A DNA stretch of 64,000 nt from Actinomadura macrotermitis (GTDB lineage: Bacteria; Actinomycetota; Actinomycetes; Streptosporangiales; Streptosporangiaceae), in contig NZ_WEGH01000004.1 of the NCBI RefSeq assembly GCF_009604375.1, forward strand, positions 682,001-746,000, read 5' to 3'. Shown in pieces: positions 1-64,000 of this stretch (positions are counted from its first letter, which is position 1; every line of letters begins with the position of its first letter). The notes beneath the pieces are model-generated. The model had not been told where the DNA came from. It did no database searches and worked only from the letters and a program-made list of their open reading frames with translations. A program made the translations under genes and the position numbers.

Positions 1-268
1 CGAGCTCCTCGGCGCGGGCGACGGTGGCCGCCACGTCCTGCACCACCACGTAGAAGATCGCGTAGTCGGGGAAGGCGCCGCCCGAGGGGAAGACGCCGCC
101 GGACGGCTGCTCCGCGCCCGGCGCGGTGATCTCCTCGTAGGCCGGCGCGTCGCCGGGGGGCGCCGTGAACGTCCAGTCGAACAGCTCGCCGTAGAAGCGC
201 TTGACGTCCTCGGGCCGGTCGGTGCCGATCTCGAACCAGGCCACCGAGTTGTAGGCGGGTGCGCTCAT
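1..268 (-). CDS. VOC (glyoxalase/bleomycin-resistance) family protein, 3' end outside window
   Basis: The first 89 residues of a vicinal-oxygen-chelate protein are visible; the C-terminus lies beyond the left edge. The N-terminus (MSAPAYNSVAWFEIGT) followed by DRPEDVKRFYGELFDW is the usual opening beta-alpha unit of small VOC proteins, in which a strand leads into a helix ending in FYxxLFxW. The ATG at 268 is preceded by a GAAGGAG ribosome site. The gene lies 75 bp downstream of a WYL regulator on the same strand, so the two may be co-transcribed. The substrate is unknown. These proteins range from metal-dependent dioxygenases to simple ligand binders. Confidence 0.85.
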   Translation of the reverse strand, partial: MSAPAYNSVAWFEIGTDRPEDVKRFYGELFDWTFTAPPGDAPAYEEITAPGAEQPSGGVFPSGGAFPDYAIFYVVVQDVAATVARAEEL

Positions 269-343
269 GGTGTCGCTCCTTCGTCGTTCCTGTGCGTCCC
301 GCCCATCGTCGAACAGGCGTGCGACAACCCTGTGTCGGTGTTT

Positions 344-1048
344 TCAGATGAATTCCAGCGCGCGGGCGACGAGGTTCGGCGGGCTCATCGAGGAGTACTC
401 GAGCGCGCGGTCGGGCGCGGCCTCCTCCAGCAGCGCGGCGCTGCGCACCCGGTCGATGCGGAAGACACGGATCCCGCCGCGCAGCCGGCACCAGCCGATC
501 AGGTACCAGGCGCGGGACGCGGCGGTGAAGGCGATCGGCTCGACGTCGCGTTCGGTCACCGCGTCCGCCGCGTCGACGTACCCGATGCGCACCACCCGGC
601 GCTCGCACATCGCCTGCTCCAGCACCGCCGGGACCGTGCGCGGCGCCTCGGCGTCCGCCGGGGTGAGGAAGTGGATGCGGCCGGCCAGCTCGCGGGCGGC
701 GGCGCCGTCGGCCGCCGACATCGCCGTGACGATCTTGTGCAGGGCGGTGCGGGCCGACCGCGCGAACGGCGACCCGGCGGCCCGGCCGAGGGCGATCGCC
801 ACCGCCACCGCCTCGGCCGGGGTGAAGTTCAGCGGCGGCAGCGTGCGGCTCTTGTCCAGGGTGTAGCCGCCCGTGCGGCCCACGTCGGCGTGGATCGGCA
901 CCCCCGCCTGCTGCAGGGCGCCGATGTCGCGCTCGATCGTGCGCACGCTCACCTCGTAGCGCGCGGCGAGCTCGCGGGCGCTCAGCCGGCGGGGCGCGCA
1001 GGCCCGCAGTTCCTCCACCAGGGCGTAAAGCCGGTTGGTGCGGTTCAC
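344..1048 (-). CDS. YafY-type transcriptional regulator (HTH + WYL domain)
   Basis: This 234-residue protein starts at a GTG. Residues about 17-45 form a DeoR-like helix-turn-helix (LSARELAARYEVSVRTIERD). A WYL ligand-binding domain follows, with the diagnostic WYLIGWC run near residue 180 and FRIDRV just after it. Proteins with this layout bind DNA and sense small ligands or nucleic acids; many regulate a neighbouring VOC or DinB-like gene. The VOC gene 75 bp downstream on the same strand is the obvious candidate target. Length and domain order are normal for the family. The effector cannot be read from sequence. Confidence 0.9.
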   Translation of the reverse strand: MNRTNRLYALVEELRACAPRRLSARELAARYEVSVRTIERDIGALQQAGVPIHADVGRTGGYTLDKSRTLPPLNFTPAEAVAVAIALGRAAGSPFARSARTALHKIVTAMSAADGAAARELAGRIHFLTPADAEAPRTVPAVLEQAMCERRVVRIGYVDAADAVTERDVEPIAFTAASRAWYLIGWCRLRGGIRVFRIDRVRSAALLEEAAPDRALEYSSMSPPNLVARALEFI

Positions 1049-1136
1049 CCCGCGACCCTACGGAAGACCTACGACATTCCGCACCGGCGGCGCGGGATAG
1101 GATCCCCTTCCCCTCACCGCTCCCGGAGGTTCCGGC

Positions 1137-2234
1137 GTGGTCGCGAAGCGCTATCAGGTGTTCATCAGCTCCACCCGGCGGGATCTCGGCGACGAGCGCC
1201 GGGCCGTGGCCGAAGCGCTGCTGGAGCACGGGTTCATCCCGATCGGCATGGAGCAGTTCCCGGCGTCCGGTCAGGCCGGCTGGCCGCTGATCGAGCGGTT
1301 CATCGACGAGTGCGACTACTACGTCCTCATCGTCGGCCGCCTCTACGGGTCGCAGCGCCCGAACGGCGTCTCCTATGTCGAGAGCGAGTACGACTATGCC
1401 GTCGCCACCGGCAAGCCGGTGCTGGCGTTCCTGCTGGACGAGGAGGACGTCGCCGACAAGCGGGTCGCCCTGTTCCGCGCCAAGATCGGGCAGGACCGGC
1501 TGCGCAGCGCCTGGCGCACCCCCGACGAGCTGGCCCGCGAGATCGTCGCGGCGCTGCACAAGGAGATCGTCGACAACCCGCGGCCGGGCTGGGTGCGCGG
1601 CGACTCGCTGCCGGCCGCGCTGGACGAGCGCGTCGCGGCCCTCCTGGACCCGTGCGAGCGGCTCGGCATCGCCCGGATCGGCGAGGACGGCATCGCCGGC
1701 CCGCAGCTGACCGAGGGCATCCGGAACGCGCGGGTGGTGCGGGTGATGTCGACCAGCGCGGTGCGCCTCTTCGAGATCCACAAGGACGCGTTCGCGCACA
1801 TGCTGGGGCGCGGCGGGGACCTGCGGCTGCTCACGCCGGAGCCGGACGGGGTGTTCCTGCGCGACGTGGAGGTCTCCGAGTCGGGCGGCATCGACCGGGG
1901 CGCCACGATCGGCGACGAGATCCGGGTGGTGCGGGCGCGCCTGCTGGAGACGATGGCCGACGCGCGCCGGGCGGCCGGCGGCGAGCTGCACGGCACCGTC
2001 TCGATGGGGCATTTCCGCAGCCACCTGCGGTCCACGCTGGTGCTGTGCGACCACGCCTGGGGCCGGCTGACGATCACGCTGCCGCCCGCCCGCGCGTCCG
2101 AGACGGCGTCGCTGGAGCTGCGCGGCGGCGCGTCGCGGCCGCTGCTGACCACCTGCGTCCGGCACTTCGACCGGACCTGGGAGATCGCCGAGGCGCGCGG
2201 TGACGTCACCGCGCTGAGGGCGCCCGGCGCCTAG
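1137..2234 (+). CDS. DUF4062 protein with a C-terminal PLD-like sensor/effector region
   Basis: This is a 365-residue protein. The GTG start at 1137 is chosen because GGAGGT lies 6 nt upstream. Residues 5-100 match DUF4062: YQVFISSTRRDLGDER, then PASGQAGWPLIERFIDECDYYVLIVGRLYGS. DUF4062 has a TIR/flavodoxin-like fold and often sits at the N-terminus of STAND or other conflict proteins. The remaining ~230 residues contain RVVRVMSTSAVRLFEIHKDA and a late VLCDHAWGRLTI strand. This resembles the PLD-like DUF5919-type region of stress or defence proteins, but that match is tentative. No transmembrane segment is seen. A role in stress or phage response is inference only. Confidence 0.75.
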   Translation: MVAKRYQVFISSTRRDLGDERRAVAEALLEHGFIPIGMEQFPASGQAGWPLIERFIDECDYYVLIVGRLYGSQRPNGVSYVESEYDYAVATGKPVLAFLLDEEDVADKRVALFRAKIGQDRLRSAWRTPDELAREIVAALHKEIVDNPRPGWVRGDSLPAALDERVAALLDPCERLGIARIGEDGIAGPQLTEGIRNARVVRVMSTSAVRLFEIHKDAFAHMLGRGGDLRLLTPEPDGVFLRDVEVSESGGIDRGATIGDEIRVVRARLLETMADARRAAGGELHGTVSMGHFRSHLRSTLVLCDHAWGRLTITLPPARASETASLELRGGASRPLLTTCVRHFDRTWEIAEARGDVTALRAPGA

Positions 2235-2400
2235 CCTTCAGGCCATGACCGCCGATCCCGGTGCGCAGCCGATGGCCGAGGCCCAGCGGCGCTGAAGTTC
2301 ATGCAGCTGCGCCGGACGCCCCCCGCCGTGCCCGCGACCGCGCTCCGTCGCCCCCGCCACATCCGCCGGGCCGGACGTCCCACCGCAAGCCCATGAAACC
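2232..2400 (+). pseudogene. possible frameshifted gene remnant behind a leaderless -10 element
   Basis: TAGCCT at 2232-2237 is followed 7 nt later by ATG (2245), the same arrangement seen at several real starts in this window. The frame opened there (MTADPGAQPMAEAQRR) stops after 16 codons at 2295. One frame over, coding-like sequence continues (KFMQLRRTPPAVPATALRR), so a single frameshift would lengthen the product. It may instead be a genuine micro-ORF or chance. The -10 overlaps the stop codon of the DUF4062 gene. Confidence 0.25.
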
Positions 2401-2447
2401 GAACTCCCCCGGTCATCGTCGATCTTTCAGGCGACATCACCCGCCAG

Positions 2448-3443
2448 ATGTCCTCCAGCTCCCAGCGAAAGCAGCCGATGCAGCATGACGACGCGCCCGC
2501 CGTGGGCGCCGGCAACACCCTGACCGTCACCTACCGCGACAGCGAGGGCGAAGAGGTCTTCCTGACGCACACGAGCGGGCCCGGCCTGCCACCGCCCTGC
2601 TGGCAGGCCTACGAGGAGCTCCAGCGCCTCGGCATCCCCCGGAAGAGCGTGCTGGCCGTCCACTCCGAGCTCGGTTTCTGCCGCCTGCCGGGCTGCTACT
2701 GCGACCCGATGCTGCGGGGGTTCGCCTTTCCGGACGCGGAGTTCTCCATCGGCTGCAACTACGGCGACACCCCGCGGGCGCGCGCCGCCGCCGTCGAGTC
2801 CGTGCGCGAGCGCGCGGCGATGCTGGCGCAGATGACGGGCCTGCCCGCCGTGCCCGCCGCCGTTCCGGTCCCGATACCCGTCCTGGATCGGGCGGAGCCG
2901 GTGGACGGCGAGCAGCTCGGCAGGGTGCTGTTCTCGGTGTTCGGGCCGGGCGGGGTCCGTCGTTACGGGCCCGGCGAGCTGCCCGGGGACGTCCCGCCCG
3001 GGACACGGCACACCCTCGCCGTCGCCGGGCTCCCCGTGCAGGTCCCGCACCTGTTCAAGGCCTGGGACCTGGAGCCGATGCAGGCGATGCTGCGCAAGCG
3101 CGGCCCGCTGGACGAGGGCGCGGTCGCCCGCTACGCCGGATGGCGGACCCTCGGGAGCGACGGGCACTGCGTCATCGGCGTCGAGCCCGGCGGCGCCCTC
3201 CACGCGGTCGACCCCGAGCTCGGCACCCGGCGGTTCGTCAGCAGCGACGCGGCGTCGTTCGCCCGGTCCCTCGCGCTGCTCACCCGGGGACGGCAGCGGA
3301 TGAAGGGCCGCGCCCCGCACGCGGCCGCCGCGGTCGTCGCCGGCGTCCAGGCGCAGCTGGCGGGCATCGACCCGGCCGCCGTCCGCGATCCGGACGCCTG
3401 GTGGCCGCTGCTGGCCGAGCAGATGTGGCACGGCCTCCTGTGA
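2448..3443 (+). CDS. Deaminase-like domain fused to SUKH-4 immunity-type domain
   Basis: This is a 331-residue protein (ATG 2448; a second ATG at 2478 is possible, neither has a strong ribosome site). Residues ~25-120 carry a deaminase-like signature. H72-S-E74 is followed by a Cys-rich segment, C78...C83-Y-C85, the arrangement of zinc-dependent nucleic acid/nucleotide deaminases of the toxin type. Residues ~165-280 look like SUKH-4 (GWRTLGSDGHCVIG, then RRFVSSDAASFARSLALL). SUKH domains are immunity modules for polymorphic toxins. Having both in one chain is odd: it may be an immunity protein with a decoy domain, or an inactive deaminase. No toxin gene is adjacent. Confidence 0.7.
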   Translation: MSSSSQRKQPMQHDDAPAVGAGNTLTVTYRDSEGEEVFLTHTSGPGLPPPCWQAYEELQRLGIPRKSVLAVHSELGFCRLPGCYCDPMLRGFAFPDAEFSIGCNYGDTPRARAAAVESVRERAAMLAQMTGLPAVPAAVPVPIPVLDRAEPVDGEQLGRVLFSVFGPGGVRRYGPGELPGDVPPGTRHTLAVAGLPVQVPHLFKAWDLEPMQAMLRKRGPLDEGAVARYAGWRTLGSDGHCVIGVEPGGALHAVDPELGTRRFVSSDAASFARSLALLTRGRQRMKGRAPHAAAAVVAGVQAQLAGIDPAAVRDPDAWWPLLAEQMWHGLL

Positions 3444-3508
3444 GGGAGTACCTGGGTATGACAGCGAAGCAGGACCGCGGTCTCATCCGGTCTACAGCGG
3501 CCGTTCCC

Positions 3509-3521
3509 TAGCCTGGACCGC
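3509..3521 (+). promoter_or_regulatory. leaderless promoter -10 (TAGCCT) for the histidine kinase gene
   Basis: TAGCCT at 3509-3514 lies 7 nt before the ATG at 3522, which places the transcription start at or next to the start codon. An almost identical CCCTAGCCTGG block precedes the histidine kinase start at 63507. No convincing -35 element is seen. Confidence 0.5.
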
Positions 3522-4796
3522 ATGAGCGACAAGCACGGGTGGCGGGAGACGGCGGCGCTGGTCTGGCGGCCGCTCGTGCTCGCCGCGGCCACCGGCGCCG
3601 CCGACCCCTACCCCGCCGCACGGCCCTGGCCCGCCGGGCTGGGCTGGACCCGGCGGATCATGATCGGCCGGCTGCCGTTCAACGCGGTCGCCCAGGCCGC
3701 CGACCTGCTGCTCGTGCTCATCATGCTGCCCGGCACGTACTCGCTGCTGCTCACCGAGGTCCGCCCGGCCCACCCCGGCTACCCCGGCTCCCTGCTGTTC
3801 CTCGGCGCCCTGGCGATGACGGCGCCCCTCGCGCTGCGCCACCGGCACCCCCTCGGCGCGTTCCGGCTCCTCCTGGTGGGGATGGCGTGGACCTCCTTCC
3901 AGCACTGGCTCAGCACCCCTTACGTGCCCGCCGGGACGATCAGCGGGCTGCTGATCCTGTACACCGTGGCGGTGCGCTGCCCGCGGGAGACCACGGTCGG
4001 CGCCGGCCTGCTGGCGGTCGCGGGCGTGTGGGCGGCCGACCGCCACTCGGCCGCCGGCGCGACCGTGCTGATCCTGCTGCCGCTGGTCGTCGGGTACATG
4101 TCACGGCTGCGGCAGGCGTCCCGGCGGGAGCTGGCCGAGCAGGCCAGGCGGCACCGGGAGGAGGCGGCGGTGCTGACCGAGCGCCAGCGCATCGCCCGCG
4201 AGCTGCACGACGTCGTCGCGCACCACATGTCGATGATCGCGATCCAGGCGGAGGCCGCGCCCTACAAGGCCGAGGTCCCCGCGGAGACCCGCCGCGACCT
4301 GGCGGAGATCCGCGCGACGGCGCTGGACGCCCTCACCGAGATGCGCCGCATCCTCGGCGTGCTGCGCTCGGCCGAGGGCGCCGAGACCGCGCCGCAGCCC
4401 GGCCTGGACCGGCTGGCGGAACTGGTCACCGCCGCCCGCGGCACCGGCCTCACCGTGGAGGACCGGCTGGCCGGGAACCTGGCCGCGCTGCCGTCCGGCG
4501 TCGGCCTCAGCGCCTACCGGATCGTCCAGGAGGCGATGAGCAACGCCATGCGGCACGCGCCGGGGTCGCGGGTCGGCCTCGACGTGGCGCACGCGGACGG
4601 CATACTGCGGCTGACCGTCGTCAACGGGCCGCCGGGCCCCGGCCACCGCCCGACCCCCTCGCCACCGGGCGCCGGGCACGGGCTGGCCGGGATGCGCGAG
4701 CGGGCCGCGATGCTGGGCGGCGAGCTGCTCGCCGGCCCCACCCCCGAGGGAGGCTTCCAGGTGTCCGCCACACTGCCGGTGCGGGATCCCGCATGA
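3522..4796 (+). CDS. NarL-system sensor histidine kinase (HisKA_3)
   Basis: This is a 424-residue membrane kinase. Four or five hydrophobic segments span residues ~60-190. A short coiled region leads into the HisKA_3 phosphoacceptor box RIARELHDVVAHHMSM, with phosphorylatable His229. The C-terminal HATPase has an N-box-like QEAMSNAMRHAP and the G-box GAGHGLAGMRERAAMLGG. The stop overlaps the ATG of the downstream response regulator (ATGA), so the pair is translationally coupled. The start follows a leaderless -10. The signal is unknown; no extracellular sensor domain is visible, so it probably senses within the membrane. Confidence 0.92.
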   Translation: MSDKHGWRETAALVWRPLVLAAATGAADPYPAARPWPAGLGWTRRIMIGRLPFNAVAQAADLLLVLIMLPGTYSLLLTEVRPAHPGYPGSLLFLGALAMTAPLALRHRHPLGAFRLLLVGMAWTSFQHWLSTPYVPAGTISGLLILYTVAVRCPRETTVGAGLLAVAGVWAADRHSAAGATVLILLPLVVGYMSRLRQASRRELAEQARRHREEAAVLTERQRIARELHDVVAHHMSMIAIQAEAAPYKAEVPAETRRDLAEIRATALDALTEMRRILGVLRSAEGAETAPQPGLDRLAELVTAARGTGLTVEDRLAGNLAALPSGVGLSAYRIVQEAMSNAMRHAPGSRVGLDVAHADGILRLTVVNGPPGPGHRPTPSPPGAGHGLAGMRERAAMLGGELLAGPTPEGGFQVSATLPVRDPA

Positions 4797-5476
4797 CGAT
4801 CCGCGTCGTGATCGTCGACGACCAGGGCATGGTCCGCGCCGGGTTCGGGGTGCTGCTGAACGCCCAGCCCGGCATCGAGGTCGTCGGCGAGGCGGTGAAC
4901 GGCGAGGAGGGGCTGCGCCGCATCGCCGAGCTCGCGCCCGACGTGGTGCTGATGGACGTGCGGATGCCCGTCATGGACGGCCTGGAGGCCACCCGCCGGC
5001 TGCTCGCCGCCGACGACGAGGACGGTGGCGGCGTCACCGGCCCGCCGAAGGTGCTGATGCTGACCACCTTCGACCTGGACGACTACGTCTACGCCGCGCT
5101 CCGCGCCGGGGCCAGCGGGTTCCTGCTCAAGGACGCCTCGGCGGGCGAGCTGGCCGACGCCGTCCGGGTGGTGGCGGCGGGCGACGCGCTGCTGTCGCCG
5201 TCGGTCACCAGGCGGCTGATCGCGGAGTTCGCCCGGCTGGGCGGCCCGCGCGGCCCGTCCCGCAAGCGGCTGAAGGAGCTGAGCGACCGGGAGACCGAGG
5301 TCCTGGTCCTGGTCGCGCGCGGCCTGTCCAACGCCGAGATCGCCGCCGAGCTCGTCCTCGCCGAGCAGACCGTGAAGACCCACTTCAGCCGGACGCTGAT
5401 GAAACTCGGCCTGCGCGACCGCCCGCAGGCCATCGTCTACGCCTACGAAACAGGCCTGGTCCGCCCGGGCGACTAG
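4793..5476 (+). CDS. NarL/FixJ-type response regulator
   Basis: This 227-residue regulator is the partner of the kinase immediately upstream (ATGA overlap). The receiver domain has the acidic pair D9/D10, the phosphoacceptor Asp55 (VVLMDVRMP) and Lys near residue 115 (FLLKDAS). The C-terminal LuxR-type helix-turn-helix reads LSDRETEVLVLVARGLSNAEIA followed by EQTVKTHFSRTLMKLGLRDR. An insertion of acidic and glycine residues (ADDEDGGGVTGP) lies between beta-4 and the preceding helix. The target genes are unknown. Confidence 0.93.
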   Translation: MTIRVVIVDDQGMVRAGFGVLLNAQPGIEVVGEAVNGEEGLRRIAELAPDVVLMDVRMPVMDGLEATRRLLAADDEDGGGVTGPPKVLMLTTFDLDDYVYAALRAGASGFLLKDASAGELADAVRVVAAGDALLSPSVTRRLIAEFARLGGPRGPSRKRLKELSDRETEVLVLVARGLSNAEIAAELVLAEQTVKTHFSRTLMKLGLRDRPQAIVYAYETGLVRPGD

Positions 5477-5528
5477 CCGAAGTCCAGGGCCCCCGCCTAC
5501 GCCCCTCACCCAACCAAGCCAGTGCACA

Positions 5529-5920
5529 CGCGAACTCGCGGACCCCGAAACGGCCCGGCTGCCATTTCAAGGCCCCGCCCGGCAAGCACCATCGGCGACC
5601 ACGCCCACCGGCCTCCCAACCGCCGCCGACCAACCCCACGAACTCAGGCACCCTGAAGCGGCCCGGCCACGGCTTCAAAACCTCACCCGGCAAGCACAAC
5701 CGGCGGCCACGCCCACCCAACCTCCCAGCCGCCCGCCGACCAACCCCACGCCCACGCCCACGCCCACGAACTCAAGCACCCCGAAACGGCCCGGCCACCG
5801 TGTCAAGGCGCTGCCCGGCAGCACAACAGGCGACCACGTCCACGGACTCAGGCACCCGAAACGCTCTGGCCACGACTTCGAAGTCTCACCCGGCAAGCAC
5901 AGCCGGTGCCCATGCGCACC
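5529..5920. repeat. four degenerate ~80-125 bp direct repeats in a gene-free stretch
   Basis: The 613 bp between the response regulator (ends 5476) and the hydrolase (starts 6090) holds no convincing gene. Four imperfect copies begin near 5531, 5639, 5767 and 5843. Each carries a GAACTC-like start, a GAAACGGCCCGG-type core and a CACCCGGCAAGCAC-type block. Copies 1 and 2 also share a CCGCCGACCAACCCCAC tail. A hexamer array (CCCACG, about four copies, 5749-5768) ends copy 2. Small ORFs on the minus strand repeat a CLPG...WPGRFG pattern, but they look like by-products of the repeat rather than genes. Confidence 0.6.
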
Positions 5921-6089
5921 GGCCTGCTGGCATGTCCACGGACCCGGCCCTTCGTGTGGTGGCGGCGGGGGCTGGTCGGCGTAGTACCGCGGTAGCACCC
6001 GCAAGTGTGAACCGTGGGCCGATCCCGACCACACCCTGCGATTTCTAGCGTTCCTGGCAGTGCTCTCGACCTCCCAGGAAGGACGCCCG

Positions 6090-7025
6090 ATGCGCAGGTT
6101 CCTCGCCGTCTCGGCGGTCCTGGCCGTGACCGGTTCCCTCGTGGGAGCGCCGGGCATCGGCTACGCCGCGCCCACCGCCCCCACCACGATCCAGCGGCTG
6201 CCGGCCCATTACGCCGCCGTCCGGCAGGACATCGAACGAGCCGCCGACCTCGCCGCCACGACCCATGACGCCACCCGCGCCCGTACCCTGCGCGCCTTCC
6301 TGGCCCCCGGCCGCCGCTTCCTGGCCTTCGACGCGCGCGGCCACGGCCGCGCCGTGGAGGCCGTCGGCGACCCCGCCACGGCCGACCGGGTGGCGGTCGT
6401 CGTCCCCGGCGCGGACGGCGGCCTGGCCGATTTCGACTCCTGGAAGTGGGCGGGCGGCGGCGCCCGTGCCCTGGCCGCGCAGGCCCGCTCGCTCGCACCC
6501 GGCACCCGGCTCGCCGTGATCGCCTGGCTGGGCTACGACTCCCCGTCCACCCTCGGCCCCGGCGTCCTCACCACCGGTGCCGCCGACGCCGGCGCCGGTC
6601 CCCTGCGCGCCCTGCTCACCGACCTGCACCGCGTCAACGGCCGGGCCCGCTTCGCGCTGCTCTGCCACAGCTACGGCTCGGTGCTGTGCGGCCGGGCCGC
6701 GCCGCGCCTGCCCGCCGGGTTACCGGTCGACGAGATCGCGCTCTACGGCAGCCCCGGCACCACCGCCCGCTCAGCGTCCGCCCTGTCGGCCACCGCCGCC
6801 GTCTGGGCCGGCCGCGCCCGCGGCGACTGGATGCGCCACGTCCCCCACGTCAGGGTCGGCGGCCTCGGCTTCGGCCGCGACCCGGTCTCCCCCGCCTTCG
6901 GCGCCCTGCGCTTCGACGCCGGGGCGGGCCCCCACAGCGCCTACCTCAAGCCGGGCTCGACGGCCCTGCGCAACCTCACCTGGATCGCCCTCGGCCGCGA
7001 CGGCGAGGTGGCCCGTGCCGCATGA
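6090..7025 (+). CDS. secreted DUF1023 alpha/beta-hydrolase, paralog 1
   Basis: This is a 311-residue protein. ATG 6090 is preferred over the upstream TTG/ATG frame because AGGAAGGA sits just before it and a signal peptide then begins at residue 1 (MRRFLAVSAVLAVTGSLVG, cleavage near GYAAP). The body is a DUF1023 alpha/beta hydrolase: VVVPGADGG strand, IAWLGYDSP, nucleophile elbow LLCHSYGS with Ser194, then YGSPGTTA, and a late DAGAGPHSAYL that probably supplies the catalytic His. Substrate unknown; surface lipid or ester hydrolysis is plausible. It overlaps the acyltransferase start by 11 nt and has a close paralog at 8295. Confidence 0.85.
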   Translation: MRRFLAVSAVLAVTGSLVGAPGIGYAAPTAPTTIQRLPAHYAAVRQDIERAADLAATTHDATRARTLRAFLAPGRRFLAFDARGHGRAVEAVGDPATADRVAVVVPGADGGLADFDSWKWAGGGARALAAQARSLAPGTRLAVIAWLGYDSPSTLGPGVLTTGAADAGAGPLRALLTDLHRVNGRARFALLCHSYGSVLCGRAAPRLPAGLPVDEIALYGSPGTTARSASALSATAAVWAGRARGDWMRHVPHVRVGGLGFGRDPVSPAFGALRFDAGAGPHSAYLKPGSTALRNLTWIALGRDGEVARAA

Positions 7026-8235
7026 GCCCAAGGTGCTGCGGCTGCCCGCCTGGCACGCCGCCCGCTACGAGCGCCTGGCCGAAACCGGGCCGGGGCGGTT
7101 CGACCGGCTCGCCGAGCGGATCGACGCGGGCACGCCCGCGCAGCGCGACCGGGCCGTGGACGTGCTGCGCGCCCTGGCGATCCTCGGCGTGGTCCTCGGC
7201 CACTGGCTGGTCACCGCCCTCGTCCCGCAGCCCGGCGGCGGGCTGCGGGTGGCCAGCCCGCTCCAGGCCATGCCGGCACTGGAACCAGCGACCTGGCTCC
7301 TGCAGACGCTCGCGGTCTTCTTCCTGGTCGGCGGCTACAGCACCGCGAAGAGCCTGCGCCCGGGCGAGCCGTACCGCGACTGGACGAAACGCCGGCTGGG
7401 CCGGCTGGTCCGGCCCGTCCCGCCGCTCCTGCTCGCCGTGGCCCTCCTGAGCGGCGCCCTGCTGTGGAGCGGCCACCCCGCCGACACCGTGCAACGGCTG
7501 GCGCTGTTGGCGCTGTCGCCCCTGTGGTTCCTGTGCGTCTACGGGGCGCTGGCCCTGCTCGCCCCGGCACTGGCCGCGGTCTGCCGCCGCACCGGCCCCT
7601 GGGCGGCCGTCGTCCCGTTCGGCGCCACGGCGGTGCTGGACCTCGGCCCGGAACCGCTCGCCTGGGGGACGGTCCTCACCTGCTGGCCGGTGCCGTTCCT
7701 GCTCGGCATCGCCTGGGCGCAGGGCGCGTTCACCCGCCGGCGCGGGCCCGTCCTGCTGCTGGCCGGGGGCAGCGTCGCCACGGCCCTGCTGGTGCTGTTC
7801 GCCGGCTATCCGGCGAGCATGGTCGGGGTGCCCGGCGCGGCGGTCTCCAACCTGTCCCCGCCCACCCTCGCGGCGGCGACCTTCGGGCTGGCGCAGACCG
7901 GGGGCGCGCTGCTCCTGCGCGGCCCGCTGACCCGCTGGGCCCGGCGCCCCGGCCGGTGGGCGGTGATCGCCCTGGTCACCATGAGCTCGATGACAATCTT
8001 CCTGTGGCACCAGCCGGTCCTGCTGGCGACCTCCGTCACAGCGCACGCCTTCGGGACGCCGCCGGGCCTGCTCACCGCGCCCGGCCATCCCGGCTGGCTC
8101 TGGTCCCGGCTGCTGTGGCTGCCGGTCCTCGCGGCCGTCCTGACCGCCCTCGCCGTCCCGGTCCGCGGAATCGGCCGCCGCCGGACCCAACCCCGGCGCC
8201 GCTTCGTACATCTCATGAAGGGAGCACCCCGCTGA
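7015..8235 (+). CDS. acyltransferase-3 family integral membrane protein
   Basis: This is a 406-residue protein starting at GTG 7015, inside the 3' end of the preceding hydrolase gene. The segment RDRAVDVLRALAILGVVLGHW is the family hallmark (Arg and His on the first membrane helix). About ten hydrophobic helices follow, with FFLVGGYSTAKSL, RRLGRLVRPVPPLL and a late MTIFLWHQPVLL, all typical of OatA/NodX-like O-acyltransferases. Members move acyl groups across or onto surface glycans, lipids and antibiotics. It sits between two secreted hydrolases of the same family. That suggests opposing or sequential acyl chemistry on an envelope substrate, but this is inference. Confidence 0.85.
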   Translation: MPHEPKVLRLPAWHAARYERLAETGPGRFDRLAERIDAGTPAQRDRAVDVLRALAILGVVLGHWLVTALVPQPGGGLRVASPLQAMPALEPATWLLQTLAVFFLVGGYSTAKSLRPGEPYRDWTKRRLGRLVRPVPPLLLAVALLSGALLWSGHPADTVQRLALLALSPLWFLCVYGALALLAPALAAVCRRTGPWAAVVPFGATAVLDLGPEPLAWGTVLTCWPVPFLLGIAWAQGAFTRRRGPVLLLAGGSVATALLVLFAGYPASMVGVPGAAVSNLSPPTLAAATFGLAQTGGALLLRGPLTRWARRPGRWAVIALVTMSSMTIFLWHQPVLLATSVTAHAFGTPPGLLTAPGHPGWLWSRLLWLPVLAAVLTALAVPVRGIGRRRTQPRRRFVHLMKGAPR

Positions 8236-8294
8236 CACGCGCCCCGCCTCCGGATGCGCGGATCATTCACCGCCATCAGGTAGAAAGACGGATC

Positions 8295-9311
8295 ATGCCG
8301 CCGCAACACGACAAGCCGGTCCCGCGTGCCCGACGGCTCCGCAGAGCACTGGCCTGTGCTGCGACCATCATGGGCATCCTGCTGACCACCGCCGGGACCG
8401 GTCACGCCGACCCCTACGCCGCCCCCGGCCCGGTGCCGACCCTGACCCCCGCCACCTTGACCGCGCGGTACGCCGCCGAGCGGCACACCATCGAGCAGGC
8501 CCTCGGCACCGCCCGGAAGGTGGGCGACGCCGGCCGGGTCCGCGCGCTCGGCGCGTTCCTGCAGCCCGGCCGCCGGTTCCTGCAGTTCGACGCGCGCGGC
8601 CGGGGGCAGGCCGTCGAGGTCATCGGCGACCTCACCCGGGCGCGCCGGATCGCGCTGCTGGTGCCGGGCGCCGACACCACCCTCGGCGACTTCGACACCC
8701 GCACCGGCAAACCGTGGTCCACCCCGGGCGGCGGCGCCCGCGCCCTCTACCGCCAGGCCGCGGCGACGACCCCGCACCCGGACCTGGCCGTCGTCGCCTG
8801 GCTCGGCTACGCCGCGCCGAAGATGCTGAGCAGCGACGTCATCACCGACGAACGCGCGGGCCAGGGCGCGATCGAGCTCCGCCGCTTCCTGACCACGCTG
8901 CACCGGGTGAACCCGGGCGCCCAGGTCGGCCTGCTCTGCCACAGCTACGGCTCGGTGGTGTGCGGACGCGCCGCGCTGTCCGGCCAGGGCCCCGGCGGCG
9001 CCGCCTGGCGCAGTGTCACCGACATCGCGCTGTTCGGCAGCCCCGGCACCACCGCCTGGTCGGCGACCGCCCTCGGCGGCTCCGCCCGCGTCTGGGCGGG
9101 CCGCGGCTCCACCGACTGGATGGAGGACGTCCCGCACGTGCGCATCTTCGGCCTCGGCCTCGGCCCCGACCCGGTCTCGCGCCGCTTCGGCGCCCGCGTC
9201 TTCGACGCCGGCCCGAGCGGCCACAGCGACTACCTGCGCCCCGGCTCGCCCTCCCTGCGCAACCTCACCGCCATAGCCCTGGCCCACCCCGCCGAAGTCA
9301 CCCCCGCCTGA
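8295..9311 (+). CDS. secreted DUF1023 alpha/beta-hydrolase, paralog 2
   Basis: This is a 338-residue protein with the same architecture as the 6090 gene. An N-terminal Arg-rich stretch and hydrophobic signal segment (ALACAATIMGILLTTAG) ends near HADP. The hydrolase core has VPGADTTLGDFD, VVAWLGYAAPK, nucleophile motif LLCHSYGS with Ser217, FGSPGTTAWSATAL and DAGPSGHSDYL. It differs from paralog 1 mainly by small insertions (for example TRTGKPWSTP). ATG 8295 lies 60 bp after the acyltransferase stop; the upstream ATCAGGTAGAAAGACGG supplies a weak ribosome site. The three genes look like one operon. Confidence 0.85.
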   Translation: MPPQHDKPVPRARRLRRALACAATIMGILLTTAGTGHADPYAAPGPVPTLTPATLTARYAAERHTIEQALGTARKVGDAGRVRALGAFLQPGRRFLQFDARGRGQAVEVIGDLTRARRIALLVPGADTTLGDFDTRTGKPWSTPGGGARALYRQAAATTPHPDLAVVAWLGYAAPKMLSSDVITDERAGQGAIELRRFLTTLHRVNPGAQVGLLCHSYGSVVCGRAALSGQGPGGAAWRSVTDIALFGSPGTTAWSATALGGSARVWAGRGSTDWMEDVPHVRIFGLGLGPDPVSRRFGARVFDAGPSGHSDYLRPGSPSLRNLTAIALAHPAEVTPA

Positions 9312-9440
9312 CCACCACCACCCCGCCCCCTCCATCCGAGCACCGGCCGCCCACATCCTCGCTCGACCGCCCGGCGCCACCCCACCCACCTATGCCCTCG
9401 TTCGACCACGCGGGCGCCGGCCCAGCCGCCTGCTCCTCCC

Positions 9441-9518
9441 TCGACCGCTCAGACGTCAGCCTGGCCGGCTTGTGTTCTTGGTCGACCGCTCAGGCGTCGG
9501 GATGGCCGGTTGGGTTCT
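9441..9518 (+). repeat. two adjacent ~38 bp direct repeats upstream of fasR
   Basis: The 348 bp between the hydrolase (ends 9311) and fasR holds no convincing gene. It contains two near copies of a unit that starts TCGACCGCTCA and ends TTCT, at 9441-9478 and 9482-9518. A third, weaker TCGACC match lies near 9361. The copies could be a regulatory site or simple duplication. Confidence 0.45.
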
Positions 9519-9659
9519 GAGCCGGTCAGGCCTTTGGCGGTGCCGGGGTCGTTGCTTGTCCGGGCGGGGTGGTCGTTACCGGTCAGGTGGCGGGGAGTCG
9601 GCCGTTGGTCGGATGCGGAAGTGGACGGGACATCGCCCATGTGGTGGCACTCTGGTCGG

Positions 9660-10841
9660 GTGGACACCCCGAACGAGGCCGCCCTCCGCGAGCAGACGAC
9701 CGAACGCCTGGAAAAGGCCATGGGCACCTTCGGGACGGCAGCCCTGGCCAGCATGGAGGAGAAGCTCCCCTGGTTCCGGCGGATGCCCGCCGAGCAGCGC
9801 TCCTGGATCGGCCTGGTCGCCCAGGCCGGCATCGCCGCGTTCGTGGAGTGGTTCAAGAGCGCCGAGCAGACGCGCCCGGCGATCGCCGGGGAGGTGTTCG
9901 GCACCGCGCCGCGCGAGCTGCTGCGCGCCATCAAGCTGAAGCACACCATCGACATGGTCCGGGTGATCATCGATGTGGTGGAGACGCGGCTGGACGAGCT
10001 GGCCGCGCCCGGCGGCACCCCCCAGCTGCGCGAGGCGATCCTGCGCTACACCCGCGACGTGGCGTTCGGCGCCGCCCAGGTGTACGCGCAGGCCGCCGAG
10101 ACCCGCGCCGCCTGGGACGCTCGCCTGGAGGCCCTCGTGGTCAACGCGGTGCTGCGCGGCGAGGTCGACGACGGCATGCACTCCTGGGCCGCCGCGCTCG
10201 GCTGGACGTCCAAGCCCGTCACGGTGATCGCCGGCTACACGCCCGAGGACGAGGACCCCGAGGTCACCATCGACCAGATGCAGCTGGCCGCGCGGCGCGC
10301 CCGGGTGGACGTGCTGGCCGGCGTGCAGGGCCGCCGCGTCATCGTGATCGTCGGCGGGGCGGAGGACCCGCTGGAGGCCGCCCGCCCCATCGCCGCCAAG
10401 TGCGGCCCTGGCCCCGTCGTGGTCGGCCCGCCCGTCGACGACCTGTACGACTCCACCACCTCGGCCCACGCCGCGCTCGCGGGCCTGCGCGCCGCCGCCG
10501 GCTGGCCGGACGCGCCGCGCCCCGTCCAGGCCGGCGAGCTGCTGCCCGAGCGGGCGCTGGACGGCGACGAGGCCGCCCGGCGCTACCTGGTGGAGGAGGT
10601 CTACAACCCCATGCTGGCGGCGGGCGCCCCGCTCCTGGACACCCTGGCGACCTACCTGGAGCAGGGGTCCTCGCTGGAGGCGACCGCGCGGCTGCTGTTC
10701 GTCCACCCGAACACGGTCCGTTACCGGCTGCGGCGGGTCACCGAGCTGACCGGGCTCGCCCCGACCGATGGCCGCAACGCCTTCACCCTGCGGATCGCGC
10801 TGGTCCTCGGCCGGTTCGGGGAGCGCCCGCCACGGGCCTAG
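9660..10841 (+). CDS. fasR: FasR-type PucR/CdaR-family activator of fatty acid synthesis
   Basis: This is a 393-residue protein from GTG 9660; ATG 9639 is an alternative and neither has a clear ribosome site. The N-terminal half (EKLPWFRRMPAEQRSWIGLVAQAGIAAFVEWF) is the FasR-specific region. The C-terminus carries the PucR-type HTH: LATYLEQGSSLEATARLLF, then VHPNTVRYRLRRVTELTG. In Streptomyces coelicolor the orthologous regulator lies directly upstream of fabD-fabH-acpP-fabF and activates it, and the same order is seen here. It is therefore expected to bind the fabD promoter. Confidence 0.9.
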   Translation: MDTPNEAALREQTTERLEKAMGTFGTAALASMEEKLPWFRRMPAEQRSWIGLVAQAGIAAFVEWFKSAEQTRPAIAGEVFGTAPRELLRAIKLKHTIDMVRVIIDVVETRLDELAAPGGTPQLREAILRYTRDVAFGAAQVYAQAAETRAAWDARLEALVVNAVLRGEVDDGMHSWAAALGWTSKPVTVIAGYTPEDEDPEVTIDQMQLAARRARVDVLAGVQGRRVIVIVGGAEDPLEAARPIAAKCGPGPVVVGPPVDDLYDSTTSAHAALAGLRAAAGWPDAPRPVQAGELLPERALDGDEAARRYLVEEVYNPMLAAGAPLLDTLATYLEQGSSLEATARLLFVHPNTVRYRLRRVTELTGLAPTDGRNAFTLRIALVLGRFGERPPRA

Positions 10842-10876
10842 GCTTCCCGTTGCGGCGGAACGCCCGTTATTCACGC

Positions 10877-10893
10877 TTGTAGGTGTCGTACAA
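10877..10893. promoter_or_regulatory. inverted repeat in the fasR-fabD gap, candidate FasR operator
   Basis: TTGTA and TACAA flank a 7-nt centre in the 121-bp gap between fasR and fabD. FasR is known to act on this promoter in Streptomyces, so the repeat is a reasonable binding-site candidate. There is no direct evidence from this sequence alone. Confidence 0.3.
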
Positions 10894-10962
10894 ACCCCCG
10901 GGACGAAACTTCGTGCTGATCGGCATCGGCAGGTACCACCCGCACCAGGCAGGCTTGTCGCT

Positions 10963-11913
10963 GTGATCCTCCTCGCATCGCCCGGTCAGGGCGCCCAGAC
11001 CCCCGGATTCCTGCAGCCATGGCTCGACGTCCCCGGCGTCGCGGACCGGCTGGCATGGTGGTCCGCGGTGACCGGCCTGGACCTGGTGCGCTACGGCACG
11101 ACCGCCGACGCCGAGGAGATCCGCGACACCGCCATCGCGCAGCCGCTGCTGGTGGCCGCCGCCCTCGCCGCCTACGAGGCGCTGTACGAGGTGGCGCCCG
11201 ACACCGCAGCCCCGGCGCGCCCCGACGCCGTCGCCGGGCACAGCGTCGGCGAGCTGGCCGCCGCGGCGATCTCGGGGGTGCTCACCCCCGAGGCGGCGCT
11301 GGTGCTGGTCCGCGAGCGCGGCCGGGCGATGGCCGAGGCCGCCGCCGTCACCGAGACCGGCATGACCGCGGTGCTCGGCGGCGACGCCGAGGAGGTGCTC
11401 GCCGCCATCGACAAGCACGGCCTCACCCCCGCCAACGTCAACGGCGCCGGCCAGATCGTCGCGGCCGGCCCGGTGGACCGGCTGCTGGCGTTCGCCGACG
11501 AGCCGCCCGCCAAGGCGCGGCTGCGGCCGCTGTCGGTCGCCGGCGCCTTCCACACCGAGCACATGGCCCCCGCCGTCGCGGTGCTGCGGCGTCTCGCGCA
11601 GGGCGCGCCGGTCGCCGACCCGGCGATCGCGCTGCTGTCCAACCGGGACGGCGCGGTGGTCGACTCCGGCCGCGATTACCTCGCCCGGCTCGCCGAGCAG
11701 GTCAGCGCCCCGGTCCGGTGGGACGCCTGCATGGGCACCATCCGCGACCTCGGCGTCACCGCGATCATCGAGCTGCCGCCGGCCGGCACCCTGACCGGCC
11801 TCGCCCGCCGCGAGCTGAAGGGCATCGAGCTGCTCGCCCTGAAGACCCCGGACGACCTGGACAAGGCCCGCGAGCTGATCAAGAACCACAGCGGCTCCGG
11901 GACGGGTTCATGA
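10963..11913 (+). CDS. fabD: malonyl-CoA:ACP transacylase FabD
   Basis: This 316-residue enzyme transfers malonyl from CoA to ACP, starting fatty acid elongation in the cytosol. The GTG at 10963 begins the conserved first strand (ILLASPGQGAQTPGF). The nucleophile is Ser94 in AGHSVGEL. A conserved Arg lies in VLVRERGRAM and the catalytic His in VAGAFHTEHM. It is the first gene of the fab operon; its stop overlaps the fabH ATG by four bases. Length and motifs are normal. Confidence 0.96.
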   Translation: MILLASPGQGAQTPGFLQPWLDVPGVADRLAWWSAVTGLDLVRYGTTADAEEIRDTAIAQPLLVAAALAAYEALYEVAPDTAAPARPDAVAGHSVGELAAAAISGVLTPEAALVLVRERGRAMAEAAAVTETGMTAVLGGDAEEVLAAIDKHGLTPANVNGAGQIVAAGPVDRLLAFADEPPAKARLRPLSVAGAFHTEHMAPAVAVLRRLAQGAPVADPAIALLSNRDGAVVDSGRDYLARLAEQVSAPVRWDACMGTIRDLGVTAIIELPPAGTLTGLARRELKGIELLALKTPDDLDKARELIKNHSGSGTGS

Positions 11914-12884
11914 CCGCCCCCCTGACGCTCCGCCTGCCCGAGCTGGTCACCGGCTCGCGCATCCTGGCCTTCGGCGACCACCAGCCCGCCCGCGTCGTCA
12001 CCAACGACGACCTGGCCCGCGAGGTCGACACCAACGACGAGTGGATCCGCAGCCGGGTCGGCATCGTCGAGCGCCGCATCGCCGGGCCCGAGGAGGGCAT
12101 CGTCGAGCTGGCCGTGCAGGCCGGCGGCAAGGCGCTGGCCGGCAGCGGCCTCGCGCCCGCCGACATCGACCTGGTGATCGTGGCGACCTGCTCGGCCGAG
12201 ACGCCGATGCCGAGCCACGCCGCCATGGTCGCGCACCGGCTCGGCATCCAGGCGCCCGGCGCCTACGACCTGAACGCCGCCTGCGCGGGCTTCTGCTACG
12301 CCCTGGCCAACGCCGACGCGGCGATCCGCACCGGGATGGCCCGGCACGTGCTGGTGATCGGCGCCGAGAAGATGTCCCAGTGGATCGACTGGACCGACCG
12401 CTCCACCTGCATCATCTTCGCCGACGGCGCGGGCGCCGCGGTGGTCGGCCCGGCGTCCTCGCCCGGCGTCGGCCCGGTGGTGTGGGGCAGCGACGGCGCG
12501 CAGGCCGACCGCATCATGATCGCGGACCGCAACTCCTACATCCGGCAGGAGGGCCAGGCGGTGTTCCGCTGGGCCACCTCGGCCATCGCGCCGGTCGCGC
12601 TGGAGGCGTGCGAGCGCGCCGGCGTGCGGCCGGACGAGCTGGCCGCGATCGTGCCGCACCAGGCCAACCTGCGGATCATCGACGCGATCGCGCGCAAGGT
12701 CAAGGCGCCCGGCGCCGTGGTCGCGCACGACATCACGCACTCGGGGAACACCTCCGGGGCCTCGATCCCGCTGGCGCTCTCCCACATGATCGAACGCGGC
12801 GACGTCCCGTCCGGCGCCCCGGCCCTGCTCATCGGGTTCGGTGCCGGATTGGCCTACGCTGCCCAAGTCATCCAGATCCCGTAG
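11910..12884 (+). CDS. fabH: 3-oxoacyl-ACP synthase III FabH
   Basis: This 324-residue enzyme condenses an acyl-CoA primer with malonyl-ACP. The catalytic triad is complete: Cys125 (LNAACAGFCYAL), His250 (VPHQANLRI) and Asn280 (HSGNTSGAS). The usual C-terminal GFGAGLAYAAQVI glycine loop is present. In actinomycetes the primer is often branched-chain acyl-CoA, giving iso/anteiso lipids. The start ATG overlaps the fabD stop (ATGA), so the two are translationally coupled. Confidence 0.96.
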   Translation: MTAPLTLRLPELVTGSRILAFGDHQPARVVTNDDLAREVDTNDEWIRSRVGIVERRIAGPEEGIVELAVQAGGKALAGSGLAPADIDLVIVATCSAETPMPSHAAMVAHRLGIQAPGAYDLNAACAGFCYALANADAAIRTGMARHVLVIGAEKMSQWIDWTDRSTCIIFADGAGAAVVGPASSPGVGPVVWGSDGAQADRIMIADRNSYIRQEGQAVFRWATSAIAPVALEACERAGVRPDELAAIVPHQANLRIIDAIARKVKAPGAVVAHDITHSGNTSGASIPLALSHMIERGDVPSGAPALLIGFGAGLAYAAQVIQIP

Positions 12885-12941
12885 GCCCCCTTACGCCTGC
12901 GCACGGGCCCTGGACCAACCAAGAAGGAGAACACGAAAACC

Positions 12942-13193
12942 ATGGCAGTCGCCACCGAGCAGCAGATCCTGGACGGTCTCGCCGAGATCATCGACGACAT
13001 CGTCGGCATCGACAAGTCCGAGGTGACCCCGGAGAAGAACTTCATCGACGACCTCGACATCGACTCCCTGTCGATGGTAGAGATCGCGGTGGCCGCTCAG
13101 GACCAGTTCGGCGTCGAGATCCCCGACGACGAGCTGCGCAACCTGAAGACGGTCAACGACGTGATCAACTTCGTCCAGAAGCTGCAGCAGTAG
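12942..13193 (+). CDS. acpP: acyl carrier protein
   Basis: This is an 83-residue acidic helical-bundle protein carrying growing fatty acyl chains. The phosphopantetheine attachment site is Ser42 in DDLDIDSLSMVEI. A strong AAGGAG ribosome site lies 12 nt before the ATG, fitting the high expression expected of ACP. It sits between fabH and fabF in the standard actinobacterial order. Confidence 0.97.
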   Translation: MAVATEQQILDGLAEIIDDIVGIDKSEVTPEKNFIDDLDIDSLSMVEIAVAAQDQFGVEIPDDELRNLKTVNDVINFVQKLQQ

Positions 13194-13282
13194 TAAGCGC
13201 AGGCGCGGCGCGCCGCCGTCCCCCCGCACGGACCGGTGGCGCGCCGTCTCCGCACCCCCCAGTTTGCGAGGAGCACTCGATC

Positions 13283-14590
<1,308 letters not shown>

Positions 14591-14609
14591 CGCTGCGGGA
14601 CGACGACCG

Positions 14610-14640
14610 ACGGCCCGGTGATCTGAGATCACCGGGCCGT
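14610..14640. terminator. perfect 15-bp hairpin ending the fab operon
   Basis: ACGGCCCGGTGATCT and its exact reverse complement are separated by one base, 20 nt after the fabF stop. The gene beyond is convergent, so the hairpin can serve both strands. Confidence 0.85.
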
Positions 14641-14645
14641 CTTCG

Positions 14646-14750
14646 TCAGCGGCGGGACCTGCGCAGCATGAAGACCACGAACCCGATCTTCGCGGCGATC
14701 AGCAGGACCACCAGGAAGACCACGAGAAGCTCCGACGCGCCGATGACCAT
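14646..14750 (-). CDS. small single-span membrane protein (34 aa)
   Basis: The 34-residue protein MVIGASELLVVF...MLRRSRR has one hydrophobic helix (ELLVVFLVVLLIAAKIGFVVF) and a basic tail. This predicts an N-out, C-in single-pass membrane peptide. ATG 14750 is chosen because AGGAAGGA lies 7 nt upstream; a longer frame upstream has no ribosome site. It is convergent with fabF. Function unknown. Confidence 0.65.
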   Translation of the reverse strand: MVIGASELLVVFLVVLLIAAKIGFVVFMLRRSRR

Positions 14751-14847
14751 CTGCCGTCCTTCCTGACGCGGAACCTGGAACCGGCCGGTGGCGGTCGTCT
14801 TCCCGGCCCCGGGCAGATCAACCCGGCGGCCGCCGCTCACCCGGTGG

Positions 14848-15240
14848 TCACTTCCCGCCGGTCCGCTTCGGGTCGCCCTTACCGGCCTCCGGGTCGTCCT
14901 TGCCGCCCTTCGGGCCGCCCTTCGGGAAGCCGCCGGGCTTGGCGGCGCACGCGAGCTTCTCGCGCTTGATCGGCCCGGCCTTCTCGCCCGGCTTCACCTG
15001 GAACTCCTGCGCGCCGTCCGGGCCGGCCTTCAGCACGACGCGCTTCCTCGCGCCCTTCTCGCCGGCCGGGCCGGTGCTCCGCGGACCGCCCTCCTTGCGG
15101 TCGAAGCAGACGATGCGCTCCCGCTTGGCGGGCTTCGGCGGCTTGCCGGGCTCGTGGCCGGCGGCCTGCGCGGCGCCGCCCAGCCCGGCGACGGCGAGGC
15201 CCCCGGCCAGGACGCTCACCACCAGGTGCTTCTTCTTCAT
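14848..15240 (-). CDS. secreted Lys/Gly/Pro-rich protein
   Basis: This is a 130-residue protein with a clear Sec signal peptide (MKKKHLVVSVLAGGLAVAGLGG, cleavage near AQAAG). The start is fixed by GGAGGAG just before ATG 15240. The mature part is rich in Lys, Gly and Pro, with exactly two cysteines (IVCFDRKEGG and KLACAAKPGG) that could form a disulfide. The tail is low complexity (KGGPKGGKDDPEAGKGDPK). It is divergent from an OmpR-type two-component system 127 bp away and may be its target. Not recognised as a known family. Confidence 0.75.
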   Translation of the reverse strand: MKKKHLVVSVLAGGLAVAGLGGAAQAAGHEPGKPPKPAKRERIVCFDRKEGGPRSTGPAGEKGARKRVVLKAGPDGAQEFQVKPGEKAGPIKREKLACAAKPGGFPKGGPKGGKDDPEAGKGDPKRTGGK

Positions 15241-15367
15241 GGCTCCTCCGTGAGGGAGTCGGTTACTGCGGACGTTCCGGAGTCTTGCGACCGGCACCTG
15301 AAGCCACGCTGAGCACGTTCCGCCCGTCTTCATCTTGGCTTTAGGTCGCCGGGTGCACGCTGGCGGC

Positions 15368-16036
15368 GTGCGCATCCTGGTGGTGGAAGACGAGCGGCGC
15401 CTCGCCGAGGTGCTGAAGGACGGCCTGGAGCAGGAGGGGTTCGCGGTCGATCTCGCCGGTGACGGGCGGGAGGGGCTGTGGCTGTCGGCCGAGAACCCCT
15501 ATGACGTGATCGTGCTGGACGTGATGCTGCCGCGGCTGAACGGCTACGCGGTCTGCGAGCGGCTCCGCGCGGACGGGATCTGGACGCCGATCCTCATGCT
15601 GACGGCCAAGGACGGCGTCCACGACGAGGCCGAGGCGCTGGACACCGGCGCCGACGACTTCCTGTCCAAGCCGTTCTCCTACACCGTCCTGCTGGCCCGG
15701 CTGCGCGCGCTGGTGCGGCGCGGGCTGAGGGAGCGCCCGGCGGTCATCGCCGTCGGGGACCTGCGGGTGGACCCCGCCGGGCTGCGCTGCAGCCGCGGCG
15801 ACACCGCGATCGCGCTGACGCCGAAGGAGTTCGCGATCCTGCACTGCCTGGCCCGCCGGGCCGGCGAGGTGGTCACCAAGAGCGAGCTGCTGTCGCACGC
15901 CTGGGACTTCGCCTACGACGGGGACTCCAACATCGTGGAGGTCTACGTCAGCGCGCTGCGCCGGAAGATCGACAAGCCGTTCGGCCGCGCGTCGCTGGTG
16001 ACCGTGCGCGGCGCCGGTTACCGGCTGGAGGCGTGA
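15368..16036 (+). CDS. OmpR/PhoB-type response regulator
   Basis: This is a 222-residue regulator starting at GTG 15368. The receiver domain has E8/D9, phosphoacceptor Asp51 (VIVLDVMLPRLNGY) and the Lys of FLSKPFSY. The winged-helix output domain reads LTPKEFAILHCLARRAGEVV and ends VYVSALRRKIDKPFG...VRGAGYRLEA. It is coupled to the kinase gene by a GTGA overlap. The divergent secreted protein gene shares its upstream region, so a cell-envelope stress role like that of many actinobacterial OmpR systems is possible but unproven. Confidence 0.93.
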   Translation: MRILVVEDERRLAEVLKDGLEQEGFAVDLAGDGREGLWLSAENPYDVIVLDVMLPRLNGYAVCERLRADGIWTPILMLTAKDGVHDEAEALDTGADDFLSKPFSYTVLLARLRALVRRGLRERPAVIAVGDLRVDPAGLRCSRGDTAIALTPKEFAILHCLARRAGEVVTKSELLSHAWDFAYDGDSNIVEVYVSALRRKIDKPFGRASLVTVRGAGYRLEA

Positions 16037-17229
16037 CCATGCGCCTGCGGACCACGCTCGCGGCCACGCTGACGGTGGCCGTCGCCCTGGCCCTGGCCTC
16101 GTTCGCCCTGCTCACCGTGCTGCAGGGCAGCCTGGAGCGCAGCGCCCGCGACGAGGCGGCCCGGCGGGCCAAGGCCGAGGCCGTCGCGCTGCGCAGGAAC
16201 GACGGGGACGCCGCCGACGGCGTCCGGATCGTGGGCGGGAGCGAACCGGCGGACGCCTGGCGGAAGGAGAAGGGGTACGTCGTGGTCAACGAGAGGGTGA
16301 CCGCCGATGGCAGGGACATGGTCGTCCAGGTCCGCACCTCGCTCGCGCCGGCCAAGGACGCCATCAAGGCCCTGCGGAACCTGCTCGTGCCGGGCGTCCC
16401 CGCGCTGCTGCTGCTCGTGGCCCTGCTCACCTGGGTCTCGGTCGGCCGCGTGCTCAAGCCGGTCTCGGCGATCCGGGCCCGGATGGCCGAGATCACCGTC
16501 GGCGACCTGGGCCGCCGGGTCCCCGAGCCCGGCTCCCGCGACGAGATCGCCGCGCTCGCCCGGACCGTCAACGCCACCTTGGACCGGCTGCAGTCGGCCG
16601 TGGAGCGGCACAAGCGGTTCGTCGCCGACGCCGCCCACGAACTGCGCAGCCCGCTGGCGATCCTGCGGACCCGCCTGGAACTGGCCGGCCCCGGGGAGGC
16701 GCTGACCGACGTCGAGCGGCTCCAGCGGCTCACCGCCGACCTGCTCCTGCTCGCCCGGCTCGACGCCGGGGAGCCGCTGCGCGACGAGGAGGTCGACCTC
16801 GGTCAGGTCGTGGCCGAGGAGGCGGCCCGCCCCCGCCCGCGCCCCGACGTCGCGGTCGCCCTCGACGTCGCCGCGGACGTCCTGGTCACGGGCTCGGACG
16901 ACCGGCTCAGGCGGCTGGTGGCCAACCTGGTCGACAACGCGGTGCGGCACGCTTCCTCGGCCGTCGCCGTCCGCCTGGCCGTGGACGGTCCCCGCGCCGT
17001 GCTGGAGGTCACCGACGACGGCCCGGGCATCCCCGCGGAGCACCACGCCACCGTCTTCGACCGCTTCACCCGCCTGGACGAGGCCCGCGCCCGCGACACC
17101 GGCGGCTCAGGCCTGGGCCTGGCCATAGCCCGCGAGATCGCCACCGCCCACGGCGGCACCCTGGAGGTGATCCCCGCGACCCCGGGCGCCCACCTCCGCG
17201 CCGAGATCCCCCTCCCCGGCCCGCGGTAG
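16033..17229 (+). CDS. HAMP-containing sensor histidine kinase
   Basis: This is a 398-residue kinase (GTG 16033 overlapping the regulator stop; ATG 16039 also possible). It has two membrane helices, residues ~5-28 and ~118-138. They enclose an ~85-residue extracellular sensor, followed by HAMP, a HisKA box DAAHELRSPLAILRTRLELA with His202, and a HATPase (LVDNAVRHA, DDGPGIP, GSGLGLAIAREIATAHGG). This is the classic transmembrane sensor layout. The ligand is unknown. Confidence 0.93.
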   Translation: MTMRLRTTLAATLTVAVALALASFALLTVLQGSLERSARDEAARRAKAEAVALRRNDGDAADGVRIVGGSEPADAWRKEKGYVVVNERVTADGRDMVVQVRTSLAPAKDAIKALRNLLVPGVPALLLLVALLTWVSVGRVLKPVSAIRARMAEITVGDLGRRVPEPGSRDEIAALARTVNATLDRLQSAVERHKRFVADAAHELRSPLAILRTRLELAGPGEALTDVERLQRLTADLLLLARLDAGEPLRDEEVDLGQVVAEEAARPRPRPDVAVALDVAADVLVTGSDDRLRRLVANLVDNAVRHASSAVAVRLAVDGPRAVLEVTDDGPGIPAEHHATVFDRFTRLDEARARDTGGSGLGLAIAREIATAHGGTLEVIPATPGAHLRAEIPLPGPR

Positions 17230-17414
17230 GTTCGCTCTCTTCTCCGGGCGGCCGGACGAGGTACTCCCGCCCGCAGCACCGCCGCCCGCCTCTGAGCGGA
17301 GACCCGGCCTTTCCTCGCCCCGCACGAACACCGGCCACCGCGAGCACGGCCGGAGGCTGCGGCGCTCGCCGCCCGGCCGGTCAGGCCCGGGCCGCCAGGC
17401 GAGGGGCCGGCTTT

Positions 17415-17909
17415 TCATACCGCCGCATGCAGCCAGCGGACGGGGGCGCCGTCGCCGGCGCGGCGGAACGGCTCCAGCTCGTTGTCCCAGGGCGTGCCGA
17501 GGAGCCGGTCGAGCTCGTGCTCCAGCGTCGTCTTGCCGACGGCGGCGTTGGCCATGACGGCGCGCAGCCGGTCCTCGGGGATCATGATGTCGCCGTTGGC
17601 GCCGATGATCCCGGTGAAGACGCCGAGCGTCGGGGTGAAGCTGTAGCGGACGCCGTCACAGCCCGGGGTCGGGTCCTCGGTGACCTCGAACCGGGCGAGC
17701 TTCCAGTTGCGCAGCGCGGAGGTGATCCCGGCGGCCACGCCGGGCTTGCCCTCCCAGTGCAGCTCGGCGCGCAGCGTCCCCGGGGCGGCCGGCTGATCGG
17801 CCCACTCCAGGGACACGGGCACGCCAAGGACACCTGCGGCGGCCCACTCGATGTGCGGGCTCAGCGCAGGTGGCGCGGAGTGGACGTAAAAAACGCCACG
17901 TGCGGTCAC
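17415..17909 (-). CDS. DUF3145 family protein
   Basis: This 164-residue cytosolic protein matches DUF3145, a family confined to Actinobacteria and of unknown function. GTG 17909 is preceded by GGAGG. Typical stretches are SPHIEWAAAGVLGVPVSLEW, LRAELHWEG, EVTEDPTPGCDGVRYSFTP and a C-terminal LLGTPWDNELEPFRRAGDG. In Streptomyces this gene also lies close to the fabD-fabF operon, so its presence here supports conserved synteny. No catalytic motif can be named. Confidence 0.9.
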   Translation of the reverse strand: MTARGVFYVHSAPPALSPHIEWAAAGVLGVPVSLEWADQPAAPGTLRAELHWEGKPGVAAGITSALRNWKLARFEVTEDPTPGCDGVRYSFTPTLGVFTGIIGANGDIMIPEDRLRAVMANAAVGKTTLEHELDRLLGTPWDNELEPFRRAGDGAPVRWLHAAV

Positions 17910-18315
17910 CGGACCTCCAGGATCTGTACTGAGGCTCGTCTTCCCCTACGGCCTCGTACACCTCAAGGTGGCGTCCGCGTGACTCATTCTGCATCATCGA
18001 CACGGGACGCACCACCACGCGACCGGGGTTTGCCCAACCCTTGTCGCCGCGGCCTACCCCTCAGCGGGGGTTTCGTGCCGAAAAGAAGTGATCTTCGGAG
18101 ATTTCCACAAGGGATCGGCGGGGAATGTCGCGCGGGCTGTCATCCGCGGTGTTCCGTCCGGTGTGCGGGCATCGGTTCCGTCGCTTTCCCATGTCGTCCC
18201 CACGCAATCATCAGGTCTTGGGCACGGCCCGGCCGTGATGCGGCAACCAGGCCGCCGCGTCCCCGGCCGGGCCCCTAGGTTCGCTGCTGCGGGGGGCCTC
18301 GCGAAGGAGTGCGCG
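17910..18315. other. 406-bp divergent intergenic region
   Basis: This lies between DUF3145 (minus) and the sigma factor (plus). I see no credible gene. TAGGTT at 18276-18281 could be the -10 of the sigma-factor operon, with a ribosome site (GAAGGAG) at 18303-18309. No repeat or hairpin stands out. Confidence 0.4.
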
Positions 18316-18849
18316 TTGCCCCAGGAAGAACTTCGGGACACCGGTGAGCTGGTCGCCCGGGCCCGTGCCGGCGACGGCGCGGCCTGGGCCCGGCTCGTCG
18401 AGCGGTACAGCGGCCTGCTGTGGGCGATCGCCCGCTCACACGGCCTGAGCGACGCCGACTGCGGCGACGTCGTGCAGACCTGCTGGCTGCGGCTGGTGGA
18501 GCGGCTCGACCAGATCCTCGAGCCGGCGGCCGTGGGCGGCTGGCTCGCCACCACGGCGCGCCGGGAGTGCCGGCGGACGGCGCAGCGCCGCAACCGGGAG
18601 CTGCCCGGCGACGTGCCCGAGCCGGCGGCCGTCCCCGCGGCCGACCAGGTCGTGGTGGCGCGCGAGCGGCTCTGCCGTGTCGGCTCGGCCCTCCAGGACC
18701 TTCCCCGCCGCTGCCAGCTCCTGCTGCGCATGTTCGCGCAGGCGCCGACCCACGCGGAGCTGGCGGCGGCCCTGGAGATGCCGCTCGGCAGCGTCGGCCC
18801 GACCCGTGCCCGCTGCCTCGCCCATCTGCACCGGAGGCTCGCCCGATGA
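18316..18849 (+). CDS. ECF-like (SigE-family) RNA polymerase sigma factor
   Basis: This is a 177-residue sigma factor. TTG 18316 is chosen because GAAGGAG ends 6 nt before it and the usual N-terminal helix begins there; a longer upstream frame has no homology-like content. Region 2 reads WARLVERYSGLLWAIARSHGLSDADCGDVVQTCWLRL. Region 4 ends LQDLPRRCQLLLRMFAQAPTHAELAAALEMPLGSVGPTRARCLAHLHRRL. There is no adjacent membrane anti-sigma factor. The next two genes are coupled by 4-base overlaps. Confidence 0.9.
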   Translation: MPQEELRDTGELVARARAGDGAAWARLVERYSGLLWAIARSHGLSDADCGDVVQTCWLRLVERLDQILEPAAVGGWLATTARRECRRTAQRRNRELPGDVPEPAAVPAADQVVVARERLCRVGSALQDLPRRCQLLLRMFAQAPTHAELAAALEMPLGSVGPTRARCLAHLHRRLAR

Positions 18850-19277
18850 ACGAACAAGAGCTGGTCCGCCAGATCCGGGCCGCCTTCCAGGCCATCGACC
18901 CGGTGCCCGAGGGGGTGCTGGCGGCGGGCCGGTCCGCGCTGTCGTGGCGGGTGCCGGGCGCCGGGCTGGCCGAGCTCGCCGGGGAGCAGGACGCCCCGGC
19001 GCGGCCCGGTGTGCGCGGCGGCCGGGAGCGGACGCTGACCTTCACCGGCCCGGACGTGACGGTCGAGCTGGAGGTGGCCGACGAGGCCGTCACCGGGCGG
19101 CTGACGCCGCCGTCACCGGCCCGGCTGCGGGTCCGCGACGCCGTGCGCGGCGAGGTGGTCACCAGCGCCGACGAGTCGGGCCGGTTCCTGCTGCCCGGCG
19201 CCGCCGAGGGCCTGGTCAGCCTGGTCTTCGAGCTGCCCGACGCCAGTTCGGTGGTGACGAGCTGGATCCGGCTGTGA
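18846..19277 (+). CDS. small beta-rich protein between sigma factor and CHAT protease
   Basis: This is a 143-residue protein with no membrane helix or signal peptide. Residues 1-20 form a helix (NEQELVRQIRAAFQAIDPVP). From ~60 on the sequence is strand-rich, with a pattern close to carboxypeptidase regulatory-like domains: VTVELEVADEAVTGRLTPP, RLRVR, and ADESGRFLLPGAAEG before a final strand. The ATG overlaps the sigma-factor stop and the stop overlaps the next GTG, so the three proteins are probably made together. It could be an adaptor or a cleavable inhibitor of the sigma factor; that is inference. Confidence 0.7.
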   Translation: MNEQELVRQIRAAFQAIDPVPEGVLAAGRSALSWRVPGAGLAELAGEQDAPARPGVRGGRERTLTFTGPDVTVELEVADEAVTGRLTPPSPARLRVRDAVRGEVVTSADESGRFLLPGAAEGLVSLVFELPDASSVVTSWIRL

Positions 19278-21826
19278 CGGCGGTCGCCGATGATCCGGCC
19301 GTCGCCTACCGCCGCGCGCTGCGGTCCGGCGACGACCGGACCGCCGGGCTGGCCGCCAAGGAGCTCGGCCGCCCGGGCGAGGGGCGCGAGCTGCTCGGCC
19401 GGGCCCTCGGCGCCGCCGGGTCGCCGTACGAGGCCGCGCGGGTGCGGGCGGACCTGGCCGGCGTCCTGGCGGCGCTGGGGGACGTCCCCGCCGCGCTGGA
19501 GGAGGCGGAGCGGGCCCGGGCCGCCCTGCGCGGCACGGACGCCGACCGGCTCGCCGCCGTCGTGTCCTGCGTCCTGGCGCGGGCCGGCCGGCTTCTCGAG
19601 GCGCGCGACGCCGCGGCCGGGGCGCTCCCCCGGGCCCGCCGGAGCGGTGATCCGGTGGCGCTGGCCGGGCTGCTCACCGGACTCGGCCTGGCGCAGGCGT
19701 GCCGGGGCGAGCCGGCGGCGGCCGAGGCGGCGCTGGCCGAGGCCGTCGAGGTCAGCGCCGGGCTCCGGCACCAGGCGGCGGCCGCGCGCAGCGACCTGGC
19801 CTTCGTCGTGGCGCGCGGCGGGGACGTACCGCGCGCGCTGGCGCTGTTCGCCGAGGCCGAGCGCGATCTGGTCGGCGAGCGGCTGGACCGGTGCCGGTTC
19901 GACCGGGCGGAGGTCCTGGTCGGGGCCGGCCTGGCCGGTGAGGCGCGGGAGCTGCTGGCGGCGTCCGGCGCGGCGGGCGCGGGCGCGGCCGACCGGCTCC
20001 TGCTGCTGGCCCACGCCGAGCTGGCCGACGGCGATCCCGAGCGGGCCGCGCGCACCGCCGAGCAAGCGCGCGCGGCGTTCACCGCGCAGGGGCGTCCAGG
20101 CTGGACGCTCCCGGCCGAGCACCTGGTGCTGCGCGCGCGCTGGGCCGCCGGGGAACGATCCCCGTTGCTGCTCGCCTCTGCAGTCGCCACGGCGGACCGG
20201 CTGGAGCGCGGCGGCTGGGAGCCAGCGGCGGCGGAGGCGAGGATCATCGCGGCCCGGGTGGCGCTGCATCTCGGCCGTCCCGCCGGGCACCTGCTGGAGC
20301 AGGTGCGGACGGCGCGCGGTCCCGGTGCGCTGCGCGTCGCCGCCTGGCACGCCATCGGCCTGGAGCGGCTGTCCCGCCAGGACCGCACCGGCGCGCTCGC
20401 GGCGGTCTGGACGGGCCTTGCGCTCCTGGAGGAGCACGCCGAGGTGTTCGGCGCACTGGAGCTGCGCGCCCGCGCGGCCGGTCTCGGCGACGACCTGGCC
20501 GAGCTCGGCCTCGGCCTGGCCCGCTCGGCGCGGGAGCTGCTGGCCGCGGAGGAGCGGCGGCGTGCCATCGCGCGGCCGGCCGCGATCCGGCCGCCCCGCG
20601 ACCGGGGCCACGCCGCCGCCCTCGCCGAGCTGCGCACGCTCAGCACCGAGCAGACGACGGCCACGGCGCGCGGCGGCCACTGCCCGATCCTGGCCGGGCG
20701 GCTGGCGCGGCTGGAGTCGACGGTGCGGGACGAGTCGCTCCGCCGCCCCGGCGCACCTGCCCCACGGGCCCGCCTGGACATGACCGAGCTGGCCGGCGCG
20801 CTGGCGGACCGCGTTCTGGTGGAGTTCGTCCGGATCGGGGCCGAGCTGCACGCGGTGACCATGCGCGACGGGCTCCTGCGGCGCGAGCATCTCGGCGCGT
20901 ACGAGGAGGCGGCCCGCGACGTCGCGCTGCTCCGTGCCGTCCTCAGCCGGCTGGCCTCCGGCGGGGACGACCCGCGCGCGCTCGGCGACCTCGCCGAGAC
21001 CGCGGCACGCCTGGACCGTCTACTCACCCCGCTGCACGGCGACCGCGAGCTGGTCGTCGCCCCGGCCGGTGTCCTGCACGGGCTGCCCTGGGCGGCCCTC
21101 CCGTCCCTGGCCGGGCGGCCGTTCACCGTCGTCCCGTCCGCCGCCGCCTGGCTGCGCGCCCGCACCGCGCGCAACGGCGGCGGTGACCACCGCGTCCTGG
21201 TCTCCGGTCCCGAACTGGCGCACGCCACCCGCGAGCTGCGGCTGCTGCGCCGCCTGCACCCCGGCGCGCTCGTCCTGACCGCCCCGAGCGCGCGCGCTGA
21301 GACCGTCCGCGAGGCCCTGGACGGCGCCTGCCTCGCGCATATCGCCGCGCACGGCGAGTTCCGGCCGGGGAACCCGCTGCTGTCGCGGCTGCGCCTCGCC
21401 GGCGGCCCGCTGCTCGTCCACGACCTGGAGGCGCTGGCCGAGCCCCCGCACGTGGTGGTCCTGTCGGCCTGCGACGCCGGGCGCGCCGAGGCGGGCGACG
21501 CGGTCATCGGGATGGCGGGCGTCCTGCTCGCGCTCGGCACCGCCACCGTGGTCGCCAGCGTCACGCCCGTCCGGGACGCGGACGCCCCGGACTTCATGCA
21601 CGCCTTCCACACCGGCCTGTGCGCCGGGCTCCCCACCGCGCACGCACTGGCGGCGGCGCCCCGCTCCCCCGGCGTGCTCGGCTTCCTGTGCTTCGGCTCC
21701 GGTCAGTCCCGTTCGAGGGGGGACGACCCCCCACACCCCCCGGGCGGCCTCCGGCCGGGTCAGTCCTCCCCGGTGGCCACCGGGTTGGTCGGGTCGGCGA
21801 CCCAGTTGGACCACGAACCGACATAG
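19274..21826 (+). CDS. TPR-CHAT caspase-like protease
   Basis: This is an 850-residue protein from GTG 19274 (GTGA overlap). Residues ~10-480 are Ala/Leu-rich helical repeats of TPR type (for example ALLTGLGLAQACRGEPAAAEAALAEAVE split over adjacent helices). The C-terminal CHAT domain (~510-820) has the caspase dyad His693 (CLAHIAAHGEF) and Cys733 (VVLSACDAGRA), with MAGVLLALGTATVVASVTPV following. CHAT proteases act in programmed-death and CRISPR-linked proteolysis. The last ~20 residues run antisense into the rhodanese gene and look like read-through of a normal C-terminus. Confidence 0.85.
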   Translation: MTAVADDPAVAYRRALRSGDDRTAGLAAKELGRPGEGRELLGRALGAAGSPYEAARVRADLAGVLAALGDVPAALEEAERARAALRGTDADRLAAVVSCVLARAGRLLEARDAAAGALPRARRSGDPVALAGLLTGLGLAQACRGEPAAAEAALAEAVEVSAGLRHQAAAARSDLAFVVARGGDVPRALALFAEAERDLVGERLDRCRFDRAEVLVGAGLAGEARELLAASGAAGAGAADRLLLLAHAELADGDPERAARTAEQARAAFTAQGRPGWTLPAEHLVLRARWAAGERSPLLLASAVATADRLERGGWEPAAAEARIIAARVALHLGRPAGHLLEQVRTARGPGALRVAAWHAIGLERLSRQDRTGALAAVWTGLALLEEHAEVFGALELRARAAGLGDDLAELGLGLARSARELLAAEERRRAIARPAAIRPPRDRGHAAALAELRTLSTEQTTATARGGHCPILAGRLARLESTVRDESLRRPGAPAPRARLDMTELAGALADRVLVEFVRIGAELHAVTMRDGLLRREHLGAYEEAARDVALLRAVLSRLASGGDDPRALGDLAETAARLDRLLTPLHGDRELVVAPAGVLHGLPWAALPSLAGRPFTVVPSAAAWLRARTARNGGGDHRVLVSGPELAHATRELRLLRRLHPGALVLTAPSARAETVREALDGACLAHIAAHGEFRPGNPLLSRLRLAGGPLLVHDLEALAEPPHVVVLSACDAGRAEAGDAVIGMAGVLLALGTATVVASVTPVRDADAPDFMHAFHTGLCAGLPTAHALAAAPRSPGVLGFLCFGSGQSRSRGDDPPHPPGGLRPGQSSPVATGLVGSATQLDHEPT

Positions 21827-22590
21827 AGGGCGGCCGGGATCCCCGCGACGGACAGCGCGAGGATCTCGTGCGCCGCGGTCACCCCCGAGCCGCAGTAGGC
21901 GCCGACGTCCACCGCGTCCGTCGCGCCGAGCTGGGCGAACCGCTCGCGCAGCAGATCGGCGGGCAGGAACCGGCCGTCCACGCCGACGTTGCCGAGGGTG
22001 GGCGCGTTGACCGCGCCCGGAATGTGCCCGGCGACCGGATCGACCGGCTCGTTCTCGCCGCGGAAGCGCTCGGGAGCACGGGCGTCCAGCAGCATGCCGC
22101 CCTTGGCGAGCGCGGCGGCGCCCGCCGCGTCCAGGACGGGCAGCCGCCCCGGCCGGGCGGTGAAATCGCCCGGTCCGACCTGGGGTTCCTCGGCGGTCAC
22201 CGGCCGGCCGGCGTCGACCCAGCCGTGGTAGCCGCCGTCCAGGACCCGGACGCGCTCGTGCCCGAAGTACCGCAGCGTCCACCACAGGCGGGCGGCGGCG
22301 GTGGAGTCGGCGTCGTCGTAGACCACCACCGGGCGGTCGCCCGAGACGCCGGCGCGGCGCATGGCGGCCTCGAAGGCCGCGGCGTCCGGCAGCGGATGCC
22401 GCCCGGCCGGGCCCGGCGGCCCGGCCACGTCGCGGTCCAGGTCCACGAAGACGGCGCCGGGCAGATGGCCGCGGCGGTAGGAGTCGATGCCGGGCGGGCC
22501 GGCCAGATGCCAGCGCACGTCCAGCAGGACCGGCGTGGGCTCCCCGCGCAGCAGGCGGTCCAGGGCGGGAGCGTCGACGAGTGGGTGCAC
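21760..22590 (-). CDS. two-domain rhodanese (thiosulfate/mercaptopyruvate sulfurtransferase)
   Basis: This is a 276-residue protein. The N-terminal inactive rhodanese domain contains LLDVRWHLAGPPG, GHLPGAVFVDLD and DDADSTAAARLWW. The catalytic C-terminal domain has DARAPERFRGE, GHIPGAVN and the active loop YCGSGVTA with Cys233. This is the SseA type. GTG 22590 fits the family N-terminus; ATG 22631 is an alternative without a ribosome site. The 3' end overlaps the antisense end of the CHAT gene. Confidence 0.88.
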   Translation of the reverse strand: MHPLVDAPALDRLLRGEPTPVLLDVRWHLAGPPGIDSYRRGHLPGAVFVDLDRDVAGPPGPAGRHPLPDAAAFEAAMRRAGVSGDRPVVVYDDADSTAAARLWWTLRYFGHERVRVLDGGYHGWVDAGRPVTAEEPQVGPGDFTARPGRLPVLDAAGAAALAKGGMLLDARAPERFRGENEPVDPVAGHIPGAVNAPTLGNVGVDGRFLPADLLRERFAQLGATDAVDVGAYCGSGVTAAHEILALSVAGIPAALYVGSWSNWVADPTNPVATGED

Positions 22591-22642
22591 ATCGCCAGTC
22601 TGACCGCGCTTGTCCGAATTCGGGAGGGGCATGGGCAGGATC

Positions 22643-23764
22643 TCACTCTCCGATGGCGGACAACAGGGGAACGAGTTGCTCTTCGGCGACGAGCGAGCCG
22701 TGCATCCCGACCATCCGCTCCAGCCACGGCTCGCGTTCGGACGCCACCAGCGCCACGCCGGCGAACGGGACGGCGACCACGTCGCCGATCCGCCCGGCCA
22801 TACCGGGCGCGACCGGCCCGAACCAGCCCGCCTCGATCGCCTCGTCGCGCGAGTACACCCAGCAGCGGTCGCCGAGCTCGGCCCGCCAGGCGGCCAGCAC
22901 GTCGGCCGCCGCGCCCGGCTCGGTGTAGACGTAGCGGGAGCGGGCGTCACCGCCGAGCAGCGCGACCCCGTCCCGCAGCGCGGGCGAGGCGTCCACGTCC
23001 ACCCGCTCGGCCGGGTCGGTCATGCCGTGGTCGGCGGTGACGTGCAGGGCCGCGCCGGGCGGCAGCACGTCGGCCAGCCGCTCGGCGAGCAGGTCCACGA
23101 AGCGCAGCTGCTCGCGCCAGGAGTCCGAGCGGACGCCGAAGCGGTGGCCGGTGGAGTCCAGGTCGGCGTGGTAGACGGTCACGAACGACCGCCCGCCCAC
23201 GCGCAGCGCCGCCTTGGCCCGGCCGACGAGCTGGCCGAGACCGGCCGCCGGCAGGTACGTGGCGCCGCGCGACGCGGCGAGGCTGAGGCCGCTCTTCTCG
23301 TACTGGCCGAGCGCGACGTAGCCCACCGCGACGCCGTCCGCCGCCGCCCGCTCGTAGACGGTCGGGGCGGGCTGGAAGGTCAGCGGGTCGACGTCGGCCG
23401 CCGACCAGCGCAGGCAGTTCAGCAGCCGGCCGGTGCCCGGGACCGCCACCTGCACGCCGAGCAGCCCGTGCCCGCCGGGCGGCAGGCCGGTGCCGAGCGA
23501 CCCGAGGCTGGTCGCCGTGGTCGCCGGGAACCCGGCGGTGAGCGCGCCGCCCGTCAGCGACGACAGGAACGGCGCCTCCTCCGGGTGCGCGCGCAGCTGC
23601 TCCCAGCCGAGCCCGTCGACGACGAGCAGGCACACCCGCGCCGCCGGCCGCAGGCCGAGCACGTCGGCCGCGCCCGGCACGCCGAGCGAGGCCAGGACCG
23701 CCGGGGGCAGGTCGGCGAGCGCGCCCGCCCCGTAGCGCGGGACGGGCGGCGCCGGCACCGTCAT
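22643..23764 (-). CDS. alkaline-phosphatase-superfamily phosphodiesterase
   Basis: This is a 373-residue member of the nucleotide pyrophosphatase/phosphodiesterase group. Metal-binding Asp lies in CLLVVDGLGWEQL. The nucleophile Thr is in GFPATTATSLGSLGTGLPPG. The second metal site is ADHGMTD, preceded by the YHADLDSTGHRFG Asp/His pair. No signal peptide is seen, so it is probably cytosolic. It starts 10 bp after the DUF5998 stop and is likely co-transcribed with it, a pairing common in actinomycetes. Substrate unknown. Confidence 0.88.
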   Translation of the reverse strand: MTVPAPPVPRYGAGALADLPPAVLASLGVPGAADVLGLRPAARVCLLVVDGLGWEQLRAHPEEAPFLSSLTGGALTAGFPATTATSLGSLGTGLPPGGHGLLGVQVAVPGTGRLLNCLRWSAADVDPLTFQPAPTVYERAAADGVAVGYVALGQYEKSGLSLAASRGATYLPAAGLGQLVGRAKAALRVGGRSFVTVYHADLDSTGHRFGVRSDSWREQLRFVDLLAERLADVLPPGAALHVTADHGMTDPAERVDVDASPALRDGVALLGGDARSRYVYTEPGAAADVLAAWRAELGDRCWVYSRDEAIEAGWFGPVAPGMAGRIGDVVAVPFAGVALVASEREPWLERMVGMHGSLVAEEQLVPLLSAIGE

Positions 23765-23774
23765 CTCGCCGTGG

Positions 23775-24356
23775 TCATTTCGCCGTGGCGGCCGACAGCG
23801 CCTCGGCGAACGCCAGGACCTGCACGACGGCGTCCGCGCCGTCGGCGGCCTCGCTGACCCGCAGCGACAGGTCGTCGGCGGTCACGCTGCCGGTGTAGCC
23901 GTGGTCGGCCTCGCAGTTCTCGTCGCCGCAGGTCGCCGGCTCCAGGTCGATGTGCGCGATCGCGCCCCAGCCGATGGTCAGCACCACCTCGGTCGGCGGC
24001 ACGCCCGGCACGTAGGAGGCCGGGTCGGGGACGACGCGGGTCACCGCGACCGACTGGACCCGCTCCAGCTTCACCGCCTCGGTGGTGGTGGAGGCGTGCG
24101 GCTGCGCCATGCCCTCGCCCGGCGGATGCTCGTCGGTGTGGCAGACCAGCAGCCGGGACGCCGACAGCACCAGCACCGTCACGTGCCGCCGGACCTCCAT
24201 GGCGGGGTCGAAGGTCGCCTCGTGGTGGACCACGTACGCCATCACGCGCTCGTCGCCTATCGCCGACTCGACCGCGTCCGCGACCAGTGCCGGGTAGTAA
24301 CCGCTGCGCTCGATGGCCGTGCGCAACCCGTGAGCCGTCGCTCGGGTTTCCCTCAT
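23775..24356 (-). CDS. DUF5998 family protein
   Basis: This is a 193-residue cytosolic protein of an actinobacterial family without known function. Recognisable blocks are AIERSGYYPALVADAVESA, HHEATFD, VLVLSASRLLVCHTDEH and DLEPATCGDENCEADHGYTG, whose C-x5-C pair could bind metal. ATG 24356 is used; an in-frame ATG three codons upstream (24365) is possible. It heads a probable operon with the phosphodiesterase and perhaps the rhodanese. Confidence 0.85.
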   Translation of the reverse strand: MRETRATAHGLRTAIERSGYYPALVADAVESAIGDERVMAYVVHHEATFDPAMEVRRHVTVLVLSASRLLVCHTDEHPPGEGMAQPHASTTTEAVKLERVQSVAVTRVVPDPASYVPGVPPTEVVLTIGWGAIAHIDLEPATCGDENCEADHGYTGSVTADDLSLRVSEAADGADAVVQVLAFAEALSAATAK

Positions 24357-24445
24357 GGTGCCCATCCTGCCCTGTCTCGGGCGGCCCGCGCACACGCGGC
24401 CCGCGAACATGGTCATATCGCGTGCGGCGGGGTAGGGCAGGGGAC

Positions 24446-24655
24446 ATGGACGATAGAGATCCGCTGCCCTCGCCGCCGCCGGTCCCGCCGCCCACCCCGG
24501 ACCCGGCGCCGCCGCCGCAGCCGCCCATTCCGCCCGAGCCCGCGCCGGGGCCGCCGCCTCCGCAGCCGTCCCCGCCGCCGCCCGGCCCGCCGCCGGGGCC
24601 CTCGCCCGACCCGATCCCGGTCCCGCCGTCGCCGCAGCCCGCCCCGCCGAGCTAG
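24446..24655 (+). CDS. proline-rich 69-residue protein
   Basis: The short ORF MDDRDPLPSPPPVPP... is about half proline, with Ser, Gln and Ala in between. It has no signal peptide or membrane segment. ATG 24446 follows a purine-rich GGGCAGGGG. It is convergent with the GNAT/acyl-CoA-synthetase gene, 6 bp from its stop. A polyproline stretch this dense would need EF-P for translation. Low complexity makes the call uncertain; the antisense frame is a glycine-rich shadow. Confidence 0.4.
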   Translation: MDDRDPLPSPPPVPPPTPDPAPPPQPPIPPEPAPGPPPPQPSPPPPGPPPGPSPDPIPVPPSPQPAPPS

Positions 24656-24661
24656 CGCGCC

Positions 24662-27103
24662 TCAGCGGAGCCGCCGCGGCCCGAGCTCGGGCCGCGGGCC
24701 GAGGGGGCGCTGCAGACGGAGCCGGACACAGCAGACGGTGACGCCCGAGGCGTTCGCCATCACCGGGTCCAGCTCCAGCCGCGCCACCTCCGGCAGGTCG
24801 TCGCCGAGCCGGGAGACCCGCAGCAGCAGGTCCTCCAGCGCGGCCACGTCCACCGGCTCGGCGCCGCGGTGCCCGAGCAGCAGCGGCGCGGTGCGGATCG
24901 CGCGCACCAGCTCGGCCGCCTCCACGTCGGTGAGCGGCGCGAGCCGGTACGCGCGGTCGTCCAGCAGCGCGGCCGTCTCGTCGGCGAGCCCGAAGGAGAT
25001 CACCGCGCCGAACGAGGGGTCCTCGGACGCGGTGATCCGGGTCGGCACGCCCTCGCCCTTGCGGGCGACCGCGATGCCGTAGCAGCCGAGCAGCTCGGCC
25101 GCCTGCTCCGGCGTCGCGTCGACCGGCCCGCCGTCCGCCAGCCAGCCCGCGACCAGCGCGCGGGCGCGGCGCCGGTCCGCGCCGACGACCTCGGGCACCC
25201 GGCCGGGCGGGCGCCGCCGCCACTGCGCGTAGCGGACCGCGTAGGCGAGCGCGCGGACGGCGTCCTCGGGCGCCGGATAGGACGGCACCGACCCCTCGGC
25301 CGGCATCCCGTCCGGGCCGGTGACACGCAGGTCGGCGGGCATGCCCTTGGCGCCGAGGTAGGTCGCCACGATCGGCTTGGCGCCGGCGGCGGCCATCCGC
25401 AGGATCTTCTCCGGGACGCTCAGGTCGTAGCCGCCGATGGTCGGCGGGGTGAACAGCGCGACGACCGCGTCCACCGACTCGTCGGCGATGGCCTCGGCCA
25501 GCGCCTGCTCGTACTCGGTGGCGCCCGCGCGCGGCCCGAGGTCGACCGGCGGGCGCACGTCCAGGCCGAGCGCCACCGCGGCGTCCTGCGCCAGCAGCCC
25601 GAGCGAGTCGGAGTTGTCGATGATCGCGACGCGGTCGCCCGCGGGCAGCGGCTGGTAGGCCAGCAGCTGCGCCACGTCGAACAGCTCCGACAGGTCCTCC
25701 ACCCGGATCACGCCGGCCTGCGCGAACAGCGCGCTGACCGCGTGGTCGGGCAGGCTGAGCGCGGACGCGGCGTGCCCGAGCGGCACGCCCTGCGTGCTGC
25801 GGCCGCTCTTGACCGCCACGATCGGCTTGCGGCGGCCGAGCCGCCGCGCCAGCCGGGCGAACTTGCGCGGGTTGCCGAGCGACTCCAGGTAGAGCAGGAC
25901 CGCCTTGGTGGCCGGGTCCTCCTCCCAGTACTGCATGAGGTCGTTGCCGGACACGTCGGCGCGGTTGCCCGCCGACACGAACGTCGACAGGCCGAGGCCG
26001 CGCTCGGCGGTGCGCTGCAGGATCGCGATGCCGAGCGCGCCGGACTGGGAGAAGAAGCCGACCGGGCCGCGGCCGGGCATCGTCGGGGCGAGGGTGGCGT
26101 TCAGCCGCACCTCGGGGTCGGTGTTGGCGATGCCGAGGCAGTTCGGGCCGACCACCCGCATCCCGTAGGCGCGGGCGAGGCGGACCAGCTCCTCCTGGTT
26201 CTTGCGGCCCTGCGCGCCGGTCTCGCCGAACCCCGACGACACCACGATCAGGCCCCGCACGCCCTTGGCCGCGCACTGCTCGACCACGTCGTGGACGGTG
26301 TCGGCGCGGACCGCCACCACCGCCAGGTCGACGTCGCCGGGGATCTCCAGCACCGAGGTGTAGGCGCGCACCCCCGCGACCGCCACGGCCGCCGGGTGCA
26401 CCGGGTAGACCGGGCCGGTGAAGTCGCCGCCGAGCAGGTTGCGCAGCACGGTCTGGCCGACGCTGTGCTCGGCGCGGCTGGCGCCGATCACCGCGACCGA
26501 CCGCGGGAACAGCAGCCGCTGGATCGAGCGCGACTCGGCCCGGTGCTCGCGGGCCGCCATGACCTCCACCGAGGTCTCGGTCGGCTCCAGGTCCAGCACC
26601 AGCTCGATCACGCCGTCCTCGAACCGCTGCTCGGCCCGGTACCCGGCCTCGCGGAACACCCGCGTCATGCGCCGGTTGTCGGGCAGCACGCTCGCCACGA
26701 ACCGGTGCAGGCCGCGCTCGCGGGCCGCCGCCGCGATGTGCTCCAGCAGGACGGCGCCGAGGCCGCGGCCCTGGTGGGCGTCCTCGACCAGGAACGCCAC
26801 CTCGGCGGTGCCGGGGCGGTCCGGCAGCCGGTCGTAGCGCACCACCGCGATCATCTCCTCGCCGACGGTGGCGATGAGCGCGACCCGCCGGTCGTGGTCG
26901 ACGGTGGTGAAGTGCGCGATCTCACGGTCGCTCAGCGTCGGGCGCGGCGAGAAGAAGCGGTAGTAGATCGACTCGGGCGACAGCCGGGCGTAGAACGTGC
27001 GCAGCAGCTCGGCGTCCTCGCTCCGGATCGGCCGCAGATGGGCCGTCCCGCCGTCCGTCAGGACGACGTCGGCCTCCCACTGATCCGGATAACCCTCGGT
27101 CAC
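24662..27103 (-). CDS. GNAT acetyltransferase fused to acyl-CoA synthetase (ADP-forming) domains
   Basis: This 813-residue protein is of the Pat/PatZ class, which acetylates lysines on enzymes such as acetyl-CoA synthetase. The GNAT domain is N-terminal (~20-165; acetyl-CoA loop AHQGRGLGAVLLEH). A CoA-binding Rossmann domain (SVAVIGASRAEHSVGQ) follows, then ligase-like domains (VVGPNCLGIAN, GFFSQSGALGIAIL, VAVKSGRSTQG) and a C-terminal ATP-grasp-like part. E. coli PatZ has the reverse order. GTG 27103 is favoured because TACCCT at 27111-27116 places a leaderless start 7 nt away. Divergent from pfkB. Confidence 0.88.
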   Translation of the reverse strand: MTEGYPDQWEADVVLTDGGTAHLRPIRSEDAELLRTFYARLSPESIYYRFFSPRPTLSDREIAHFTTVDHDRRVALIATVGEEMIAVVRYDRLPDRPGTAEVAFLVEDAHQGRGLGAVLLEHIAAAARERGLHRFVASVLPDNRRMTRVFREAGYRAEQRFEDGVIELVLDLEPTETSVEVMAAREHRAESRSIQRLLFPRSVAVIGASRAEHSVGQTVLRNLLGGDFTGPVYPVHPAAVAVAGVRAYTSVLEIPGDVDLAVVAVRADTVHDVVEQCAAKGVRGLIVVSSGFGETGAQGRKNQEELVRLARAYGMRVVGPNCLGIANTDPEVRLNATLAPTMPGRGPVGFFSQSGALGIAILQRTAERGLGLSTFVSAGNRADVSGNDLMQYWEEDPATKAVLLYLESLGNPRKFARLARRLGRRKPIVAVKSGRSTQGVPLGHAASALSLPDHAVSALFAQAGVIRVEDLSELFDVAQLLAYQPLPAGDRVAIIDNSDSLGLLAQDAAVALGLDVRPPVDLGPRAGATEYEQALAEAIADESVDAVVALFTPPTIGGYDLSVPEKILRMAAAGAKPIVATYLGAKGMPADLRVTGPDGMPAEGSVPSYPAPEDAVRALAYAVRYAQWRRRPPGRVPEVVGADRRRARALVAGWLADGGPVDATPEQAAELLGCYGIAVARKGEGVPTRITASEDPSFGAVISFGLADETAALLDDRAYRLAPLTDVEAAELVRAIRTAPLLLGHRGAEPVDVAALEDLLLRVSRLGDDLPEVARLELDPVMANASGVTVCCVRLRLQRPLGPRPELGPRRLR

Positions 27104-27271
27104 CCACCCGAGGGTAAGGCACGCCGGGGCGCGTCCCGCACCCAGGAAAAACACCCTGTTCCCGGGTTCGCTGCGCGTTCGAGACCTAATCCGGGGTCAA
27201 GAGCTGTTACGGTCGACCTTACGCCCAGTATGCCGCTCACGCGGGCCGTGTTGATCGAGGTGATGACTCCC

Positions 27272-28198
27272 ATGACGCGCGTGGTCGTGGTTGGCGACTT
27301 GATGACCGACACCGTGGCACGTGCCGCGTTCCCCCTCGCCAAGGGCAGCGACACCCCAGCCGCCGTGTCCTCCCACGGGGGTGGTTCAGGGGCGAACGTC
27401 GCCTCCTGGCTCGCCCTCAACGACGTCGACGTCGCGTTCGTCGGCCGCCGCGGCTCCGACATCGCGGGGCGCAACCGCGACATGGAGCTGATGGGCTACG
27501 GCGTCGACGCCCGCCTGGTGATGGACTCCGAACGGCCGACCGGCACCTGCGTGGTGCTGGTGACCCACAAGGGCGACCGCACCATGCTGTCGGACCCCGG
27601 CGCCAACGCGGCGCTGCTGGTCGAGGACGTCGAACGCTGCAAGGACCTGTTCAACCAGGGCGTCCACCTGCACCTGTCGGGCTACTCCCTGATCAACGAA
27701 GGGTCCCGCAAGGCGGCCATCCACGCCCTGGAGCTGGCCCGCAAGGCGCAGATGTCGATCTCGGTGGACGGCGGCTCGTCGTCGCCGCTGAAGCGGATGG
27801 GCGCCGAGCCGTTCCTGGAGTGGACCCAAGGGGCCCGGCTGCTGGTGCTGAACACCGGCGAGGCCGAGGTGCTGACCGGGCGCGAGCAGCCCGACCAGGC
27901 CGCCAAGGTGCTCACCGCCTGGTACCCGCAGGTGGTCATCAAGACCGGCGCGGACGGCGCCCTGTGGTACACCAACGGCCGGCCCGAGCCGGTCACGGTC
28001 GCCGCCGAGCCGGTCGAGAAGATCGTGGACGGCACCGGCGCGGGCGACGCGTTCGTCGCGGGCTTCCTGCCGCCGTGGCTGGACGGCAAGCCGCCCGCCG
28101 AGGCCCTCGCCGCCGGCTGCCGCCTCGCCGCGCAGGCCCTGCAGCACCTGGGCGCCCGCCCGTCCCTGGACGTCCTGGACAACCCCATCAAGAACTGA
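27272..28198 (+). CDS. PfkB-family carbohydrate kinase
   Basis: This is a 308-residue sugar or nucleoside kinase. Family signature 1 reads GGGSGANVASWLALNDVDVAF; signature 2 is DGTGAGDAFVAGFL with catalytic Asp259 and the anion hole. Position 1 sits in VVVVGDLMTD. ATG 27272 has GAGG 11 nt upstream; ATG 27263 is also in frame. The substrate cannot be told from sequence (ribokinase-like or ADP-dependent groups fit). A strong hairpin follows the stop. Confidence 0.9.
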   Translation: MTRVVVVGDLMTDTVARAAFPLAKGSDTPAAVSSHGGGSGANVASWLALNDVDVAFVGRRGSDIAGRNRDMELMGYGVDARLVMDSERPTGTCVVLVTHKGDRTMLSDPGANAALLVEDVERCKDLFNQGVHLHLSGYSLINEGSRKAAIHALELARKAQMSISVDGGSSSPLKRMGAEPFLEWTQGARLLVLNTGEAEVLTGREQPDQAAKVLTAWYPQVVIKTGADGALWYTNGRPEPVTVAAEPVEKIVDGTGAGDAFVAGFLPPWLDGKPPAEALAAGCRLAAQALQHLGARPSLDVLDNPIKN

Positions 28199-28211
28199 TC
28201 GATCGATCCGC

Positions 28212-28259
28212 GCGCCCTCGTGGCCGACCGGCCCCCATCCCGGTCGGCCACGAGGGCGC
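28212..28259. terminator. perfect 20-bp hairpin after pfkB
   Basis: Arms GCGCCCTCGTGGCCGACCGG (28212-28231) and its exact complement (28240-28259) enclose an 8-nt loop. No T-tract follows, which is usual for GC-rich actinobacterial terminators. It lies 13 bp after the pfkB stop. Confidence 0.85.
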
Positions 28260-28327
28260 ATCCGTCCGCGAACACCTGCCGGATGCGCCACGGCGATGAG
28301 CCCCAGCCCAAGTCCGGCCGAGGACAT

Positions 28328-28514
28328 CCAGCGGCGCAGCCTCCGGCTGAGGAACCGCCCCGTCGGCAGACCAGGCGAGACGGGCTGCACTCGGCCCGGA
28401 AGTACCTCGCCATCAATGGCGAAAGCCCTGGACACCCCGCCCAGGACCGACGGAAGTCGTCCACCGGCGCAGCCCGGCCGGGAACCGCCCGGTCAAAAGA
28501 CCAGGCGGGACGAC
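28328..28514. repeat. imperfect ~55 bp duplication in the pfkB-recQ gap
   Basis: The 328 bp between the pfkB terminator and the convergent helicase hold no credible gene. Two related blocks occur, at 28328-28384 and 28461-28514. Both run from GGCGCAGCC through GGAACCGCCC to AGACCAGGCG. They may be remnants of a duplicated intergenic element. Confidence 0.4.
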
Positions 28515-28587
28515 CTCCGGAACGCCCCGGCACCGGAGGACCCCAGCCGGGGCGGGCCGTGCCCGGGCCGGGCGGGTGGCCTCGTGA

Positions 28588-30726
28588 TCAGCTGGGGACG
28601 GCCAGGACCAGGGGGAGGACGGCGGGGGCGCCCGCCTCGCGGAGCAGCCGGGCGGCGACGGTCACCGTCCAGCCCGACTCGATGCGGTCGTCGACCAGCA
28701 GGATCGGGCCGCCCGCGTCGCGGGCGGCGGCCGCGACGTCATCGGGCAGCGTCAGGCCGTGCCAGACCGAGCGCAGGCGCTGCGCGCTGTTGTGGCGGCG
28801 CGGCACCGGCTCGCCGAGCGGGACGAGCTCGCCGAGGTAGGGCAGCCGGCCGATCCGGGCGAGGCGCCGAGCCAGCGAGCCGACCAGCAGCGGGCGGGTC
28901 CGCGAGCCGACCGCGACGACGCCGGCGGGGCGCTCGGCCCAGTCCCAGGCGGTGAGGACCTTCACCACGGCGCCGAACATCTCGTCGGTGATCTCGGCGT
29001 CGGGCGCGCCCTCGGCGAGCAGGGCGCGCAGCCGGTTGCCCCAGCCGATGTCGGTGAGGCGGCCGAGGGCCCGGCCCGTCTCGGCCTGCGCGTCCGGCGG
29101 GATGCGGCCGGACACGCCGGGGTCGTCCTTGACGCCGGTCGGCCACATGCGGCGCGGCGCGACGTCCACGCCGGGGCGGTGCAACCGGTCGCGGGCCTGC
29201 GCGGCGCCTTCGGCGCTGACCTCGCCGGACCGGTGCACGCCGGTGCAGTTGTCGCAGCGGCCGCAGGGCGCGGCGGCCGGGTCGTCGAGCTGGCGACGCA
29301 GGAACTCCTCGCGGCAGCCGGTGGTGGCGATGTAGTCGAGCATCGCCTGCTGCTCGCGGCCCCGCTCGGCGGCGACGCGGGCGTAGCGCTCGCGGTCGTA
29401 GGACCACGGCTCGCCGGTGGCGGTCCAGCCGCCCTTGACGCGGCGGACGGCGCCGTCGACGTCCAGCACCTTCAGCATCATCTCCAGCCGCGCCCGGTTC
29501 AGGTCGACGCGCGGTTCCAGCGCGCCGGTGGACAGGGGGCGGCCCGCCTCCTCCAGCACCGCCAGGGTGGTGCGGACGATCTGCTCGGGCGGGAACGCCA
29601 GGCTCGCGAAGTACGCCCAGATGTCGCGGTCCTCGCGGCCGGGCAGCAGGATCACCTCGGCGCGGTCGACGCCGCGGCCCGCGCGGCCGATCTGCTGGTA
29701 GTAGGCGACGGGCGACTGCGGCGCGCCCACGTGCACGATGAAGCCGAGGTCGGGCTTGTCGAAGCCCATGCCGAGGGCGCTGGTGGCGACGAGCGCCTTC
29801 AGCTTGTTGTCCTGCAGGTCGCGTTCGGCCTGCAGGCGCTCGGCGGGGTCGGTCTGGCCGGAGTAGGCGGCCACCTCGTAGCCGCGTTCGCGCAGGTAGC
29901 CGGTCAGCTCGTGGGCGGCGGCGACGGTCAGGGTGTAGATGATGCCCGAGCCCGGCAGGCCGTCCAGGTGCTCGCCGATCCAGGCGACGCGCTGCTCGGC
30001 CGACGGCAGCGACACCACCGACAGGTGCAGGGAGTCGCGCTCCAGCGCGCCGCGGAGGACAAGAGCGCCCCCTGGCGAAGCCTCCCCCGCGCCTTGGACC
30101 GCGCGGTCGTCGGTGAGCTGCTCGGCGACGTCCTCGGTGACGCGGGCGTTGGCGGTGGCGGTGGTGGCGAGCACCGGGATGCCCGGCGGCAGGTCGGCGA
30201 GCAGGGTGCGCAGCCGCCGGTAGTCGGGCCGGAAGTCGTGGCCCCAGTCGGAGATGCAGTGCGCCTCGTCGACCACGACCAGGCCCGCGCCGGCGGCGAG
30301 CTTGGGCAGCACCAGGTCGCGGAAGTCGGGGTTGTTCAGCCGTTCGGGGCTGACCAGCAGGACGTCGACGGCGCCGCCCTCGACCTCGGCGAAGATCTGC
30401 TGCCAGTCCTCGGTGTTGGCGGAGTTGATGGTGCGGGCGTGGATGCCGGCCCGCTCGGCCGAGTCGATCTGGTTGCGCATCAGCGCGAGCAGCGGCGACA
30501 CGATGACCGTGGGACCGGCGCCGCGTTCGCGCAGCAGCCGGGTCGCCACGAAGTAGACGGCCGACTTGCCCCAGCCGGTGCGCTGCACGACCAGGGCGCG
30601 GCGGCGGTCGACGACCAGGGCGCGGATCGCCGTCCACTGGTCCTCGCGCAGCCGGGCGTGCTCACCGGCCAGCGCCCTCAGGCAGCGTTCGGCCTCGTCT
30701 CGCAGCGTGTCCTCCGAAGTGCTCAC
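28588..30726 (-). CDS. RecQ-family DNA helicase with C-terminal phosphoribosyltransferase-like domain
   Basis: This is a 712-residue SF2 helicase. Motif I is TGWGKSAVYF (Lys54). DEAH appears in VVDEAHCISDWGHDFRP, motif III in LATTATAN and motif VI in QQIGRAGRGVDRA. The RecQ zinc-binding cysteines (CREEFLRRQ...CGRCDNC) follow. The last ~120 residues are not HRDC. They end in LLVDDRIESGWT (676-687), the PRPP-binding loop of type I phosphoribosyltransferases of the ComF kind. Helicases of this composite type occur in actinomycetes; the role of the added domain is unknown. Confidence 0.87.
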   Translation of the reverse strand: MSTSEDTLRDEAERCLRALAGEHARLREDQWTAIRALVVDRRRALVVQRTGWGKSAVYFVATRLLRERGAGPTVIVSPLLALMRNQIDSAERAGIHARTINSANTEDWQQIFAEVEGGAVDVLLVSPERLNNPDFRDLVLPKLAAGAGLVVVDEAHCISDWGHDFRPDYRRLRTLLADLPPGIPVLATTATANARVTEDVAEQLTDDRAVQGAGEASPGGALVLRGALERDSLHLSVVSLPSAEQRVAWIGEHLDGLPGSGIIYTLTVAAAHELTGYLRERGYEVAAYSGQTDPAERLQAERDLQDNKLKALVATSALGMGFDKPDLGFIVHVGAPQSPVAYYQQIGRAGRGVDRAEVILLPGREDRDIWAYFASLAFPPEQIVRTTLAVLEEAGRPLSTGALEPRVDLNRARLEMMLKVLDVDGAVRRVKGGWTATGEPWSYDRERYARVAAERGREQQAMLDYIATTGCREEFLRRQLDDPAAAPCGRCDNCTGVHRSGEVSAEGAAQARDRLHRPGVDVAPRRMWPTGVKDDPGVSGRIPPDAQAETGRALGRLTDIGWGNRLRALLAEGAPDAEITDEMFGAVVKVLTAWDWAERPAGVVAVGSRTRPLLVGSLARRLARIGRLPYLGELVPLGEPVPRRHNSAQRLRSVWHGLTLPDDVAAAARDAGGPILLVDDRIESGWTVTVAARLLREAGAPAVLPLVLAVPS

Positions 30727-30872
30727 CCGTACTTGCTATCAGGCGCCGCCGACACCCCGCGCCGAAATCGGCTCCTGTGGAAAACCCCACTCCGCCGGCG
30801 GGCCGGGGACCGGCCGGGCGCGGGTAGCCTCGGGCAAGATCGAATCGAGTGGAGCGGAGGACACGTCCGGGC

Positions 30873-32249
30873 ATGGGGCAGGCGGCGGAACGGTTGCGGC
30901 GGAGCTGGCTGGCCCTGATGGACGGCACCGTCCCCGAACCTCCCGAGGACGAGCCCGGCGAGTGCTTCGACCCGCGCGCGATCGACCTGGTGCTGCGGGT
31001 CGGCGAGCTGCTCCTGGCCTCCGGCGAGTCCACCGAGCGCGTCAACGAGGCCATGCTGAGCCTCGCCGTCGCCTACGAGCTGCCGCGCTGCGAGGTGCAG
31101 GTCACCTTCACCAGCCTGCTGGTGTCGGCGCATCCGGGCAACGGCGCGCCGCCGGTCACCGGGACGCGCGCGATCCGGCGGCGCACCCCCGCCTACTGGC
31201 GGCTGACCGAGCTGCACGCGCTCGTGCAGCAGGCGTCCATCGGGATGCTGGACCTGGACGACGCCCTCGTCCGGCTGCAGGAGATCAAGCGGGGCCGCGC
31301 CCCCTACCCGCCGTGGCTGATGGTGGTGTCGCTCGGGCTGATCGCGGCGTTCGCGGGTGTGCTCGGCGGCGGCGGGCCGATCGTCGCGGCCACCGCGTTC
31401 GTGGCGACGCTGCTCGGCGACCGCACCGCCGCCGCCCTCGCGCGGCGCGGCATCGCCGAGTTCTTCCAGCTGGCGGTCGCCGCCGGGATCGGTGCGACGG
31501 CGGCGGTGGTGGTGGTCGCGATGGGCAATCCGGGCCGGGCGTCCACCATCGTGACCGGCGCGATCCTGGCGCTGCTGCCGGGCCGCCCGCTGGTGGCCAG
31601 CATCCAGGACGGCATCACCGGCGATCTGGTCAGCGCGGGCGCGCGGCTGCTGGAGGTCTTCTTCATCATCGCCGCGATCGTGGCCGGGCTCGGCGCGGTC
31701 GTGTACACGGCGGTCAAGCTCGGCGTGGACGTGAACGTCGGCGACCTGCCGAGCGCGCCCACGCTGCTCGCCCCGCTCCCGGTGCTCGCGGCGGCCGGGG
31801 TGTCGGTGACGTTCGCGGTCTGCCTCGCGGTGCCGCGCGCCGTGCTGGTCCCGGCGGCGGCGGGCGGCGCGCTGATCTGGGTGGTGTACGCGCTGCTGCT
31901 GAACGCGGGGATCGTGCCGGTGCTCGCCTCGGCGCTGTCGGCGGTGTTCATCGGCCTGATCGGCAGTTCCTTCGCGCGGAGGCGGAACGCGCCCACCCTT
32001 CCCTACATCGTCCCGGCCATCTCGCCGCTGCTTCCTGGAACGCTCCTTTATCGCGGGATGGTGGAGCTGAACACCCCCGACGGCGTGACCGAGGGGGCGC
32101 TCAGCCTGGTCGCGGCGCTGTCGGTGGCGCTCGCGCTCGGTGCCGGGGTGAACCTCGGCGGGGAGCTCGTGCGGGCGTTCCAGCGCGTCGGGCTGAGCGC
32201 GTCGGGCCGCTGGGCGCGGCCCGCGGCCCGCCGGACCAGGGGCTTCTGA
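30873..32249 (+). CDS. thrE: ThrE-type threonine/serine exporter
   Basis: This is a 458-residue membrane protein with both halves of the exporter. The N-terminal DUF1212 part (RVGELLLASGESTERVNEAM, TFTSLLVSAHP) is followed by about ten hydrophobic helices (ILALLPGRPLVASIQDGITG; PYIVPAISPLLPGTLLYRGM). The family exports Thr and Ser by proton motive force in Corynebacterium. ATG 30873 is preferred because GGAGGA lies 11 nt before it and TAGCCT (30825-30830) is a suitable -10. GTG 30849 in the same frame lacks a ribosome site. Confidence 0.88.
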   Translation: MGQAAERLRRSWLALMDGTVPEPPEDEPGECFDPRAIDLVLRVGELLLASGESTERVNEAMLSLAVAYELPRCEVQVTFTSLLVSAHPGNGAPPVTGTRAIRRRTPAYWRLTELHALVQQASIGMLDLDDALVRLQEIKRGRAPYPPWLMVVSLGLIAAFAGVLGGGGPIVAATAFVATLLGDRTAAALARRGIAEFFQLAVAAGIGATAAVVVVAMGNPGRASTIVTGAILALLPGRPLVASIQDGITGDLVSAGARLLEVFFIIAAIVAGLGAVVYTAVKLGVDVNVGDLPSAPTLLAPLPVLAAAGVSVTFAVCLAVPRAVLVPAAAGGALIWVVYALLLNAGIVPVLASALSAVFIGLIGSSFARRRNAPTLPYIVPAISPLLPGTLLYRGMVELNTPDGVTEGALSLVAALSVALALGAGVNLGGELVRAFQRVGLSASGRWARPAARRTRGF

Positions 32250-32269
32250 GAACTGTCGGTGCCGCGGTC

Positions 32270-32282
32270 TAGCGTCCGTGGC
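32270..32282 (+). promoter_or_regulatory. leaderless promoter -10 (TAGCGT)
   Basis: TAGCGT at 32270-32275 lies 7 nt before the ATG at 32283. This sets the start of the 108-residue gene and argues against the slightly longer upstream frame. Confidence 0.45.
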
Positions 32283-32609
32283 ATGTACCGACAGGGAGAC
32301 ATCCTCATCGTGCCCCTCGCGGAGGAGGCCGTTCCGCCGACCGTGCGCGACCTGCCGCCCGCGCCCCGCGACGGCCGGGGCCGGATGGTGCTGGCGCTCG
32401 GCGAGGCGACCGGCCACGCGCACGCCCTCGCCGCCCCCGGCACGCTGCTGCGGTCGCCGGACCCGCTCACCCCCGACCACCTGCATCTGCCCGACGGCGG
32501 CCGGCTCGTGCACGAGGAGCACGCGGCGATCTCCCTGCCGAAGGGCTGGTACCGGGTGGTCCGGCAGCGCGAGTACGTGCCGGGCGCCGTCCGGGTGGTG
32601 GCCGACTGA
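32283..32609 (+). CDS. 108-residue uncharacterised protein coupled to DUF6745 gene
   Basis: The small cytosolic protein opens MYRQGDILIVPLAEEAVPP and contains TGHAHALAAPG and HEEHAAISLPKGWYRVVRQREY. The latter is a compact beta-rich tail seen in phage-like and plasmid-borne small proteins that start with a QGD motif. Function unknown. The stop overlaps the ATG of the DUF6745 gene (TGATG), so the two are made together. The several histidines in GHAH and HEEH could bind metal, but this is speculative. Confidence 0.75.
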   Translation: MYRQGDILIVPLAEEAVPPTVRDLPPAPRDGRGRMVLALGEATGHAHALAAPGTLLRSPDPLTPDHLHLPDGGRLVHEEHAAISLPKGWYRVVRQREYVPGAVRVVAD

Positions 32610-33607
32610 TGGACGCCCTCGACCACGCGAGCCTGCTGCTGGCCTGGCAGGAGACCGCGTTCGCCACCGGTCCGGCCGACCGTCCCCGCGCCGAGGCCGG
32701 CATCACCGCCGCCTACGCCGCCGCCGGGCTGCCCGCTCCCGGGCGCTTCGTCTGGGTCTCCTCCCCCGCCGAGGGCGCCCGCGCCGCCGCGGCCCTCACC
32801 GACGCGGGCGGCAGCGTCCGCGACGCCGTCCGCACCCGCCCGTGGGAGCGGGCCCGCGCCGCTGCCGCCGCCGAGCTCGGCCCGTCCGGGTGGGCGGCCG
32901 CCTGGGCCCGCACGGGCGCGCCGCTGTGGGAGCAGACGAGCTCCCTCGTCGCGCGCATCCGCCAGGGCCTCGGCGACGAGGAGCTGCGCGCGGCGACGCT
33001 CGACGCCGTCCTCGGCCAGCACGACGCGCCCTGGCTGGCGCTGTTCGACGAGCTCGGCCGGCTGGAGCCGCTGGCGGGCCTCGCCGAGGCCGCCCGCGCG
33101 GCGGGCTGGTGGTGGCCCCGCGAGCGCGCGGTGATCGTCTGCGAGCGGCCGGCCGAGCTGCACCGCGACGAGCCCGGCCGGCTGCACCGCGGCGACGGCC
33201 CCGCCCTCGCCTACCCCGACGGGTTCGCGCTGCACTCCTGGCGCGGCATGCCGATCCCGGCCGGCTTCGTCTCCTCGCTGGAGGGCCTCACCCCGGCCCG
33301 GATCGGCGCCGAGGAGAACGCCGAGCTGCGCCGGGTCATGCTGGAGATCTTCGGCTACGACCGCTACCTCGCCGAGACCGGCGCGCAGCCGCTGCACCGC
33401 GACGAGACGGGCGTGCTGTGGCGGATCGACCTGGCGGGCGACGAGCCGATCGTCATGGTCGAGGTCGTCAACTCCACCCCCGAGCCCGACGGCACGTCCC
33501 GCACCTACTATCTGCGGGTCCCGCCCGGCACCGCCACCGCCCGCGCGGGCGTGGCGTGGACGTTCGGCGTCAGTGAGGCCGACTACCACCCGCAGCGCGA
33601 GACCTGA
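32609..33607 (+). CDS. DUF6745 family protein
   Basis: This is a 332-residue cytosolic protein. The central signature WWWPRERAVIVCERPAELH followed by DEPGRLHRGDGPALAYPDG and the ALHSWRGMPIP strand defines DUF6745, found mostly in actinomycetes and cyanobacteria with no assigned function. A second short echo (ETGAQPLHRDETGVLWRID) lies near residue 258. It is translationally coupled to the 108-residue gene, which suggests a two-protein module. Confidence 0.75.
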   Translation: MDALDHASLLLAWQETAFATGPADRPRAEAGITAAYAAAGLPAPGRFVWVSSPAEGARAAAALTDAGGSVRDAVRTRPWERARAAAAAELGPSGWAAAWARTGAPLWEQTSSLVARIRQGLGDEELRAATLDAVLGQHDAPWLALFDELGRLEPLAGLAEAARAAGWWWPRERAVIVCERPAELHRDEPGRLHRGDGPALAYPDGFALHSWRGMPIPAGFVSSLEGLTPARIGAEENAELRRVMLEIFGYDRYLAETGAQPLHRDETGVLWRIDLAGDEPIVMVEVVNSTPEPDGTSRTYYLRVPPGTATARAGVAWTFGVSEADYHPQRET

Positions 33608-33620
33608 CGGGACCGGCGGC

Positions 33621-33648
33621 CCCCTGGCGGCCCCCGAGCCGCCAGGGG
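33621..33648. terminator. 11-bp hairpin between convergent genes
   Basis: CCCCTGGCGGC and its exact complement enclose a 6-nt loop. It lies in the 48-bp gap between the DUF6745 gene and the LCP gene, so it can end both transcripts, including the long STM4015-LCP operon. Confidence 0.75.
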
Positions 33649-33655
33649 ACCGGGT

Positions 33656-35002
33656 TCACGCCTGGCCCTTGTCGCAGATGTCGTCGCTGGCCCGGGTCTC
33701 GCCCTGCAGATGCGGGATGCCGCCCGAGGCGTCCTTCAGCTGCGGGAAGCCCGCCCCGATGACGAGGTCCACGACGTCGGGCGCGCCGCCCTTGCGCGGT
33801 TTGACCGCGGCGCCCGGGACCAGCTTGGCGAGCTCCTCGGCCTGCTGCCGGGCGCCGCTGCCGTAGCGGATCTGGGTCGGCGCGGGACGGGTCAGGGTGC
33901 CGACCTTCACCACCGTGTAGCCGCGCGACTTCAGGGCCGCGGCGGTGGTGCGGGCCTGCCCGGCCGCCGCGGTGGCGTTGTAGACGCGCACCTTGCCCGG
34001 CGGCACCGTCGGCTTCGGCGCGGGCGCCGGGACGGTCCGGTCCTCGCGGACGGCCTCGAAGAACGGCGCGGCGGCCTCGGTCAGCTCCACCCGGTTGGCG
34101 TCGCGCGACCAGGGCCGGCTCGGGACGGTGACGAAGCGCAGCTTGCCGGCGGTGAGCCCGCGCATGCTCTGCGCGATCTTGAGCATGTCCCCCACCGACA
34201 GCGCCCTGTCGGTGGTCAGCGATTTGGCCGAGGCGCTCAGCAGCGCGTTCAGCCGGGCGGGGTTGGCGAGCACGCCGCCGCTCATCGCCTGGTTGGCCAG
34301 TGAGCCGAGGAACCGCTGCTGGCGCTTGATGCGCTGGGTGTCGCTGCCGTCGCCGAACCCCGTGCGGCTGCGCACGTAGGCGAGCGCGTCCTCGCCCTGC
34401 ACCCGGTGCCGGCCCTGGGACATGTGCAGGCCGGACTTGCGGTCGTTCACGTCGTTGGGCAGGCAGACCCACACACCGCCGACGGCCTTGGTGATGCCCT
34501 TGAACCCGACGAAGTCGAGCTGGACGAAATGGTCGAGGTGGATGCCCGACAGCTTCTCGATCGTCTTCATCGTGCACGACGGCCCGGCCCGGCCGATCGC
34601 CTCGTTCAGCATCGCCAGCGTCGAGGAGGCCGACCTCGTGCCGTCCTCGCGGGTGCAGGAGGGGATCGGCGCCATCAGGTCGCGCGGGAAGGTGATCCCC
34701 ATCGCCTGCCGGCCGCCCGGCGACAGGTGCAGGACGATCATCGTGTCGGACGCCGGGACCTTGTTGCGGTAGCCCCGCCCGTACTTGGCGTTCGCGCCCT
34801 TGCGGCTGTCGGAGCCGAGCATGAGGATGTTGAGCGCGCCGTTCAGCTTCTTCGGCCGGTCCTTGCCGAGGAGCCGGTCGGAGTCCTCGTGCCCGATGCT
34901 GCTCTGCAGGTTCCAGTAGTACCCGTACGCCGACAGGCTGCCGGTCACCAGCAGCGCGGCGACCGCGATGGCGAGCCAGGCGAGCGGTCCTTTCGGGCGC
35001 AT
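33656..35002 (-). CDS. LytR-CpsA-Psr (LCP) family protein with LytR_C domain
   Basis: This is a 448-residue cell-wall assembly enzyme. A single N-terminal membrane helix (AWLAIAVAALLVTGSLSAYGY) anchors an extracellular LCP domain (~55-215; LNILMLGSDSRKG, SDTMIVLHLSP, ITFPRDLMAPIP, GEDALAYVRSRTGFGDGSDTQRIKRQ split over motifs). A LytR_C domain follows (~335-425; KVRVYNATAAAGQA). LCP proteins transfer lipid-linked glycopolymers to peptidoglycan. The ATG overlaps the stop of the 37-codon ORF, making it the last gene of the STM4015-STM4011 operon. Confidence 0.9.
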   Translation of the reverse strand: MRPKGPLAWLAIAVAALLVTGSLSAYGYYWNLQSSIGHEDSDRLLGKDRPKKLNGALNILMLGSDSRKGANAKYGRGYRNKVPASDTMIVLHLSPGGRQAMGITFPRDLMAPIPSCTREDGTRSASSTLAMLNEAIGRAGPSCTMKTIEKLSGIHLDHFVQLDFVGFKGITKAVGGVWVCLPNDVNDRKSGLHMSQGRHRVQGEDALAYVRSRTGFGDGSDTQRIKRQQRFLGSLANQAMSGGVLANPARLNALLSASAKSLTTDRALSVGDMLKIAQSMRGLTAGKLRFVTVPSRPWSRDANRVELTEAAAPFFEAVREDRTVPAPAPKPTVPPGKVRVYNATAAAGQARTTAAALKSRGYTVVKVGTLTRPAPTQIRYGSGARQQAEELAKLVPGAAVKPRKGGAPDVVDLVIGAGFPQLKDASGGIPHLQGETRASDDICDKGQA

Positions 35003-35115
35003 CAGCGGCTTCCGCCGATGTGCCTGGCCAGCCGCTCGCGCTGGCGGGCGAGCGCGGCCGGCGACCGGGCCTCCAGGGCGCGGCCGAGGTCGCGCAGTAA
35101 CTTCAGGATGTCCAT
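35002..35115 (-). CDS. 37-residue basic amphipathic peptide downstream of radical SAM gene
   Basis: The ORF reads MDILKLLRDLGRALEARS...RHIGGSR. It predicts one amphipathic, Arg-rich helix with leucines spaced 3-4 apart and a GGSR tail. An AAGAGG ribosome site lies 9 nt before ATG 35115. Its stop overlaps the LCP start codon. It lies 61 bp after the STM4011-type radical SAM gene, behind a 13-bp inverted repeat. It could be a leader that couples LCP translation, a regulatory peptide, or a peptide substrate of the adjacent radical SAM enzymes. It has no Cys; possible modification sites are Ser, Arg, His and Asp. No known family is recognised. Confidence 0.5.
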   Translation of the reverse strand: MDILKLLRDLGRALEARSPAALARQRERLARHIGGSR

Positions 35116-35130
35116 GCGGAACGCCTCTTT

Positions 35131-35171
35131 CCGGGTGGCATGTCGGCTATGTATCGCCACATGCCACCCGG
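35131..35171 (-). promoter_or_regulatory. 13-bp perfect inverted repeat preceding the 37-codon ORF
   Basis: CCGGGTGGCATGT (35131-35143) and its exact complement (35159-35171) flank a 15-nt spacer. On the minus-strand transcript the hairpin starts 5 nt after the radical SAM stop and directly abuts the AAAGAGG ribosome site of the 37-codon ORF. It could be a processing site, an attenuator, or a protein-binding site; the large loop argues against a simple terminator. Confidence 0.6.
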
Positions 35172-35176
35172 CGGGT

Positions 35177-36022
35177 TCACGCCAGGACCGGGATCCGTTC
35201 CAGCACCCCGCCCCGGAAGACGTCGTAGAGGCCGAGCGGCTCCAGATGGACGTAGCCGATGTGGCAGTCGCAGGCCGCCAGCGGGCAGGCGCGGGGCTTC
35301 AGTGCGGCGCGGAACGAACCGTCGTAGAGGTTGCCGAGGACCGCCGGGACGAAGTGGCAGCGCCGCACCGTCCCGTCGCCGTCCACCGACACGACGCTCT
35401 CCCCCGTCCGGCAGGGCAGGCCGGCGCTCGCGTGCGGACGGCGGCTGTAGGAGAACAGCGGGTCGAGCTCGGCCCAGGGCGCGGCCTCGGCGTCGGTGTA
35501 GGAGCGGCCCTCGGCGGCGTTGACCCACAGGTAGACGCCTGCGGGCAGGTCGGCCCGCAGGCGGCGCGCGGCGTCCAGGTGCTCGGGCTGCCCGACCACC
35601 CCGACACTGAACCGGACCCCGCGTTCGTGCAGGTCACGGCACTTTTCGAGGAACCTCTCGTGGGAGACCTGACCGGGATGGTAGGTCGTCCAGAGCGCGA
35701 GGGTGGCCAGGTCCGCCTCGGCCGTCCAGGCGGTGCGGTGGCTCAGGTTCGTCTGGATCGCGACGCGCTCGACATGCGGCAGGTGGCTCAGCCGGACGAG
35801 CGCGCGCCGGTACCAGGACCGGACGAGCCCCTCCCCCCACGGCGTGAACAGCACCGAGACCGGGTGCTCCTGCGCGGCGACCCAGCCTTCGAACCGCTCC
35901 AGCGCCGCCCGGTCGGCGCGCAGCTGCTCGGGGGTGTCGCGGCGCTTGGCGAACGGGCAGTAGGGGCAGTCGTAGTCGCAGCTGGCGAGCGGCCCCCGGT
36001 ACAGGATCGTCAGGTGCTCCAT
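35177..36022 (-). CDS. STM4011-family radical SAM protein
   Basis: This is a 281-residue radical SAM enzyme. Its 4Fe-4S cysteines are Cys15, Cys19 and Cys22 (ASCDYDCPYCPF). The C-terminal third has further cysteines in a SPASM/twitch-like arrangement (LPCRTGESVVSVDGDG, VRRCHFVP, ACPLAACDCHIG), as in peptide-modifying enzymes. It belongs to the STM4011 group that travels with STM4012-STM4015; the product is unknown. Its ATG overlaps the stop of the STM4012 gene (TGATG). A hairpin and a 37-codon ORF follow. Confidence 0.88.
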   Translation of the reverse strand: MEHLTILYRGPLASCDYDCPYCPFAKRRDTPEQLRADRAALERFEGWVAAQEHPVSVLFTPWGEGLVRSWYRRALVRLSHLPHVERVAIQTNLSHRTAWTAEADLATLALWTTYHPGQVSHERFLEKCRDLHERGVRFSVGVVGQPEHLDAARRLRADLPAGVYLWVNAAEGRSYTDAEAAPWAELDPLFSYSRRPHASAGLPCRTGESVVSVDGDGTVRRCHFVPAVLGNLYDGSFRAALKPRACPLAACDCHIGYVHLEPLGLYDVFRGGVLERIPVLA

Positions 36023-37278
36023 CAGCGGGCCTCGTAGGCGTCCATGAGGGACTGTACGCGCGGGGAGAACAGCGCCGGGCCGATCGCGTCGGAGTAGGCG
36101 AGGCCCTCGGGGGTGAGGCGGAGGTGATCGCCCTCTTCCAGCCAGCCGTGCTCGCGGAAGGGCGCGAGGTCGAAGTCGTCGGCGGCGTCGGTGCCGAACC
36201 GGGCCCGGTAGCCGGCCCGGTCCAGGCCGGCGGCCTGCAGCAGCGACTGCAGGAGGTGGCGGCGGCGCCGCTCGTCGTCGTCCAGCCGGAACCCGACGCG
36301 GGCGGTGGCGAAGTCGCCGGCCCGGACGTAGTCGTCGATGATCGCGCGGACCTGGCTCGCGCCGACCGCGTACTCGAACGAGTAGTGCAGGTCGGCGGTG
36401 TAGGAGCGGGCGCCGCAGCCGAGGCCGACCATGCCGTCGGTCTGGCAGCAGTACTCGGTGCCGGTGGCGTCGCCCGGCAGCCGGAACATGCGCATGGAGA
36501 CCTGCTCGTAGCCCTCGGCGAGCAGGTGGTCGCGGCCGATGCGGTACAGCTCCAGGCGGTGGTCGTCCCAGTCGTCGCGGCGGGCCAGGCCGGTCAGCGG
36601 CCGCTTGTACAGCGGGTAGAGGTAGAGCTCCTCGGGCTTCCAGGCGAGCGCGGCGTTCAGCGAGTACAGCCAGCTCTCGGGGGTCTGCCCGTCGATGCCG
36701 TAGATCAGGTCGATGTTCAGCACGGGGATCGCCGCCGCGCGGATGCGCTCCAGCGCCGCCTCCACCTCGGCGCGCTTCTGCGGCCGGATGGCCGCGCGGG
36801 CCTCGGCGTCGACGAAGCTCTGCACGCCGATGGAGATCCGGGTGGTGCCGCGCTCGGCCAGCACCGCGAGCCGGTCGGCGGTCGCGGTCGCCGGGGAGGT
36901 CTCCACGCCGAGCGGGATCGCGCCGACGCCCGCGATGTCGCAGAGCCGCGCCAGCTCGGCGGCGGTGAGGTAGGTCGGGGTGCCGCCGCCGAACGCGGCG
37001 GTGGCGAACGTCGCGTCGCCGAGCGCGCCGCGGACGGCGGCGGCCTGCCGCTCCAGCGCGTCCAGGTAGGCGCCGGTCAGCTCCTCGGGCGCGCCGGTGC
37101 GGGTGAACAGGTTGCAGAAGCCGCAGCGCATCTCGCAGAACGGGATGTGCAGGTAGAGGAAGAGGGCGTCCTTGGCCTCGCCGGCCCAGACCTCCTCCAG
37201 CTTCGGCTCGGGGTCCAGCGGCCGGTAGGCGGTCTTGTGCGGATAGGCGTAGACGTATCCCTGGTAGGGGCTGGTCAT
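36022..37278 (-). CDS. STM4012-family HemN-like radical SAM protein
   Basis: This is a 418-residue radical SAM protein with Cys48, Cys52 and Cys55 (HIPFCEMRCGFCNLF). It has the HemN-like core (FGGGTPTYLTAAEL, TRISIGVQSFVD, NIDLIYGIDGQTPESW) and a HemN_C-like helical tail. Unlike coproporphyrinogen dehydrogenase it belongs to the STM4012 group found next to STM4011. The ATG overlaps the sulfatase-like stop (ATGA). Two radical SAM enzymes in succession suggest two chemical steps, or one catalytic and one cofactor-supplying partner; this is not established. Confidence 0.88.
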   Translation of the reverse strand: MTSPYQGYVYAYPHKTAYRPLDPEPKLEEVWAGEAKDALFLYLHIPFCEMRCGFCNLFTRTGAPEELTGAYLDALERQAAAVRGALGDATFATAAFGGGTPTYLTAAELARLCDIAGVGAIPLGVETSPATATADRLAVLAERGTTRISIGVQSFVDAEARAAIRPQKRAEVEAALERIRAAAIPVLNIDLIYGIDGQTPESWLYSLNAALAWKPEELYLYPLYKRPLTGLARRDDWDDHRLELYRIGRDHLLAEGYEQVSMRMFRLPGDATGTEYCCQTDGMVGLGCGARSYTADLHYSFEYAVGASQVRAIIDDYVRAGDFATARVGFRLDDDERRRRHLLQSLLQAAGLDRAGYRARFGTDAADDFDLAPFREHGWLEEGDHLRLTPEGLAYSDAIGPALFSPRVQSLMDAYEAR

Positions 37279-38066
37279 GGCAGCAGGAACTCCCCGTATG
37301 GAACGGTCCAGACGACCTCGTGGCCGATGCGGTGGCCGGTGTGGCCGTCCTCGCCGTAGGCGGTGCCGTGGTCGGAACAGACGATGACGAAGCAGGGGCG
37401 GCGCATCAGCGCGAACAGCCGCCCGATGTGGGCGTCGACGTGCTCGAGCGCGGCGGCGTGGCTGGCGCGGGTGTCGCCGTGCTCGCGGGTGGCGCCCTCC
37501 AGGTGGAACCAGTTGGGCTGGTGCAGCGCGGCGACGTTGAGCAGCAGGAACAGCCGCCTGTCTTCCGGCAGCCGGGCGACGATCTCGGCGACGCGGTCGA
37601 TCTGGTTCGGCAGCGACGCCGGGTCGGTCACCCCGAACTCCGGTTCCCAGTGGCTCTCGGCGAACAGCGACGGCAGCGCCGAGCCGAGCGCCGTCCGGTT
37701 GTTGAAGAAGCCGACGCCGCCGACGCAGGCGGTGTGGTAGCCGGCGTCCGCGAGGCCGGTGGGCAGGTCGGCGGCGTCGAACGTCCAGGTGCCTTCGGCG
37801 GTCGTCTCGCTGCCGGGGAACGCCGCCGCGAACAGCCGCGGGTGCGGGCCCGGCTCGGCCGGCGTCGGCAGGAAACCGGCCAGGATCGCGGCGTGCGCGG
37901 CGTAGGTGAAGCTGCCGGGCGTGTGCCGCCTCTCCCAGCGGCCGCCGGGCAGCAGCGCGGCCAGGTTCGGGGTCCGGCCGGACGCCGCCAGCTCCTCGGC
38001 GACGTCGTGGCGCAGGGTGTCCAGGGTCACCAGCAGCACGTCGTGGCTGCCGATGATCTCGTTCAT
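37275..38066 (-). CDS. STM4013-family sulfatase-like hydrolase
   Basis: This is a 263-residue member of the alkaline phosphatase/sulfatase superfamily. Metal-binding residues are visible in LLVTLDTLRHDV (Asp16) and CSDHGTAYGEDGHTGH (Asp232/His233). The usual nucleophile region is HTPGSFTYAAHAAILAGF. There is no signal peptide, so it acts in the cytosol. ATG 38066 is chosen because it overlaps the upstream stop (ATGA); ATG 38075 is an alternative. It belongs to the STM4013 group of the STM4011-4015 cluster. Confidence 0.87.
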   Translation of the reverse strand: MNEIIGSHDVLLVTLDTLRHDVAEELAASGRTPNLAALLPGGRWERRHTPGSFTYAAHAAILAGFLPTPAEPGPHPRLFAAAFPGSETTAEGTWTFDAADLPTGLADAGYHTACVGGVGFFNNRTALGSALPSLFAESHWEPEFGVTDPASLPNQIDRVAEIVARLPEDRRLFLLLNVAALHQPNWFHLEGATREHGDTRASHAAALEHVDAHIGRLFALMRRPCFVIVCSDHGTAYGEDGHTGHRIGHEVVWTVPYGEFLLP

Positions 38067-39103
38067 GTCATGCATGCTCTGACCTGTGCGGTGTAGGTGT
38101 CGATCCCCTCGGCGGGTCCGCCGGGGAAGCCGGTGAGGCCGGGCAGCAGGTCGCCGAACGCGTTGACCTCGCCGACCGCGAACCGCCGCCAGCCGACGCC
38201 GATCAGCAGGTCGACGCCGACCATCAGGCTGCCGGGGAAGCACGCGGCCGCCCGCGCGCACACGTCCAGGGCGCGGTGCCAGCCGTCCTCGCCGAGGGCG
38301 CCGCGGACGGCGGCGAGGTCGCCGCGGGTGCCGCCGAGGTGCAGGTTCGTCATCGGTGAGGCGCTCGTCCGCACCACGGCGTGGGTCGGCTCGCCCTTGA
38401 CCACCACGACGCGCAGGTCCAGCGCCCGGCCGCCCGGCGAGGCCTTCGGCAGCCACCGCTCCACGTGCAGGCCGTCGGGGGCGAGCGCGTCGATCAGCTC
38501 GGCGACCTCCCGCTCGGTCTCGTAGGAGCGCACCCGCAGCGAGTTGTGGAAGCCGTCCGGGCCGCGCGCCGCCGAGGTCACCGCCTTGATCCGGCCGGGC
38601 GCCGTCTGCAGCGCGACGACACCGGACGCCGACGAGCCGTGCGCGGGCTTGACGAACACCCGCCGCTCCCCCGTCTCCGCCATCCGCTTCCGCAGCTCGT
38701 CATAACCCCCCACCTGTGGCAACGCGGGCGGGACGGGTACCCCGGCGGCCTCCAGCCGGGCGTGGCAGCGGCGCTTGTCGAACATGACGGCGATGTCGTC
38801 CACGTCGTGTGTGGACCGCACCCGCGGCAGCCGCCGGAGCGCGCCGGTGAACGCGGCGTACCAGGCGGCGCCGCCGCCGACCCGCGCGGGGTCGCCGGGA
38901 CCGCGCAGCAGCTCGTCGGCCTCGCGGTCCTCACCGGGCGAGTCGATCCGCAGCACCGAGCCGGGCGCGACGGCCACCTCGGCGCCGCGCAGCACGCCGG
39001 CCCAGCCGATCACGCGGGGCTCGGCGAGGCCGGCGGACCGGCAGGCGGCGGCGAACAGCCCCACCCGCCGGTCCCCCGGCGCGCCGACGACGGTGAACCT
39101 CAT
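38063..39103 (-). CDS. STM4014-family ATP-grasp-like protein
   Basis: This is a 346-residue protein with ATP-grasp features. The nucleotide-binding segment RVFVKPAHGSSASGVVAL is followed by GRALDLRVVVVKGEP and the metal/catalytic end GVDLLIGVGWRRFAVGEVNAFGD. Such enzymes form amide, peptide or thioester bonds using ATP. The family is one of the named but uncharacterised STM4011-4015 group. Both ends overlap their neighbours by four bases, so its level is tied to the LRR proteins upstream. Confidence 0.85.
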   Translation of the reverse strand: MRFTVVGAPGDRRVGLFAAACRSAGLAEPRVIGWAGVLRGAEVAVAPGSVLRIDSPGEDREADELLRGPGDPARVGGGAAWYAAFTGALRRLPRVRSTHDVDDIAVMFDKRRCHARLEAAGVPVPPALPQVGGYDELRKRMAETGERRVFVKPAHGSSASGVVALQTAPGRIKAVTSAARGPDGFHNSLRVRSYETEREVAELIDALAPDGLHVERWLPKASPGGRALDLRVVVVKGEPTHAVVRTSASPMTNLHLGGTRGDLAAVRGALGEDGWHRALDVCARAAACFPGSLMVGVDLLIGVGWRRFAVGEVNAFGDLLPGLTGFPGGPAEGIDTYTAQVRACMT

Positions 39104-40047
39104 TCGGGCACCATCACATAGGCGCCGAGGTTGTCCTGCCATTCGTCAGCGGGAGAGACCATCACGAGCCGCCCATCGTCCACATCCGTTTCGACGCCGG
39201 GCAACGCGGTGCGCAGCCGCTCGACCATCGCATCGGTGAGGAAGTGGTGGTGCAGGTCGAGCCGGCGCAGATGCGCCGGTGGCTGACCGGACAGCAGCGC
39301 CTCGGCACCGGTGTCGGTCAACACGCCCATGGCCAGGCTGAGCGACTCCAGCCGCGCCACGACCGGCGCATTCGCCACGGCCGCTGCGATCTCGTCCTGG
39401 AACTCGCTGTTCTCCAGCCCGAGGTGCCGCAGTGCCGGGAACCGCTCACCGCTGAGTATCGGCGCGAGGTCGGACACGGTGGCGTCGCCGCCGGAGAACG
39501 CGGCGCCGAGCCACAGGTCCAGGTGCTCCAGGTTCGGCAGGTCACTCGCCGCGACCACGTCGACCAGCTCGCCGGGCAGGCCGCTGGACTCGATCCGCAG
39601 TCGCCGCAGGAGCCCGCTGGCGAGCGGCTCGAACCACAGGCCGCGCGTGCCCCGGATCTCCAACGTTTCCAGTTGCGAGAGCTCCTGGAGGAGGAGGGTG
39701 AGGTCAGTGTGTTCGATCCACGAGATCGTGTCTTCTTCGTAGCTCACATCGCCGATGAACAGGGCCCGCAGCGAGGGGAACCGCTCACGGGCCTGCAGAA
39801 GCAGGTCCACCGGGTGGCTCCCGTCGATCGGACAGGCCCAGTAACCGAGGACCAGCGCGGACACCCGTGCGGTGTCGACGCGCTCCAGGAAACGCTCGAA
39901 GACCTCGGCCCAGCCAGGACCACCCAGTTCGGTTCTGATCCGCCAGGCCACCTCGGCGGCGTCGGGTAGATCGTCCGCAAGCGTCCCAGGGCCGAAGTCG
40001 GCGACGGGCAGGTCCGCGAACACCGTCAGATGCTCCCCGTCTGTCAT
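39100..40047 (-). CDS. STM4015-family leucine-rich-repeat protein, copy 1
   Basis: This 315-residue cytosolic protein is the last of four tandem paralogs. The N-terminal third contains LPVADFG, EVFERFLERVDTARVSALVLGYW and ISWIEHTDLT. The C-terminal half is a run of LRRs with ASDLPNLEHLDLWLG, LRHLGLENSEFQDEIAAAV and HLRRLDLHHHFLTD, nearly shared by all copies. LRRs usually bind proteins. The closing segment (VMVSPADEWQDNLGAYVMVPE) differs from the others. It overlaps copy 2 and STM4014 by four bases each. Confidence 0.88.
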   Translation of the reverse strand: MTDGEHLTVFADLPVADFGPGTLADDLPDAAEVAWRIRTELGGPGWAEVFERFLERVDTARVSALVLGYWACPIDGSHPVDLLLQARERFPSLRALFIGDVSYEEDTISWIEHTDLTLLLQELSQLETLEIRGTRGLWFEPLASGLLRRLRIESSGLPGELVDVVAASDLPNLEHLDLWLGAAFSGGDATVSDLAPILSGERFPALRHLGLENSEFQDEIAAAVANAPVVARLESLSLAMGVLTDTGAEALLSGQPPAHLRRLDLHHHFLTDAMVERLRTALPGVETDVDDGRLVMVSPADEWQDNLGAYVMVPE

Positions 40048-40955
40048 TCGGTCACCATCACATAGAACCCGCGCTCTTCCCCGCCGTACTGCGGGTCGGA
40101 GAGGTCGACCTCGGTGGCGGGCAGCGCGGCGCGCAGCCGTTCCGCCATCGTGTCGGTCAGGAAGTGGTGGTGCAGATCGAGGCGGCGCAGGTGGGTGAGG
40201 GGCTGCCCGGACAGCAGCGCCTCGGCGCCGCGGTCAGACAGCACGCCCATGGCCAGGCTGAGCGACTCCAACCGTGCCACGACCGGGGCACCCGCCACCG
40301 CCGTCGCGATCTCGTCCTGGAACTCGCTGTTCTCCAGCCCGAGATGGCGCAGCGCCGGGAACCGGTCGCCGGCCAGGAACGGCGCGAAGTCGGCCAGTTC
40401 GGTGGTGCAGCCGTAGTCCTCGTCGCCGAGCCACAGGTCCAGGTGCTCCAGGTTCGGCAGGTCGCTCGCGGCCACCGCCCGGACGACCTCGCCGGGCAGG
40501 CCGCCCGTCTCGAACCGCAGCCGCCGCAGCACGCTACCGGCGACCGGTTCGAATTCGAGCCCGGAACCGCCGCGCGCCTCCAGCACCTCCAGCCGTGGAA
40601 AGGCGGCGACGAGCGGAGTGAGGTCGCCCTGGTTGATCCAGGAGATCTCGAACTCCTCGCCGGTGATGTCCCCGGCGAACACCGCCCGCAGCGCGGGGAA
40701 CCGGTCAGCGGCCTCGACCAGCAGCCCGGCAGGGCAGGTGCCGCTCCAGAAGCCGAGGATCAGCGCGGTCACCCGTTCGGTGTCGACACAGTCCAGGAAG
40801 TCTTCGAAGACGTCCTCCCACGACGGGTCGACGTAGTGGGAGCGCACGCGCCAGGCGACGGCGGCGGCGTCCGGCAGGGACTCGGTGTCGGTCTCGGTGT
40901 CGAAGTCGAAGACCGGCAAGTCGGCGAACTCCGTGAGGTGGTGCCCGACGCTCAT
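40044..40955 (-). CDS. STM4015-family leucine-rich-repeat protein, copy 2
   Basis: This is a 303-residue paralog; ATG 40955 overlaps the copy 3 stop. Its distinctive segments are FDFDTETDTESLPDAAAV, EVLEARGGSGLEFEPVAGS and DYGCTTELADFAPFLAGD, which replaces the GGDATV turn of the other copies. The LRR half is otherwise close to copies 1, 3 and 4. The shorter length comes mainly from a deletion around residues 65-70. No membrane segment or catalytic motif is seen. Confidence 0.87.
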   Translation of the reverse strand: MSVGHHLTEFADLPVFDFDTETDTESLPDAAAVAWRVRSHYVDPSWEDVFEDFLDCVDTERVTALILGFWSGTCPAGLLVEAADRFPALRAVFAGDITGEEFEISWINQGDLTPLVAAFPRLEVLEARGGSGLEFEPVAGSVLRRLRFETGGLPGEVVRAVAASDLPNLEHLDLWLGDEDYGCTTELADFAPFLAGDRFPALRHLGLENSEFQDEIATAVAGAPVVARLESLSLAMGVLSDRGAEALLSGQPLTHLRRLDLHHHFLTDTMAERLRAALPATEVDLSDPQYGGEERGFYVMVTE

Positions 40956-41905
40956 TCCGACACCGCCACGAAAGCCCAGGGATCTTCCTCCCAGGAGTTC
41001 CTGACGTGGGCGTACTCGAGCTGCGGCGCCCCGGCGTCCACCTCCACGCCCGGCAGCGCGGCGCGCAGCCGCGCCACCGCCTCCTCGGTCATGACGTGGT
41101 GGTGCACGTCCAGCCTGCGCAGATGAGTGAGCGGCTGCCCGGACAGCAGCGCCTCGGCGCCCCGGTCGGACAGCACGCCCAGCGCCAGGCTGAGCGACTC
41201 CAGCCGCGCTACGACCGGCGCACCCGCCACCGCCGCCGCGATCTCGTCCTGCATGGGGCTGTTCTCCAGCCCGAGGTGGCGCAGCGCCGGAAAGCGCTCG
41301 CCGCCGAGGAACGGCGCGAGATCGGCGACGGTGGCGTCGCCGCCGTACTCCGCGACGCCCAGCCACAGGTCCAGATGCTCCAGGTTCGGCAGATCGCTCG
41401 CGGCCACTGCCTGGACGACCCCGCGCGGCAGGCCACCCGTCTCGAAGCGCAGCCGCCGCAGCGCGGTGCTCGCCACCGGTTCGAGGCGCAGGCCCACGCT
41501 GCCCCGCACCTCCAGGCGCTCCAGCAGCGGGAACGCGCCGACGACCGGGGTGAGGTCGCGGTGCTGGAGCCAGGAGACCTCCGACTCCTCCGTCGCGACG
41601 TCCCCGACGAACAACGCCCGCAGGTCCGGGAACCGGTCGCGGGCCTGGACGAGCGCCTCCACCGGGTAGACGGCGTCGGGCTCGTCCAGGTCGCCCCAGT
41701 GGCCGGCGATCAGGGCCGTCACCCGCTCGGCGCCGACGTGCTCCAGGAAGCGGCCGAAGACCTCCTCCCACCAGGGCTCGTCGAACCCGGCCCGGATCCG
41801 CCAGGCCACCGCGGCGGCGTCCGGCGGCAGGTCCGGGCCGGTCTCGGGACCGAAGTCGAAGACCGGCAGGCCCGCGAACTCCGTGAGGTGACCGCCTACG
41901 GTCAC
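40952..41905 (-). CDS. STM4015-family leucine-rich-repeat protein, copy 3
   Basis: This is a 317-residue paralog with MTVGGHLTEFAGLPVFDFG at the N-terminus and a divergent C-terminal tail (AGAPQLEYAHVRNSWEED). It is the only copy with MTEEAVARLRAAL instead of LTDAM in the last repeat, and with PMQDEIAAAV instead of EFQDEI. It overlaps copies 2 and 4 by four bases. These differences mark it as the most diverged in the last repeats. Confidence 0.87.
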   Translation of the reverse strand: MTVGGHLTEFAGLPVFDFGPETGPDLPPDAAAVAWRIRAGFDEPWWEEVFGRFLEHVGAERVTALIAGHWGDLDEPDAVYPVEALVQARDRFPDLRALFVGDVATEESEVSWLQHRDLTPVVGAFPLLERLEVRGSVGLRLEPVASTALRRLRFETGGLPRGVVQAVAASDLPNLEHLDLWLGVAEYGGDATVADLAPFLGGERFPALRHLGLENSPMQDEIAAAVAGAPVVARLESLSLALGVLSDRGAEALLSGQPLTHLRRLDVHHHVMTEEAVARLRAALPGVEVDAGAPQLEYAHVRNSWEEDPWAFVAVSE

Positions 41906-42831
41906 TCCGACACCTCGATGAAGCGCCAGTCTCCGTCCGCCTTGTTCTGGTCGTCCAGGTCGACCTCGACGCCCGGCAGCGCGGCGCGGACCCGCTCCAT
42001 CATCGCGTCGGTCAGGAAGTGGTGGTGCAGGTCGAGGCGGCGCAGGTGGGTGAGGGGCTGCCCCGACAGCAGCGCCTCGGCGCCGGCGTCGGTCAGCACG
42101 CCCATGGCCAGGCTGAGCGACTCCAGCCGCGCCACGACCGGCGCGCCCGCCACCGCCGCCGCGATCTCGTCCTGCAGTTCGCTGTTCTCCAGCCCGAGAT
42201 GGCGCAGCGTGGGCAGCCGCTCACCGCTGAGGAACGGCGCGAGGTCGGCGACGGTGGCGTCGCCGCCGTAGTTCTCGGTGCCGAGCCACAGGTCCAGGTG
42301 CTCCAGGTTCGGCAGGTCGCTCGCGGCCACCGCCCGGACGATCTCGCCGGGCAGGCCGCCGCTCTCGAACCGCAGCGTCTTCAGCCGCCCGCTCTTCACC
42401 GGGTCGAGCCGCATGTCCTGCGAGCCGCGCACGTCGAACCGCTCCAGCCCGGGGAACGCCGCGAACAGCGGGGTGATGTCGGTGTGCTCGATCCAGGAGA
42501 CCTCCGACTCCTCCATGACGATGTCACCGAGGAACAGCGACCGCAGGTTCGGGAACCGGTCCGCCGCGGCGGTCAGCAGCGCGACCGGGTCGCCGGTCTC
42601 CTGGTCGTAGGACGCGCCCCAGTAGCCGATGAGCAGCGCGGTGATCTGCTCGGTGTCGACGGCCTCCAGGAACCGGGCGAAGACCTCGTCGAACGGCGCC
42701 TCGTCGAACATGGTCAGCACCCGCCAGGCGTGCCCGGCGGCGGACGGCAGCTCGGCGCCGTCCTCGGTCTCGCAGTCGAAGATCGCCACCGGCAGCCCGG
42801 CGTACTCCTCGAGGTGCGCGTTCACAGTCAT
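41902..42831 (-). CDS. STM4015-family leucine-rich-repeat protein, copy 4 (first in operon)
   Basis: This is a 309-residue paralog and the first gene of the ten-gene minus-strand operon. ATG 42831 is chosen for the conserved MTVNAHLEEYAGLPV start and a GAAAGGA ribosome site 11 nt upstream; a longer frame adds eight unconserved residues. The middle (FDVRGSQDMRLDPVKSGRLKTLRF) is diverged, and the LRR half (LRHLGLENSELQDEIAAAVAG) matches its sisters. A dyad-symmetric element lies just upstream. Confidence 0.87.
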   Translation of the reverse strand: MTVNAHLEEYAGLPVAIFDCETEDGAELPSAAGHAWRVLTMFDEAPFDEVFARFLEAVDTEQITALLIGYWGASYDQETGDPVALLTAAADRFPNLRSLFLGDIVMEESEVSWIEHTDITPLFAAFPGLERFDVRGSQDMRLDPVKSGRLKTLRFESGGLPGEIVRAVAASDLPNLEHLDLWLGTENYGGDATVADLAPFLSGERLPTLRHLGLENSELQDEIAAAVAGAPVVARLESLSLAMGVLTDAGAEALLSGQPLTHLRRLDLHHHFLTDAMMERVRAALPGVEVDLDDQNKADGDWRFIEVSE

Positions 42832-42857
42832 CGGAAGGGGGTCCTTTCGGATCATCG

Positions 42858-42888
42858 GTCGGCCCCTGTCCTATCAGGAGCGGCCGAC
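42858..42888. promoter_or_regulatory. inverted repeat upstream of the STM4015 operon
   Basis: GTCGGCC and GGCCGAC flank a CCTG...CAGG inner pair, in the 92-bp gap between the Uma2 gene stop and the first STM4015 ATG. It may be the Uma2 terminator or an operator for the operon. No clear -35/-10 pair was found. Confidence 0.35.
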
Positions 42889-42923
42889 AACCCGGGACCG
42901 CTTGCCCCAACACGAGCGAAACG

Positions 42924-43553
42924 TCAGAGGCGGTCGATCTCCGTGAGGTCGATGTCGATGTCGAACGGCACGGTCAGCTTCAGCCGGTCATGGTGGATGC
43001 CCACCAGCCCGTACTGGCCGGTGGCCGGGTCGAGCTCGTAGACGCAGACCATGGGACGGCCGTCGACGTTCTCGACCCGCCAGAAATGTCGGATACCAGC
43101 CTTGGCGTAGAGCTGCGGCTTGCGCTCGCGGTCCCGCTCCTCCGAATCCGGCGAGACGACCTCGACCGCCAGGACCACATCTTCCGGCTGGAAGTTGGTC
43201 TGCGCGGGGGTAGTGACCGCTTCCGCTCTTAGGAGCAGGATGTCCGGTTCAGGGCGCTGCCTTTTAGCGAGCGTGACCGTCATCTCCCGCCGCACTCGCA
43301 GCGTCTCCGGTGCTGAGCGACGCAGCCCGTTCACAAGAACGTCCATCACCACCGTGTGGAAACTGGCCTGGGGACTCACGAAGACGAGCGTGCCATCAAT
43401 GAGCTCGGTGTGAGCGGGCAACTGCGGAAGGCGATCGAGATCCTCTGCGGTGAACCCGCCCTCTGGAGGTATGAGCCATGAAGGCACACCTGAGCGTCCT
43501 TCGGGCATGGACCGCTCGAACGCATGCGGCTCCGGCATGGGCTCTGCCGTCAT
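42924..43553 (-). CDS. Uma2-family (DUF820) putative restriction-like nuclease
   Basis: This is a 209-residue PD-(D/E)xK-fold protein. The fold's acidic residues are Glu50 (HTELIDGTLVFVSP), Asp104 (RPEPDILLL), Glu131 in LAVEVVSPDSEER, and Lys145 (DRERKPQLYAKAGI), followed by HFWRVE. ATG 43553 has GGAGG 6 nt upstream. Uma2 genes are abundant in actinomycetes and cyanobacteria; activity and role are unproven. No methylase or toxin partner is next to it. Confidence 0.85.
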   Translation of the reverse strand: MTAEPMPEPHAFERSMPEGRSGVPSWLIPPEGGFTAEDLDRLPQLPAHTELIDGTLVFVSPQASFHTVVMDVLVNGLRRSAPETLRVRREMTVTLAKRQRPEPDILLLRAEAVTTPAQTNFQPEDVVLAVEVVSPDSEERDRERKPQLYAKAGIRHFWRVENVDGRPMVCVYELDPATGQYGLVGIHHDRLKLTVPFDIDIDLTEIDRL

Positions 43554-43644
43554 GCTGGCCTCCAGGCGAGATGCTCCACGGTGCACGTACTTACCTAGTA
43601 CTTCGGAGGCTACCAACCGCAGTCTTCCGATCGCTTCCGATCGC

Positions 43645-43680
43645 TTCCTCTGGATTCCCTCCGAGAGGAATCCAGAGGAA
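43645..43680. terminator. 14-bp perfect hairpin preceded by a tandem 10-mer
   Basis: TTCCTCTGGATTCC and its exact complement enclose an 8-nt loop. Immediately left, the 10-mer TTCCGATCGC occurs twice (43625-43644). With the second hairpin just to the right it makes a double-hairpin block between metQ and the Uma2 gene. Confidence 0.6.
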
Positions 43681-43683
43681 ACA

Positions 43684-43722
43684 GAAGGCTTCCGGGGCGG
43701 CCGCACCGCCCCGGAAGCCTTC
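43684..43722 (-). terminator. 17-bp perfect hairpin ending metNIQ
   Basis: GAAGGCTTCCGGGGCGG and its exact complement enclose a 5-nt loop, 11 bp past the metQ stop on the minus strand. This is a strong candidate terminator of the methionine transport operon. Confidence 0.85.
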
Positions 43723-43733
43723 TTGAGGTCGAA

Positions 43734-44555
43734 TCAGGAGGAAGCGGAGGGCAGGACCGAGCCCTGGTACTTGTCCTGGATGAACTTCTTCACCTCGGGG
43801 CCCTGCAGGAGCTTGACGAGCTTCTGGACGCGCGGGTCGTCCTTCTTGCCCGGCAGGGTGACCAGGCCGTTGGCGTAGGGGTTGCCCTCGGCCTTCTCCA
43901 GCGCGAGGGCGTCCTTGGCCGGGGTGAGGCCGGTCTTCAGGGCGTAGTTGCCGTTGATGACCGACAGGTCGACCTCGTCCAGGGAGCGGGGCAGCTGGGC
44001 CGGCTTCAGGGCCTTGAACTTCAGGCCCTTGGGGTTGGCGGCGATGTCCTTCTCGGTGGCCGAGGTCGGCGCGCCCGGCTTGAGGGTGATCAGGCCGTTG
44101 TCGGCGAGCAGCTTCAGGCCGCGGCCCTGGTTGGCCGGGTCGTTGGAGATCGCGACGGTGGCGCCCTGCGGCACCGCCTTCAGGTCCTTCAGCTTCTTGG
44201 AGTACACGCCCAGCGGCTCCAGGTGGACCGGCGCGACGAAGGTCAGCTTCTTGCCCTTGGCCTTCTCGAACTCCTGCATGAACGGCACGTGCTGGAAGTA
44301 GTTCGCCTGGACCTGGTTCTCGACCAGGGCGGTGTTGGGCTGGACGTAGTCGTCGAACTCGACGATCTCCAGCTTCAGCCCCGCCTTGGCGGCCAGGTTG
44401 TCCTTGACGTACTTGAGGATCTCCCCGTGCGGAACGGGGTTGACCGCGACCTTCAGCGGGCCGTCGGACTTGTCGGAGGCGTCGGAGGAGCCGCAGGCGG
44501 TGAGGCCGGCGAGCAGTCCGACGGAGGCCAGCGCGATGGTGATCTTACGGAGCAC
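43734..44555 (-). CDS. metQ: methionine-binding lipoprotein MetQ
   Basis: This is a 273-residue NlpA/MetQ-type substrate-binding lipoprotein. GTG 44555 with AGAAAGG upstream gives a signal peptide whose lipobox LTAC places the lipid-modified Cys at residue 21. The mature part has the MetQ features VAVNPVPHGEILKYVKDNLA, VEFDDYVQPNTAL and YFQHVPFMQEF. It captures D/L-methionine outside the membrane and delivers it to MetI/MetN. It is the third gene of metN-metI-metQ. Confidence 0.93.
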   Translation of the reverse strand: MLRKITIALASVGLLAGLTACGSSDASDKSDGPLKVAVNPVPHGEILKYVKDNLAAKAGLKLEIVEFDDYVQPNTALVENQVQANYFQHVPFMQEFEKAKGKKLTFVAPVHLEPLGVYSKKLKDLKAVPQGATVAISNDPANQGRGLKLLADNGLITLKPGAPTSATEKDIAANPKGLKFKALKPAQLPRSLDEVDLSVINGNYALKTGLTPAKDALALEKAEGNPYANGLVTLPGKKDDPRVQKLVKLLQGPEVKKFIQDKYQGSVLPSASS

Positions 44556-44577
44556 GAAGAGTGCCTTTCTGGGCGTG

Positions 44578-45237
44578 TTACTTGTGGGTGAGGCGCCGGG
44601 TGACCAGGTCACCGAGCATCTGGATCAGTTGGACGAGGACGATGAGCACCACCACGGTGGCGATCATGACCTTGGTCTCGAAGCGTTCGTAGCCGTAGCT
44701 GATGGCCAGGTAGCCGAGGCCGCCGCCGCCGACCGTGCCCGCCATCGCGGTGTAGCCGACGAGCGCGATGACGGTGACGGTGAGGCCCGACACCAGGCCG
44801 GGCCGGGCCTCGCGCAGCAGCACCTTGACGACGAGCTCGCGCCGGGAGGCGCCCATCGCGCGGGCCGCGGCGAGGACGCCGGGGTCGACCTCGCGCAGCG
44901 CGGCCTCGACCAGGCGGGCGTAGAAGGGGATCGCGCCGATGGTGAGCGGCACGATCATGGCGGTGTTGCCGTAGGAGGTGCCGCCGGTCACCAGCTTGGT
45001 GAACGGGATCAGCGCGATCATCAGGATCAGGAACGGCAGCGAGCGGCCGACGTTGACGATCACGCCGAGCACCTTGTTCAGGGGGCGCAGCGGGGTGAGG
45101 CCGCCGCGGTCGGTGAGCACCAGCAGCACCCCGACCAGCAGCCCGAACACCCCGGCGAGGGCCGAGGACACGCCGGTCATCAGCAGCGTCTCGCCGGTCG
45201 CCTTCTGCAGCAGGGGCCAGATCTCGTCCCAGGTCAT
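44578..45237 (-). CDS. metI: methionine ABC transporter permease MetI
   Basis: This is a 219-residue membrane permease with five predicted helices. The ABC-interacting EAA loop is EAALREVDPGVLAAARAMGASRRE. Other family marks are NVGRSLPFLILMIALIPFT and GTVGGGGLGYLAISYGYERF. ATG 45237 overlaps the metN stop (ATGA). Confidence 0.94.
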   Translation of the reverse strand: MTWDEIWPLLQKATGETLLMTGVSSALAGVFGLLVGVLLVLTDRGGLTPLRPLNKVLGVIVNVGRSLPFLILMIALIPFTKLVTGGTSYGNTAMIVPLTIGAIPFYARLVEAALREVDPGVLAAARAMGASRRELVVKVLLREARPGLVSGLTVTVIALVGYTAMAGTVGGGGLGYLAISYGYERFETKVMIATVVVLIVLVQLIQMLGDLVTRRLTHK

Positions 45238-46241
45238 CGGGCCGCCTCCACTTCGCTGCGGCCGTGCACCTCGACGGTCAGGCCGGCGTCGCGCAGGTGC
45301 GCCAGCTGGGCCGCGTTCGTCTCGGGGTCGCCGGGCAGCTCGACGCGCAGCCGGCCGACGCGGGTGCCGCCGACCTCCTCGACGGCGCCGCCGAGGATGT
45401 TGACGTCGATGGCGTAGGTGCGGGCGAGCGACGACACGAACGGCCGGTCGGCGCTGTCGCCCTCGAACGTCACGTCCGCCACGGTGGTGCCGGGCCGCGG
45501 GTCGGGCGCCGGCAGCGGGAACAGGTCGCGGGCGAGCTCGGAGCCGGGCCGCAGCAGCAGGTCGCGGACGGGCCCCGACTCCACGAAGCGGCCGTCGCGC
45601 ATGATCGCGGCGCCGTCGCAGATGCGCTTGACCACGTCCATCTCGTGGGTGATCAGCAGCACGGTGAGGCCGAGCCGCCGGTTCAGGTCGCGCAGCAGCT
45701 CCAGGATGGAGGCCGTCGTCTCGGGGTCGAGCGCGGAGGTCGCCTCGTCCGACAGCAGCACCTTCGGCCGGCCGGCGAGGGCGCGGGCGATGCCGACGCG
45801 CTGCTTCTGCCCGCCGGAGATCTGCGCCGGGTAGGCGCGGGCGTGGTCGGTGAGCCCGACCAGGTCCAGCAGCTCGGCGACGCGGGCGGCGCGCTCGCCG
45901 CGCGGCACCCCCATGACCTCCAGCGGGAACGCCACGTTGCCGGCGACGGTGCGGCTGGACAGCAGCCCGAAGTGCTGGTGGATCATCCCGATCCGCTGCC
46001 GGGCCCGGCGCAGCTCGCCGCCGGACAGCGCGAGCAGGTCCTGCCCGTCCACCTCGATCCGCCCCGAGTCGGGGCGTTCCAGCAGGTTGACGCAGCGCAG
46101 CAGGGTGCTCTTGCCGGCCCCGCTGCGGCCGAGGACGCCGAAGATCTCGCCCTCGCCGACGGTGAGGTCGACGTCGTCGACGGCGGTCACGGCGCGCCCG
46201 CGGGAGCGGTAGACCTTCCGAAGTTTGTCTATCTGAATCAC
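45234..46241 (-). CDS. metN: methionine ABC transporter ATP-binding protein MetN
   Basis: This is a 335-residue ATPase. Walker A is GRSGAGKST, the signature SGGQKQRVGIARAL and Walker B PKVLLSDEATSALD, followed by the H-loop THEMDV. A C-terminal NIL domain (~255-335) is present, which in E. coli MetN binds methionine and inhibits transport. The gene starts the operon after a ~290-nt leader containing a Cys-rich micro-ORF. Confidence 0.94.
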   Translation of the reverse strand: MIQIDKLRKVYRSRGRAVTAVDDVDLTVGEGEIFGVLGRSGAGKSTLLRCVNLLERPDSGRIEVDGQDLLALSGGELRRARQRIGMIHQHFGLLSSRTVAGNVAFPLEVMGVPRGERAARVAELLDLVGLTDHARAYPAQISGGQKQRVGIARALAGRPKVLLSDEATSALDPETTASILELLRDLNRRLGLTVLLITHEMDVVKRICDGAAIMRDGRFVESGPVRDLLLRPGSELARDLFPLPAPDPRPGTTVADVTFEGDSADRPFVSSLARTYAIDVNILGGAVEEVGGTRVGRLRVELPGDPETNAAQLAHLRDAGLTVEVHGRSEVEAAR

Positions 46242-46444
46242 AGGGAATCATCCGTGCCGATATCGCCGCCGGTCGGGCGGCACGAGGTGGTGGAGCAGGA
46301 CGCGGAGCGGCCGGGTACGGCCTAGGAGAGGCCGGGCGGGTAGGGCGCGTGGCCGAGAAGGTGACGCTGGAAGTACATGTGTGCGCGGCTCGTTCTAACG
46401 ACAGGTCGCTCGCTTCGGGGCGCGAGGCTCAGCTGCGGGGGCCC

Positions 46445-46534
46445 TCAGCGGTCACACATTCGACGACAGCGCACGCGGCCCGGCACCCGCACGGTCTGCG
46501 GGCGGCACGAGGGGCACGGGCGTACGCTGGTCAT
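46445..46534 (-). CDS. leaderless Cys-containing micro-ORF in the metN leader
   Basis: This is a 29-codon ORF (MTSVRPCPSCRPQTV...RMCDR) with four Cys codons, two of them in CPSC. Its ATG at 46534 lies 7 nt after the -10 TTAACT, so translation is probably leaderless; another ATG two codons upstream (46540) is in frame. In mycobacteria, leaderless Cys-rich upstream ORFs are known to attenuate sulfur-metabolism operons in response to cysteine. The position upstream of metNIQ fits that idea, although here the Cys codons are not consecutive. Confidence 0.5.
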   Translation of the reverse strand: MTSVRPCPSCRPQTVRVPGRVRCRRMCDR

Positions 46535-46541
46535 GGTCATC

Positions 46542-46571
46542 AGTTAACCCGCAGATGGCAAATGTCGTCAA
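46542..46571 (-). promoter_or_regulatory. sigma-70-type promoter of the metNIQ operon
   Basis: On the minus strand TTGACG (-35, 46566-46571) and TTAACT (-10, 46542-46547) are separated by 18 bp. The predicted start is at about 46535, which gives a ~290-nt leader before metN. No SAM riboswitch consensus was recognised in the leader by eye. Confidence 0.65.
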
Positions 46572-46583
46572 ATCGGCGCAGTG

Positions 46584-47405
46584 TCATGACCTGCCGGTAT
46601 ACCGCACGCTCAGCGAGCCGGAGCCGGTGTGCACGTCGATCTCACCGGGCGCCGCCGGGTCGTTCAGGGCCGGATCGACCTCCCGGTCGCCGCTGCTGAC
46701 GGCGGCCCGCAGCCGGTAGCGGGTGGCGTCCGGCACCGCGATGGTCACCGGGCCCGAGCCCGTCCGGGCCCGCACCAGCCGGGGCCGCGCCGTGAAGGCC
46801 AGGTCCACCGTGCCCGAGCCGACCTGGGCGTCCACCTCGGGCGAGGCGAGCCCCTCGGCGTGCACCTCGCCCGAGCCGCCCTTGAAGACGATCGGTCCCC
46901 GGTTGCCCAGCGTGTTCAGGCTGCCGCTGTTGGTGTGCATCTCCAGCGCGCCGCTCAGGCCGGCCGCCATCACGCCCCCGGAGGTGGAGGTGGCGGTGAC
47001 CTTGGCGCCCGGCGGGACCGTCAGGTCCAGGTCGGCGCCGCAGCCGAGGGCCGCCGGGAACCGGGACGGCCCGTCGCACGACACCTTGATCCACAGCACC
47101 GTGCCCGACCAGAACGTGCGGACCGAGGGCCGGATGAACGTCCAGCTCAGCCGCTGCCGCAGCCGCGGCCGGCCGCCCTCCCCCACGCGCAGCCCGGCGG
47201 CGCCGACGTCCACCCGCACCTCCGAGACCGGCCGGTCGATGGGAACGACGGCCTTGGCCGTCCGCTGCAGCGCCGTCCCGGTGAACTCCAGCATCAGCGG
47301 CACGGCGATCACCAGCGCCGTCAGGGCCGCCAGCGCGGTCCAGGGGCCCTTGCGGCGGGGCCGGCCCATGGCAGCGGGGTCGGCGTGCTCGGCGATGTCG
47401 GTCAT
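46584..47405 (-). CDS. membrane-anchored DUF4097-like adhesin-type protein
   Basis: This is a 273-residue protein with one N-terminal membrane helix (WTALAALTALVIAVPLMLEFTG). A right-handed beta-rich region follows, with repeating TSGGVMAAGLSGALEMHTNSG, SGEVHAEGL and TGSGPVTIAV turns, typical of DUF4097. The ATG overlaps the stop of the upstream response regulator (ATGA). The genes for kinase, regulator and this protein form one transcription unit, so it may be a sensor partner or target of that system. Function unknown. Confidence 0.8.
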   Translation of the reverse strand: MTDIAEHADPAAMGRPRRKGPWTALAALTALVIAVPLMLEFTGTALQRTAKAVVPIDRPVSEVRVDVGAAGLRVGEGGRPRLRQRLSWTFIRPSVRTFWSGTVLWIKVSCDGPSRFPAALGCGADLDLTVPPGAKVTATSTSGGVMAAGLSGALEMHTNSGSLNTLGNRGPIVFKGGSGEVHAEGLASPEVDAQVGSGTVDLAFTARPRLVRARTGSGPVTIAVPDATRYRLRAAVSSGDREVDPALNDPAAPGEIDVHTGSGSLSVRYTGRS

Positions 47406-48049
47406 GTCTCCCCGTCCAGGAAGCGCAGCACCGCGAGCACCCTGCGGTGGTCGCCCTCGGCATGCGGCAGGTCGAGCTTGGCGAAGATGCTGTTGATGTG
47501 CTTGGCGACCGCGCTCTCGCTCACGACGAGCGCGCCCGCGATGCCGGCGTTGGAGCGTCCCTCCGCCATCAGCGCGAGCACCTCGCGCTCGCGCGGGGTG
47601 AGCCGTTCCAGCGGGTCGCTGTGCCGGCGGAGCAGCAGCTGTGACACCACCTCGGGGTCGAGCGCGGTACCGCCGGCCGCGACCCGGCGGAGCGCCTCCA
47701 GGAACGCCGACACGTCGGCGACCCGGTCCTTCAGCAGGTATCCGATGCCGCTGGTGTGGGCCGACAGCAGGTCGGCGGCGTAGCGCTCCTCGACGTACTG
47801 CGACAGCAGCAGCACCGACACCCGCGGCCACTGCTGGCGGATCACCAGCGCGGCGCGCACGCCCTCGTCGGTGTAGCCGGGCGGCATCCGCACGTCCACG
47901 ATGGCGGCGTCCGGCTCGTGCGCGGCGACGGCGGCCAGCAGCCCGTCGGCCTCGCCGACCGCCGCGGCGACCTCGAAGCCGGAGGTCTCCAGCAGCTTGA
48001 TCAGCCCGGCTCGCAGCAGGACCGAGTCCTCGGCGATCACAATGCGCAC
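47402..48049 (-). CDS. NarL-type response regulator
   Basis: This is a 215-residue regulator starting at GTG 48049, inside the 3' end of its kinase gene. The receiver has E7/D8 and phosphoacceptor Asp52 (AAIVDVRMPPGYTDEG). The output LuxR helix-turn-helix reads LTPREREVLALMAEGRSNAGIA and SESAVAKHINSIFAKLDLP. The PPGYTDEG loop after the Asp is characteristic of a common actinobacterial subfamily. Confidence 0.93.
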   Translation of the reverse strand: MRIVIAEDSVLLRAGLIKLLETSGFEVAAAVGEADGLLAAVAAHEPDAAIVDVRMPPGYTDEGVRAALVIRQQWPRVSVLLLSQYVEERYAADLLSAHTSGIGYLLKDRVADVSAFLEALRRVAAGGTALDPEVVSQLLLRRHSDPLERLTPREREVLALMAEGRSNAGIAGALVVSESAVAKHINSIFAKLDLPHAEGDHRRVLAVLRFLDGET

Positions 48050-49302
48050 GGCAACTCCACGGTGAGGGTGGTCGGGCCCCCGGCGGGGCTGGTGATCCGG
48101 AACGTACCGTCGACCGAGCGGACCCGCCGCGCCAGCCCCGTCAGGCCGGTGCCGCCGGCGGGGTCGGCGCCGCCCACGCCGTCGTCGGCGATCGTCAGGT
48201 GCAGGGTGGCGCCGCGCCGCACCACCGCCACGTCCACCACCGAGGCGCGGGCGTGCTTGACGACGTTGGTGAGCGCCTCCGACACCACGAAGTAGGCGAC
48301 CGCCTCGACCGTGGACGACGCCCGCTCGGGCACCCGCACCGACAGCCTGACCTGCACCGGGACGCGGGCGGCGATGCCCGACAGCGCGGCGTCCAGGCCG
48401 CGGTCCTCCAGCACCGCCGGGTGCAGGCCGCGGATCAGGTCGCGCAGCTCGGTGAGCGCCTCCTTGGCCTCCTCGTGCGCCTCGATGATCACCTGCATGG
48501 CCTCGTCCGGGACGCCGGTCAGCGTCTCGCGGGCCAGGCCGAGGTTCAGCGCGAGCGAGACCAGCCGCTGCTGGGCGCCGTCGTGCAGGTCGCGCTCGAT
48601 GCGGCGGCGCTCCAGGTCGGCGGCGTCCACCACCTCGGCGCGCTTCTCGGCCAGGTCCTCGACCCGGCGTGCCAGCTCCGCCTCGCGGTCGGGCGCGAGC
48701 AGCCGCCCGGCCGAGCGGACGTCCAGCCGCCGGACGGCGGCCGCCACCCACGGCGCGGCCAGCAGCAGCACGACGCCGAGCGCGGTCAGCACGCCGAGGC
48801 GGACGGCGTGCCAGGTGAGGCTGAGCGCGCTGGAGGCGGGCAGCGCCCACGCGTAGGCGTTCAGGGAGACCAGCGCGAGCCCGCCGAGCCAGCAGAGCAG
48901 CGCCGCGATCGCGCCGAGCGCCAGCAGCGGGCCGGTGAGCATGTGGTAGCGCACCTCGCGCCACAGGTCCTCCGAGCGCAGCGCGCGCAGCGGGCCGAGG
49001 ACCGGGCCGCCGGGCCGCTCGGGCAGCTCGGCGAGGTCGGCCCCGAGCATGGCCCACAGCCGCTCGCGGTGCGCGCGGGTCGCCGGGCGGACGAGCAGCA
49101 GCACCGCGAACAGCGGCGCCAGCAGGAAGATCGCGATGGGGGTCGCGTCGACCGGCACCCACAGCGCCCACGGCGCGCAGACGATCGCCCAGCCGGCCAG
49201 CTGCAGCGGCACCCCCGAGCCGATGAACGCGGTGTCGCGCCAAGCGGCCGGTGACCACGGAGCGTGGGCCAGGGCCCGGCCGAGAGGGGAGCTGGATGCC
49301 AT
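48037..49302 (-). CDS. sensor histidine kinase of the LytS/DesK-like HisKA_3 type
   Basis: This is a 421-residue kinase. Four hydrophobic segments occupy residues ~25-190. The coiled linker leads to the H-box ERRRIERDLHDGAQQRLVSLA (His240) and a HATPase with SEALTNVVKHA, DDGVGGADPAGGTGLTGLARR. ATG 49302 is chosen because TACGGT at 49309-49314 would place a leaderless start 6 nt away. The coupled response regulator and a DUF4097 protein follow. The signal is unknown. Confidence 0.92.
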   Translation of the reverse strand: MASSSPLGRALAHAPWSPAAWRDTAFIGSGVPLQLAGWAIVCAPWALWVPVDATPIAIFLLAPLFAVLLLVRPATRAHRERLWAMLGADLAELPERPGGPVLGPLRALRSEDLWREVRYHMLTGPLLALGAIAALLCWLGGLALVSLNAYAWALPASSALSLTWHAVRLGVLTALGVVLLLAAPWVAAAVRRLDVRSAGRLLAPDREAELARRVEDLAEKRAEVVDAADLERRRIERDLHDGAQQRLVSLALNLGLARETLTGVPDEAMQVIIEAHEEAKEALTELRDLIRGLHPAVLEDRGLDAALSGIAARVPVQVRLSVRVPERASSTVEAVAYFVVSEALTNVVKHARASVVDVAVVRRGATLHLTIADDGVGGADPAGGTGLTGLARRVRSVDGTFRITSPAGGPTTLTVELPCAL

Positions 49303-49475
49303 GGATGAACCGTATTGCCCCAGATGAGCGGCTGCCATCCACCGGGCTACAGGGCGCGGGGTGCACCTAGTGCCACCCCCACTCGGATAGCGGCGTTACT
49401 GAAAGTCGCGGCCCGCCCGGCCAGGCTCGGAGCAGGCCCGGAACACCGGGCGTTCGACGGCGAGGAGGTCCCCCC

Positions 49476-49919
49476 ATGGTCACCATCGTGAGCCCCGGTC
49501 ACACCTACCGGGTCCGCCCGGCCCGGAGCGGGCGGCGCTGGATCGGCTGGGGCCTGACCGCGGCGGGTGCGTCCATGGTGCCGTGGGTGTTCACGCTGGC
49601 CGCGCAACTGCCGTCCAGCACCCAGGTGTCGAACTGGTCCGCCGCCTGGATCGGCCTGGACCTGATGCTGGCCGCCGGGCTGGCGGGCACCGGCTTGTTG
49701 TTCGCCCGGCGCGACGCGCGGCACGGTCTGACCGCCGCCGCGACCGCCGCGCTGCTGGTCATGGACGCCTGGTTCGACGTGCTGATGTCCCCGGCGGGCG
49801 GCGAGCGGGCCCTCGCCCTGGCGCTGGCCGCGGGCGCCGAACTACCGCTCGCGGCGGCCTGCGCCGTGCTGGCCGCGCGGGCCTTCGCCCCCGGCTCCGT
49901 CCACCCCGCGTCCACCTGA
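49476..49919 (+). CDS. four-helix membrane protein of unknown function
   Basis: This is a 147-residue protein with about four hydrophobic helices (WIGWGLTAAGASMVPWVFTLA; SAAWIGLDLMLAAGLAGTGLL; LTAAATAALLVMDAWFDVLM; LPLAAACAVLAARAF). ATG 49476 follows GAGGAGG. It is divergent from the kinase at 49302 and is not recognised as a known family. A conserved-looking WFDVLMSPAG loop lies between helices 3 and 4. Confidence 0.75.
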   Translation: MVTIVSPGHTYRVRPARSGRRWIGWGLTAAGASMVPWVFTLAAQLPSSTQVSNWSAAWIGLDLMLAAGLAGTGLLFARRDARHGLTAAATAALLVMDAWFDVLMSPAGGERALALALAAGAELPLAAACAVLAARAFAPGSVHPAST

Positions 49920-50047
49920 TCGAAATCCACCCGAAATGACCACGCCGAACATGTTTAAAGCTCCTATCCCTGACCTTTACAGTGAATGCGCCCTCCAGGC
50001 CCTTCCTGGTGAGCCCTCCACCAGCGCTCGATCACGAGGTCCCTTAT

Positions 50048-50584
50048 ATGAACGAGGAAAAGGCGACCGAGGCATGCCTGCGGTTCCTGCGGGACGGGCT
50101 GCCCGCCGCCGCCGGCGAGGACATGTCCGGCGCGTTCCCGCTCGCCCTTGACGTGGACGGCGACATCGCGGTCGTCACCCTGCTGGTCGCCGAGGACGGC
50201 GGCCTCCCCGACGAGATGTCCGTCGAGGGCTACACCTTCCACCGCCGCAACGGCGAGTGGATGGCGCTCGGCGGCGGGGGCGGCTCCGCCCCCGCCGACC
50301 CGCTGACCCGCCGCCCGGCCGCCGAGCTCGGCCGGCACCTGCGGCGCTACGGCGGCGGCCGGACCGTGCGCAACGGCGACCGGCTGCTGCCCTGGGGCGC
50401 CAAGTACGTCAGCCAGGCGCGGCTGCGCGCCGCGGCCGAGGTCGTCCGGCTGCGGGTCGGCAAGCGGCTGCTGGACGTCCCCGAGCACGGCCACGCCGCG
50501 GTGGTGTGGGGGGCGCGGCGCGGCCCGGTCATCGAGGCCCTGGACGCCGAGGGCGCGGTACTGGACAAGATCGACTTGAGCTAG
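50048..50584 (+). CDS. uncharacterised 178-residue protein
   Basis: This is a cytosolic acidic/basic mixed protein starting at ATG 50048 with an ACGAGG ribosome site; the frame is open further upstream from GTG 49982 but without such a site. It contains VTLLVAEDGGLPDEMSVEGYTFHRRNGEW and a C-terminal VGKRLLDVPEHGHAAVVWGARRGPVIEALDAEG. The latter resembles a strand-turn-strand ligand module. Family not recognised. It stands alone between the membrane protein and the TetR gene. Confidence 0.65.
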   Translation: MNEEKATEACLRFLRDGLPAAAGEDMSGAFPLALDVDGDIAVVTLLVAEDGGLPDEMSVEGYTFHRRNGEWMALGGGGGSAPADPLTRRPAAELGRHLRRYGGGRTVRNGDRLLPWGAKYVSQARLRAAAEVVRLRVGKRLLDVPEHGHAAVVWGARRGPVIEALDAEGAVLDKIDLS

Positions 50585-50608
50585 CCCGGAGGCGGCGAGC
50601 GGGGATAT

Positions 50609-50638
50609 TTGACCGATCGTTCTAGATCGGCTTATGAT
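50609..50638 (+). promoter_or_regulatory. tetR promoter with embedded operator-like site
   Basis: TTGACC (-35, 50609-50614) and TATGAT (-10, 50633-50638) are 18 bp apart; the ATG at 50645 lies 6 nt on, so the transcript is probably leaderless. GACCGATCGTTC (50611-50622) overlaps the -35 and is near-palindromic around GATC. A related site precedes the SDR gene. Confidence 0.7.
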
Positions 50639-50644
50639 CTTGCC

Positions 50645-51226
50645 ATGGCACGGACCAAGGAGTTCGATCCCGACGCGGCCCTGCAGCGCGCCCTGGAGCT
50701 GTTCTGGGCGCGGGGCTACGCCGCGACCTCCATGGCCGACCTCGTGGCGCACCTGGGCATCGCGCGGGCGAGCATCTACGCCACCTTCGGCGGCAAGCAC
50801 GACCTGTACCTGAAGGCGCTCGACCGCTACACGCAGCTCACCGATCCCGCGATCATGGAGGCGCTGTCGCGGCCGGGGCCGGTGCTTCCGGCGGTGCGGG
50901 CGCTGGTCGAGCGCTACGCCGCCGAGTCGGCGGACGACGAGCGGCGGCGCGGCTGCATGGTGGTCAACAGCGCCGTCGAGCTGGCCGCCGCCGACGGCGC
51001 GGCGGCGCGCCGGGTCGAGGCGAGCTGGACCGTGCTGGAGACGGCGCTGGCCTCGGCGCTCACCCGCGCCAAGGCACAGGGCGAGCTGGCCGCGGACAAG
51101 GACCCGCGCGCGCTCGCGCGCTTCCTGCTGGTGCTGTTCCAGGGGATGCGGGTGCTCGGCCGCGCGCCGGCCGACCCCGGCCGCCTGCGCGACGCCGCGG
51201 CGCAGGCCCTCGCCCTGCTCGGCTGA
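50645..51226 (+). CDS. TetR-family repressor
   Basis: This is a 193-residue repressor. The N-terminal DNA-binding domain reads ALELFWARGYAATSMADLVAHLGIARASIYATFGGKHDLYLKAL (helix-turn-helix near residues 25-45). The C-terminal helical domain would bind an unknown ligand. It has the same DNA motif in its own promoter and upstream of the adjacent SDR gene, which implies autoregulation and control of that gene. Confidence 0.92.
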   Translation: MARTKEFDPDAALQRALELFWARGYAATSMADLVAHLGIARASIYATFGGKHDLYLKALDRYTQLTDPAIMEALSRPGPVLPAVRALVERYAAESADDERRRGCMVVNSAVELAAADGAAARRVEASWTVLETALASALTRAKAQGELAADKDPRALARFLLVLFQGMRVLGRAPADPGRLRDAAAQALALLG

Positions 51227-51272
51227 CCTCCCGCGTCCTGGTGGGCGCGGGCCTTTTTCGGCCCTGATATTA

Positions 51273-51284
51273 GATCGATCATTC
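51273..51284. promoter_or_regulatory. candidate TetR operator upstream of the SDR gene
   Basis: GATCGATCATTC matches the site in the tetR promoter (GACCGATCGTTC) at 10 of 12 positions and has the same GATC centre. It lies 19 bp before the SDR ATG, between a small GGGCC/GGCCC stem (51249-51264) and the AGGAG ribosome site. Confidence 0.5.
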
Positions 51285-51302
51285 TCGAATAGGAGTCCCC
51301 TC

Positions 51303-52064
51303 ATGTCCGCTCGCTTCACCGGCAAGGTCGTTCTCGTCACCGGTGGGTCCGCCGGGATCGGGCGGGCCACCGCGCTCGCCTTCGCCCGGGAGGGCGCCAC
51401 CGTCGTCATCGCCGGGCGCGACGAGGCGCGCCTCGTCGCCGCCGTCAAGGAGATCGAGGCCGCCGGCGGGGCGGCGGACCACGTCGTCGCCGACGTGTCC
51501 GACGCCGCGGACGCCGCCGGCATGGTGGCCACGACGGTGCGGCGCCATGGCGGCCTGCACGTGGCGTTCAACAACGCCGGCGTCCTCGGCGAGGTCGCGC
51601 CCGTCGCCGACCTTGCCGAGGACGCCTGGGCCGCGGTCATCGCGACCAACCTGACCGGGGTGTTCCTCTCGATGAAGCACGAGATCGCGCACATGCGCGC
51701 GCACGGCGGGGGCGCCATCGTCAACGTCGCGTCCAACATCGGCGCGCACGACCGCCGGCCCGGCCTCGGCGCCTACGCCGCGTCCAAGGCGGGCGTCAGC
51801 GCGCTCACCCGGACCGCGGCCCTGGAGGCCATCGGCGACGGCGTCCGCATCAACGCGATCAGCCCCGGCGCGACCGACACCACCATGAGCCTCCGGCCGG
51901 GCGAGACCCGGGCGGAACGCGACGCCCGCATCGGCGCGGTCACCCCGGCGGGCCGGGTCGGCGGCACCGGGGAGGTCGCCGCCGCCGCGCTGTGGCTGGC
52001 CTCGGCCGAGGCGGGCTACCTCGTCGGCCACGACATGGTGATCGACGGCGGCGCCACCGCATGA
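51303..52064 (+). CDS. short-chain dehydrogenase/reductase
   Basis: This is a 253-residue classical SDR. Cofactor loop TGGSAGIGRA, NNAG motif (AFNNAGVLG), catalytic Ser in NVASNIG and the Tyr/Lys pair in AYAASKAG are all present, as is the closing GHDMVIDGG. The residue after the second strand (IAGRDEARL) has Arg, which suggests NADP(H) preference. AGGAG lies 8 nt before ATG 51303. Probably repressed by the upstream TetR; substrate unknown. Confidence 0.92.
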   Translation: MSARFTGKVVLVTGGSAGIGRATALAFAREGATVVIAGRDEARLVAAVKEIEAAGGAADHVVADVSDAADAAGMVATTVRRHGGLHVAFNNAGVLGEVAPVADLAEDAWAAVIATNLTGVFLSMKHEIAHMRAHGGGAIVNVASNIGAHDRRPGLGAYAASKAGVSALTRTAALEAIGDGVRINAISPGATDTTMSLRPGETRAERDARIGAVTPAGRVGGTGEVAAAALWLASAEAGYLVGHDMVIDGGATA

Positions 52065-52081
52065 TCCTGGACGCGATTTGA

Positions 52082-52127
52082 TTACTTTGCGTCACTGACC
52101 ATAACCCCACGTGTTACTTTGCCGTCC
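52082..52127 (+). repeat. direct repeat TTACTTTGC upstream of the membrane/coiled-coil pair
   Basis: TTACTTTGCGTC (52082-52093) and TTACTTTGCCGTC (52115-52127) lie 33 bp apart, about three helical turns, in the gap before the gene starting at 52160. AT-rich repeats stand out in this GC-rich DNA, so a regulator binding site is plausible. Confidence 0.4.
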
Positions 52128-52159
52128 AGGACATGCGGACGACGGGAGGAGGTGGCCGC

Positions 52160-52642
52160 GTGGGGTGGCGAACCCGGCTCTCCGGCAACCCGTTCGGCAC
52201 CATGGTCGCGGTGACGGCGATCCTGCTCGGCGGGCTGGGAATGGTCGTCGGCGACCGGGTCAGCCAGGGGATGACCAACAGCCTGGCCGGGCACGCGAAC
52301 GTGATCGCCCACCTGTGGGGCGCCATGTTCGCGGCCGGCGGGGCCATGAAGCTGTACGGCCTGTACGCCCAGCGGTTCCTGCTGGAGCTGCCCGGCCTGT
52401 ACCTGGTGACCGGCGGCTACGCGTTCTACTGCCTGACGGTGCTGACCGGCCTGCGCACGCACGGCCTGGCCGCCGGGGTGATGTCGGGGGCGCTCACCGT
52501 CGGCTGCGTGATCAAGGGGCGGGCCATCACCGCGCGCGCCCGCCGGATGCGCCGCGAGGAGCCCGGGCCGCCCCCGGAGCCGGCGCCCGAGCCGGTGCCG
52601 GTGCGGCGGGTGCCCGAGCCGCGCGGCGGTGAGCGCTCATGA
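52160..52642 (+). CDS. small integral membrane protein with Pro-rich tail
   Basis: This is a 160-residue protein from GTG 52160, chosen because GGAGGAGG lies 7 nt upstream; an ATG at 52133 in the same frame lacks one. There are about four membrane helices (TMVAVTAILLGGLGMVV; AHLWGAMFAAGGAMKLYGLY; ELPGLYLVTGGYAFYCLTVL; LAAGVMSGALTVGCVI). A cytosolic Arg/Pro-rich tail follows (EEPGPPPEPAPEPVPVRR). It overlaps the next gene by four bases. It resembles holin-like and tail-region genes of actinophages in layout only. Confidence 0.7.
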   Translation: MGWRTRLSGNPFGTMVAVTAILLGGLGMVVGDRVSQGMTNSLAGHANVIAHLWGAMFAAGGAMKLYGLYAQRFLLELPGLYLVTGGYAFYCLTVLTGLRTHGLAAGVMSGALTVGCVIKGRAITARARRMRREEPGPPPEPAPEPVPVRRVPEPRGGERS

Positions 52643-52977
52643 GCAGCGCCGACATCGTGGTGTCGGTCGCGCAGGTCGCGGCGGGCGGCACCATCGTGCA
52701 GGCGCTGGTGGCGGTGATGCGCCGCCGCAGCGAGCTGCGGCAACTGGACCGGCAGACCGAGTCGGTCGCGGTGGACACCGCCGACCAGCTCGTCACCATG
52801 CTGCGCCGCGAGCTGCTGGACGCCAAGGAGGAGATCTCCGGGCTGAAGCAGGACCGCGCGTCGCTGGTCCAGCAGATCGAGCTGCTCAGCCGGCAGGTGT
52901 CCACCGCCAGCGCCGACCTGGCGGTGGCCCGCGCCGACCTCGCGCGCACCCGCGGCGGCGCCGACAAGCCGCTCTAG
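52639..52977 (+). CDS. small protein with N-terminal hydrophobic segment and coiled coil
   Basis: This is a 112-residue protein. Residues ~5-28 are moderately hydrophobic (DIVVSVAQVAAGGTIVQALVAVM). Residues ~35-105 form a heptad-rich coiled coil (LVTMLRRELLDAKEEISGLKQ; LVQQIELLSRQVSTASADLA). The ATG overlaps the stop of the membrane protein gene. The two probably form a membrane complex; function unknown. Confidence 0.7.
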   Translation: MSSADIVVSVAQVAAGGTIVQALVAVMRRRSELRQLDRQTESVAVDTADQLVTMLRRELLDAKEEISGLKQDRASLVQQIELLSRQVSTASADLAVARADLARTRGGADKPL

Positions 52978-53003
52978 GGCGTGTTCCCGGACACGCCCTA
53001 GAG
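52972..53003. terminator. 13-bp perfect hairpin shared by convergent genes
   Basis: CTCTAGGGCGTGT and its exact complement enclose TCCCGG. The stem overlaps the stop codon of each flanking convergent gene, a compact bidirectional terminator. Confidence 0.8.
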
Positions 53004-53603
53004 CCAGCCGAGGTCGCGGGCGGCGCGGACGGCCGCGTGCCGGTTGTCCACGCCGAGCTTGGTGACGGCCGCCGACAGGTAGTTGCGGACGGTGCCCTCC
53101 GACAGTCCGAGGCCGCGCGCGATGCGCGACACCGGGACGCCGTCCGCGGCGGCCCGCAGGGCGTCCAGCTCGCGCGGGGTGAGCGGGCACTCCTCGGCGG
53201 CCAGGGCGTCGGCGGCCAGCTGCGGGTCGATGTAGCGGGTGCCGGCGGCGACCTGCCGGACGACCTGGGCGAGCCGGGCGCCGGGGGTGTCCTTGCCGAG
53301 GAACCCGCGGACCCCGGCGGCCATGGCGCGGCGCAGGTTGCCCGGCCGCCCGTGCGCGGTGACGATCACCAGCCGGCAGCCGGGCAGGTCGCGGGCGAGC
53401 CGCTCGGCGGCGGCGAGGCCGTCCAGCCCGGGCATGTCGATGTCCAGCACCGCCACGTCGGGCTTGAGGGCCAGGGCCCGCTCGACGGCCTCGTCGCCGC
53501 GGCCGACGTCGGCGACGACCTCGATGCCGTCCTCGGTCTCCAGGAGCAGCACCAGCGCCTCGCGGATCAGCAGGTGGTCGTCGGCCAGCAGCACGCGGAT
53601 CAT
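52998..53603 (-). CDS. NarL-type response regulator (DesR-like)
   Basis: This is a 201-residue regulator. The receiver has D8/D9, phosphoacceptor Asp54 (AVLDIDMPGLDGL) and Lys in FLGKDTPG. The helix-turn-helix is LTPRELDALRAAADGVPVSRIA and SEGTVRNYLSAAVTKLGVDNR, close to DesR and relatives. The ATG overlaps the kinase stop (ATGA). An ABC ATPase gene lies upstream on the same strand and may be a target. Confidence 0.93.
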   Translation of the reverse strand: MIRVLLADDHLLIREALVLLLETEDGIEVVADVGRGDEAVERALALKPDVAVLDIDMPGLDGLAAAERLARDLPGCRLVIVTAHGRPGNLRRAMAAGVRGFLGKDTPGARLAQVVRQVAAGTRYIDPQLAADALAAEECPLTPRELDALRAAADGVPVSRIARGLGLSEGTVRNYLSAAVTKLGVDNRHAAVRAARDLGWL

Positions 53604-54748
53604 GGCTCTCCCCTCGGGACGGCGGCGGCCACCCGGAACGTGCCGTCGCCCACCGGGCCGGCGGTGAGCTCGCCGCCCGCCGCGGCGAGCCGCTCGGCGA
53701 GCCCGGCCAGGCCGCTGCCGGGGTCGCCGTGCGCGCGGCGCGGCGCGCCGTCGTTGACGATCTCCAGGACGACCCGGTCGCCGCCCGCCCGCACCATGAT
53801 CTCGCACCAGGTGGCGCTGGAGTGCCGCAGCACGTTGGTGGCGGCCTCGCGGGCCACCCAGCCGAGCGGTTCGTGCACGTGCGCGGGCAGGTCGGCGGCG
53901 ACGTCGGGCCGGGCGCACTCGATCCCGGCGGCCCGCAGCACCGCCGTCATGCCGTCCAGCTCGGTGCGCAGCGAGGTGCGGCGGTAGCCGCGCACGACCT
54001 CGCGGACGTCGCGGACCGCGGCGCGCGCCATCGTCTGGATCTCGGTGAGCTCCTTGCGGACCCGCCCCGGGTCGCGGTCCAGGAACCGGTCGGCGACCTC
54101 GGCGCGCAGCGCGACCGCCTGGAGGCTGTGCCCGAGGACGTCGTGCAGGTCGCGGGCGAAGCGCATCCGCTCCTCCCCCACCGCCGAGCGGGCCAGCTCC
54201 GCGCGCGCCTCCCGCAGCTCCTGGACGACGTGGAAGAACCACACCGTCACATAGCCGGAGAAGGTGTAGGCGGGGATCGCGGCGACCTCGTACAGCACCG
54301 CCATCGCGGGCTGCCCGAGCAGCACCCCGTAGGCCGGCGCCGCGACGGTGGCGAGCGCGGTGACGACCACCGCCTGGCGGAGCGGCAGCACCACGGCGAA
54401 CAGCCCGGCGGGCACGATCAGGGTGTTGCCCCAGCCGTGGTCGACGCCGAGGGCCGCCGGCAGCGCCCAGCAGGCCGCGGTGATCGCCAGCAGCCCGTAG
54501 CGGTGCGCGGGGGTGGTGCGGCGCATCAGGTTGAGCCAGAGCAGCCGGGCGTGCAGGGCCGCCACCGCGCCGACGGCCGCGGCGGCGAGCAGCATCCGGG
54601 CCGCGTCGCGGCGCTCCAGCAGCTCGTACCAGAAGGGCGGTGCCAGCAGCCCCGCCAGGCTGAGCACCGTCATCGCCACGATGATCGCGGCGATGACGGT
54701 GGGTCGGGGGATCCTCGGCTGCACCGGGCGTCCGGCCTCCGCGCTCAC
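53600..54748 (-). CDS. DesK-like sensor histidine kinase
   Basis: This is a 382-residue kinase with about five membrane helices in the first 175 residues and no extracellular domain, as in DesK thermosensor-type kinases. The H-box is RMRFARDLHDVLGHSLQAVAL (His202). The HATPase has REAATNVLRHS and GSGLAGLAERLAAAGGEL. It is coupled to the response regulator downstream. Sensing of membrane state is plausible but not shown. Confidence 0.92.
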   Translation of the reverse strand: MSAEAGRPVQPRIPRPTVIAAIIVAMTVLSLAGLLAPPFWYELLERRDAARMLLAAAAVGAVAALHARLLWLNLMRRTTPAHRYGLLAITAACWALPAALGVDHGWGNTLIVPAGLFAVVLPLRQAVVVTALATVAAPAYGVLLGQPAMAVLYEVAAIPAYTFSGYVTVWFFHVVQELREARAELARSAVGEERMRFARDLHDVLGHSLQAVALRAEVADRFLDRDPGRVRKELTEIQTMARAAVRDVREVVRGYRRTSLRTELDGMTAVLRAAGIECARPDVAADLPAHVHEPLGWVAREAATNVLRHSSATWCEIMVRAGGDRVVLEIVNDGAPRRAHGDPGSGLAGLAERLAAAGGELTAGPVGDGTFRVAAAVPRGEP

Positions 54749-54773
54749 GTCGGGAAAGGGCCCTCAGCGTATG

Positions 54774-55409
54774 TCACGCCGCCAGCGGCCGGGCGCCCCC
54801 CGAGCGCGCCCGGCCGTCCGCCAGCACCACGGCCCGGTCGGCGCGCGCGGCCTCGGCGGGGTCAGTGGTGGCCAGCACGACGGTCACGCCGTGCGCGGCC
54901 AGGAACCGCAGCACCGACCGGACGCGGCGGGCGTCCGCGGCGTCCAGCCCGGCGGCGGGCTCGTCGAGCAGCAGCACGTCGGACCGGCCGACCAGGGCGA
55001 GCGCCACGTCCAGCAGGCGCCGCTGCCCGGCGGTGAGCCGCTCGAACGCGACGCCGGCCAGGCCCGCCAGGCCGGTCAGCCGGAGCACCTCGTCGCGGGT
55101 CAGCGGGTCCAGCGTCCAGCGCCGCCAGGTGTCGACGACCTCGGCGACGGTGAGGCCGGGGAACAGCCCGCCGTCGCGCCACACCGCGCCGCTGCGCGGG
55201 GTGCCCGGGTGCTCGTAGGGGTCGGCGCCGCCGACCCGGACGGTGCCGGTCGCCGGGCGGCGCAGCCCCGCGACCGCCTCCAGCACGGTCGTGCCCGCGG
55301 CGGACGGGCCGAACAGCGCGTACACGCCGCCCTTGGCGAGGGAGAACGAGACACCGCGGACGGTCTCGCCCTCGCCGACGCGGACGTGCAGGTCGCGTAC
55401 CTCGATCAT
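54774..55409 (-). CDS. ABC-type ATPase lacking the Walker A lysine
   Basis: This is a 211-residue ABC domain. The Walker A is GPSAAGTT, with Thr40 where Lys is essential in active ATPases. The signature is LTAGQ and Walker B DVLLLDEPAAGLDAADA is intact. No permease gene is adjacent. ATG 55409 has GAGG 6 nt upstream; the longer frame to 55430 is possible. The loss of Lys implies ATP binding without normal hydrolysis, or a regulatory role. It is near the DesK-like system, as transporter ATPases often are. Confidence 0.85.
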   Translation of the reverse strand: MIEVRDLHVRVGEGETVRGVSFSLAKGGVYALFGPSAAGTTVLEAVAGLRRPATGTVRVGGADPYEHPGTPRSGAVWRDGGLFPGLTVAEVVDTWRRWTLDPLTRDEVLRLTGLAGLAGVAFERLTAGQRRLLDVALALVGRSDVLLLDEPAAGLDAADARRVRSVLRFLAAHGVTVVLATTDPAEAARADRAVVLADGRARSGGARPLAA

Positions 55410-55512
55410 CTGTGCCCTCATGGCCTCCATGCTGCCGGGGCGCGGCCGCCGCGTGCAGTCACGGGCGTCAGGAACCGGCCATGAGGTTCGCTGGGGCGGG
55501 CCGTGACATTTG

Positions 55513-56679
55513 TCAGTGGTCGCGCACCAGCAGGTCCAGGTTCGCCTCGTCCGGCCTGGTCAGCCCGGCGAGGGCCATGGTCAGCTCCAGGTCGGCCTGC
55601 AGGCAGCGCAGCACGTGCCGGACGCCGGCCTCGCCGCCGAGCGCCAGCCCGTAGGCGTAGGGGCGGGCGACCAGCACCGCCTTCGCGCCGAGCGCGAGGG
55701 CCTTCAGCACGTCCGAGCCGGTGCGGACGCCGCTGTCGAACAGCACGGTGGCGCGGTCGCCGACGGCGTCGGCGACGGCCGGCAGCGCGTCCAGGGACGC
55801 CACGGCGCCGTCCACCTGGCGGCCGCCGTGGTTGGAGACGATCACGCCGTCCATGCCGGCGTCCACCGCGCGGCGCGCGTCGTCGGGGTGCTGGATGCCC
55901 TTCAAAGCGATCGGGCCGTCCCAGTGCTCGCGCAGGAACGCCAGGTCGTCCCAGGTCAGCGACGGGTTCCCGAAGTTGGCGACCCAGTGCAGCAGCGCCA
56001 TGTCGCGGTTGGCGTCGGTGACGGGCCCGCCGACGGCCTTCTGGAAGACCGGGTCGCTGAAGTAGTTGGCGACGCCGATGCCGCGCAGGAACGGCAGGTA
56101 GGCCTGGTCCAGGTCGCGGGGCCGCCAGGCGAGCGTGAAGGTGTCGAGCGTCACCACCAGCGCGGTGTACCCGGCGGCCTTCGCCCGCTCCAGGAAGCTG
56201 ACGGCCAGCTCCCGGTCCTTCGGCCAGTACAGCTGGTACCAGCGGCCGCCGTCGCCGGCGGCCGCCGCGACGTCCTCCAGGGAGTAGGACGCGGCGGTGC
56301 TGAGGACCTTGGTGAGGCCGGTCGCGGCGGCGGCGCGGGCGGTCGCCAGCTCCCCCTCGGGGTGGACGATCGACTGCACCCCGATCGGCGCGAGCAGGAT
56401 CGGCGCGGGCATCGTGGTGCCGAGGACCTCCACCGACAGGTCCCGCTCGGCGACGTCGCGCAGCATCCGGGGGACGATCCGCCACCGGTCGAACGCCGCC
56501 CGGTTGGCCCGCGCGGTCGCCTCCGAACCGGCCGATCCCGCCACGTATCCGAACGCCTGCGCCGACATCCGCCGCTCGGCGAGCGCCTCCAGCCTCGTCA
56601 GGTCCGTGGGCAGCGCGGGCAGCACGTCGCCGAGCCCCTGAAGGTAGATCTCGTTCTGGAAATCGGCGAGTGAACCCAC
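55513..56679 (-). CDS. FMN-dependent alpha-hydroxy-acid oxidizing protein (lactate 2-monooxygenase-like)
   Basis: This is a 388-residue TIM-barrel flavoprotein. GTG 56679 follows AGGAGG. Family marks are MPAPILLAPIGVQSIVHPEGE, the FMN-binding WYQLYWPKDRELA, KGIQHPDDARRA and the active-site VSNHGGRQVDGA (catalytic His, Arg). FDSGVRTGSDVLKALALGAKAV closes the barrel. The N-terminal FQNEIYLQGLGDVLPALP is typical of the lactate 2-monooxygenase branch. The substrate (lactate or another 2-hydroxy acid) is not determined. Divergent from parC. Confidence 0.9.
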   Translation of the reverse strand: MGSLADFQNEIYLQGLGDVLPALPTDLTRLEALAERRMSAQAFGYVAGSAGSEATARANRAAFDRWRIVPRMLRDVAERDLSVEVLGTTMPAPILLAPIGVQSIVHPEGELATARAAAATGLTKVLSTAASYSLEDVAAAAGDGGRWYQLYWPKDRELAVSFLERAKAAGYTALVVTLDTFTLAWRPRDLDQAYLPFLRGIGVANYFSDPVFQKAVGGPVTDANRDMALLHWVANFGNPSLTWDDLAFLREHWDGPIALKGIQHPDDARRAVDAGMDGVIVSNHGGRQVDGAVASLDALPAVADAVGDRATVLFDSGVRTGSDVLKALALGAKAVLVARPYAYGLALGGEAGVRHVLRCLQADLELTMALAGLTRPDEANLDLLVRDH

Positions 56680-56754
56680 GAAAGCCTCCTGTGATCGGCG
56701 CGCCGGGGCGGGCGCGGTGCGATTCTGTCCCTGGGACCGGCAACAATGTTGCAC

Positions 56755-59283
56755 ATGGCACGTCGTGGAACCCCAGCCCCTCCCCCGCCGCCGGACTTCG
56801 AAGAGAACATCATCGACGTCGATGTCTCCGAGGAGATGCGCGGCAGCTTCCTTGAGTACGCCTACTCGGTCATCTACCAGCGGGCGCTCCCCGACGCGCG
56901 TGACGGCATGAAGCCCGTCCAGCGCCGGATCCTGTACTCGATGAACGAGATGGGCCTGCGCCCCGACCGGGGGCACGTCAAGTGCGCCCGGGTCGTCGGG
57001 GAGGTGATGGGCAAGCTGCACCCGCACGGCGACAGCGCCATCTACGACGCGATGGTCCGGCTCGCCCAGCCCTGGTCGATGCGGATGCCGCTGGTCGACG
57101 GCCACGGCAACTTCGGCTCGCTCGGCGGCGACGACATGCCCGCCGCCATGCGCTACACCGAGGCCCGGCTGTCGCGCGAGGCCATGCTGATGGTCACCTC
57201 GATCGACGAGGACACCGTCGACTTCCGGCCGAACTACGACGGCCAGGAGACCGAGCCGGACGTGCTGCCGGCGGCGTTCCCCAACCTGCTGGTCAACGGC
57301 GCGTCCGGCATCGCGGTCGGCATGGCCACCAACATGGCGCCGCACAACCTCGGCGAGGTCGTCGCCGCCGCGCGGCACCTGATCGACCACCCGGACGCGA
57401 CGCTGGACGACCTGATGCGGTTCGTGCCGGGCCCCGACCTGCCCACCGGCGGCAAGATCGTCGGGCTGGACGGCATCCGCGACGCCTACGCCAGCGGGCG
57501 CGGCACCTTCCGCACCCGGGCGACCACGCACATCGAGAACGTGACCCCGCGCCGCAAGGGCATCGTGGTGACCGAGCTGCCGTACGCGGTCGGCCCGGAG
57601 CGGGTCAAGGCCAAGATCAAGGAACTGGTCAACGCCAAGAAGCTGAACGGCATCGCCGACCTGAAGGACCTCACCGACCGCAACGTCGGCCTGCGCCTGG
57701 TCATCGAGATCAAGAACGGCTTCAACCCCGAGGCCGTGCTGCAGGACCTGTACCGGCTGACGCCGATGCAGGAGACCTTCGGCATCAACAACGTGGCGCT
57801 GGTCGACGGCCAGCCCCGCACGCTCGGCCTGCGCGAGCTGCTGCAGGTCTACATCGACCACCGCATCGACGTGGTGCGGCGCCGCTCGGCGCACCGGCGG
57901 CGCAAGCGCGAGGACCGGCTGCACCTGGTCGAGGGCCTGCTCGTCGCGCTGCTGAACATCGACGAGGTCATCCAGGTCATCCGGCAGAGCGACGACTCGG
58001 CGCAGGCCAAGCAGCGGCTCATGCAGATCTTCGAGCTGTCCGACATCCAGGCCCAGTACATCCTGGACACCCCGCTGCGCCGCCTCACCCGCTACGACCG
58101 GCTGGAGCTGGAGAAGGAGAAGGAGCAGCTCACCCGCGAGATCGCCGCGCTGACCGCGATCCTGGAGTCGGAGACCAAGCTGCGCCGGCTGGTGTCCAAG
58201 GAGCTCGGCGAGGTCGCCAAGGAGTTCGCCACCCCGCGCCGCACCGCCCTGCTGGAGGACAACGGCCAGGCCAAGGCCGCCGCGGTGCCGCTGGAGGTCG
58301 CCGACGACCCGGTGCGGGTGCTGCTGTCGGCCACCGGCCTGCTCGCCCAGACCGCCGGGCACGGGCCGCTGCCCGCCGAGGGCGCGCGCGCCCCGCACGA
58401 CGTGCTGCTGTCGGTCGTGGCGACGACCGCGCGCAGCCAGGTCGGCGTGGTCACCTCGGCCGGCCGGATGATCCGGGTGGACGTGCTCGACCTGCCCGCC
58501 CTGCCGCCGGTCGCCTCACCGCCGTCGCTGGCGGGCGGCGCGCCGGTCACCGAGTACGTCGACCTGGAGCCGGGCGAGACCGTCGTCGGCCTCGGCGCGC
58601 TGGAGGAGTCGGGCGGCGGGCTCGCGCTCGGCACCGCGCAGGGGGTGGTCAAGCGGGTCGTGCCGGACTTCCCGGCCAACCGCGACGAGTTCGAGGTCAT
58701 CGGGCTGAAGGACGGCGACCGCGTCGTCGGCGCCGTCCAGCTCACCGGCGAGGACCAGCACCTGGTCTTCATCACCAGCGACGCGCAGCTGCTGCACTAC
58801 ACCGCCTCGACCGTGCGCCCGCAGGGCCGCGCGGCGGGCGGCGTGGCCGGCGTCAAGCTGTCGGCGGACGCCCGCGTCATCTGGTTCGGCGCGCTGGAGC
58901 CCGGCCGCGAGGCGCGCGTGGTGACGGTCGCGGGCAGCTCCACCGCCCTGCCGGGCACCCAGACCGGCGCCATCAAGATCGCCGACTTCGCCGAGTTCCC
59001 GGCCAAGGGCCGCGCCACCGGCGGCGTCCGCTCGCACCGCTTCCTCAAGGGCGAGGACTCCCTGATCCTGGCCTGGGCGGGCCCGACCCCGGTCAAGGCG
59101 GCCGCGGACAACGGCCGCGCGATCGCCCTGGACTACGAGCTCGGCCGCCGCGACGGCTCGGGCGAGAAGCTGCCCCAGGCGATCGCCTTCCTCGGCGGCC
59201 CGCTCGGCCCGTCCATCGACGCCGCCGAGGCCGCCGGGGCCGCGGCCGAGGAGGCCGCGGAACTGGGCGGCAGCGTCGACTGA
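56755..59283 (+). CDS. parC: DNA topoisomerase IV subunit A
   Basis: This is an 842-residue type IIA topoisomerase A subunit. The breakage-reunion domain has [40 protein letters not shown] and the active Tyr134 ([11 protein letters not shown]). The quinolone-determining positions are the susceptible type (Ser94, Asp98). The C-terminal half has the coiled tower ([20 protein letters not shown]) and beta-pinwheel blades. The sequence is closer to actinobacterial ParC than GyrA (no GyrA-box QRRGGRG). ATG 56755 is used; TTG 56746 is in frame. parE is not in the window. Confidence 0.92.
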
Positions 59284-59286
59284 GCA

Positions 59287-59343
59287 GTGCCGCTCCCGTC
59301 CTGGCCAGGGGCACCCCCTGGCCAGGACAGGGCCGAGCGGCAC
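59287..59343 (+). terminator. two-tier hairpin after parC
   Basis: An inner perfect 13-bp stem (59298-59310 with 59316-59328) sits inside an outer 9-bp stem (GTGCCGCTC with GAGCGGCAC, 59287-59295 and 59335-59343). It starts 4 bp after the parC stop. It is one of the strongest terminator-like structures in the window. Confidence 0.85.
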
Positions 59344-59460
59344 ACGTCCCACTGACGGTGCGGCTGCGCCGCAAGGACGAGTGGACCGCCGGACACCGCT
59401 ACTGGGTCACCCGGACGCAGGGGTTCGCCCGGCCCGGCCGGATGATGACAGCGGGTACGG

Positions 59461-59835
59461 CTACTCCCCGGTCGGGTGACCGAAGTCGTCGGGGCCCCAG
59501 AAGGCCTCCATGCGTGCGACCCGGCCGTCCTCGTCAAAGGTCATCACCTCGATGCCCTCGATCAGCAGGCCCGGCAGCCGCGCGGTGAAGGCCATCGCGG
59601 CGCGGTCGGCGTAGGAGGCGCGGGGCTCGCCGACCAGGGCGAGCCGGACACCTGACGACATCGCGGCGGTGTAGAACTCCTCGATGGCGGCCCGTCCGGT
59701 CACCGGAGGCTTGCCGACCGGGTCCTCGATGACGGCGTCGTCGGCGTACAGGTCCGCGACGGCGGCCGGGTCGCCCGCGTTGAACAGCTCGACGTAGCGG
59801 CGCAGCACGTTCTTCATGTGCACGTGGTCCGGCAT
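59461..59835 (-). CDS. ketosteroid-isomerase / SnoaL-like NTF2-fold protein
   Basis: This is a 124-residue cone-fold protein. VLRRYVELFNAGDPAAVADLYADDAVIEDPVGKPP with GRAAIEEFYTAAM is the delta-5-3-ketosteroid isomerase pattern, with Tyr and Asp in the pocket region. It ends ARMEAFWGPDDFG. Catalytic residues cannot be assigned with certainty, so activity on steroids is possible but other small hydrophobic substrates also fit. A GCTTG/CAAGC dyad lies upstream. Confidence 0.85.
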   Translation of the reverse strand: MPDHVHMKNVLRRYVELFNAGDPAAVADLYADDAVIEDPVGKPPVTGRAAIEEFYTAAMSSGVRLALVGEPRASYADRAAMAFTARLPGLLIEGIEVMTFDEDGRVARMEAFWGPDDFGHPTGE

Positions 59836-59883
59836 CGGCCCGCTCTCTCCCGGGGACGTGGCCCGCCACCTTACCGAGCGAGC

Positions 59884-59895
59884 GCTTGGTCAAGC
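59884..59895. promoter_or_regulatory. GCTTG-GT-CAAGC dyad upstream of the isomerase-like gene
   Basis: A 12-bp perfect dyad within the sequence ACCGAGCGAGCGCTTGGTCAAGC lies ~50 bp before the isomerase-like start and overlaps the NUDIX stop. Its form is like TetR-family operators in actinomycetes. The cognate regulator is not in the window. Confidence 0.35.
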
Positions 59896-60387
59896 AAGCG
59901 GCTCCGGCTCGCACAGGTAGGCGGCCGCGCCGGTGCGGCGGGCCTCGGCGAGGGCCACGAGGCGGGCGCGGAGGCGCGGGCTCAGCTCGGCCTCCCAGGC
60001 GGCGCGGGGCCGGACGTGCCACTCGGTGTGCTCGGCGGGGTCCAGGACGACACCGTCGAGCACACCGGGCGTGAGCGTCCCGCCGTCGAAGACGAGGCCG
60101 ACCTTCGCGCACGGCCACGCGGGCCTCGGCGGCAGGAAGTGCGTCAGCAGCAGGACGGGCGGCCCCTCGAAGACGATCCCGGTCTCCTCCCGGCACTCGC
60201 GCACCGCCGTGGCGAAGGGCGTCGCGTCGCCGTGCTCGACGTTGCCGCCGGGGAACTGCCAGGTCTCCGGCCCCTGCGCCGACCGCAGCAGGAAGGGGTC
60301 GCCCGCGGCGTCGGTGAAGTACAGGGCGGCGTACATCGTGGCGGACGGCAGCGTCCGAACGTACTGGTCGGGGGGAAGCCAGCCCAC
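59890..60387 (-). CDS. NUDIX hydrolase
   Basis: This is a 165-residue protein starting at GTG 60387 (GAGGAGG 6-7 nt upstream). The NUDIX box GGNVEHGDATPFATAVRECREETGI deviates from consensus: the spacing to the REXXEE core is one residue longer and the outer Glu is Asp. The REECREETGI-type metal-binding core (RECREETG) is intact. The family cleaves nucleoside diphosphate derivatives; substrate unknown. It could be co-transcribed with the isomerase-like gene 54 bp downstream. Confidence 0.87.
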   Translation of the reverse strand: MGWLPPDQYVRTLPSATMYAALYFTDAAGDPFLLRSAQGPETWQFPGGNVEHGDATPFATAVRECREETGIVFEGPPVLLLTHFLPPRPAWPCAKVGLVFDGGTLTPGVLDGVVLDPAEHTEWHVRPRAAWEAELSPRLRARLVALAEARRTGAAAYLCEPEPLA

Positions 60388-60593
60388 GGGGCACCTCCTC
60401 GGCGGGAACGGCCATGATCGGCCACTTCGGCGGCAGCCTATCCGCCGGGTCACAAGGGCCAGGCCCGTGGCGCCGTGGCCGGGCCGGATACCCGCGGACC
60501 GGTGCGCGCCGCGCCGGCATGCCGCTCCCCCGCGGCCCGCCGGCCGGAGGCGGCCGCGGTGGTGATCGGCCGCGCGGGGGCCACAATGTCCGC

Positions 60594-61160
60594 ATGGCGA
60601 TCGCATCGTTCATGGTCCCGCTGGGCACTCCCGCGCCCGGCTTCACGCTCCCCTCCGCCGACGGCGGCACCGTCTCCCTGGAGGACTTCACCGGGGCGCC
60701 CGCCCTCCTGGTGGTCTTCCTCAGCAACCACTGCCCGTACGTGCGCCGCATCGAGCGGGCCATCGGCGTCTTCACGGCCGAGCACGCCGCGCTCGGCCTG
60801 GCCACCGTCGCGATCTGCAGCAACGACACCGAGCGCTACCCCGACGACGACGCCGCCCACCTGCGCGAGCAGGCGGCCCGCGCCGGCTTCGACTTCCCCT
60901 ACCTGGTGGACGGGTCGCAGCAGGTCGCGCTCGCCTACAAGGCGGCCTGCACGCCCGACTTCTTCCTCTACGACGCCGGCCGGCGCCTGGCCTACCGGGG
61001 CGAGTTCGACGGCGCCCGCCCCAGCAACGACGTCCCCGCCGACGGGGCGCGGCTGCGCGCCGCCACCGAGCTGGTCCTGGCGGGCAAGGCGGTGCCCGAG
61101 CCGCACGTCCCCAGCCTCGGCTGCGGCATCAAGTGGCGCCCGGAGAACACCCCGGGCTGA
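60594..61160 (+). CDS. thioredoxin-fold (AhpC/TSA-like) protein
   Basis: This is a 188-residue redoxin. The N-terminus (GTPAPGFTLPSADGGTVSLEDF) and VVFLSNHCPYVRRIERA with Cys47 match the thioredoxin-like group that carries NHCPYV, with one Cys in place of CxxC. A second Cys lies at the C-terminus (SLGCGIKWRP) and could be the resolving Cys. CACAAT lies 6 nt before ATG 60594, so it may be leaderless. Probably a thiol peroxidase-like or cytosolic redox protein. Confidence 0.85.
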   Translation: MAIASFMVPLGTPAPGFTLPSADGGTVSLEDFTGAPALLVVFLSNHCPYVRRIERAIGVFTAEHAALGLATVAICSNDTERYPDDDAAHLREQAARAGFDFPYLVDGSQQVALAYKAACTPDFFLYDAGRRLAYRGEFDGARPSNDVPADGARLRAATELVLAGKAVPEPHVPSLGCGIKWRPENTPG

Positions 61161-61165
61161 CCGCC

Positions 61166-61558
61166 TCACGCACCGCGGCGCGGGCGGGGCAGGAGCGGCC
61201 GGCGGGCGGTGAGGGCCTTGCCCGCGCCGGAGGGGCGGACGGCGCGGGTGCGTTCGGCCGCCTCGGCCAGCAGGTTCAGCAGGTCGGCGGGGCTGCCGGC
61301 CGGGGTGTCGTAGTGCCAGCCGCGGATGATCGCCTCGCCTTCGGCGCCGGGGTCGAAGCGGCCGCCGGCGAAGCAGCCGGCGGCGGTCATCCGGGCCACG
61401 GCGGGGACGTCGTCGCGGGTCTGCATGGCGTAGGCCGCCGCGTCGATGAGGCCGATGGCGGCACGGGCGTTGCGACCGCCGTCGGAGGGGTCGGCCCGGT
61501 TGATGCGCCATCGGACGAAGGGCCGCAGGTACTCGGCGATCATCCAGGTCTTCGGCAC
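61166..61558 (-). CDS. uncharacterised 130-residue protein
   Basis: GTG 61558 is preferred to GTG 61591 because GGAAGGA lies 6 nt before it. The sequence VPKTWMIAEYLRPFVRWRINRADPSDGGRNARAAIGLIDAAAYA is followed by a His- and Trp-containing IIRGWHYDTPAG stretch and a basic tail (RRPLLPRPRRG). No family recognised. It is convergent with the thioredoxin-fold gene (6-bp gap) and lies upstream of the response regulator's 3' end. Confidence 0.6.
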   Translation of the reverse strand: MPKTWMIAEYLRPFVRWRINRADPSDGGRNARAAIGLIDAAAYAMQTRDDVPAVARMTAAGCFAGGRFDPGAEGEAIIRGWHYDTPAGSPADLLNLLAEAAERTRAVRPSGAGKALTARRPLLPRPRRGA

Positions 61559-61642
61559 GCGGCGTCCTTCCGGGGAGTCCAGGACGGTCACCCCTCATCG
61601 TGGCCGTCCCGGTGCCGTGCGCGCGGGCCGTTGGGCGACGCG

Positions 61643-62329
61643 TTACCGTTCGCTGACCGGAGGTTTCTGCACGTCAGGGGGTTCGGCCAGCCCGTGGCGG
61701 TAGGCGTAGGCGACGGCCTGGGCGCGGTCGCGCAGGCCCGCCTTGGCGAACAGGTTGTTGATGTGGGTCTTCACCGTCGCCTCGGTGACGAACAGCTCCC
61801 GGGCGATCTCGTGGTTGGAGCGGCCGCGGGCGATCAGGGTGAGCACCTCGGCCTCGCGCCGGGTCAGCCCGTCGGGCAGGCCGGTGCGGGCGGCACGGGC
61901 GGGGTGTTCGCCGGCGGTGACGGCCTCGACCAGGCGGCGCTGCACGGCCGGGTCGAGCTGCGTCGCGCCGCCGCGCACCGCCGCCACCACGCGGGCGATC
62001 TCCTCGCCGCCGGCGTCCTTGGTGAGGTAGCCGCGCGCGCCGGCGCGCAGCGCCGCGAAGATCGACTCGTCGTCGGCGTAGGTGGTCAGCACGACGACCT
62101 CCACCTCCGGGTGGGCGGCCCTGATCCGGCGGGTGGCCTCGGCGCCGTCCATCCGGGGCATCCGCAGGTCCATCAGCACGACCTCGGGCCGCAGCTCGGC
62201 GACCATCGCGACCGCCTGCTCGCCGTCCCCGGCCGCGCCGACCACCTCCAGGCCGGGCAGCAGCTCCAGCAGCAGGACGAGACCGTCGCGCACCACCGTC
62301 TGGTCGTCCACGACCAGGACCCGCGTCAT
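61643..62329 (-). CDS. NarL-type response regulator
   Basis: This is a 228-residue regulator. Receiver with D8/D9, phosphoacceptor Asp54 (VVLMDLRMPRMDG) and Lys in YLTKDAGG; LuxR helix-turn-helix LTRREAEVLTLIARGRSNHEIA with EATVKTHINNLFAKAGLRDR. The ATG overlaps the kinase stop (ATGA). The C-terminal HGLAEPPDVQKPPVSER tail is a non-conserved extension. Confidence 0.93.
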   Translation of the reverse strand: MTRVLVVDDQTVVRDGLVLLLELLPGLEVVGAAGDGEQAVAMVAELRPEVVLMDLRMPRMDGAEATRRIRAAHPEVEVVVLTTYADDESIFAALRAGARGYLTKDAGGEEIARVVAAVRGGATQLDPAVQRRLVEAVTAGEHPARAARTGLPDGLTRREAEVLTLIARGRSNHEIARELFVTEATVKTHINNLFAKAGLRDRAQAVAYAYRHGLAEPPDVQKPPVSER

Positions 62330-63507
62330 GCCGGCACCCGCAGCGACACCCGGTACCCCTTTCCTTCCGGCCCTGTCTCCAGTGTGCCGCCGATCAGCTC
62401 CGCGCGCTCGCGCATCCCGACCAGCCCGTAGCCGCCGCCCGGCTCCGGCGGCGGCCCGGCGCCGCCGCTGTCGGTGACCTGCAGCACGGTCACCTCCTCC
62501 CCGTAGTGCAGCACGACGTGGACGCGTGCGCCGGGCGCGTGCCGGCGGACGTTGGTGAGCGCCTCCTGCGCGGTGCGCACGACGGCCAGCCCGGCCTGCG
62601 GGGACAGCTCGCGCGGCGCGCCCGACACCGTCACCGCGCACTCGCGGCCGGTCGCGGCGCGGAACTCCTCCGCCAGCTCGGCGAGGGCCTCCTCGGGCGG
62701 CGGCGCGTCGCCGCGCAGCGTGGCGAGGGCCCGCCGGGTCTCCTCCAGCCCGGCCCGGGCCAGCCGCTGCGCGCGCTCGACCCGGTCCAGGGCCTGCTCC
62801 CGGCCGTCGTCTCGCGCCAGCAGCAGCCGCGCCCCCTCCAGATGGACGATCTGCGCCGACAGCGAGTGCGCCAGCACGTCGTGGATCTCCCGGGCGATGC
62901 GGGACCGCTCGTCCAGCACCGCGGTGGCGGCCTCGGCGCGCCGGGTCGCCTCCTCGGCGTTCTTGCGCGCGCGGCTCGCCACGGCGCCGAGGCAGACGCC
63001 GCCGGCGGCCACCAGCAGCCCGTACTCGGGGCCGCCGTGCCGCGTCAGCCCGCCCGTCGCCCCGAGCGCGATGATCACGGCGATGCCGAGCGCGATCGCC
63101 CGGGCGACCGGCAGCAGCCAGGCCAGCGCCCACAGCGCCACCATCCCCGGCATGACGCCCACGCCGCCCCGCGACGCCAGGCCGTACAGGACCAGGGCGA
63201 GCACCAGGGTGGCGACCAGCAGCACGACCCCGACGGCGTCGCGCCGTCCCGCCTCCCGCCCGCACCGCCGCCCGTGGGTCAGCCGGAGGCCGCCGCCGAG
63301 CAGGGCGGCCCCGGCGAGGTTGAGCACGACGACCGCCAGCCCCGCGCCGTGCAGGGACGGCCGGGGGTCCCCGGTCCACACGGCCCGGACATAGACGGTG
63401 ACCGCCCACACCAGGGCCCCGGCGACCAGGACCCCGCGCAGGTGCCGGGGCTCCAGGGTGAGCCCGGCGAACTTCCAGGGGCGGTCCCAGGCGTGCGGAG
63501 AGTCCAT
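62326..63507 (-). CDS. sensor histidine kinase (HisKA_3)
   Basis: This is a 393-residue kinase with about five membrane helices (residues ~25-175). The H-box is ERSRIAREIHDVLAHSLSAQIV (His209). The HATPase has QEALTNVRRHAPGA, a GGAGPPPEPGGG loop and YGLVGMRERAELIGGTL. ATG 63507 is 7 nt after the leaderless -10 TAGCCT (63515-63520 on the minus strand). The same promoter block precedes the kinase at 3522. Confidence 0.92.
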   Translation of the reverse strand: MDSPHAWDRPWKFAGLTLEPRHLRGVLVAGALVWAVTVYVRAVWTGDPRPSLHGAGLAVVVLNLAGAALLGGGLRLTHGRRCGREAGRRDAVGVVLLVATLVLALVLYGLASRGGVGVMPGMVALWALAWLLPVARAIALGIAVIIALGATGGLTRHGGPEYGLLVAAGGVCLGAVASRARKNAEEATRRAEAATAVLDERSRIAREIHDVLAHSLSAQIVHLEGARLLLARDDGREQALDRVERAQRLARAGLEETRRALATLRGDAPPPEEALAELAEEFRAATGRECAVTVSGAPRELSPQAGLAVVRTAQEALTNVRRHAPGARVHVVLHYGEEVTVLQVTDSGGAGPPPEPGGGYGLVGMRERAELIGGTLETGPEGKGYRVSLRVPA

Positions 63508-63514
63508 GCCTCCC

Positions 63515-63520
63515 AGGCTA
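63515..63520 (-). promoter_or_regulatory. leaderless promoter -10 (TAGCCT) of the 63507 kinase gene
   Basis: The hexamer lies exactly 7 nt upstream of the ATG and is embedded in CCCTAGCCTGG, also found before the kinase at 3522. Confidence 0.5.
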
Positions 63521-63562
63521 GGGACCGCCGGCGCGCGACGGCTCGGCGCAGGGGCGGACGCC

Positions 63563-63588
63563 GGTTCTCCACCCCCGGGTGGAGAACC
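63563..63588. repeat. 26-bp near-perfect palindrome
   Basis: GGTTCTCCACCC and its exact complement are separated by two bases. It lies ~55 bp upstream of the kinase start, in a position suited to an operator or a terminator of the gene to its right. Confidence 0.6.
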
Positions 63589-63679
63589 CGCTCTCGCCCG
63601 GGCGGGACGGGCTTCCCGTCCTCCTTGCGGATCGCCGGCTTCCCGCGGCCAGGGACCCGGCCCAGGCCCGGCACGGGGC

Positions 63680-64000
63680 ATCCGCCCTGGACGGTGACGC
63701 TCCTCCGGCCGTGCCGGTGCGAGGCGCGCAACACGGCGCGTCCCGCCGCCCGCCAGTCCAGCAGCATCGACAGCGCCCGCCGCAGCACCCCCTGCCACGG
63801 CACCAGCCACAGCAGGCCGAGCAGCGCCGCGAGCAGGTCGTGCCGGTGCAGCGCCGTCCAGCAGCCGGCGAGCACCGTGGTGTGCGAGCAGAACCGCCAG
63901 CCCGTCATCGCGACCGCCACCGGCGGCAGCGCCAGCCAGGGCTCGGCCGCCCGCTCGGCGGCCTCCCACCACCCCAGGACCGTCGACTCCATCACCGCTC
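63680..64000 (-). CDS. possible partial gene running off the right edge
   Basis: A minus-strand frame is open to the window edge; in-frame GTG 63995 and ATG 63992 are possible starts, but the gene may begin beyond 64000. The first ~100 codons have actinobacterial third-position GC bias and encode hydrophobic segments (WLALPPVAVAMTG; LLAALLGLLWLVPWQGVLRRALSML). The bias fades near 63680 although the frame continues to 63279, into the kinase gene. The true end is therefore unclear. Family not recognised. It may be a degraded or frameshifted membrane protein gene. Confidence 0.3.

Follow-up and report, generated by a model that had tools for sequence, protein, structure and literature searches.

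A glutamate-ended tail on the leucine-rich-repeat protein of the STM4011-STM4015 operon is a candidate site of modification

The ATP-grasp ligase RimK adds glutamate to the C-terminus of ribosomal protein S6. In graspetide and SPASM-type RiPP systems, an ATP-grasp or a radical SAM enzyme acts on the C-terminal part of a ribosomal peptide; graspetide ligases close amide or ester rings, and PQQ formation links a Tyr to a Glu. In the LysW/ArgW systems (PMC10433800), the ligase LysX or ArgX delivers the substrate to a carrier protein whose C-terminal residue is Glu. In pearlin pathways (PMC9303977), a carrier gains an amino acid at its C-terminus, and this residue is subsequently altered by enzymes that include a radical SAM enzyme.

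The STM4011-STM4015 families recur widely across phyla, bear names taken from Salmonella locus numbers that carry no tested function, and have no assigned function that our literature search could find (most subscription journals and preprints were outside its range), in line with a preliminary description of the locus studied here. Searches of mostly open-access literature returned no work joining LRR, radical SAM, and ATP-grasp proteins with a RiPP or gene cluster, or LRR and radical SAM proteins with a precursor peptide. We analyzed a stretch of 64,000 nucleotides from Actinomadura macrotermitis (NZ_WEGH01000004.1, positions 682,001 to 746,000; the window). The ten open reading frames (ORFs) previously described as one overlapping operon were all found on the minus strand (Table 1). 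Eight of them form a tight run (four STM4015 copies, STM4014, STM4013, STM4012, and STM4011, with successive overlaps of 4, 4, 4, 4, 4, 4, and 1 nt), but 61 nt separate STM4011 from the 37-codon ORF, which makes up a separate two-gene pair with the LCP gene (1-nt overlap). All eight STM proteins exceed the curated NCBIfam cut-offs, as their earlier family assignment implied, and their genes adjoin. Since the same five families lie side by side in other phyla, the grouping is not due to chance, and we consider the operon confirmed. Compared with the NCBIfam STM4011-STM4015 set, the window adds three features: four STM4015 copies, the LCP gene, and the 37-codon ORF.

Table 1. Features of the STM4011-STM4015 locus in window coordinates, with NCBIfam scores against curated cut-offs
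Feature	Coordinates	Strand	Fitting start	Evidence
STM4015 copy 1, LRR, 309 aa	41902..42831	-	42831	NF038076 390.5 bits (cut-off 275); AF2 pLDDT 96
STM4015 copy 2, 317 aa	40952..41905	-	41905	NF038076 357 bits (cut-off 275)
STM4015 copy 3, 303 aa	40044..40955	-	40955	NF038076 357.5 bits (cut-off 275)
STM4015 copy 4, 315 aa	39100..40047	-	40047	NF038076 336 bits (cut-off 275)
STM4014, ATP-grasp ligase, predicted LysX/ArgX/RimK-like fold	38063..39103	-	39103 (ATG)	NF038074 427 bits (cut-off 175); Foldseek, VIA, PDB profile search
STM4013, alkaline-phosphatase/sulfatase superfamily hydrolase or transferase	37275..38066	-	38066 (38075 alternative)	NF038075 406 bits (cut-off 250)
STM4012, HemN-like radical SAM enzyme	36022..37278	-	37278	NF006067 623 bits (cut-off 380)
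STM4011, radical SAM, SPASM-like C-terminal Cys pattern	35177..36022	-	36022	NF038073 412 bits (cut-off 200)
37-codon ORF, lineage-specific	35002..35115	-		tblastn against 80 family loci
LCP-family glycopolymer transferase, lineage-specific neighbor	33656..35002	-		PF03816 (LytR_cpsA_psr) 136 bits (cut-off 24.6); TIGR00350
DUF6745 protein, convergent companion	32609..33607	+		PF20530 360 bits
hyp98, small conserved protein paired with DUF6745	32259..32609	+		Profile match

The families are inherited together. STM4011 and STM4015 co-occurred in 163 of 298 genomes; one genome had STM4011 alone, two had STM4015 alone, and 132 had neither. Four operons without one member carry that member elsewhere in the genome. 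The five families recur in Streptomyces, Paenibacillus, Deinococcus, cyanobacteria, Bacteroides, E. coli, and Salmonella, the gene order in the window matches that of Salmonella and E. coli LF82, and a HAD phosphatase accompanies the operon in some lineages. STM4015 matches were found in 6 of 396 genomes of the window's phylum (window genome counted), so the system is sparse there outside the window's own taxonomic family. Two loci that had looked exceptional were set aside. What looked like a minimal system of three genes (STM4015, STM4014, and STM4011-HAD) in Bacteroides finegoldii has short STM4013 and STM4012 fragments lying between its genes and is a decayed copy, and an STM4015 gene thought to stand apart from any operon (locus L237) is adjoined by STM4014.

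The new observation is a Glu-ended tail on STM4015. The terminal residue is Glu in 277 of 278 near-complete proteins from six phyla (247/247 in a first set and 30/31 in a second). In the window, copy 1 ends in ...DWRFIEVSE (codons at 41905-41931), copy 2 in ...PWAFVAVSE, copy 3 in ...GFYVMVTE, and copy 4 in ...GAYVMVPE. The usual ending is [YF]xx[VIL][STAG]E, with an aromatic residue at position -6 in 243 of 247 proteins; more fully, the typical tail is usually an acidic linker followed by [W/Y]-R-[Y/F]-x-x-[V/L/I]-[S/T/A/G]-Glu-COOH. The 12 residues before the tail have a mean net acidity of 4.4, versus 1.1 in a control stretch, with a range of -3 to 9 that includes nonacidic linkers. The resemblance to LysW lies in the terminal Glu. 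LysW, however, is a small zinc protein that ends in EDWGE (Glu54), whereas STM4015 is an LRR protein of roughly 280 to 360 residues.

The ligase STM4014 has a predicted LysX/ArgX/RimK-like fold. Among the matches listed by Foldseek and VIA, the folds closest to its AF2 model (input 38063-39106, one codon longer upstream of the ATG) are ArgX:LysW, LysX, and RimK, all ligases that work on the C-terminus of a protein, and the RimK:RpsF entry 5zk6 is among the structural matches. In the VIA listing, the lowest RimK row (22.0) is level with glutathione synthetase (21.6), and a second LysX entry (1uc8) scores only 19.5. By sequence, STM4014 is specifically neither RimK nor LysX. The PDB profile search gave a PPIP5K-type kinase as the top match (2.1e-4), followed by D-Ala-D-Ala ligases (1.6e-3). 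At E values up to 0.01, ATP-grasp_3 was matched in 13 of 23 members and RimK (PF08443) in 3 of 23; the window protein has no PF08443 match and falls far below the RimK-family cut-off (TIGR00768, 21.0 versus 143.4 bits). The LysW-recognition motif of LysX, GSWGR, occurs in 0 of 136 STM4014 proteins, and the R...TN pattern that STM4014 shares with LysX in their alignment occurs in all 136. STM4014 would share with RimK an ATP-grasp fold and, as we propose, a protein substrate, but its candidate substrate is a dedicated one, encoded in the same operon.

The partners of STM4014 set it further apart from LysX, as they are radical SAM and phosphatase-superfamily enzymes. The CxxxCxFC motif is present in all 141 STM4012 relatives. 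Among solved sequences, STM4011 lies closest to that of SkfB (1e-3), which takes part in RiPP maturation. The SPASM-like tail ascribed to STM4011 in the preliminary description stands as a Cys pattern (C..G...G..C and C-C.C in 163/163 proteins; five C-terminal Cys invariant in 24 aligned sequences) but not as a Pfam assignment, the window protein scoring 18.0 bits against a SPASM cut-off of 21.5 and 6 of 24 members being matched at E values up to 0.01. STM4013 comes closest, among solved sequences, to sulfatases and to nucleotide pyrophosphatase/phosphodiesterases. We also considered an antiphage role and a viral origin. PADLOC, run on LRR copies 1 and 4 and on STM4014, STM4013, STM4012, and STM4011, gave nothing convincing, only a weak stray match of STM4012 to PDC-M51A (7.7e-6). 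A search of viral_contigs yielded no close STM4011 relatives, and the two STM4011 matches labeled as phages were Salmonella records.

The probable target of modification is the repeat protein itself. Our leading reading, which we hold tentatively and at somewhat less than an even chance, is that STM4015 serves the operon as substrate or carrier rather than standing by as a scaffold, that STM4014 charges its terminal Glu, and that the radical SAM enzymes act there. The LRR body would present the Glu-ended peptide; STM4014, working like LysX, ArgX, or RimK, would activate a carboxyl of the terminal Glu and join an amine to it, probably an amino acid. STM4011 and STM4012 may act next, on the newly joined group or on aromatic residues within the tail, and STM4013, in some lineages with the HAD phosphatase, might trim, transfer, or release a phospho- or sulfo-group. 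Multiple STM4015 copies per operon would serve as parallel carriers. From the observed tail, its conservation, the co-inheritance of the genes, and the predicted STM4014 fold, we infer each chemical step, the step order, and the choice between release of a small product and a modification retained on the protein. The scheme resembles pearlin pathways in that C-terminal addition is followed by radical SAM modification, but no PEARL or peptidase was recognized among the conserved operon genes, and the carrier would be a folded LRR protein. Several observations count against the carrier reading: the sequence affinities of STM4014 and its lack of GSWGR, the near-tie of RimK with glutathione synthetase, the nonacidic linkers, and the lack of a recognized peptidase. 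The broader proposal, slightly more doubtful still, is a new kind of protein-tethered biosynthesis, or of protein modification, on LRR carriers in at least six bacterial phyla, with some E. coli and Salmonella among them, in which a LysX/RimK-like ligase charges the Glu tail, two radical SAM enzymes elaborate it, and the LRR horseshoe docks the enzymes.

If the operon does alter the STM4015 C-terminus, LRR proteins would be added to the few carriers that bacteria are known to build molecules on, the two radical SAM enzymes would gain a substrate, and a solved STM4015 relative (2RA8) would be a structure of the carrier of the system. The tail offers a concrete and cheap test, namely, a C-terminal mass change made by the operon.

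The strongest competitor, which we judge unlikely, is that the tail is a structural or regulatory latch docking on its own LRR, so as either to complete the fold or to compete with a ligand from within the protein, with STM4015 a sensor or scaffold and the enzymes acting on another molecule. The AF2 model of copy 1 places the tail block (residues 301 to 309; mean pLDDT, 92) with high confidence. In 2RA8, for which we found no paper in our literature search, 351 of 362 residues are present and the chain appears ordered through its end; the structural alignment with 2RA8 runs to the last residue of the model. An ordered tail may be structural, which counts against the carrier reading. The LRR also has a conserved segment centered on SWI, in which W113 is invariant and S112 and I114 almost so, and this suggests another functional site on the repeat. 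Against a latch, however, no position is as conserved as the last residue, while the linker needed to place it is free to vary. Moreover, the only STM4015 without the Glu comes from a genome (G064) in which none of STM4011 to STM4014 scores over its cut-off; this lone copy, a single case, has kept the LRR body yet lost the terminal Glu. Pointing the other way, a lone copy in Calothrix, whose chromosome lay outside the search, retains the Glu.

RiPP-like cross-linking is still less probable. Here, STM4011 would join the aromatic residue at -6 (or a W at -8) to a neighbor, or a Tyr to a Glu, and STM4014 would form a ring in the acidic tail through an amide or ester bond; STM4015 would then be a precursor whose leader is exceptionally large. 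The near-constant aromatic residue at -6 and the SkfB match fit this idea, as does the graspetide ligase PsnB, which ranks third for STM4014 in Foldseek but is not among the 50 entries listed by VIA (which excludes nothing). On the other hand, the residue at -6 may be Phe, and a fixed ring seems hard to reconcile with the variability of the linker and of residue -2. Unlike in the known graspetide and SPASM systems, the tail sits on a folded LRR protein, and no short precursor gene was seen, the 37-codon ORF being the one tested.

The LCP gene and the 37-codon ORF, earlier counted as parts of the unit, are ruled out as core components by neighbor counts and are local, lineage-specific additions. 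LCP genes lie beside 6 of 80 loci sampled from the taxonomic family, each of the six belonging to the window's genus (36 loci), and beside 0 of 86 named loci, Gram-negatives included (some loci are cut short by a contig end; the profile was the window protein alone, which a very divergent LCP could escape). The 37-codon ORF, sought in the 80 family loci, has clear relatives, among the matches listed, in two (L147 and L162), the only ones of the six other LCP loci to show one; subsequent tblastn rows begin at an E value of 0.025 and resemble composition noise. The earlier suggestion of peptide or cell surface modification is therefore left in two parts: the peptide or protein half is strengthened by the STM4015 C-terminus, the STM4014 fold, and the STM4011 Cys pattern, and the LCP counts leave the surface half without comparative support. 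It is improbable that a small molecule or surface group is the product of the operon, with the LRR protein merely keeping the enzymes together and LCP attaching the product to the wall. The adjacent LCP gene and the sulfatase-like and phosphatase partners favor this idea, but LCP was not found at most of the loci, and the Glu-ended tail is left unexplained.

A commoner companion is the adjacent hyp98/DUF6745 pair, which, like the STM4015 tail, is missing from the preliminary description; it accompanies 63 of the 80 family loci and 20 of the 86 named loci. The hyp98 profile rests on four sequences (one, L044 10239-10649, seems not to be related) and matches proteins encoded next to the operon in Streptomyces, Methylobacterium, and Deinococcus. 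A fixed last residue is not peculiar to STM4015, a point against the carrier reading, for both proteins have one as well, albeit across fewer lineages: Asp in 83 of 83 hyp98 proteins and Thr in 99% of 71 DUF6745 proteins.

The window's minus strand carries ten open reading frames (ORFs; Table), and their layout, NCBIfam scores and overlaps confirm the overlapping operon noted in the preliminary description. NCBIfam cut-offs were passed by four STM4015 leucine-rich repeat (LRR) proteins, the ATP-grasp ligase STM4014, STM4013 and the radical SAM enzymes STM4012 and STM4011. With the tabulated starts assumed for STM4014 and STM4013, these eight genes overlap by 4, 4, 4, 4, 4, 4 and 1 nt, in order. 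A gap of 61 nt separates this run from a 37-codon ORF and a gene for a LytR_cpsA_psr-type glycopolymer transferase (LCP); these last two overlap by 1 nt. A DUF6745 gene, preceded by one for the small conserved protein hyp98, ends 48 nt from the operon. The protein encoded before the first LRR gene is presumably Uma2-like.

Table. Features in and around the operon (window coordinates)
Feature	Position	Orientation	Basis or remark
hyp98 and DUF6745 genes	32259-33607	convergent on operon	PF20530 for DUF6745
Ten-ORF operon	42831 to 33656	minus strand	
Four STM4015 copies	39100-42831		
STM4014 start	39103		ATG, assumed
STM4013 start	38066		assumed
Upstream-protein gene, before first LRR gene	42924-43706		PADLOC candidate PDC-S03 match, 2.8e-18
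Methionine-type ABC transporter genes (MetQ-like lipoprotein, permease)	43734-46251		by eye

Two sets of loci were compared with the operon: 86 named ones (6 plasmid records plus the best 80 of the 538 relatives confirmed in genome_contigs, skewed to Paenibacillus) and 80 from further genomes in the taxonomic family of the window, its genus accounting for 36. The order STM4015-4014-4013-4012-4011 recurred in Paenibacillus, Streptomyces, Nocardia, Methylobacterium, Undibacterium, Deinococcus, Acaryochloris, Salmonella and E. coli LF82; some rows show neighbours apparently swapped, as ORFs were sorted on the starts of overlapping stop-to-stop frames. Of the 5426 complete E. coli genomes, 154 contain a match to Salmonella STM4011. 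The operon of Salmonella (L046) and of E. coli LF82 (L230), together with a Cof-HAD gene, sits between typA/glnA and sulfoquinovose-type (yih/ompL) genes. A Bacteroides plasmid copy (L047:7572-7950) is decayed, with short STM4013 and STM4012 fragments between STM4014 and an STM4011-HAD fusion; the N-terminus of its STM4015 is WGR-like.

The LCP part of the earlier interpretation, which counted this gene into the unit, did not survive the neighbour survey. LCP occurred in 6/80 family loci, all from the window's genus, and in none of the 86 named loci, including the best 80 of 538; LCP and the 37-codon ORF are therefore local additions. The hyp98/DUF6745 pair was found, in varying orientation, at 63/80 family and 20/86 named loci (again with the best 80 of 538) and is thus the usual companion in the sampled Actinobacteria, Deinococcus and Methylobacterium. 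The Deinococcus DUF6745 protein gave weak LRR-model matches.

We then examined the C-terminal peptide (tail) of STM4015. Across the named loci (including the best 80 of 538), the family loci and the window, all 247 near-complete ORFs (covering > 60% of the profile) ended in Glu; 243 had Tyr or Phe at -6, and 232 matched [YF]..[VIL][STAG]E. These tails span six phyla (Actinomycetota, Bacillota, Pseudomonadota, Deinococcota, Bacteroidota and Cyanobacteriota), with examples such as WRFIEVSE (window), WRYPSLTE (Paenibacillus), WRFVAVGE (Streptomyces), WRYVALGE (Deinococcus), YMNAMYTE (Salmonella) and WYYPMITE (Bacteroides). Without the coverage filter, Glu ended 254/260 ORFs, the other six (27-174 bits) being fragments or other frames. 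Loci fetched later added 31 distinct proteins, 30 with the Glu end (pooled, 277/278 near-complete proteins). As a control, STM4011-4014 proteins end in diverse residues, the commonest making up 29-52%. By itself, a constant last residue is no proof, because hyp98 (Asp in 83/83) and DUF6745 (Thr in 99% of 71) also have one. The stronger point is a fixed Glu beside a free linker (the preceding stretch is variable and on average acidic), together with conservation across phyla.

Among 298 family genomes, 163 carried both STM4011 and STM4015 over cut-off and 132 neither; since the genomes are related, a Fisher value serves as description only. One had STM4011 only (G257) and two STM4015 only (G233, G064). 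A member was missing in 8/167 stretches. Four of these lie at contig edges (L105, L109, L156, L177; the Armatimonadetes contig L109 shows only STM4012 and STM4011, then ends); the others lack STM4014 (two), STM4013 (one) or STM4015 (one), with the missing gene elsewhere in the genome. Besides STM4014, STM4013 and STM4012, G233 has a weak match to STM4011. In G064, the genome search found no STM4011-4014 over cut-off (its best STM4012 match is general HemN-type background, present in all eight genomes searched), and the 15 kb surrounding its STM4015 contained no other family member. That protein ends in PYFPAIID, and five weakly LRR-similar ORFs (L242, L243, L244, L251, L258) also lack the Glu, whereas nine STM4015 copies apart from the STM4011 of the same genome or record keep it. 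In G028 (L217:2565-2957 and L229), a 131-residue STM4015 remnant beside STM4014 has lost most of the LRR and retains RPFVVVGE. The pattern fits a tail kept because the enzymes use it, the key case, G064, being one genome.

The likeliest mechanism, which we put forward tentatively, is that STM4014 modifies or charges the C-terminal Glu of STM4015, where the radical SAM enzymes would also act. All 163 STM4011 proteins retained CxxxCxxC and a SPASM-like set of Cys, and SkfB is the solved sequence closest to STM4011 (1e-3); STM4012 is HemN-like by NCBIfam. STM4013 is an alkaline-phosphatase superfamily member whose closest matches are nucleotide pyrophosphatases and sulfatases. Downstream of STM4011, Salmonella and E. 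coli LF82 have a gene for a Cof-type HAD phosphatase; in Bacteroides a HAD phosphatase appears fused to STM4011 (by eye, from a HAD-like extension). Alternatively, the tail may be a latch: it is ordered in the AF2 model of STM4015 (copy 1, 309 aa) and seemingly in 2RA8, the solved structure of a Bacteroides fragilis relative (E 5e-88; tail, SYPMITE), in which 351/362 residues are present and the alignment reaches model residue 309. Such order could also reflect an LRR surface presenting its own tail, which suits latch or modification alike. The proposed Glu modification is directly testable by mass spectrometry.

Family loci carry up to six near-complete STM4015 copies. The window's tandem copies are most alike in the C-terminal LRR half (64-95% identity per 20-column block, columns 161-260) and less so in the N-terminal half (44-61%) and linker, with a mean of 30% in the last alignment block. 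Gene conversion and diversification of one part are candidate causes of this unevenness.
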